DNA from: Ectocarpus siliculosus
Taxonomy: Eukaryota; Sar; Phaeophyceae; Ectocarpales; Ectocarpaceae
Assembly: GCA_000310025.1 (NCBI GenBank)
Contig: FN649741.1
Location: 2,218,628 to 2,257,182, forward strand
Reading direction: 5' to 3'
Length of the DNA stretch: 38,555 nt
How positions within the stretch are numbered: the first letter of the stretch is position 1; every line of letters begins with the position of its first letter. Shown here piece after piece: positions 1-38,555 of this stretch. The notes beneath the pieces were generated by a model that ran no database searches, was not told where the DNA came from, and saw only the letters and a program-made list of their open reading frames with translations. The position numbers were made by a program, and so were the translations under genes.

Positions 1-198
1 GCATCTCTTTGTCCGTTGGTATTCTCATGAAGTCGGCCATCTTGCCGAGGACAATCTTACTCATTGCCCACATCATCGTGTTGCCATGTTTTCTTGCTGC
101 AGAGAGAGGTAAGTGATAGACGGTGCAATCGTCCTCAGCAGCTGGAACAAACGTGGGACACCAGATAAACGCAGCAGTTGATGGCTGGCTTGAGGGTC

Positions 199-266
199 GT
201 CAAGCGTTACTAGGCGGAGTATCAACTCCGCCGTCAAGCGTTACTAGGCGGAGTAGGAACTCCGCC
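199..266. repeat. 34-bp tandem duplication with hairpin core
   Basis: Two copies of a 34-bp unit (199-232, 233-266) that starts gtcaagcgttactaggcg. Each contains the inverted pair ggcggagt / actccgcc around a 4-base loop. 34 is not a multiple of three, so the duplication frameshifts the reverse transcriptase on the minus strand. Confidence 0.85.
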
Positions 267-583
267 GGGTCACCACAGGCGAATTTGGAGACGAAATTCC
301 TCTGGAACGCTGCTGTCCCTACTGGGATTCCAACTACTGGCATGCCACCTTCAGCAACTGACAGACAGACCAATTTTCGTCAATTGTTGCTGTTCGTCGT
401 TTGTCGAAGAGGACATGAAAGACCTTCTGGGAAAAGCTTTTTGGATTTCGGGAGACTGAGCTCAACCCCTTTTTGGGAGAGACGTTCCTGAATCCAATTC
501 GTTACAGTGGATATTGCCTGCATGCTCCTAGCCAAACCTGGTGGAAGATGCGCTTGGAGGTCGTCGACGTATCCGATGAATTT

Positions 584-706
584 GACTCCTGGCACTGGTG
601 GCTTGTTGTGGGTGATTCGTGCCCATGGGTACCGTACCCATGGGCATTGCCCGTGGGTACCCATGGTCATACCCATGGGTACGGTACCCATGGGTACGAC
701 TCCTGG
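584..706. mobile_element. Palindromic CCCATGGGTACC insertion with 9-bp direct repeats
   Basis: A block made of tandem and inverted CCCATGGGTACC units (NcoI/KpnI-like palindromes) interrupts the RT reading frame. The 9-mer gactcctgg occurs at 584-592 and again at 698-706, exactly 114 bp apart. Removing one interval would rejoin the RT frame directly before the YVDD box, so the pair looks like a target-site duplication. The insertion is a multiple of three and kept the frame open. The same left end, attcgtgcccatgggtacc, occurs inverted in the array at 2783-2926, which supports a mobile family rather than local slippage. Confidence 0.6.
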
Positions 707-1155
707 AAACTGATCGGGAAAAATATGTTTCAGGGTCGCGTCCACATCGGCACAGCCTTCCGCCTCCAAGAGGGAAACTCATCCTCTTCTACGGCGAGGC
801 CTGCGTTCTGGACCGCTACCTGAGCGGCCGAGGAGATATGTCCTGGATTGGAACGCTGCTGATCGTCGACCGGTACGTGACACGTGGGGCTGCGTTTCCA
901 AAGAACCCAGGCCTATGCAACGAGATACTACGTACACCTCGGCGTAAAGTAGGGCGTGCTCCCTCTAAAAAGAAAGTTACTCACAGCGGCAGGTCGGGCG
1001 TTTTAAGTTAACGTTAACGGAGCATGGGGGGTGACGCGTACAGTATGTAGAAACTCCAAAGTGGAATGTGGTACTGTGGTACTGTCGTCGAACACATACC
1101 CCCACCTAACCCAATACCCGCGTTGTGCGCATACCGCTCGGGTGGACGCCGACAG

Positions 1156-1656
1156 TTCCATTATCGGGGCTATACGGAGCTTGCGTGCGCTTTCCTCAAC
1201 TCGCCAAATGAGTACGACAACCCTCTTCTGTGGAACTTGCAAGAAGACCCGCCCGAGTTCTACTGGAACTCCTCCATCGCCGAGTCCAACAACGGGTGGC
1301 TAAGCGGTGCGTCAGCTAGACCCTGCATCGAACCAATAGCAGTTGCTGGTTACCAGCGTCGTTGCAGCCCCGCGTTGAGGTGTTGTCCTAGCTGTCTCAC
1401 TCGTAATCCGTGCGTGGTGTTTCATCCATTTTTGGTCGAGAGTGCTTCAATCGACTGGCTAACTACGTCTACCTCCGTTATCTACCCTTACTTGTTCTGA
1501 CACGCATGCCTCTCTTGTTGACCAGGGTTTCGACATGTCCTCATGCGCATGCCAAAGGTGCTGAACCGTTTCGTCTTGGACAACAACATCTGCTTCAAGA
1601 ACGAGCTCGTGCTGACCGAAAAGCTGTGGTCCCACCATCCGACCTTTGACCGTTAG
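1156..1656 (+). CDS. 3' end of an unrecognised protein-coding gene (two exons)
   Basis: Exons 1156-1306 and 1526-1656. The first follows a CAG acceptor and ends at AGCG|gtgcgt in phase 1. The second follows a pyrimidine-rich acceptor (ctctcttgttgaccag) and starts in phase 1, so the junction makes a Gly codon and runs to TAG at 1654-1656. The 93 visible residues are rich in aromatic and charged residues (for example YTELACAFLNSP, PPEFYWNSSIAESN) and look like a folded, non-repetitive C-terminus ending HHPTFDR. I do not recognise the family. The start lies upstream: a further exon around 800-890, ending at a gtgaca donor in phase 0, is possible, but the region overlaps the retroelement. The gene converges on the kinase-like gene that ends at 5215. 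Confidence 0.55.
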
Positions 1657-2782
1657 TGAAGCACGTACAACACATCCGGAACGGCAGGCTGTAGATCTCA
1701 GGAACCGCACCACTTCCGTTGCCACGTTCGTCCTCCTACGGTGTGTCGAGAGCGGGCAATCATTCCTGTCTGTTGACCTGAGTTCCCCGGTGCTTTCAAA
1801 CTGGCAGGGAGGAATTCCATTCGGCCAGATGACCGGGGGTGATGGGGTGAAGCATGGATTTTGTTACATGCCTAATGGGGCTGCTGTACGTAGATTCGAG
1901 CGGTTTCGGCTGCTTCCTCTTATCTCGCAGCGTCATGTCACTTTGATCGGCGACTTTTCCCGGGATGGGTTTACTATACTGGGTTTACTAGAATGGGTTT
2001 GCTACTAGGGTCGACGTTGTTGTCGTTGTTTTTTGCTCCCCTTGCACCATTAGGTTATTGTAGATTGCCAACGTTTCCCGATATGGGGTTCCTTCCTGAC
2101 GCTGGTGTCGTCTGTTCTCGGGCCTAAATGGGCCGTGCGTATTTCAACATCGTGGTTCCGACTTCTTGTCCACATCTTGGTTCCGCCTTTACTTTTTTCC
2201 TTGTTGCGTCGCGCACCGTGGAACGGCGATATTTTACGATGTCCGATGCGGCGTTCGTAGTGAAGGTGTGGAGCGTTGATTTTTTATGGTGCTGTATGTG
2301 GCTACATGTTTTTTTTACATTCATCACCACACACATCGGGTTTGGGCCGTCATGTACGCATGTTCGTATTTCCTTGGTGGTTGTTCGGGTCCGAGCGAAA
2401 TAGTACCGATGTAGACAAATACTGCAAGGAAGGGGTAGGGGATTCAAGTCGTGGCAGAAGCAACCCCGCCCTATCGCGCGTAAATGGGTTTCAACCTCGT
2501 GGTCGCGAAATGGTCACGACATCGTCTACAGGGTTTCTAATCGTCGCCGAAGTGAACCGCCAGGCTAAATGGCTTTCTGTTCCTTTCTTTCTCTCTCAGC
2601 TAGGTTCGATACACCCATTCGTGCGTGCCCGTTCACGTGAAAAAGAGTTTCAAACCATGCCCGAAGCTTTCCCGCCCCCTAGCCCTCTTCATGGCGACGT
2701 GGTTTTCCGTTCGTTTCTTTGTCTCGGTGCAAACGTTTGATACGCATACATGCGCCCACAAGCAAGTGCAATTACAACGATG

Positions 2783-2926
2783 ACCATGGGTACCCATGGG
2801 TTGGGTGCCCATGGGTACCCACGGGCATTGCCAATGGGCCACCATGGGCCACCATGGGTACCCATGGGAACCCATGGGCATTGCCCATAGGTCACCACGC
2901 CCCATGGGTACCCATGGGCACGAATT
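2783..2926. repeat. Second CCCATGGGTACCC palindrome array
   Basis: About ten copies of a CCATGGG or CCCATGGGTACC core, alternating with gggcattgcc and ggccacc spacers. The right end gtacccatgggcacgaat is the exact reverse complement of the left end of the array at 612-697. The hexamer aattac flanks it (2770-2775 and 2923-2928), a weak hint of a target duplication. The array should fold into multiple short stems on either strand. Confidence 0.75.
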
Positions 2927-4179
2927 ACGATAGTGTATATGATTTACCAAACGCTTGCCGCGAAGCGACTTGCGCCACACCCCAGGCTCTCCCGAACACA
3001 AAAATGTGAAGCGTCCATCCAGCCATCCATTCATCACGACCATCTTCCCAACTTTCCATCTGACTGAGCGTTCGGATGCATTTATCCAACAGTTATCGCT
3101 GGGTAAGGGCGGGCAGCGAGAGAAAGCGGGGGCTTGTTGTTCTTCGCCTCCGCTTTGATGCCAAAAGACTCCGTATCATCCGCCAAGACCACCCACGTTT
3201 TAACCGGAGGAAATATGCGGACCTTATAGGCACAGCGATGAATAGCACCGATGCAAACTATCGTGATGAACGAATGAGCCAAATCATATGCATAGGAGAT
3301 CAACTACGGCTGTGTCGGACTCTGGGATTGCGCTATAGCTCTGGCTGGATCTATCGTCTTGCCACCCGCCCCACCTATTCGGGTCTCTGTCCCATCCCAC
3401 CCGTGCTCAATACCTGTGATTGTGGCGAACCACAATGTCGCAGCTAGAACTTCAGAATCTGCGTTAAAACTCGGATACGGGAGTGGTCCCTGGAAAATGA
3501 CGCGTGTAGAGGACCCGTCTCCCAATAAAAGGTGAAATCTCTTGACATTGATGCACTATTCAAGCGTCTATTGATACTTTTAAATAGCGCCGGGTGCCCT
3601 GTTTGAGGCCGGCCAAATCCCTTGGCAAAATGCAGCTGTATGCACACGCCACTATTATTCCACAGGTGCTGATCCGGGTTATCCACCACGTCACCAAGTA
3701 GCACCTGCCATTTCGAAACCCTACACGAACACAGCACCTTCCTCATCATAAACCCAAGCCCACAATATCTCCGGCCGGGCCAAAACAAAAAGGGTCATGT
3801 TGTTGAAAATAACTTCTTGTCAGCGTACACTCTACGCAACATTTCGTTTACGTTGCATGATACCGCCGCCAATACTACTATCTTTACGCCGTTCTTTCTA
3901 TTTGCCGGCCCGTAGGCGCGATCGGCGCAAACAGTTTCGGAAAACACGCTTAGACTCTGAGCATTCTGTCGAATATTCTATAGTATTTGTTATTGTATTG
4001 GTCCCACTGAGACTGGCACGCAACCAGTCGGTTGGCACGTTCGGTGCACGACACACGAAGCACACACGCACACACCGCTTCTGTCTCCAATGCGGACGAT
4101 GGCCTAGCCTTCCCCCTTACGAAACCCCAGTCGATGACCTTCAGAAGCAGCGGTTCCCGGTTCTAGATACACGGAGCCT

Positions 4180-4745
4180 GACGCCTCGTCATTTGTCAGC
4201 TGCTTGGCGCGGCCGACGTTCACAACAAAAAAAATCACACGAGAGATGCTGATAGCAGGTGGGAAAACATAAAAACACTCCAATGAGACTCACGTCTTTT
4301 CAGTGGCCAGCCGCCGGTCAGCGTGGTCGATGCTAACATAAAGACACGATCACGCACAGCAAGCTGATTTTTCGCTACCCTATAGTGTTCACTTATCCCA
4401 CCACCATCATGCACGGGTCAGGGGTACAACTGCACCCCCCCCTTTCCATGTCGTACCACTCATTTTCTCAACCCAATTGGTCCAGGGTGGTGTGCTCCCG
4501 ACAGGCAACTGAAAGCTCCCAACGTCTCGCGAACTTTGTCCTGCCGTCTGCTTCTACGGTCGTCTACGGCACCAAGGCTCAACGAAGGCCTTTCCCTCGA
4601 AGGCGAACACGACCGTAGCAACGACTACAAACATGTGTGCACACGCACACGCTCTTTACTTTGGTCCTCTTCCAGGGACCTTGTTTTTTCCCGCTGGAAT
4701 TGACGCATTTTCATTGGTCAGCCGGTTAACGCGGCCGACATAAAC
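4180..4745 (-). repeat. Three minus-strand copies of the ACCGGCTGACCAAT dispersed repeat
   Basis: Copies near 4180-4215 (diverged), 4268-4345 and 4705-4742. The best copy, read on the minus strand, gives gttaaccggctgaccaatga, matching plus-strand copies at 6936-7110, 31570-31690, 36524-36600 and 37670-37740. Confidence 0.7.
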
Positions 4746-5214
4746 CAACAAACACACACACGGCGCACACGCACACGTCGGCACAACTATTTTTTATGAC
4801 TAGAAAAACGTGATCGTCTTTTTACCCCCATATATTTGTCGCTGCCTGACGGCTTCCGCCGTTCATGACAACGTGCTCTCTCTCCCCTCCCCCTCCCCAA
4901 ATCGATGATATGTGCCTTTCTACGCGGTAGCCTGCAAACCTGTTTAGCATTCTCTCCCGCTTCCCGTGAGCCCCTGCGATGGTGCGAAGTAGTATCGTTA
5001 AGCCCCTACAGTAGTAGCAGTGTGCCCTCCATAACACCGGAATCTGCCCGCCGAATCGACAGACGCTATTCAGAGGGACCGGAGCTATCCAATGTACAGA
5101 ATTACTTGGTGATTCAGAAGGTCGGTGCCCACATGTTCCACCGACGCTTCGGCAGGGCCACCACCGGCGTTATTCAACCGGCGCTGTTGAGGGCCACTAA
5201 CGCTGTGCCACGTC

Positions 5215-8200
5215 CTAGAGCAACTTGATGATGGCGTAAAGCATCGCACCGCCGACACCCATGATGAACGGGGTGTCCATGGTGTGCGGCGAAAACGCCT
5301 CGGCGAGCGTCAAAGCCATCGGCAGCGTCAGCAGGGCCACCAGGAACTGCCAGAACGTGGCAAACGACTGCACACCGATGCGCCAACCAAAAGGAAAGGC
5401 GGGGGGGATGGGGGAGGTATTTGCTGTTGCAATGGTTCGAGTTTGTAGCCGTCGAGGAGCTGACCATGTACGTTCAGACGAGAGGTGTGGCAGGGAGTAT
5501 GAGCGGCCCCAAAACAAGAAGCCGATTATGGAAGGAAGGGGGGCGTGGGGCCACGGTGGCGTCGCTTGTTTGTCGATATTTCTGTAGCACAGCATTTCAT
5601 GCGTCACCGTGTCCCTACAACAGAGAGAGGGCAACCAGTTCATTTGGTCGCGCCATGGCGTGTGGCAATGACACGCCATGCAAAACTAGCAGCAGGCAAA
5701 ATTAGTAGTATAGAAACCTTCGCGCTTTCGTGCCACGAAGGCCGCATGATGATGCATCAGTAAGTCATCGAGAACATGCGGCAGAGAAAATCAACACACA
5801 AATTGGAGGCACCGCACCGTCGTTCGGGGGAGGGGGGGGGTTACCTGCATCACTGGCGATTTCCACTATGTTCGACGCTTGCATGTTAAACGGTTTCTCC
5901 CGCTCGTCACGGTTGGCAGGGGGCAACGCAGTTCGGGGGGGGGGAACTATACTCGAAGCTTGCATGTCCAACGGTTTCTCCCGCTCGTCACGGTTGGCAG
6001 GGGGCACCGTAGTTCGGGGGGGGGGGGCGGAGGTACCAATGAACTTTGAAAATTCTTACCGTGAAGACCATGATGATTGTCGCCACGGTCACGATGAAGA
6101 CGCAGCACGAGCCCTCGAAAGAACGCTCGTAGTACTTGTCGGCGTCACAGCTGCGCACCATGTACTTGTGCTTCCCCAGCCAAATGCCCACCTGAGGAAG
6201 TGAGGTGCGCCGAGTCGGGTCCAAATTGATGGCTAAGCAGGTCTGTAGCTCGAGCGGAATGCTTCCTCAAATATGTACAGGGTCGCTACTTTGGTGCTCC
6301 TTGCAAAGGTAAAAATGGTTGCTGCCATAGATCGGCTCTGCGTAAGTTGTTGCTACAGGTGCGTCTAGGGAGTTCAATACTCGTTCTCTTCCAAGCACGC
6401 AAGCGTGATCCAGCCGACATCCAATAGATGTCTTTCCTCTGCCCGCCTCTCGCCATCGAACTTGGTCCAATCGAATAACTGGTTGAAGACGTCTATCCGT
6501 CACAAACAACTATCTGGTAGGGAAAAAAGAACAAGCGGGCCATCTGGTTTTCGTTAGTGCCGCGTACCTGTTATATTTTAAAAACTTGGAGTGCGTATGT
6601 ACTATTATGTGTCGGGGGTATCTCAAAAATGATTCATTCGTCCATCCGCCGTTCGATGTTGTGCCGCTTGCGCGAAACGATTTGATAAATACCGCCAAAA
6701 GAAAAAAACGCCCGCGGACTCAGGATTCAAGAGGACGCTACGAAGCCCTTAAAGATTGCGGTCTTCCTCTGGTGTGGAAACACGGCCAGTGCGTCCCACC
6801 ACATCACCGGCAAGGTGTAAAAACTATATAAGGTTCAGAAGAGACATGGGACTCCGACAAGAACGTCACACCAGACGGCCAAGACTTGTGAGGAGAAAGA
6901 AAAACGCGTGTGCGTGCGTGTGAGATTTGGCATTAGTATCGACCACGCCAACCGGCTGTGACCAATAAAAATACGTCACTCTCATTGCGGCTGAAAACAC
7001 AAAATGTGAGTGTGTTTCTTACTACCATCGACCGCGCCAACCGGCTGACCAATGAAAGGACGGTATTGTAGCCATGGTGCGGCCGAAATCGCTTCAAAAG
7101 GTCATGATCTGGAGTCCCGTGAGGGGGAGTCACGGGGCGAGCTAGGCTGTTCTTCAGACTGAACACAGAAAGAGATGCTAGGCTATTCTTCAGACTGAAC
7201 ACAGAAAGGGGGGCTAAGCCATTCTTCAAACTCAACACAAAAAACGGCATAAGATGAAGACAAGTGAAGTTGACGTGGGCACAATTGTGTTACTGCGTTT
7301 CCGTCCCGTCTAAGCCCGCGCTCCCTTGCGGCCTAAAAGTGTTGACGCACCAGCCAAGGGTCAAGTAACACAGCAGAGGATAACTATTGAGAAAAACGCA
7401 AGAAGAAGGTGCTGTTCTCTTTGGTTAGACGACTTTGCAAACATACAAAAGGACATTGAAAAAAACACGACACGAAAGTGGAGACCGACAACTCACCGGC
7501 TCGGCGAGGCCGTCGCCTACCCCGGTCACGAAAACGAGGATGTAGACGAGGTCGCGCTGGTAGGACTGCCGGAAGAGGTGGGCGAAGAAGACGATCATTA
7601 TCTCCCCGGGCCAGATGTTGTACTTAATGATCCATTCCAGCGTGTGCGGGCGGTCCTGGGGGCAGCGGGGCGATGCAGCGACGGGGGGAGTTGCGAGAGG
7701 GCCGGAGGATTCAGACGCTGTTGTTGTTGTTGGTGGTGGTGTTGTGGTTGTGGCTATTTCGCTGTTGTCTTGGCAAAATGAATCGATGCGGGCCTCTGCA
7801 GTACTCAGGAGATTCTTCTTCCTTCGGCCTCGATGCAAAGAATACGAGCTCCGGTGGCCACAAGCCAACCCAAAGCAAGACCGCTTCCGGCAAAACACTT
7901 CAGGTCGGTACCGTCGACAGGGTTGCGAGCACGAGGTGACGGACACTACAGGATCAGAATGCCTGAAGAAAAAAAAAAGAAGCAGTGTGTGTGTGATGGC
8001 ATCTCGCTTCGAAGCACCGTATCAACTCGTGTTGTACACTATCATACCGTACCGTACACTATCATACCGTTCAAGGTGAACCCACACCATTTCATAACGC
8101 GGGACCTCTTTCGAGTGGAATTAATTTGAAAACAACACGCAATTTCATCGAACGGGACAAACCCCCCTCCGTATAATCCCATCCGTATTCCGTACCAAAA

Positions 8201-11200
8201 CACCTACTTTCCGTCCCATCCCATTTCACGGGACATCATGCGGTAACCATTCCGCACCACAAGTAGTCAACCCGGAAGCACTTGACATTCTCTCCACCTC
8301 CGGCTCCGCTGAATGTGAAAATTCCGAACAATTTCCTCACATAAGAATCGCATCATAACTGCTACCGTGTCAAATCCATACCACACCGTACTGTTTCGTT
8401 CCATATCGCATCACAACGTACAATAAAACACCATGTTTTACGAGGGGAAAATCACATGCTCCGTACCTCCGGGCGGTCGAGTCCGTTGAACTGCAGCATG
8501 AAGAGCGGGACAGCCTCTCGGATGGGCTTGATCATCACCAAGAAGCCGATCAACGTCACCCATACGCCCCAGCTCAGCTGCGGCAGCAACAGCGACAAGC
8601 AAGCAACAACGACGGCAGCAGTGTAACCGTGTGCGGCACTGCCAAGTGGCGTGAATATGTGCCGGCATCGATAGCCGAAGGAACCGGACTGCAAAAGCTG
8701 GCCTCCATCCGCCATCTGTGCCTTGCTTGTTTGTGGAAGCCCGTAGCCTGGCACCACGACATACCGCGGATGTCATAGCCGTGACGAGAGCACGGAAGAC
8801 GAAGGTGCTAAATGCACAAGGTCTTAGCAGCTTTTGAATGGACTCGTGCAACCACTGGAGGGGAGACATTATCGTGATTGCCCCCAAGATTCGTGTAGAC
8901 TACATTGTCAACAACCGCCCAAGGAACATCTCGGCGCTCATCGTCACCAACATCTTTATTTCGCCTTGCTTTTCTGTGGAACGGGCACGGACATGAGAAA
9001 CGTTCAAATTCGAGTCGAGGGTCGAGTCCCATTTCGCCGCCACCGTCAAGCTCAGGATATCTTGTGGCGGAGTTCAGCGTATTATCCACCGCTCGCTGAG
9101 CTCGTTGTGTTTCAACCCTGTTGTTTAATATTCGATGCAACTCCGAGCGCCTCTGGTACATACTGTAAAGGATTTCTTGCTTTCGGGAACAGACTGTACA
9201 AACTCTGCGTCTATGATGCGATAATGTTGTTTTGGAGGAACCAACCTCTAGTGCTCGGTCTGAATTTCAACAACCACGCTAAGAAAAAATGCAAGTGCAA
9301 AAAATACCAACGGGGGCGTGCATGCTATATCTGTGGCGGAAATTTCTGCAACTTGATGCACAACAACCGCAAACACGGTGCTTTGCACACCACTACGCTC
9401 AGCACATTCTCCTACATAGCCCTAGCGTCCGACGTACTTGTGTCAAGGCCATCGACATACCGACAGCATGTCCCCACCAAGGAGAACAACGAGAAAGAGT
9501 TGTCACGTCTCGTCTCAGGGACAATTGTTTTGACAAAATCGCAAAAGAGAGCGAAGGCGGGAGCCAGAAAGGCAGGCAATCCCCCGCGTCCGTGCGACCC
9601 CAACCGGCGCATCGAACAAACCATTGAATTCCGCAAGGTGCAGACTGGCGCCCAGAACAGAGATCGTTCCTGACGGGCCGCACGACAACAGTCTCAGTGG
9701 TTACTATTGATGTCGACGAAAACAACCCGGGGTGTAGAGTCGTGCGTCTACCTGGATGGTGGAGAGCAGTGTTATAGCTCTAACGCTACAATCCCATCTC
9801 TCACGTCTTCTGATGCACGGAGATGTCCCCGGGGATTCCAATGAATGAAGCTTTTTTTCTCAGCACAACCTTGCCCTACTCAAGCACTAAGAAACGGCTC
9901 TGTCTCGTTGATGCGGTTCAATGATCCCGTTCGTGAAAATAGGTACCTCAAGGGTCCCGGTGCAGTGACAGTCAGGAGAAGGCCGGAAGAGCAGGGGTAC
10001 CAGGTAGGCGGCGAAATGCTGCACCTTTCGGGTGTAGTTCACCTGGAACAAAAAAAAACAATGAAAAAATAAAAACAAGACGCTGAAAGAGTGAGAAGTG
10101 TAGGAGAAGGCCGGAAGAGCAGGGGTACCAGGTAGGCGGCGAAATGCTGCAAATTTCGGGTGTGGAACCAACAAAAACAACGAAATAAATAAAATAACAA
10201 GACGTGGAAAGAGTGAGAAGTGCAAAACGACGAGCGAAGGATAAGCATCGAGGGCGGGAACGAAGTATGGAAACAGTCTCCAAATAGCCGTTGTTTGTCC
10301 ATAGACCTGCACCGTTGAGACCTTCGAAGTGTCCTCCGCGACAGTCTACTGGTCACTCTGATGCGGATGCCTTCGTTGTCGGCGCGATTGAGGCCGTTCC
10401 GACCAACCGACACAACGGAGTTCCCCTTCCATCTATGTACCCCGCAAAGAGATCGATACCTATCCAACTGATGCGGATGCCTTCGTTGTCGGCACGTTTG
10501 AAGCGTTCCGACCGAGCGACACAACGGAGCTCCCCTTCCATCTACCCGTGAATGAATCGATACCTATGATTTTGTCTCTTACATGTAGCACCAACCTTAT
10601 CCAGATGCGGACCGGTGCGGATGTTTCGCGGTAGTGACAGTAGAGACCGGAACGGTACGCACACACACACACCGAGAGGTGCGGCGTGTCCTTAAACGGC
10701 TTAAATTGCAAGCTACTACAACACCAACCCAAGGGCTTGCAATTATCTCGAATACTTCAACGACAAATAGGATGCCCGAAATTTCCGGGAAATTTCTCGG
10801 CGAGACGGTCGAAACGCCGCCATTTTCGGCACCGTCATTGCTGTTCTTGCTGCCGAGTAACCAGCTTTCGGAAATGGGTCCAAAGTGTGTGGAGCCTTAC
10901 GCAACCTACGGCGAACACAGCATAGTTCTCGCCTTGAACCACGAGTTCTTGGATGTCATGATATACCCCGTGTCGTCCGCGGGGCAGAAGTACCGGCACA
11001 GGGAGCCGGCCAAAATAGACACCGCTATCATGCACGCTAGCTTAGGGACCTGCAAGATGGTCACAAACAAGTCGGCGGCGGTGGCGGCGGTACGAATCAG
11101 AGCACAATCAAGCAAAGAGCGCAACCGAGCGACGGCTATTGCTCATGCAATGAACGTACATGCGATGGACGTCTGGTCAACCTACAAACGGCAAACCCTT

Positions 11201-14200
11201 TCTATCAAAGGGGAAACGGACAGCACTATTAGCGTAGTGGAGCCAAATGAACGTACGGCGGTGTGGGTCTCGGTTGGGGTGGTTTCATCCCATCTCTTCT
11301 GGCCACCAGTCTTGGCTTATCGGTGTGTTGGTATGTTTGACGCACCAGCCGGAGTCACTCGGTGGGGCGGGGGGAAGACAAACAGAACAGTACGCCTGTT
11401 TGCAAACCAATCGACATGTGTGTATGTAGGGTTTCTGCTACTGGTATCTACGGAGGACCCGATTCCCAGGGTATCCGTCTATTTACTTTTTACCAGAATC
11501 GGTACGCCTTCGCGCTACGCTACGCCCACCACCACACAAATGACAAAGGTGTACATTGAACCTTTGCCACCGAAGCTTCCCTGAAGCCCCAGCGGTACAA
11601 CAGCTTCCACCGAGCAAGGAGCAAGGGGGTAAATACGAAGGAGGGTTTTAACTCTACTCAATCAGAATCCGCACAGCGTACATGATCGGTCAACACTGCC
11701 AATCCTAACCCCAACACCAAGGACAACGCACCTGTAGCACCCAGAATTCTGCGTTTTGGAACAGGGTCGGCTGGATCCACAGCGTGAGCCCGATGTTTAC
11801 TGCCAACCAGGCCACCGTCACCTGCACCAGCGTCATGTCGAATGTGCCTGGAGGGGTGCGAGAGGTATGATTGGGTATGGTCGTCCTGCATGTTTTGGGG
11901 ACTTCAAGACAAAGATACAAAACGCGCCCTTGCAACTTAACGTATTTTCTCATCGCTCCTTTCCACGGAATCGGATCTGATTCAGGTACCATGCTACCGC
12001 AGCCCACTTTGACCGACTGCGTACGCCGTGTAAATCACGCCTCTAGCTCGAAGTGTTGTCTCGAGGCATCCATGACGTTCAAGCAATCTGTCGCCTGTCA
12101 GCCGAGCCACCTGCTCATCGCCATACTACAATAAAACAAGCCTGCTCTCTGTTCTTTCAGTCCGGCTCACTATCCCCCTGCACGAAGGTTAGTCTGTAAC
12201 AGCAAGACTGATGCGCCTGCTATCCTTCCGAGAGGGGGGCGCGAGTGTGCGTTGGGGAGGGGTAACGACAGAAGACAACGAACGAATTTCGCCGCCCGAA
12301 CCAAGGGCGTTGACTCCATCATCATCGTGGTCCTCCTTACTCGTGAACACGGGTTCATGTGCTACAGACCTCTACGGCTGCGTGAGCCTTCTTCTCAGAT
12401 CGAATCCGGTTCCTCTCTCACCCTTCCAGTCCAAGGAATAGTCCCCCGCGACCTCGCCGGCCTCTATCACCGACTTGTTTGTCCCTGTAGACCCGGTGGA
12501 GGTGTAGCTGTTTCCACTGGGCAAGCCCTTGCCGGCTCCGTTCCCGGGACTGTTCCCCCGCCCATTCTCCACCGAGTAATAACCGCTGGGCAGAAGGACA
12601 GCGGCGAGAGGGGGAGCATGGGGGGGGGGGAGGCGTCGTTTGTGCGGACCAGAGCGGCTGCTCATGACATGCGCTTGTAAGCCAGAGCGAGTTCCGTATT
12701 GGTTGGACAAGGACATGAAAAAGCAAAAACAGCAGGCACGGAGCTCGAGGAAATGAAAGAGGACTCGTGGCGCACTACGCATACGAAGAAGTGAGGAAAG
12801 AAATAAGAGAAAATGATAAAGTAAGAAAAGTAGCTCACAATGCAGACGGAGCGGCGAACAGAGCCCCATACTCTCCAAAACGCGCCACTTTTGTGCTCCG
12901 TGCGATGCCCGAAATTCCCGTGAGGAGGGTGGTGGGCAGAGCAAAAATGTATTATGGCGTAGTCTATTTTTTGAATTCAAAGCCAATAACGACCCCTTGG
13001 TAAAACGCACATCCTACCCCCAGAAGATCCTGTTATCACCAAAAAGCATAGAAATAGATTCAGTTTTCGCACGTCTTCGGAGCGACCGTTTTACGCAGCC
13101 TTCCATGCCATGAGGACGAGGAGGAGGGCATATGCACCGCACCAAGTTCGGAGCCCTTTTCGCTGTTTGTACCACCCACGCACAACAGCATTATTGATTG
13201 TTGCCCGTAACGTGTTTCCCGACAAGTTGTTCCCGAACCAAAACAAAAAGTGCAAAACACAACAACAGCCAAAATTATTTGTACGGAATCCAACGAAACG
13301 CCTTCGCAGGAAATTAAGGAAATAGAACAGAGAGGGGGGTACGCAGACCGTATTCCCTAACCCTTACCATAACCCAACTTCCCCAATTGTTACTTTATCC
13401 AACATGTTGACTTAATACAATAACCTTGCGTAGGCTTTTGCTGCTGTGGGAAATAGGCTTTCGAGCCCTTTCAGCTCTTCAACCAAGTGTGTTTGCCCCC
13501 CAGTACGCACAGTGTAGTCTGCAGCACATGACAGGCACTTTATAATGCTAGCGGCGAAGTTGATTTAGAGGCACCACCTCAGAGTTCAGTATCCGGAGGC
13601 GGACAAGGCAACGGAAAGTAGATTCGTTTTATGCTACACAACGCGCCACCACTTTAAGAACTTAGCAGTTAAGAACTTGAGCCTCAAACAATCCACAACA
13701 TAAGAACTTGGTCATAAGACAGGTGCTTAGTTCCGACGTGGCGTTAAGAACAAGAACCCGCCCTCATGGTGTACCAAATGCGCACGCAGACAAGAACGGA
13801 GCCCCAAAACGCGGCGGCTGCAAGATAGGAAGTCAGGACGGTTGGGGGTGACGCAAACAACAGTTTGTTTCAGATTCGAGGCGGGGGGGGGCAGAGGACC
13901 TCGTGATGAAAAATGATTGTACGTCTGACGCGCGGAGGGGGAGGCACTCTCTCTCATGTTTCGCATTCCTTACAGGTTAGACCATTGACGACAAGTCATC
14001 AGGACGCATAATTGTGCCCACAGGACCGGTCACCGATGGCCAATCATCCCTTCCTGAAGTACTTTGCCAAAGGTGGCTCAATAATGTCTTCCCTAGTCTA
14101 TCTCGATACCACTTCCCGTCTTTCAACCCACTTGCTATGCCCCAGTACAGCTACCGTCTTCTCCTGGCTATCCCATGCCTCAAGCATATCCCTGTACGTT

Positions 14201-17200
14201 TACTTGTACGTGTCCAACTCAGTCATGTACATTTCTCTACCCTTGTCGCCCAACACGGACGTTTCGCAACGACACGAACCCGGTCTTCGCGCTCGGAGCC
14301 GCACGCACATTTGAACTTGTTGTCTTCATTTTGTCTTCCTTCCCGAATCTTCGTCAACGTTCTCAAAGGCCGTTGTCCCCAGTCCGAATTTTGAGCTTCG
14401 GCTTTGTCACTTCATCCATTGGTCCATGTAGTAGGTACCTATTCCTTCTTTCAACATCCGTACAAATCTAGACCCTCCGTATCCTTGGGTCCTTTTGTTA
14501 GATTGTGTTCTCTCTCGGCAAAAGTAGCAGGTTCCTTGTTACGAACCCCTATAGACGGACCGTTCGTTTCCAATGAACCCGATACCTTCCGTTCCTTTCC
14601 AATGTGTCAACCTCATCGATTTTGAACTACATATTCCATACGTCATCTACAACGTTAGTCCACTCCCTGGGTTATTGCCATTTAACTTCCTTACGCCTCT
14701 CCCCGATCGTGGGAGTTGGACCCGAAGGGGGGGCGTACTCTCTGTCTCTCATGTTTTGGATGCCTTAGCGGTTAGACCATTGACCACGTGTCCTCGACAG
14801 GACGCAGCATTGTTCCCACAGGACCGACGACCGATGGCCAATCGTTCGATCCTACTTTGCCAAAAAGGTGGCTCAACAATGTTTTTCCCTAGTCTATCTA
14901 TCCTATCGATATCAGTTCCCGCCTTTTCAACCCATTTCATATGCCCCAGCAGCTCTCCTGACTATTCCGTGCCTCAAAACATGTCTCGTACCTTGTCCTT
15001 GCGCTTTTCCCAGCTCACTCATGTGCGTTTCCCTCTCCTTGTACAACGGACATATCCGCAACTACATGAACATGGCCTGCGCACTCGGAGCCGCATTCGC
15101 ATGTAGATTTGTCGTCTTCATCGTCTACGTTCCCAAATCCTCGTCTACGTTTTCGAAGGCCAATGACCCCAGTCCTAAATATGAGTTTCAGCTTTGTCCC
15201 TACATCCCTTGGTCCATGAAGAGGGTACCCCTTGGATCTATTTCCTTCTTTCAACATTTCGTACACATGCAGACCCTCGAGTCCTTGGTTTCTTTGGTTA
15301 GGGTATATTCTTCTCTCTTTGCCGAGATATCTTCTACTTCAAACCTCTACACCTTGCGTTTCCAGTACATCGCCTTCGTCAATTTCGAACCCCTTCCATG
15401 CGTCATCTACAACATTAACCCACTCCGTAGGTAGGTTGGTACACCCATTCTTCTTGTTTGCCCACTTCGCCTCCTACGCTGTTCTCGGCAACCTCTCCTC
15501 TCCCATACCGTAATGCGCTACTGCCGTCTAGGGAGGGGTTAAACGACTGTATTGTACACTTGCATCAGTAGTGTCTCATGATGAAATCCACCCAGAAAGA
15601 CCTGTGTCATCTGCATAGGGCGATCGGTTTTCATAGACATAAGAACAAGAACCCCGTTTGTCATAGGTGGATGCCTGCTCCAAATAAGAACTTGGCAAAT
15701 AAGAACATGTGCTCGGTTGGAAGCAACCGATAAGCGTCGAGCCTCAAGCTAAATAAGCGGTTCGTAAGTGGTGGCGCGTTCGGTATAGAAGACCCATTTC
15801 ACTCATTGCACTACATCTTATTATGACCAAAACTTGTCTGCTCTTTTTAATTGTTGACAAAGGAAGGTCTCAGTGACCCCCTGAAACGCGCCCCACCCTT
15901 GGATGCGCACACGCACGCGGTCTCGGGATGGATGGGTGTCCTCCCTGTGGTGCTGCTCTGTCTGATCTCGCCACACGTGTGAAACTTGAAATCTCCACAG
16001 CAGCACAGCCGTGTGAACTTGAAATCTCCACACAACAACCATCCACACAACCATCCACACAACGTATGGTTGAACATGACTCTGTAGACTGTACATACAT
16101 GCGGGAGTACAAAGTGTTGACTCAGAGTCCTCCAGACAACACTGCAGAGAGGCACGAATGTGTATCCAGAACTGTTTGTACACTTCAAACTCCGCGAACC
16201 GAACCACAGGACTACAGACACCTCGCGGTTGTAGTTTGTTTTTCGGCCGCCCTGTTGTGCCTGTCGAAACCCATCCTACACATGAAGGCCACGAGCTGCA
16301 TGTATAGATCATGTACAGCAAGAAATAGTCGATTCCTACAACTCCTGTAGACTATTTTATGCTTTGACTGCTGTAGACTGCTGTCGACAACTGTAGTCTC
16401 ATGGATACGCACCAAAGATTACTCTCGGCTCGTACTGTAGCCTCCCAGCTGGATGGGGAGCTGGATGGGGAGCTGGATCAGTGGTTGACTAAAGCAGTAG
16501 TGAATGCTCTCGGCTCGTAGCCTCCCAGCTGGATGAATTGTTGCAGGGATCTCCGGGACGGACACCTTGCCAGCTTGCCAGGCCTACCGGAAAAAGAACG
16601 TAAATGGTGCGCACCATATTTTTCCGCACCTTGGGCGAGGGGCCCGTTCCCGGAGATCCCTACAACAACCACGGATGATCCAGCTGGGAGGCTACGGGCC
16701 AAGAGTATATCTTTGGTTAGAAAAAGGCTCGTCCATTGACTGCTGACTGATCGTCACAAGGCGGTATCCTGCTTTGGCAACGTGATCTCCGGCAGGGAGC
16801 TGTTTCAGAAGAATGTTAATGTTTCTCAGCGAGGAGCAAAAAACGACAGCCACAGGTCCATGAAAGGACGGGAGGGCGGGCTTTCTCGCCACCCTGCAGC
16901 AGGCAGCACCGCTGCGAGAGTGACATTCTTGAATGAGGGGATGCTGGATAAACGCTGGCGAGACGCAAACAGCAGCTGTCCATCCGTCCACACCTCTGCA
17001 AGAACAACAGAAAAGAGCTGCCGCACACCAAAGGGCAACTTGGTGCAAAATTTCAGGTTACCCAGCAGCAGCACACACGCAAAGCGACCCACCGGCTCGG
17101 TGACTCTGCTCAACCTCCACCGCTATCACAGCTGAATAGTTCAATGCCCTCACCCATTGGAGGCGTCTTGCAGCGCGCTCCTCTCGGTGACGCTGCCTCC

Positions 17201-17404
17201 GCCGCCGGCGTCGCCGAGCAGCGTCGCAGGCGTGAAGTCCTTAAGGTTGTTGTCGCGAGTCGGGCAAGGCCACACCACTCGCAGCCAGACGCAGCATGCC
17301 ACCAGTGTCAGGAAGGGCAGGGACACCAAGGCCCAGTACGTCTCGTCCGGCACGTTCGGCCACTCGTGTGTCGTTTGCTCGAGTATCTCGGAAAAGCTCC
17401 TCAT
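5215..17404 (-). CDS. Polyprenol (dolichol/phytol) kinase-like membrane protein
   Basis: Nine exons on the minus strand: 17404-17154, 12585-12422, 11847-11732, 11049-10933, 10042-9947, 8577-8467, 7655-7497, 6191-6060, 5367-5215. All junction phases agree and give 432 residues. ATG has A at -3; the stop is TAG at 5215-5217. Several hydrophobic segments are visible: about 25-45, 143-170, 178-198, 252-266, 302-330, 368-381 and 390-430. The family signature spans exons 7-8: GVGDGLAEPVG (D333), then GKHKY and ERSFEGS (359-366). This matches the Asp and Glu-Gly motifs of CTP-dependent dolichol/phytol/farnesol kinases and related cytidylyltransferase-like proteins (CTP_transf_1). The C-terminus has TLAEAFSPHTMDTPF. 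The predicted role is CTP-dependent phosphorylation of a prenyl alcohol in a membrane; the substrate and compartment cannot be told. Residues 85-138 are a Gly/Ser-rich linker. The gene is stretched over 12.2 kb by introns full of repeats. Confidence 0.85.
5815..6030. repeat. 81-bp tandem repeat with poly-G runs
   Basis: Two full units, starting near 5874 and 5955, contain gtttctcccgctcgtcacgg and end in runs of 10-12 G; a partial unit precedes them. It lies in the last intron of the kinase-like gene, directly before the exon 8 donor. Confidence 0.8.
6060..7655 (-). CDS. Kinase-like gene, exons 7 and 8 (CTP-binding motif)
   Basis: Exon 7 (7655-7497, 53 codons) ends GVGDGLAEP|gtgagt. Exon 8 (6191-6060, 44 codons) continues VGIWLGKHKY and ends FT|gtaaga. 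Both are in phase 0 with pyrimidine-rich acceptors. Together they carry the Asp motif and the FEGS motif expected of the nucleotide-binding loop in dolichol/phytol-kinase-like enzymes; the intron between them cuts the GDGLAEP-VG motif. Confidence 0.85.
6936..7250 (+). repeat. Two ACCGGCTGACCAAT repeat copies plus 36-bp x3 minisatellite
   Basis: Adjacent diverged copies at about 6936-7010 and 7022-7130 of the dispersed repeat whose core is caaccggctgaccaatgaaa. They are followed by three 36-bp units (7141-7176, 7177-7212, 7213-7248) of the form gctaggctgttcttcagact. All lie in intron 7 of the kinase-like gene, opposite to its sense. Confidence 0.8.
8578..9946. other. Intron 5 of the kinase-like gene
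   Basis: The intron has no feature I can support. It holds a 279-codon plus-strand open frame (8834-9673) and an overlapping 117-codon minus frame (8808-9161). Neither has recognisable motifs, and their composition is not distinct from the surrounding intron. Confidence 0.4.
9947..10042 (-). CDS. Kinase-like gene, exon 5
   Basis: Encodes 32 residues starting VNYTRKVQHFAAYLVPLL, a conserved-looking block of the family. The acceptor follows a T-rich tract (tttttgttccag) and the donor is CTTGAG|gtacct, both in phase 0. The 5' part of this exon and its acceptor tract lie inside a 128-bp tandem duplication whose upstream copy is degenerate. Confidence 0.8.
9974..10229 (-). repeat. 128-bp tandem duplication carrying a broken copy of exon 5
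   Basis: Units 9974-10101 and 10102-10229 share long identical blocks, such as ggaagagcaggggtaccagg. The first unit contains the 5' part of functional exon 5. In the second the bases corresponding to the acceptor AG and first codons are deleted (ggttccacacccg instead of gttccaggtgaactacacccg), so it should be spliced out as intron. A cag created in front of CATTTCGCC could act as a cryptic acceptor. Confidence 0.8.
10358..10575. repeat. 110-bp tandem duplication
   Basis: Units 10358-10467 and 10468-10575 share ctgatgcggatgccttcgtt, cacaacggag and ccccttccatcta and differ by scattered substitutions. It is in intron 4 of the kinase-like gene. Confidence 0.8.
10933..11049 (-). CDS. Kinase-like gene, exon 4, probable GC donor
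   Basis: The acceptor accatcttgcag is excellent and the exon encodes a membrane segment (CMIAVSILAGSLCRYF). No GT donor in phase 0 fits before the in-frame stop at 10906-10908. The site TTCAAG|gcgaga fits exactly and gives SKNSWFK joined to VNYTRKVQHF in the next exon. It differs from the gtgaga donor used elsewhere in these genes by one T to C change, so a GC-AG intron is inferred. The alternative is an unseen small exon. Confidence 0.65.
13640..15780. mobile_element. 2.1-kb element with terminal inverted repeats
   Basis: The 15-mer aacgcgccaccactt at 13640-13654 recurs as its exact reverse complement at 15766-15780. Similarity continues inward imperfectly for about 45 bp (gaac, then cttgaggctc-like blocks on both arms). 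No clear target-site duplication is visible. No transposase frame is recognisable, so it would be non-autonomous or decayed. The interior is mostly two diverged copies of one 0.8-kb sequence. It sits in the 4.57-kb first intron of the kinase-like gene and accounts for nearly half of that intron. Confidence 0.6.
13900..15440. repeat. Diverged 0.8-kb direct repeat inside the TIR element
   Basis: The blocks near 13930-14690 and 14725-15440 align at an offset of 798 bp. Shared landmarks include gttagaccattgac, the cacaggaccg...ccgatggcc block, gtggctcaa and ccctagtctatct. Short open frames in both copies shift frame independently and match no family I know. Confidence 0.75.
16508..16700. mobile_element. 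Foldback (hairpin) element, about 190 bp
   Basis: gtagcctcccagctggat (16518-16535) and its exact reverse complement (16678-16695) form the outer stem. Further pairs inside are gggatctccggga (546-558 of 16 kb) with tcccggagatccc (16648-16660), a ccggaaaaa/tttttccg pair, and the perfect palindrome atggtgcgcaccat near the centre. The whole block should fold into one long hairpin. An extra direct copy of the outer arm lies at about 16420-16455. It is in intron 1 of the kinase-like gene. Confidence 0.75.
17154..17404 (-). CDS. Kinase-like gene, exon 1 (start exon)
   Basis: Encodes residues 1-83 and part of 84. The ATG at 17404-17402 sits in caccATGAGG. One strong hydrophobic segment (around WALVSLPFLTLVACCVWL) follows an acidic N-terminus, so it reads more like a first membrane span than a cleaved targeting peptide. 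The donor AATGG|gtgagg is in phase 2 and matches exon 2 at 12585 across a 4.57-kb intron. Confidence 0.8.
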
Positions 17405-18441
17405 GGTGCGCGAGTGCTGCTGCTCGAGGACGAACCGGTACAGGTGTGCGTGTCCTCTTTGCAGCAGCCAGCAGCCCAAAGGTACGCAAACAAATTGAAC
17501 GTCTGACGTACGTACGTAGGTCTCTTTTGGCCACCCTTTGGCCCGCTGTCTCGAGGCAAATCCCAGGGAAACGTCGACGGAGGTAGGGCGCTGTTTCGGG
17601 ATGGGCAGGTGTATTGTGGTCGTTGTACACACCTATAACACGCTGCCCGTTTTGCCCGCTCGAACGGCGGCCAATAAATGATCCGCTAGGGTATATATAC
17701 ATTGAGAGCGTTTCATGTCACTGCGCGCGCCGCGTCGATGGTTGATGACAAATGCGATGATGTGCATCATGTTTTCATGTGTCCATTGGCTATCATACAT
17801 GTGCGAGATCGCGAGTCGACCCAGCTCTCAGGCTCGCGTTGCACGCATAGCGTGTCTCTCTCTCGACCTGTACAAGGCTGTTTGGTTTGCCTCTACTGCA
17901 GCACCTAGAGAGCGTCGGCGCTTGATTGCACCAAAGCTGCTGCATTGACGTTGTCAGCTGGAGAGCGGCGGGACCTACATATACATATCCGCCGCTGATC
18001 ACACAACGCACATATCCACACATCATACATCCCAATCAAGCACGCAAAGGTGGGATCTATTGGGCGGAAAGGGGATTATTGATGTGATCTGTGATTGGGT
18101 TTTGCGTTGGGTAAGGGTGTGAGATGCCGTGGTCCAACACAGCAATGCTTCGGATACTCCGCACTGCCTATTGTACAGTGCAGTCTAGACAACGCATTTT
18201 TGTCGGATGTGCGCGACGTTCGATCCACACCGCTGTCTGCCTGTGGCGGGATTTTTTAAGCATGGAGACGCCGGGATTGTCGGGTGCAAAGTAATTAGTT
18301 CCTATATTGTGCGAACGTTCACCGCGCGCACCCCCAATATGTTTGTCGGCTACTGGCGACCGATATTCCGTGCCTAAGATACATTTTGATCACGCTGCAG
18401 GCGAGCTGAGAACCGCGCTTCTACTACAAGTACAAAACACG
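17405..18441. promoter_or_regulatory. Divergent promoter interval between two head-to-head genes
   Basis: 1,037 bp separate the two predicted start codons. On the minus side a gtatatatac TATA-like stretch lies at 17692-17701, about 290 bp upstream of the kinase-like ATG. No equally clear TATA is seen on the plus side. No other gene was found here. The TATA call is a motif match only. Confidence 0.4.
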
Positions 18442-18551
18442 ATGAAGGTGTCTGTCGAAGTGGGTGGACAGAGCATGGAGATCCCATGCGGACAAGGAGG
18501 GCAGGTGGGGTCGATGGTAGAGACACTCATAAAGGCACTCTCGAGGCCGCC
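18442..18551 (+). CDS. EF-hand-like gene, start exon
   Basis: ATG at 18442 has A at -3. The end is uncertain. A phase-2 donor at CCGCC|gttaaa joins exon 2 at 20464 and keeps the predicted helix VGSMVETLIKALSR. The stronger-looking donor GGGCAG|gtgggg at 18505 (phase 0) would join an exon 2 start at 20453 but delete that helix. I prefer the first because the ubiquitin-like fold needs the helix. Confidence 0.5.
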
Positions 18552-21500
18552 GTTAAAAAACTGCACTAAGAACAAAAGACTACAGAATGTACTACTGTGT
18601 AGGCACGCAGCTCTTTTGCTGCTGTTTGCCTGTTTTTTTACGGGACTCGAACGGTGTTGCTGTCGTTGGGGTGGTGTCTGATTCTTGCCGGAGTATGGTT
18701 CAGCTGACATCGTAAGGCCTGGCTCTTCTGTTGTGGGCGAATCTCTCCAGAGTGCACAAACTCGCAAAATTGAAGAAGTTGCACAATATGTCGCTTGCAC
18801 ACACAACAAGAGGAACGGACTGCCGAACCAACAGTACATATTTAGTTTCGTCAATACTTTCGGAAAGCCCCGCTAGAGGAAAGGGAAACCCAAGTGTCTT
18901 GGTTTAATGTGGAACCAAAATTGTCTTGGTTAGTGTGTGGGGTCACGATGATACTGGTTTGAGTATTGGCGGACGCGGCACGTATCGTTGAGTAGGAGGG
19001 GGGGGTTGGGTTCGGGCACTTCTGTTGTTTGTTGCCCCGCAAGTGTCTCGTTTCTTATGTGGGGCCTCCAAGTGTCTTGGTTTTAGTGTGGAACTCCCAA
19101 GTGTCTTGATTTGAGTGTGGGGGTCACTACTATAATGGGGGGCGCGTTTGGCTGATGGAGTATAGGAGGGGGGTTATCTTTGGGGTGGGGATAATTCTTG
19201 AGTTTTGGGGGGCGGGACAGGCGTTTAGCCCCACCCACCCCCTACCTGGAAAAGGGCATGTATGGCCATTCATAGGCCAACTCAATGTTTTCCGGCCGTT
19301 CAGCCGCATGGTTCAAGCACCAACTAAATAAAAAGAAAAAGTTTTTCTTGCTAAAAAGACGCCGGAGAATTCAACGAAAAAATCGGAAAACAGATCGGAC
19401 ACCGTTAAGGGGGCGCAAAAGCATAACGGCACAGACTTATGATACGGAGGAAGTACAATCACAATCCTCTATACAGCAGTGGCAATTGAAGTCGGTCTAC
19501 CTGCCAACACGGAAACCCAGAGAGGATAATACTCCTCTTCCGGTTGAATGTGAACACGAAGTTTGTGAACACTTCCCCTGTGTTACACCTTACCTGGGTT
19601 TAGCTCGTGACCACGGAAATGCCTCTTGGTTGCAGTACGTCGTTGTCGTTGTTGTCGTCGTTGTTGTCGGTCTCCTCCTACATGTACATAGTCTACATGT
19701 TGTGGGGACCCGACAACAACGACAACGACGTACTACAACCACAGCGACAGACCAATAACCAACAACAACAACGAGTAAGAAGCCAATAAGACGTATACAT
19801 CAAGGGAGGCGGGAAAGCTGATCCTTGCTGCGGTAGTTGGAATGCCCTTTCGCTGACAGCCGCCGCCCCCCTCCCCCCCCCCCCCCCACACACACACATC
19901 TCTGGCCAACAAGAATGTTCGCTGGCTGGCCCTGGCAGCATCGCAGAGGCTCCAGCTGATGCAGCCCAAAGGACGTCAAAGGATGAGGGAAGCGGGGGAC
20001 GCACGGCGAGGGTTTGCGCTTCCGAAAGCCGTGCTCGTGAAGGTGCGCGCTTTCAGGGCGAACCAAACTACAGTACCACCACAGCAGGGTGCGAGGCACC
20101 AGCGTGAGCGCTGCTGACGGGAGCTGTCCGATGGAATCGCAGCTTGCCTTAGACGAGAGAGCATCCGAGAAATACTATTGTGCGTACGCGTCCATCCATC
20201 TCGCTTTTCGTATGCCATACCGAAGTATGTAGCGTTCGGCGTCAACGTCACCTTTGCTGACACAATAATAGCGGGGCGGTCATTATGAGGTACTTCGCCA
20301 CATTACCCGGCGACTCATAACGCCAAACGGTCGTCTACGCTCCATAGCCTTGACGTCACTGAGATACGAATGGTCACTACAATGCAGCAGGCTTTTCGTC
20401 CGGATGCGGTGACTCTGTCCGGCACATTGCTCTTGATCCTCTTTCATGGCAGGGGGGCGGCAGTCTAGACGATCCGTACTCGACGATTGGCGACGTGCTG
20501 GAAGACGGGGCGGAAGTGGAGGTGCGAAAGGGGGGACCCGTCAACCGCACCCTGTACGAATGTGGTACCGGTGTAGACCGTACGTTGCGTATAATGTTTT
20601 TCGTCGCTGCGAGACAACATTTTAGTCGCGATTCTTGACGTCACACGTCAACTCAAGCTTTTGGAAACTCTTTACGACCCCTCACGTGTCGAGCTGGTGT
20701 AAAACAAGACACCCAAGCTCTATTTCAACCGGGATATGGCCATACCCCACGGTCTTTTCGTACCTCGGTCGGCAAAACCCGGGATTTTGTTCACTACCGA
20801 GAAACCTGGACCACCTGCTGCATGATATCGCGTAAAACGCATGTATTCCTTGCTGTAGGTGGTCTTGATGGATGCGGTGGAAGTGGACGATGTCGGTGCT
20901 CCCGTGGCTAGCGAGTGGTTCCTCAAGGCCTTCGGCTCTGGGGAGGCTACGAAGAGAAGGTACTCACCCCAAGCAGGTACTCATCTGAAGAGGGTACTCA
21001 CCTCAAGAAGGGTACGTACAAGTATGCCTGAATGTCGAAGGCGACTTGAAGACCTGAAATCGGAATGAAACAATTCGCATTCTGAAATATCCCGCCAAGC
21101 TCCAGGTGCGATGAATGCTTAGGGGTGTGTACTCATAGCCGTTCGTGCCGAAGTCGTTTGACCATTGACCTCGCATCCTTACAAACCCGTGACATTGCAC
21201 GCCGGGTTTCACGGACCAGGCTAGAAGGGGGGAATTGTCTCGGGTTCCACGGGCAACGATTTGGCACTTTCCGCAGATATCTGAGGCAAAATAAAAAACA
21301 CCGAGAATATATCTATTGCCCCCCCCCCCCCAAGCCAAACCCGGGCCGGGGAGAACCCGGGGGGGTCCCTCCCGGCTTTTNNNNNNNNNNNNNNNNNNNN
21401 NNNNNNNNNNNNNNNNNNNNNNNNNNNNNNNNNNNNNNNNNNNNNNNNNNNNNNNNNNNNNNNNNNNNNNNNNNNNNNNNGCAGTGGCATAGGCAAAGCA

Positions 21501-24443
21501 TTTTATTGGGAAAAATTGCACTTGTTGTTGACCCATCACCGAACCAATATTCAGGCCAGCGGGTGTAAACGCCATGTTTACTGGGACTGCAGCAGTGTGG
21601 AGTGGTGCTCATGTCAAGCAACTCTGCGCATGCTTTTGGCTGATTCCCATGAATCAAACCCCCCCCCATAGGAATCGCAATCGCGGGGAACCCGGGGGCG
21701 TTCTCCCCTGGTTTTTTCGGGTTGGGGGGGCAAGGGTCAAATGAAAAGGGCAAGAAACAAAAGAGTACCCCCCCCCCCCCCCCCAAGCGAAGTACCTCGA
21801 ACGAAGCCCCTTGTCCACTTGGCCGCAACCCGCATTACGACGAAGACTATTGTTGTCACTGACACCAGTTAGAAGTGGGGCGCCCTCGGTTGGCTGCCCT
21901 GATTCCGAAAGAACCCTAAGCCTCAGACTCGAACGGTCGCACGCCCTACTAGCAGCTACAAGCACACGTCTAACGGTACCTTCTCGACAAAAGGTCTTCC
22001 CTCCCCGCCTTCCATGCCCTTCCACTCTCGACGACGCTCCCCCGTGCGAAGAACGGACCTCCGACCCAGATATGTAAACTCGGGCCGAGCCTCAATTTTT
22101 TTTTACGTCGTCAACCTCGAGCGGTTTTTTTTTTCTAGAACTACTGTAATTGTAGGATTCACCGCCGAGTTGTGGTTCTGAACCCAATATTCTCGCGTTT
22201 CGTAAAGGTTCATTCGAGCCTCTGTTTTTCTTGACGGAATATCTTCTTCATTGCGAGCCCGTTCGCTTTTTGTGTGCATTGCTGCAAGGCTTAACGGCAT
22301 CCATGCGCGCGAGGAGCACGAAGCCAAGCTGGCAAGCGACGAGGCCGCAGGGATCGGTTCGCGCGGCATCATGTTGGGCGGTTTCGACGTTACCGTCGAC
22401 GGGGTCGCCATTTCGGGGCCCCTGGAAACCCCGGGCGAGATCCGCGCAGCCACGGAGCACGACTGGCGGTCGGCAGATATCGGCGGTGAGAGGTTGAGAA
22501 ACCCGCGGCCTACAAGCGTTGGGTGTTTGGTGTACGGGGGAAGGTACCCCATCGTGTTGATCGTCCTTAGCAGACCGGTTACCCTTAACTTGTCCGTGTT
22601 TTCCTGACGGGCCGGTCAATATCAATATAGCTAATTTATATTCCAGATGCTATCGGTGTTGATATCAATAGCTACTTTAATATCGGCAAAATCATCGACG
22701 ACCATGCCAATATCAGCACCGATGCCAATGTCGACATCAAAGTGGACGTCGACATGGGTATCAACGTAGTATCAGCACAAATTCCAATATCGACGTCGGT
22801 CTCAACATCAACACCAAAAAAAAAGACACATATGTCTCCAATATGTGCTGCGGTGGTGTCGACATGGATCAACGATGCTTCCAGGTCTTGTGAACGACCC
22901 GAAGGAAGCTTTGGCTGCCATGAGGCTCCTGCAGAGTCACCTGCCGGCTCTCAACCAAGTGCACGCGTCACTCAGGTGATCACAGACCAGAGAGACACCT
23001 CTACCAGATACCATGGAATGCCAGAGACTATGGTAGGATAGCGAAGCGCTCTCGAACCATCTATTGTTGGGCGTTACCACACACAATGGACTTCAGTGTG
23101 GGACAGCAAGGACGCAATGGTGCCACCATTGACCATGGTCTACGAAGGTAGGACGACAGACGCTCTCGAATCACCTAGAATGCCGCCATCGAACCGTGGA
23201 CGTCGATGTAGGACAGCAAACACTCTCAAACAATCTAAGTGGGACGTCACCGTAGGCCGTGGACAACACGTCCGCCGTAACCACACCAGCTCGATGGTTC
23301 TGGGCTGTAATTGTTCGGAAACGTTTCTGATCGGTAGTAACAAATCACCAAATTTACCGAGGGCGTCCGGGTGCTCGTGAGTAGCCTTGGAGGCTGCGCT
23401 ACCGCTTATCGATGTGCCGCCAGGCGAACCGCTGAGAATACCCGTCAGAGAGTGCTGCGCTTACGGTTTTCCCAACGACGTTCCGTCTGGCCTGCTGCGT
23501 GGTTTCCATGTAGCGGAGGGAGGATGCCCGGGGGATCGTCTCCAGCGATGTCGTTGCAAGACTTCGCACACGGCTTGCACCGGTACGGCATCATGCCGTA
23601 CGTCCGCGATGCACAGGCGGGGGAGGCAAAGGGTGACGAGAGCAGGGATCCCCCGGACCCCGTGAGGGCAGTATTCCGCGACGCCAAGAGGGGACATTGG
23701 CCCGGGGACGTCACGGTGAGAATGAACCGTTGCGCTCTCTTGCGGCGTGGGCTGTTTCTCACCGCATGGTTTCATGCGGGATCGTACCAAAATGCTACCA
23801 TATGAGTTCATTGTTAACCCTAGGCCCTAATGTGTGGATAGAGGTGGATTCGTTGCGAAAAAAAAAAAAAAGGCTGACTACAAAACTCCGCACCTTGAAA
23901 ATATGTTCGGCTTCCTCCCGAACCCCGGCTCCCACCTTGATTGCGGGATAGACAGGCGTGAGTATCGGAACCTACCGCAGGAATCGCCAATTCAACAGCC
24001 CAGCCCCGGTTACCCGCACACTGACCGATACCATCAACTTGGGTGGCGCATGTCCCCCCCCCATGCCACCACGTCTGCTAGCTTCAATCTCGTATGCATG
24101 CATTTGACTGGCTTGACAACTGTTGCAGTGCTAGTTCGTGTGTTGCAGGTTGTACTCCACCCGCTAGGGTAAGGAAGGGGAAGGGAAAGAAAGACAAGGT
24201 GGGCCTCACACGGCTCACACGCTCGGATTCGCGAACACGTTCTGTCGTCGAATCTCCCGACCGACACGACACCATCATATATTGGGAGAACACACCGACA
24301 AGTGTTTTCGCTATTTTTGTCATTAACAGCAAACCATGGTAGCGGTCTTGGCACTTTTTCGCGTGCATGTTTGCGCGAAACCGATGCTTAGAACGGGGTT
24401 GCGTGGCATGTTTTATAGCGTTGAATAACTGCCGGCCCACTCG

Positions 24444-24476
<33 letters not shown>

Positions 24477-27400
24477 GGAGAGAGAGACGGAGGGAGAGAC
24501 GGAGGGACAGGGGGAGCGAGTGTCATATCGAGAGAAACACAGACATGGAGAGATGGAGAGATGGAGAGATAAAAGAAACAGACAGAGACAGACAGAGACA
24601 GACAGAGACAGGCAGACAGACAGACCGACAACTGAAACGGCGACGCCGTAGACAGTAGATTAACTTTCAAATCCACTTGACCCCACGTCCGGGTCGGCCG
24701 CTACAACTCCAGGTACTTTCTAGGGCGCAGTTCCTGGCTGCTTTGGTGCTGATCGCACGCGGAAAAGGTGGGTGATCTCGCGTCCGCCGCATGTGGCCGT
24801 TGCATACTTGGCTGCTGGCTGAGGACCGGATTTCACATATGAATAGAGCCACAGCAGGAGACATGTTCTCGTTTTCGGTCGCATGTGACTTCTGTAAAAA
24901 AAAAACGGAAACCTAGACTGGCCGAACGAGTCCAGGAAACTCATCGCTGCTGCCCGTGCACGAACAGGCACTACTATTGTTGGCACTAATTATTGTTGAT
25001 CGTTTAGGTCTTGAGAAAGGATGAAGGAATCATGAAAGCGTGCAAAAAAAATGAATGTATGTGTCGTTTGTCATATGCTTCTTGATTCAGTTCTCGTGCT
25101 ATTTTCCTTTCCGCCGACGTGTGCAGGGGGCGGGACGGTGGAGTCCATGAGGGAGATCGTGGAAGAGGTCCTGCTTCCTACGCACACATTGACCATGAGC
25201 GATGAGGTCGGCGTGGAAATCACTAGGCCGGTAAGGTCGGCAACGTTACTGACGGTGTGTGTTCGTTCAATAGTGATGGACGGTACTTTCATCCGGAGAA
25301 CACGGTACGTTCCGTGCAATGTGAAGGCATGGATCTGGGTCGTTTCAAAACCCTATGGTACGGCTCGCCTCAGAACTACGTTTGTTGTGGTATCGGCATG
25401 GATAGCACATGAATATGTGCTACTCGGTGCTGATCTGCGACAGATACCGTTACAGAACTTTACCAACAACCGGTCACCTCTTGCACACGGTGCTGTTACG
25501 TAGCGGACGACAGATTTCGAAAACGTTCTTAAGGTGCGAGAGAAGGGCATATCACCAATCGCAACCGCGTGTGTGCAGGGTCCGCTACATGCCCGCTCAT
25601 ATCAAGATTCGTACCCCCTACTGCTGTATTTCGACCAGGAGGTGCAGCGATATATTTCCGACAACCGACGCCTGCTGCACTCGGTGTACTTGCTCTACGC
25701 CGAGGCTTCCGAGGGCGGAGCTCTCATCACCTTAGGCCACTTTAGGTACAGTACCTCGCTTTCGGTCTTCTTGCGTCCGTAGGGGGTGCATCCCAGTTTG
25801 CGGCGCCCTTACCCCAGTGCCCACGAGCAGAAACACCAACAGCACAGTTTTCTGAATCGGGCGACACGAATGAACCTCACAGCTGCGAGTCGATGACGAT
25901 AGCTGGACAATATGACCGTTCATGTGTTGGATACCCTGTCGCGCACGATGTGGGTTGTCTAACCTCGACGGAACTTTTGGTCGCAAGGAACAATGATCCT
26001 CCCCGTTCTCCGAAAAACAGCTCCACCAAGAGCTCGAGCACGGATTGCAACATAGCAAAAAAAAAACTGGCTTGAAAACTGATCCAGCACCAGGGGCTGC
26101 GTCGCGCCTCTCAGACCAGAAAAGGCCCCACGGCGTACGAAAAAACCGGCCTGATCAATAATCCTACAATCATAAGCACCATGAGAACTAAATAATTTCT
26201 TCAACCCGCTGGACATGCTGAAACCGTCGCAGAGAGCTAATGGATGACTGCGGTGTGATGTCCGCCATGACAGCTACCACCAGCGGCAGGGCCAAGTTCG
26301 ACTTCCAGGCGGAGACTTGCTTTCTCGAGGTCAGACAGAACGGCACGACAAAGCGTTTTACGCGCAATGGGCAACCAATAGGCGCTGTTTTTTTTTCTTG
26401 TTTCCGCTCGAGTCTCTCCAACGGCGGCAAGGAAATTTCTCGTGTAATGTAGCGCCGACGGGTCCCGAGAGAAAATAGCACGTGCACGCACTAGCCCACA
26501 CACCACCTGATTGCTGGTATCGTTCGGGAGTCTCAGCGAATACGGGGAGTCCTCTGACGGGCAGGGCCCTAAAATAACCGCCAAGACTGAGGCCGTCAAC
26601 ATTCGATCGCTTTAGTAGTACGGATTCCTCGTTTTTCTTGGGGAACACAAGTGCCTAACGTCTTGAGACCCTGTCTTTCTCCAAAACGGTGTACGCCCGG
26701 ATTTCTTGGTAAGCATGGTTCCTACCCACGTAGTGTAGTTCATGAAATAGGAACGATTGTCTTGTACTCTGTGGGCGAGGGATGTGATCGGCATAGGGCC
26801 AGGATTTGCATTCTAGCATCATCACGGGCATCTCATATGTGGTGCCCTCTCATCTCTTTGACTTCAAGTGCAAATTAAATTTTCTTTCCCGAAGCCATGG
26901 AGTATAGGCCGTTGCCGAGGTACCTCTGCTCCATCAGCACCAGCTATCTCTTGCCTACCAGTGGGTATTCCATCCGCGCAGTGTCTGTTGCTTTGTGCCT
27001 CCTCTTTGCCGTTCCTTCTTTGCGGCGCCGGTTTGATACGTCCAGAACCCTACTGGAAGACGAAATCAACACACGTTCAAGTTGAAAAACAACACACTCT
27101 TTGCTGCAAAGAAACTTGTTCCTTCTTACACAGTTCTTCACGCTGGTGTCCCCATATGATAATACGCTCACCCGGGTTCGAAACGAAGGAGCCAAGTACC
27201 AGTGGAGTTGTATATGCTTACGCCGACCCTTCGCCGGCTGGTACCGTGCCTGCATGCAATCACAACCCTCTCCCCGCGGCCCCCCGATAGGTGCAAGGCA
27301 AGCCCCCTCTCCCGTCCTTGGTCTTCACCGAGTGCATCGAGGCGGCATGCAGGTTTGACGCCCAAGACTGGTAGTCGGCATGGATCTATAATATGTATAT

Positions 27401-28674
27401 TCGTGCAGCGCGTGTAGTGCCGTGAATGCTGACCGGCGATCGTTTGGTGCAGTGACTGGTCGCTGTGTGAGCACCAAATCCTAAGCTTCGTCGTTGCCAC
27501 GATGCGAGTAGCGTCACTCCTGCTGCCGATTTCATCGCGGAATGTAAACACCCTGTTGTTTTGGAGATGATGCAGATATTAGAACAGCAACATCTCATGG
27601 AAATCAAGGCTACGTGTGATGGTTGATGATGATGTTGGCTCGATATGTTGTGGCAAATGTGGCTTGTGTCAGCTTTGCTTGTGTGTGTGTGTGCGAACAC
27701 AGCGGCAGGCAGCAGCAACGCTGCTGACAAAACAGGCTCTACTCTCGTCGTGCAGAGGTGGAGAAACTGGTGGTTAAACCAGTGTATGTGACGACCTTTG
27801 ATGTTTTAACTTCTTTTATTTTTCATCGTGAGCCTTGCTCAGACTACAGCGTAGTTGTTGAGATTGTTTGGAGACGGGGAAAGTTGGGAGTGAACTCGGT
27901 GGGTGAGCTCGTGTCCTCTCTGCCTATCTCAAAATAATCCGTCGATACCTACCGACGCACACGCCCAACGAACTCAACGACCTGTCCGGCAACGTTCCGG
28001 GACCCGAGTACCGTTCTTACCTAACTCAAATACCATTCTTAGTAACCGCAACCATAACGGTCCTGGAGTAGTTCCATGAACTATTCTACGTAATGGAGAA
28101 AAGCCTGTTCCTGGGAATGTTCCGGAGGACCGGTTCAGGAACTCAATAATTTCTCAGGATATTCCTCGGGTGATTGTTCACTTGAGCGGAACAAACTTTC
28201 CGCATACGCAATACGAACAATACACAACATAGTACAAAACCATTAATCTTTGCATACAGCAACTGAAAGCAGTAACTGGGATCCAACAGCATATTGCGCT
28301 ATATTTCAACAACATCGGCCGCTTGCTTGGAGAAAAACAGAAGGTCCTCACGTCGTTGTTCTAGTCCTAGGTTGAGGGTACAAATGCAGTTTTGGTACAT
28401 TACACTGGAAGCAATACACCGATTAGCAATAGTCTGGCAGTGCCTCTTACACCTTCTCAACTTTGCCTCGAACTTTTGTAACAGGCTGGCGATCATGACT
28501 GCCGAGGACAGCTCGTCCATACAATCACAGCCAGGAACAGCGGCAGACAGTAGTAGCCACGGCCGTGTGCAGCAGCAGCCGCAGCAGCGGAAGGAGCTAG
28601 AAGCCATCTACCTGGTCCTGGACTGCATCATTGACCTGGGCCTCGGCGACAGGGGGTTGGATGCCCGCGACTAA
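18442..28674 (+). CDS. Unknown protein: ubiquitin-like N-terminus, EF-hand-like repeats
   Basis: Twelve exons: 18442-18551, 20464-20572, 20859-20959, 22289-22485, 23385-23501, 23546-23715, 24731-24767, 25127-25230, 25579-25745, 26233-26329, 27291-27370, 28485-28674; about 492 residues. Phases agree at every junction. Residues 1-61 look like a ubiquitin-type beta-grasp: MKVSVEVGGQSMEIPCG, a helix (VGSMVETLIKALSR), then DVLEDGAEVEV. Residues 213-430 repeat an EF-hand-like pattern of paired helices: MSLQDFAHGLHRYGI, TFLAALVLIARG, LITLGHFRELMDDCGV, LPSLVFTECIEAACRF. No canonical DxDxDG loop is seen, so calcium binding is doubtful. No signal peptide or membrane segment is visible. The C-terminus has a Gln/Ser-rich linker and an acidic tail ending GLDARD. 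I cannot name a family. The weak points are the exon 1 donor, the exon 5/6 boundary and exon content across the N gap. Confidence 0.7.
18885..19125. repeat. Degenerate CAAGTGTCTTGG minisatellite
   Basis: Copies of ccaagtgtcttggttttagt start near 18889, 18918, 19040, 19069 and 19098, with a spacing of about 29 bp between neighbours, in intron 1 of the EF-hand-like gene. The core caagtgtcttg is nearly palindromic. Confidence 0.75.
19634..19734. repeat. Perfect 24-bp inverted repeat (hairpin)
   Basis: agtacgtcgttgtcgttgtt plus four bases at 19634-19657 is the exact reverse complement of 19711-19734. The loop holds two further partly complementary ctacatgt blocks. It is made of GTT/GTC triplets, so it may have arisen from microsatellite expansion in inverted orientation. 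Confidence 0.85.
20464..20572 (+). CDS. EF-hand-like gene, exon 2
   Basis: Encodes LDDPYSTIGDVLEDGAEVEV and about 16 more residues; ends ACCGGT|gtagac in phase 0. Joined to exon 3 (20859-20959) it reads ECGTGVVLMDAVEVDD. Acceptor tags occur at both 20452 and 20463; see exon 1 for the consequence. Confidence 0.65.
21306..21790. repeat. Inverted GC-rich repeats flanking the assembly gap
   Basis: The left arm (21316-21380) has a poly-C run, then gccaaacccgggccggggag. The right arm (21655-21790), reverse-complemented, gives poly-C, a cccgaaaaaaccaggggaga stretch and cgcccccggg. The arms align over about 60 bp on opposite strands, with 100 Ns between. The gap may be a hairpin-related sequencing dropout inside a foldback element. 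Confidence 0.65.
21381..21480. other. Assembly gap of 100 N
   Basis: Exactly 100 Ns, a conventional placeholder for unknown length, inside intron 3 of the EF-hand-like gene. The flanking exons (20859-20959 and 22289-22485) agree in phase 2, so no exon needs to be hidden here, but a hidden phase-symmetric exon cannot be excluded. Confidence 0.95.
22620..22870. repeat. Degenerate GATATC/GACATC-type array
   Basis: About 240 bp built from short variants of caatatcgacatc, gatgccaatgtcgacatc and similar, without a fixed period. It is in intron 4 of the EF-hand-like gene, shortly after the exon 4 donor. Confidence 0.6.
23385..23715 (+). CDS. EF-hand-like gene, exons 5 and 6 with a very short gap
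   Basis: The first part (23385-23501) codes for ALPLIDVPPGEPLRIPVREC and on to VPSGLLR. The second (from 23546) codes for MSLQDFAHGLHRYGIMPYV and on to DVT|gtgaga. The two are in different frames. A 44-nt intron with gt at 23502 and cag at 23543-23545 restores the phase (47 nt if the donor is at 23499). Either this is a mini-intron, or a single-base indel in the assembly or gene shifts the frame. Confidence 0.55.
24440..24635. repeat. GA-rich microsatellite
   Basis: Runs of gaga, gagacgga, gatggaga and gacagagaca, in intron 6 of the EF-hand-like gene. Confidence 0.95.
24731..24767 (+). CDS. EF-hand-like gene, 37-bp micro-exon
   Basis: ctagggcgcag|TTCCTGG...AAAAG|gtgggt encodes FLAALVLIARGK and enters in phase 0 and leaves in phase 1, exactly bridging exon 6 (ends phase 0) and exon 8 at 25127 (starts phase 1). 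The joined helix reads DVTFLAALVLIARG, which fits the F-x-x-x-L pattern of the other repeats. Confidence 0.7.
28485..28674 (+). CDS. EF-hand-like gene, last exon
   Basis: After acceptor cttttgtaacag the frame runs 63 codons to TAA at 28672-28674. It begins LAIMTAEDSSSIQSQPG, has a Gln/Ser-rich linker, and then a hydrophobic/acidic helix ELEAIYLVLDCIIDLGLGD. Phase 2 matches exon 11 (27291-27370), which ends FDAQDW. Confidence 0.75.
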
Positions 28675-29701
28675 CCGACCCACCGACGAACACAGCATAC
28701 CGCAGCATTGCCGTATGTATAGTGGTCGCTGTTTAGGGCCGCGTGGTAGTGCCAAGGGATTTGACCGGCATTTATACCGAGCACCCGGCACTGCTCATAT
28801 GAGATAGCTAGAATATGCCATCTCTCTTGTGGCACGCGATTTCACCGGCCTTGTACACAGCGACCGGCCTATAGATGTGGGGTGTACAGTAGGGACCTCT
28901 CAGAGCGCTAGCAGACGGTTGGGTCGCCCGCCCTTCTGACGCCACGCGGCGGAAATCTGGGACCAACAACGATGTCGACCTGGCCAAGCATCTGCACACC
29001 CGGGGCATCCTGAAGGGAGGGAGGATTTTATTCTGCCAACTCCTGCAATAAACGGAGGCACACACGAAACGTGTCCGCGGCCTCTTGTGGCATATACATG
29101 TATGTAGTCTAGTGTCGTCGTGAGCCACCGTTCTCCATGCTCTTGCAGGCGTTTGTCTGGGAAATTGCGTGGGCAAGGATGGAGATACTCTCCGCCCTGC
29201 TGCAGAAACTTGATGACAGAAGAATTCGATCACAGTAGGTGTTGTGAATTGTTGAGTTCTTTTGGGTCCAACCAAAGATCTAGTATCCAATTGCAGTGCA
29301 TTGTATGCTTGTAGGCTGTGCTGTGGGATCAAGTAGGTAACCTCGAAAAACGTTCCGGGGCACAGGAGTCCTTCCACTGTCGTCGTCAGCATGTACACGT
29401 GGGTGAACGTCCTCCACACATCCACCAACAACCGAGCCCCGCCAACATTCCTTCAGCCAGACGCACCGCTCTGTGGCCGGTGCGCCGGTGATGCTCTCTT
29501 CGCTGAAGGTTCCATTCCTGAATCTGTTCATTCCTCGTGCCCTGGCCCTGGTTCCACCGCAGGTGCTTCTGAACCATATTTTCAGTTCTGGAACTCCCGG
29601 GGATGTTAATGTTTTGTCCCCGGATGGCGCTCGCTCGTTTCCCGTAGGATAGCTTGTTAGGGCTGACAGAGCTACCCGCCACGTATAGGCCATCCTGCAG
29701 C
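28675..29701. other. Spacer between EF-hand-like gene and peroxidase-like gene
   Basis: About 1 kb that should hold the 3' UTR of the upstream gene and the promoter of the next. An AATAAA hexamer lies at about 29048, some 370 bp after the upstream stop. I see no coding exon or TATA box I can defend. Confidence 0.5.
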
Positions 29702-29832
29702 ATGCCGAGACACGGAGTCGCCGGGGTGTTCCTGGCTCTTGCGCTGGATAGAGGAACGGAGGCGTTCACTGCCTCCCCTAACTTCGGGCGCAATGCCGTC
29801 GTCAACACTCGGTCTCACGCCGATCGAAGAAG
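29702..29832 (+). CDS. Peroxidase-like gene, exon 1: ER signal and transit start
   Basis: Encodes MPRHGVAGVFLALALD, then RGTEAFTASPNFGR and on to HADRR. A short hydrophobic core followed by EA-F fits the signal peptide with Phe at the start of the transit peptide typical of complex plastids. The donor AGAAG|gtgaag is in phase 2 and matches the acceptor at 31281, completing a Ser codon. Confidence 0.75.
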
Positions 29833-31151
29833 GTGAAGCACCGCCCGACTTCCGTGCAAGGATCATCAGCGCTACTGCTGTATAGACTGCTGTATGTCCG
29901 CAACAACAGCAATGCATTTGTGCGTGTTGCCCATGCACGCCTTCCGATAGCTTCCAACAAGGGTCCTGTTGCAAAGATGTTTTTGCGCTCGGCAAGTTTG
30001 TCTGCTGGGAAGATTAGCTCAAGACTGCCTGTTCCTCCCCACGTCATGCCCGCAGTCGAGTCAGCGCGCATTGGAGCTGCTACGTCTTCTGCAGCAGTAG
30101 ACCTCACTTCTCTCCCCATCTTATCCCCAAAAGACGACAAGCCCAACCTTTACGACGGCAGCGTAATCCCTCACCTTTTTATTTGGGGGCTTTATGTGCG
30201 TTTGCAATGCGCTGTTGCGAGACATCCTTTTGTTGCACACAAGCATGTGTGCACAATCCGTCAACTCATGTCGTAGTACATACCGTATATGACACAAGAT
30301 AACACACCCCCTGGCCCGATTTTCAAAGATCGATTACTCGATGACGAAGAGGATACATAAACGAAATTATACATTTTCGAAAAGCTCCCAACGCGACGGT
30401 TCCAACGCCGCCGTTTTCGGCGCTGTGAGTCTTCCTGCTGTTGAGAAATCGATCTTTGAAAATCGGTCAAGGGGATGTGTTATCTTGTGTCATATACGGT
30501 ACACATCCAGCAGTACTGCGCATGATTACCTTATGCAGGTGACGTGACAGGTATCACACCGCCGGGACCACTTTTGAAAGCTAGAGTTTTTTCGGAGCAG
30601 AGAGAGTGACGATGCCGAAAATGGCGGCGTTGCAACCGCCTCGTCTCTTCGAGAGCTTTCCGAAAATGTATGGTTTTGTTCACATATTTTAACCCTCTTG
30701 GTCTTCCAGTATTGGGGAGTCCATATCGATCCAAGGGGTGCGGTTACTTGCCAAACGTACATACGGCAGTTTCGTTCAAGCTCGGCATCAACACTACCTG
30801 CTTCCACTGCTACTGTTCTGTGCATGCCATCGTGAGGTACGCAACCCAATGGCACGTCTCACCTACAGCGACGCCTCATCCATGCTGGTATGTTGGTAAT
30901 GATTTTATTACTTGTGGGCCGGTGTGTGGGCTTGCGCGTGGTAACGAACTCGCTTTGCTGCTTGGGCTTCTACCGTACGGGAGATGAAGAGGAGGGTACA
31001 TACCGCAGATCGGCCGGGACGGCTTTGAAGTGTGGAGGAGAACACAACAACAACAAAAACAACAACAGTGGCAGCAGCAGCCAACACCATCAACAACAAG
31101 ATCAACAACACCACCACCAATAGCAACAACGCAAACGGCAACAAACAACAA

Positions 31152-31194
<43 letters not shown>

Positions 31195-32153
31195 AATAAC
31201 GACAACACTAACGACAAATAAGACCAACACCACTACCACCACCAACAACAACAACAATAACATTTGTCCCCCTCTTGCAGCGTTTCGATGATGGCGGCCG
31301 CGGAAGAGGGCTCTACCGGGGGCGGGTCAAACCTGTGTCGGGGGGAGTTCATCTCGTCCGTGGCGGCATCCTTCGGTCTCGGTCTCGCCTTGGCGGTTTC
31401 ACCCGAGGCCGCCCAAGCGAGCGTTAACTTCGAGACGGAAAGGTACGGAGACAAAGAGCTCAAGATCGCCACCGTCAACAAGCTCAGGCAACAGATACGC
31501 AACTCAGTGAGTGTCGCCGGAGTGTCGCCGACCGCTGCCGTGTGTGAGTGAGTGTGTGTGGTTTGTTCTTAGCATCGACCGCGCAAACCGGCTGACCAAT
31601 GAAAATGTGCCAGTCTCAGTGCGGCTGAAAACGCAAACTGCTTCTAAAGGCTACCATGATCTGGGACCCCGCGAGGGGGGGGGGAGTGTAGGATGCTATT
31701 ATGCTACTCTCTAGATTAAAAAGTAATTTGTTGTGTCTGTGTCCTTTTCGCCTTGCGATATTTGTTTGTGTTTCTTTTTTTTATTCCATGATTTCATGTA
31801 CCCTTTGTGTTTGTCTCTCCGCAGTTGCTGGAGGACCCGAAGTTAGCGCCGGAAATGCTCAAGCTGGCCATCGCGGACGCCCTTGGGTTCGACGCGTCGA
31901 CCCAGACGGGCGGACCCGATGGCTCGGTGGTGCTGGAGCTGGACAGGTGAGACCGGACGGGACGTTTCCCGGCAACAAGTGCGACGGTGGCGGCAAGAGC
32001 ACGGCTTTAGCCCGGCAGGTGTATACTGTAGCAGCATCTTTTTGACGCCAAACCTTTGAGGAAGAGAATGAAACGGCTGGGTTTTTGTTTTCGCTGGTCC
32101 CCCTTTTTTTGTCTTTTGTTCTCGTCTCTCTTTCTCTTATCTCTGTTTGTGTT

Positions 32154-32225
<72 letters not shown>

Positions 32226-35200
32226 TCCCTCTCCCTCTCTCTGTCTGTCTCTGTCTGTCTCCCTGTCTGTCTCTCTCATCCTCAGGGAAGTGGCGAAGAG
32301 CTTGAAGCCAGCGGTGGACAATGCGTTCAAGATCAAAAAGAACCTGCAGCGCACGAATGAGATGACCCTCGCCGATGTTATTTCCATGGGGGGAGCGGAG
32401 GCTATCCACGCTTGCGGAGGCCCTCCCATGCTCGTACAGCTCGGAAGGTATCTACATGCTCCACAATTATTTTTTTCCAAGTGTTGATGCTTTTTGAGAC
32501 AACAGAGTATATTTTTGAAAGGGGGCTTAATCTTCCTAGGACTGGGCCTTTGTCCGTCATGGCATGGAACGGCGTGGGTTCAATCCTCTTGCAGCTGAGT
32601 TGGTGAGAGACAGTTTGTGAAGTATCGGCGGGATTAGAAAAAAATGCAGGCCCTCAGGCAAAGCGTATGTGACACACATCGTACGGTAGGACGTGCAACA
32701 CCTGCAATGTGTCCTCAGGGGTCAGATAGTCCACAATGCCTGTATACATGGAAGGAAAATGCTCTGGGTTCCATCTTGAGTTGAAGCGCGCATACGTGCC
32801 CATAAATGCGAAAAGGTGCCGATGTTGAGACGAGATTAATTTCGTTGTGGAATGGTATCCCACCATGCGCCAACGATTTGTTCCAGCATGTACGGACACT
32901 AGAAGGTACTGAGTGGAGACCGGAACGATTTTTAATGTGAAGACAACAACAACAACAACAACAACAATAACAACATGGTAGCTTCAACGAGAGCCACGGC
33001 CCAGTTCCCGAGGCAGAGTTCGCTTTCTTTTCTTCTTCTTTTTTCCTTTTTTTTTAACCAGGTATGATGAGAAGAAGGCGCCCAACCCTGCCGCCGACAT
33101 CAAAGGATACAGCTTCGACGAGCCCACCGGAGCCGGAGTCAAGGCCGCGTTCAAGCGGGCTGGCCTTGGGCCCAGGTGAGGAAGGGCCGGAACGCAACGC
33201 TCTATCGTTAATTAACCCCCCTTTTAAGATTCGTTGGTGCACCTTAGGGCCAAAGGGTGTGGTGTCGTCGCTGCCGGCGAAGCTGGATAGACAGCCGGAT
33301 CTCCGCTGCCGCAAAAGCACACGGAAATGTGTTACAGCGCGCGCTTTCATGGGTCCATTTTTGGAGCAAGGTGCTACAACAATGGTTACCAATGGGTGTG
33401 GTCTGGTCGTACCGGTGAATCTGTAGGCAGGCAGGTCTGTCTGTGCTGCTGCAAACGTACACGGAGGTACTTTCCATGTGTCGTCGCGCGTTTTCATTGG
33501 CGCATTTTTGGGCAAAGGTTCTTTCAATGGGTTGCCAATGGGTGTGGTCTCGTATGCATGCGCTGTACGGCCTTGGTAAGCATTCCACTTGACACACGCG
33601 CCGTCGAGCAGCCTAATGGGGAAAGATCGGAGTCAGCTCACGGCGAATCTGTAGACAGACGGGTATTGCTGCCGCAAGAGTACAAGGTCGGTGGTGTAGC
33701 TCACACGCGTTTCTGCGCGATTACCGCTCCGTTACGGCATGCGCATGCATCGCGACATGTGCCTCAACGGCGGTGATGCTTTGCGACAGGGAGATGGTGC
33801 TGCTGCTGGGAGCTCTCGGAAGTGTCTCGGATGCGGCTAGTGCTGTGGGAAATGGCGGGTGAGTCCACTGAGATAGAAGAGAAAATATGTACTGGACCGA
33901 TGCAACACCCAGGAAGTGGTTGTAGTGTTGCGACATTATCAGTTTTAGATCATGCGATCCACTTGACAATACTATTAGTTGCAACCGCGTTAGATGCCGC
34001 TTGTGGTACCGCTCCGGGAGACGGTGGGTTAGCCAATGGAGATGGAGCAAACACGCGCTCAACAATATATTACGCTATGAATTCGTTGATAATCTATCTT
34101 AGACTCTTTTCTTTGATAGAGATGGATTCGTTGGGTCACATCCAGAAAATATAGAATAACAACAAATGGCACAATAAAAACAAATGGCACAATTTTCCGC
34201 ATTGTCTCCCTCCTTCAAAAACAAAAAAGGGGCGACGGGGATGATGACGACTTGGAGGACCTGGCATGGCAGAACAGCATCCCCAACACCTTCGGGAAGG
34301 AGTCAGACAAGCTCGGGAGGCCGCTGTCGAACTCCTTCGGGCCGGGTTTCCTGCAAAGAGTCGCCGCGGCTGGAAAGGACGGGGGGGGGATAGGGGTGGT
34401 GGGGAAGGCTCTCCTGGAAGATGATGAGGTCAAGACGTACGTCAGAAAATACGCGGGGAACTCCAAGGTAGGCGTGAAGGTAAAACAGTGCACAACGCGC
34501 ATTTACTTTTCGGTTACAATCTAAGAACTTGGCCCAAAGAACAGGTGCTTCGTCAAGAAACCTGCTCTAAAACCTATATAGTCGAAGCCTACACTATGAC
34601 CTATACGGTACAGTCGAAGCCTGCGCTATAACCTGTATTGTCGAATCCTACACTATAACCTATATGATCGAAGCCTACATTCAAACCTAGATATCGTCGA
34701 AGTCTACACTGTATTATCGAGGTACAGTACAGTACCCCATATTCTTAACAAGAAGCGAGCCTCGCCCAAATGATGAGGTTCTTCCATGGTGGAGCGTTCT
34801 GTAGGCGCCACTACATAGCGTTGTTGGCGAAGTGTTTCAGAGATCACCGGGGTAATTTGTTGGAGCGCCGGTAGGCGTAAGATAATTCCGCAGCGGCAAG
34901 ACAAGACAAGACTTTTGTGTTTGTGGTTCTACATGAGTTGGTTTTGCACCGGTGGTGCGTTCAACAGTGGGACAGACGGCTCCGGAGGACCCCGTTTGCT
35001 GTGAGGCGTGGGACACAAGAGTTAATAACCGGCAGGATTTGCGTCTATTGCTATCTGCTCCGATGCCATGCCGTGAATGCCGCATGCCGGACGTGTGGTA
35101 CAATCAACTCGCTCTAACGACACACACCGTTCTTGTCGCACAACCAACGCGGTCACATCACACACACACCGGTCTTGTCGCACAATAAACCCGCTCACGC

Positions 35201-35374
35201 CGCCGTGTCTTGTGACCGTCTGGGATACTTGCGCGCGCGATCCGCGCGCCGGGGATGGATGGGTGTTCCAAACCAAACCGTGAATTTCGACAGGCGTTCA
35301 TGTCGGATCTGTCTGAGGCCTACACCAAGATGACCTTACTCGGGGAGCGCTATGAGACGCGCAACGCCATTTAA
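29702..35374 (+). CDS. Thylakoid-lumen class I peroxidase homologue lacking heme residues (TL29/APX4-like)
   Basis: Eight exons: 29702-29832, 31281-31506, 31825-31946, 32286-32447, 33062-33175, 33790-33858, 34230-34467, 35294-35374; 380 residues, all phases consistent, TAA at 35372-35374. The mature part aligns by eye with ascorbate peroxidases: APEMLKLAIADALGFD, TGGPDGS, TLADVISMGGAEAIHACGGP, LVQLGRYDEKKAP, and the C-terminal GKALLEDDEV...YAGNSKAFMSDLSEAYTKM. The catalytic positions are gone: distal Arg38/Trp41/His42 become Lys132/Ile135/Ala136; the proximal His of GGHTLG falls at Leu261 in GALGS; the Asp before KALL is Gly333. It should therefore neither bind heme in the usual way nor reduce peroxide, as reported for plant TL29. 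The leader carries a signal peptide, a transit region and a lumen signal (65-90) ending EAAQA. Residues 275-283 are a Gly/Asp loop at an exon junction. The function is unknown; an association with photosystem II is only an analogy to TL29. Confidence 0.85.
30283..30499. mobile_element. 217-bp MITE with long terminal inverted repeats and TA flanks
   Basis: The first 24 bases (ccgtatatgacacaagataa and four more) are the exact reverse complement of the last 24. Pairing continues with few mismatches through cgattttcaaagatcgatt, about 53 bp in total. The element is flanked by TA on both sides (30281-30282, 30500-30501), as for Tc1/mariner-type insertions. It lies in intron 1 of the peroxidase-like gene. 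The core resembles sequences at 30605-30670 (opposite strand) and 10800-10845. Confidence 0.8.
30556..30690 (-). repeat. Second, inverted copy of the MITE core
   Basis: On the minus strand it reads atacattttcggaaagctct, then ggttgcaacgccgccatttt, matching the centre of the MITE at 30370-30430. The termini are not conserved. A third core copy is at 10800-10845 in the kinase-like gene. Confidence 0.6.
31040..31262. repeat. CAA/AAC trinucleotide microsatellite
   Basis: Imperfect caa/aac/cac triplets, pure aac-type from about 31148 to 31195, ending about 20 bp before the exon 2 acceptor of the peroxidase-like gene. A second short aac tract is at 32941-32972. Confidence 0.95.
31281..31506 (+). 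CDS. Peroxidase-like gene, exon 2: lumen-targeting signal
   Basis: Follows cccctcttgcag. After MMAAAEEGSTGGG comes NLCRGEFISSVAASFGLGLA and LAVSPEAAQA, a hydrophobic thylakoid-transfer segment with a plausible cleavage after AQA. Homologous Tat signals have two Arg; here the pair reads Arg-Gly, with only Arg64. The exon ends AACTCA|gtgagt in phase 0. Confidence 0.8.
31565..31690 (+). repeat. ACCGGCTGACCAAT dispersed repeat copy
   Basis: Contains gcatcgaccgcgcaaaccgg, ctgaccaatgaaaa, gtgcggctgaaaac and a terminal catgatctgggaccccgcga block shared with the copy at 7022-7130. It is in intron 2 of the peroxidase-like gene. Confidence 0.8.
32154..32280. repeat. CT microsatellite at a splice acceptor
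   Basis: Continuous ct/ccct/gtct repeats, ending directly at the acceptor cctcag for the exon at 32286. The microsatellite serves as the polypyrimidine tract of that intron. Confidence 0.95.
33280..33680. repeat. About 140-bp tandem repeat, two units and a partial
   Basis: Units near 33282-33420 and 33421-33560 share ctgc(c)gcaa...acacgga, cgcgcgctttcat/cgcgcgttttcat, catttttgg and caatgggtgtggtct. A partial third begins near 33644 (gaatctgtagacagacgggt). It is in intron 5 of the peroxidase-like gene. Confidence 0.75.
34522..34730. repeat. TAAGAACTTGG fragment and 31-33-bp minisatellite
   Basis: 34522-34555 (taagaacttggcccaaagaa, caggtgctt) matches motifs at 13704-13732 and 15703-15733 in the TIR element. 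It is followed by five diverged units of gtcgaagcctacactataac (about 34575-34725). It is in intron 7 of the peroxidase-like gene. Confidence 0.75.
35110..35205. repeat. 42-bp tandem repeat
   Basis: cttgtcgcacaaccaacgcg and cttgtcgcacaataaacccg recur 42 bp apart, separated by CA-rich spacer. It lies shortly before the last exon of the peroxidase-like gene. Confidence 0.7.
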
Positions 35375-35714
35375 GATGAGATGAACACCGTCGTTATTTT
35401 GTTTTTTCGGGTTTATTATGCTGTAGTTGATGTCGCGATGGGCCTGATGTGAAGTTGATGTCACGATGGGTCTGATGTGATGTTTAATGGGACTGGATAT
35501 CACCTCAGTATGACGGTGGTCGGGCGTCGCTTGGGCCCGAAGGCTTTTTCTTTCTCATGCTGTGCCAGTAACACGTTTGTCCCCTTTTAGACGTTGCCGG
35601 GCGCGGAATTCTGCCGTCGCTGCCGGAGGGGGTCTATGGATTTTTGTACGAGGTTACCCCCCTTCTGCTGTCCACTACTAAACTTCGATGAAGAGCGCCC
35701 AGCATGAGCATGGT

Positions 35715-35938
35715 TCAAGGCAGCGGTAGCGCCGGTGTCGTCAGCGATAGCAGTAGCGGCGGTGGCCCGGGCACGGAGGGCTCCTGGTCCCAGGCTGGTG
35801 TAGTAGTAGCACCTCGCGGGGCAAAGAGAAGGGAGCAACTGCTTGTGAAATCAAAACCGCGAGGAGATAGAGACGCGCCGGGCAGTGTCTTGGCTTGCTG
35901 GGCTTTGGCTTGTCGGTAGAGCGCGACGGACTCTTGCA
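35715..35938 (-). CDS. Possible terminal exon of a convergent gene
   Basis: On the minus strand, after a plausible acceptor (cctgccctattgcaag), a frame reads ESVALYRQAKAQQAKTLPG and on to a Pro/Leu-rich tail ending TPALPLP and a stop. The first 20 residues look helical and coding-like; the rest is low complexity. No upstream exon with matching phase was found, and other frames are also open here. Confidence 0.2.
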
Positions 35939-38555
35939 ATAGGGCAGGAACCACGGCTGGGTGGCAGCAGTGCTGCACTTTAGAAAAAAAGAGAAAAAAG
36001 TCGTCCCGCTTGCGGAAACGCGGTATTATATTAGCAGTAGGCAGGCAAGGAGAGACTGACATACATAGAGGCACGGTCAATGCCGTAGTGAAAAACCGGT
36101 GGGATGGTTCACTCGTCGGCCCTGGAGAGGAAGAGCTGTTTAGCGCGGGCGGGTGGTCGCTATAGGGCAGGTGAACTCTCTTGTTACAGATACAGTAGAG
36201 CAGTCATGTTGATTTTTCGCCTCCAACAGGGAGGGTGCCCAACATTGGGCGGGTGAACCGGCGCGGCACAAAAACGTACACCTGTCTTGTTGTAGAGAGC
36301 CCACGACGGGTGTTCCGTGGACCGAGTAGCCGACGTTCCGCATTTTTTGTTGGAGTCCTCTTGTGGAGCGAGCGGGTTCAGAGGACATCGAGAGAGTGTG
36401 GGTGTTGGGTGTGCCTGATGTGTAGACTATTTGATCATGAAGTGCCAAGGGTTATCGGAGCACGTCACGTTGCGCTCCCATCGCACCAGAAAACGCATAT
36501 GGATCGGTGTGTTTTCATTGTTGGCATCGACGGCGCTAACCGGCTGACCAATGGAAAGACGTCAGTGTCAGCGGATAAAAAATCAAGATCGGTGTGTGTG
36601 TTTGTAAACAAGGGGCGGGGGGGAGGCGGAGAATCATGACCGCTCTGTGTCTGACGGCCAAGTTTAGGACGAGCTTGGGTGGACACCTCACAGGGATGGC
36701 GCGAATGACCTATTACATGCACGGTACGAGTTGTACCCTCCCGTCCTATCCCGTGCCCCATTATTCTCGAACCGCCGTGCGATATTCTTCGGACAAGATG
36801 CCATATATGGTGTGGTGGTCCGGCTCCGCTTCTGTTTTTTGTTTTTTTTTCGGTTGTGCTGAAAGAAGGCGGGCGTTTCAGACAATGTAGCAAGCAGTAA
36901 CTGAATACCAAGCATTTGAGAGTGTCCACCAGCTCACTCAACATGGGGGGATAAGTCTCCCTCCCTAGGTTTAGGTGTGTTGTGTCGGGACAACAAGCAG
37001 GCAGCAGGTAGACCAACGAGCTCACCATCGTTTTAACTCCTCGTTGTTGTGGAGATAGATGAGCTTTACAAATGGTCACATCTCCCCCCGAATGTCTGTT
37101 GAGGACGATGAGTCTTTCCACTCTGAATTGCGTCGACATGGGGATGTCTAACTTTGATGGAAGAGAACCCGGGTTCGGTTCAAATCCCGCCGCCCACCAC
37201 ATATGAAGAGGGAAAAAACGGGGGGAAAACCATGGTAACACGGTAGGGACTGAAAAAAAAAATGTTTGCCCCTTGATATACAATCGTAGATTAGGTGTGT
37301 GATGCATCTGTCATCACTGCCCGCTGCATGCCTGTCGCCGACAAGCAGACATCGAGACCCAGCCTACAACCACGAACGGCCATCTACGCGAACAACAAGG
37401 CCCTAACTATAAATCACTAATATTGTGTTGCCTGAGGAACAAGCCCAAGCAAGCGAAAAATCGGCCAAGAGAGGACTTTCAAAAAAAAAAAAGTGAGCTG
37501 CACCAAAAGTGCTATCCTTTCCCTTATTAACCCTTTTGAGTCTTCAGGCGTTCTCACTGATCATTGATTGATCATTTGCAAATGCTGGTGTAGTGGCAAG
37601 TCGTGGAGTTGCCGCCCTGCAGCCCTTCGCGCCGTGTATTGGCAAGTCCATAGGTAGGTGTGTCTAGATTATTAGCACCGGCGCTAACCGGCTGACCAAT
37701 GAAGAGACTTCAGTGACAGCGGGTAATATCAAGGTCTCGGGAATGGGAATGGGGCCAATCAATGCCAAATAATGAATCTCTCAATGTATGCACATGTCAA
37801 TAAACGCGTGTGTGCGTACAGCAGTACATACATACATACATATGTGTTCTTTCGCAGCACCACACATACACTCGCCCGAACGTAGGAAGCCACTGCTGCA
37901 AAGAGCAGAGGACAGCCAAAGGGAGGGGTATTGCAGTCCCTGCCGAAGCCCAGATATCGAGGATATCGTGGTTCCCAACAATTTGAAAATCGTTCCCAAG
38001 ATCCCGCAGTCATTGTGTCAACAGCTACAACGAACGCTACAACAACACTACTACTACTGCTGTAGACGAGTAAAACATATCAGCAACACATCCACACTCG
38101 TAGCGCCACACATACCACCCTCGCCCGAACCTAGGAAACCACGAGGTACAGGTGTGTGCTGGTGGATGTGCTTGTTGTTTGACAAACACAGGAGCTCTAG
38201 AGAGTTGGCAGGGCACATTTCGGGGGGGGACAGAGAACAGAGAAGTACAGAAGTACAAATACCAGCTATGGGTCTTCACTGATCATTTTGCCCTCTCTGG
38301 ACTGATCATTTACAATATACCGAAAATAGACTAGTTGAGGCAGCTAGACGACTGATCATTTCAAAGGCTACACAGCTAACCTGCCCTACTGACCGCAGCG
38401 CGACCACCCACCAACCCTTCTACGACCCTGTCTGTGGCCACCACCGTGTCGCCGGCTTCTCTCATGGCCTACAGGTGGAGATAGCTGTTGCGTGTGCAGA
38501 AGTACACTGGTGTCTTTCTCTGCACTTCTCTCTCTCCCGCTCGCTCTCGCTCTCA
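35939..38555. other. Right-hand spacer with repeats
   Basis: I see no supported gene. It contains two plus-strand copies of the ACCGGCTGACCAAT repeat (about 36524-36600 and 37670-37740), a retroelement-like relic (37076-37200), a short duplication of ctcgcccgaacctaggaa-type sequence (37869 and 38121), several tgatcatt motifs (37555-37580, 38278-38360) and CT-rich sequence at the right edge. Confidence 0.5.
36524..37740 (+). repeat. Two further ACCGGCTGACCAAT repeat copies
   Basis: gcatcgacggcgctaaccgg and ctgaccaatggaaag at 36524-36560; gcaccggcgctaaccggctg and accaatgaagagac at 37674-37710. Both continue with a tcagtg(t)cagcgg(a)ta block, so these two are closer to each other than to the 31.6-kb copy. 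Confidence 0.75.

Follow-up and report, generated by a model that had tools for sequence, protein, structure and literature searches.

An APX-L-type protein lacking heme-site residues, with a predicted thylakoid lumen address, encoded in Ectocarpus siliculosus

The window analyzed here (the whole stretch of 38,555 nucleotides from the brown alga Ectocarpus siliculosus) carries a gene whose product is, by sequence definition, an APX-L protein, that is, a member of the family of plant TL29/APX4. Judged from the alignment, the residues for holding heme or for breaking down peroxide have been lost from this protein. We give a probability of roughly 0.6 to the reading that the gene shares an ancestor with TL29/APX4 and that its product is sent to the thylakoid lumen, where it would act as a non-catalytic auxiliary factor or chaperone of photosystem II, with Cys203 as a possible redox handle. 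As far as the partial texts available to our literature search go, APX-L proteins have been reported from green plants and green algae only, and no report from a red-plastid alga was found. The window protein is likely a true relative of TL29 and a new member of its family, which is little understood and was not expected in this lineage.

Gene model and predicted targeting

The splice model gives a single open frame of 380 amino acids on the forward strand, composed of 8 exons separated by introns that are all of the GT..AG type. It reproduced exactly the gene limits proposed in the preliminary description (29702-35374), ending in a TAA stop codon. The features of the gene, in window coordinates, are the following:

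29702..35374, + strand: whole gene, APX-L-like protein of 380 aa, 8 exons (splice model; PF00141 E 9.6e-18)
29702..29832, + strand: exon 1, hydrophobic N-terminus resembling a signal peptide (highest-scoring window at residues 5-15), then TEA|F (hydropathy; motif from general knowledge)
31281..31506, + strand: exon 2, putative remainder of the transit peptide, lumen-targeting segment, AQA|S and start of the mature protein (sequence; hydropathy)
31417-31419 (exon 2), + strand: Ala90 of AQA|S (sequence)
31825..31946, + strand: exon 3, distal helix, where Lys132, Ile135 and Ala136 (nucleotides 31861-31875) replace Arg38, Trp41 and His42 (alignment)
32286..32447, + strand: exon 4, LADVISMGGAEAI block and Cys203 (32413-32415) (alignment)
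33062..33175, + strand: exon 5, from the GRYDEKKAP block to AGLGP (splice model; alignment)
33790..33858, + strand: exon 6, proximal helix, without His163-Thr164 between Ala260 and Leu261 (33812-33817) (alignment)
34230..34467, + strand: exon 7, acidic Gly/Asp-rich stretch at the site of the heme-proximal loop; Gly333 (34402-34404) replaces Asp208 (alignment)
35294..35374, + strand: exon 8, C-terminal scaffold helix, then the TAA stop (splice model; alignment)

The search of the 189 Mb host assembly with the mature protein gave 7 exon matches, all of them located in the window, so the gene is apparently present in a single copy; besides these exons, 2 further matches appeared at E 6.3. Elsewhere in this assembly, a polyketide synthase exon has 91 of 91 residues identical with PDB 4b0n, a protein of Ectocarpus siliculosus, and a search for the RuBisCO large subunit gave no match.

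Regarding the presequence, hydropathy analysis places the best hydrophobic segment at residues 5-15 and a second one within residues 67-87. The motif TEA|F resembles the way in which heterokont plastid transit peptides begin, with a phenylalanine, AQA|S fits a lumen cleavage site, and these elements fit a heterokont signal peptide plus transit peptide. As a whole, the presequence fits a predicted targeting to the thylakoid lumen of a secondary plastid. The twin arginine of the Tat route is absent from the sequence of the window protein, which presents Arg64-Gly65 in its place, whereas TL29 uses the Tat route (PMC3813922, in the part available). The predicted mature protein has 290 aa, 30.7 kDa, a pI of 5.1 and one cysteine, Cys203, which the alignment also places in TL29.

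Two repeats were observed in the introns. Intron 1 contains an element of 221 bases (window 30281-30501) with 59-base terminal inverted repeats that are 93% complementary; it was found in at least 40 places of the genome at 95-100% identity, its own copy included, with 40 of 1487 candidates scored. This element represents a MITE-like family that has been recently active. In addition, an extended simple repeat rich in CT occupies the end of intron 3 (window 32156-32274), close to the acceptor.

Peroxidase scaffold and lost residues

The preliminary description had recognized a class I peroxidase fold, and the results agree with it: PF00141 matches residues 113-351 with 65.3 bits (E 9.6e-18) against a curated cut-off of 27 bits, which places the protein on the class I scaffold. 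The structural blocks that had been listed as kept (TGGPDGS, LADVISMGGAEAI, GRYDEKKAP and the C-terminal helix) all align with APX. The top PDB match was the ascorbate peroxidase 8djr (E 1.6e-14), and TL29 (3rrw) was matched at E 1.9e-8. A photosystem-bound homologue was also sought among the PDB sequence matches, and none so named was present among the best 60 of 160.

The lost residues were defined with the numbering of pea APX, after aligning 14 peroxidases of class I. Arg38, Trp41 and His42 are carried by every row other than the window protein and TL29 (12/12), and His163 by all those rows with a letter at that position (11/11). The replacements found in the window protein are R38->K132, W41->I135, H42->A136, N71->K167, R172->A268 and D208->G333, while W179->D281 falls within a poorly aligned insertion of this protein. 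The by-eye placement of Lys132, Ile135 and Ala136 at the distal Arg/Trp/His, and that of Gly333 at the proximal Asp, were thus confirmed. The placement of Leu261 at the proximal His stood in part: there is no His at that site, but the alignments put His163-Thr164 opposite a two-residue gap (GAHTLG vs GA--LG) and Leu261 just after it. An ungapped placement, with Leu261 at position 163, is likewise possible, and in either case the His would be missing. Arg38, Trp41, His42, His163 and Arg172 are therefore represented by Lys, Ile, Ala, a gap and Ala, which is what the sequence definition of APX-L describes. Neither the residue set of APX (Arg38, Trp41, His42, His163 and Arg172) nor that of APX-R (Arg38, Phe41, His42 and His163) is present in the aligned window protein.

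The preliminary description had named a different splicing that restores the lost motifs as a result that would refute its reading. A six-frame regular-expression scan of 29000-36600 for unbroken motifs found no locus restoring RxxWH-like or GGHTLG-like sequences, so that no whole motif of either type waits in an intron; the sole match, KLGIN at 30778, is loose and unrelated. This result bears on the explanation that the gene is decaying, or that its model is wrong and has no product. The loss of the catalytic residues would agree with it. However, all 8 exons are joined at canonical splice sites, the 380 codons are free of stops, the scaffold blocks and the targeting segments are kept, and no whole motif is available elsewhere for splicing in; we regard decay or a wrong model as extremely improbable.

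In the genome, the PF00141 profile search gave 31 exon matches, grouped as 12 loci including the window gene. A simple spliced aligner produced models for seven regions: three plastid-type APX (L021, L022 and L025), two CcP-like (L023 and L024) and two KatG-like peroxidases (L026 and L027). In all seven the distal triad is conserved, as is the proximal His where the alignment covers it, and the KatG N-terminal piece L002 has the distal triad as well; among the genome peroxidases checked (7 models and L002), none shares the losses of the window gene. Six loci were grouped as KatG-type. KatG matches of equal or near-equal score were located on two short contigs, C418 and C280 (L003, L004, L007 and L008); the two contigs may represent alternative versions of a single locus, or a duplication, and 4 other loci were grouped as KatG-type besides them.

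Kinship with TL29

The main tree was built under a mixture model from 14 rows and 235 columns, with TL29 as the only APX-L row, no APX-R row, and pea, switchgrass and tobacco as the only solved plant APX chains. The KatG-type loci L026, L027 and L002 (N-terminal domain) were included, and some rows are partial (L002 is 46% filled; L022, L023, L024, L026 and L027 are without one or both ends). In this tree, which answers the earlier suggestion of a comparison with TL29 and algal APX, the window protein was joined to the one TL29 sequence with a support of 100/98, along with the APX rows; its branch was very long (1.98). AU tests rejected its grouping with plastid APX (p 0.007), with cytosolic APX (0.004) and with the plastid APX of the alga itself (6.6e-5), and also a position outside the group of TL29 and APX (0.004). 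A group of the active APX rows that excludes TL29 and the window protein was compatible with the data (AU p 0.19), and so the pair may branch before or within APX. When the 39 columns in which the other 12 rows do not vary were removed, the support was 98/96 and the AU p value against plastid APX was 0.022. A second alignment method kept the same 235 columns and gave the same tree; for this reason it is no independent check.

Two KatG C-terminal domains (from L007 and L013) were added as long-branch bait. The pairing with TL29 stayed at 100/99, and the tool warned of long branches meeting. The bait did not pull the window protein from TL29. Furthermore, 200 alignments were simulated under each of two trees without kinship, and quick trees were built for the first 32 of each. 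The pair appeared as sisters in 12 of the 64 trees, with a best SH-aLRT of 82 compared with 98 for the real data by the same quick method; hence 0/64 reached the observed branch support, in simulations that assume no relaxed constraint in both proteins. We consider long-branch attraction an unlikely source of the pairing with TL29. The alignment also presents 9 residues common to the window protein and TL29 and absent from the 12 other rows, a count that is weak by itself because 18/200 and 28/200 of the simulations without kinship reached it.

A different history would be an independent loss, in which a stramenopile plastid or cytosolic APX was retargeted to the lumen, lost heme binding and converged on TL29. 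In raw BLAST, active plant APX scored above TL29 (switchgrass cytosolic APX 68.6 bits, tobacco stromal APX 60.1, pea APX 59.3 and TL29 56.2), and the alga's own plastid APX reached 36.6-40.4 bits; by these scores TL29 does not stand out as the nearest kin. Positions 41/42 are also different, being Ile/Ala in the window protein and Leu/Asn in TL29, and proto-APX-L forms suggest a stepwise loss within the green line (PMC8069737, in the part available). On the other hand, the AU tests reject the plastid, cytosolic and own APX groupings, and the alignment shows an identical two-residue gap at the proximal His of the window protein and TL29. It should be noted that this common gap depends on the alignment, because TL29 is given a Val at position 163 in a figure legend of PMC11496181. 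Independent loss is also opposed by the introns: in our own splice models, none of the 6 mature-region introns of the window gene has a counterpart in the three plastid APX paralogues, whose own introns agree at all 6 positions, and this mismatch argues against the window gene being a recent copy of them. Altogether, the tree tests favour shared ancestry with TL29 over independent loss from the alga's own APX genes, and a separate loss seems unlikely to us, while keeping appreciable weight.

The preliminary description had offered either a conserved job or an independent loss; the tree tests, with one TL29 sequence, lean to common descent with TL29 over a loss from the alga's own APX. Its proposal that a red-plastid alga carries a TL29-like pseudo-peroxidase agrees with the APX-L definition and with a presequence that fits the lumen, but the pairwise scores do not speak for TL29.

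Proposed role and comparison with known systems

In the role that we propose, an APX homologue without heme site would enter the secondary plastid and then the thylakoid lumen, where it would most likely bind photosystem II, or its assembly or repair intermediates, as a non-catalytic auxiliary or chaperone. The helical scaffold of the peroxidase would offer the binding surface, and Cys203, common to TL29, may serve as a thiol-redox handle. Both the photosystem II role and the redox handle are suggested by analogy, from TL29 only. According to the available parts of the sources, TL29 has no heme and no ascorbate activity and is associated with photosystem II (PMC11496181, PMC10669542), the recombinant protein being without both activity and heme (PMC11496181). 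It is also a target of thioredoxin with constitutive expression (PMC3813922, Table 1), and it is abundant, with 411.5 spectra in the Arabidopsis free-lumen fraction, where it was considered a possible PSII chaperone (PMC8346976). The profile search of the host genome gave one strong exon match for PsbO and one weak exon match for PsbP, and no match for PsbQ (PF05757), a candidate partner of TL29; the missing PF05757 match counts against the analogy, and a partner in the alga could be a protein other than PsbQ. Immediately upstream of the PsbO match, the assembly consists of N.

Some observations fit less well with a non-catalytic role. More H2O2 is reported in apx4 mutants of Arabidopsis and Chlamydomonas (PMC11496181), and lower APX activity in Chlamydomonas APX4 knock-down lines (PMC7414030); the latter fits an inactive protein badly, because Chlamydomonas APX4 is called APX-L elsewhere. 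The H2O2 rise in these two green species, as well as the Cys203 common to TL29, could indicate that the protein still acts on peroxide or another ligand, using other chemistry such as that of Cys203 or of a metal. However, the window protein is without heme ligand, distal base and second cysteine in its mature form, and the recombinant TL29 mentioned above is reported to be inactive with ascorbate and free of heme; such a chemistry appears to us quite improbable.

A broader view than our preferred reading of a non-catalytic lumen protein, and one that we advance tentatively, with the odds somewhat against it, is that a heme-free lumen peroxidase fold predates the split between green and red plastids, or passed between them, and that both lineages retained it as a photosystem II factor without enzymatic role, its redox cysteine being conserved. 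If the window gene is an orthologue, the job of TL29 would be far older and broader than thought, and Lys132, Cys203 and the GLGPR turn, common to such distant copies, would be direct targets for finding it. This 'dead' peroxidase may fulfil an ancient function at the photosynthetic membrane.

In the available text of PMC8069737, where APX-L was defined, the family comprises only charophytes, bryophytes and angiosperms and is placed as a late streptophyte invention, whereas Chlamydomonas APX4 is counted as APX-L in PMC10669542. The latter source, also available in part, mentions two diatoms with APX-R without Tat motif, and a portion of PMC4232752 mentions APx-related enzymes in Bacillariophyta. 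The search for relatives in collections not meant to hold algae gave 64 and 18 pattern matches in viral contigs and 146 in bacterial and archaeal genomes, none of them confirmed.

Among the known systems, APX-R resembles the window protein as an APX-derived plastid protein without ascorbate site, but it keeps Arg38, Phe41, His42 and His163 (PMC8069737, in part) and is set apart here by definition alone. The plastid and cytosolic APX (1iyn, 1apx; L021, L022 and L025) belong to the same peroxidase family and align overall, but they keep Arg38, Trp41, His42 and His163. Chlamydomonas APX4, filed as APX-L and with a reported role in high-light tolerance (available text of PMC10669542), is similar by description only. 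TL29/APX4 of Arabidopsis (3rrw) differs from the window protein, with 27% identity over 182 aligned positions, a large deletion where the window protein keeps a proximal-domain stretch that is acidic there, and at least two insertions of its own; the window protein, in turn, has no twin arginine and a red-plastid host. Nevertheless, both proteins present a class I scaffold with the catalytic and heme residues lost, a Lys at Arg38 (Lys, Leu and Asn at 38/41/42 in TL29), the same His163-Thr164 gap in the alignment, the GLGPR string and one common Cys, together with a lumen-type presequence (putative in the window protein) and similar mature sizes, 29.3 kDa for TL29 (PMC8346976, in the part available) and 30.7 kDa for the window protein.
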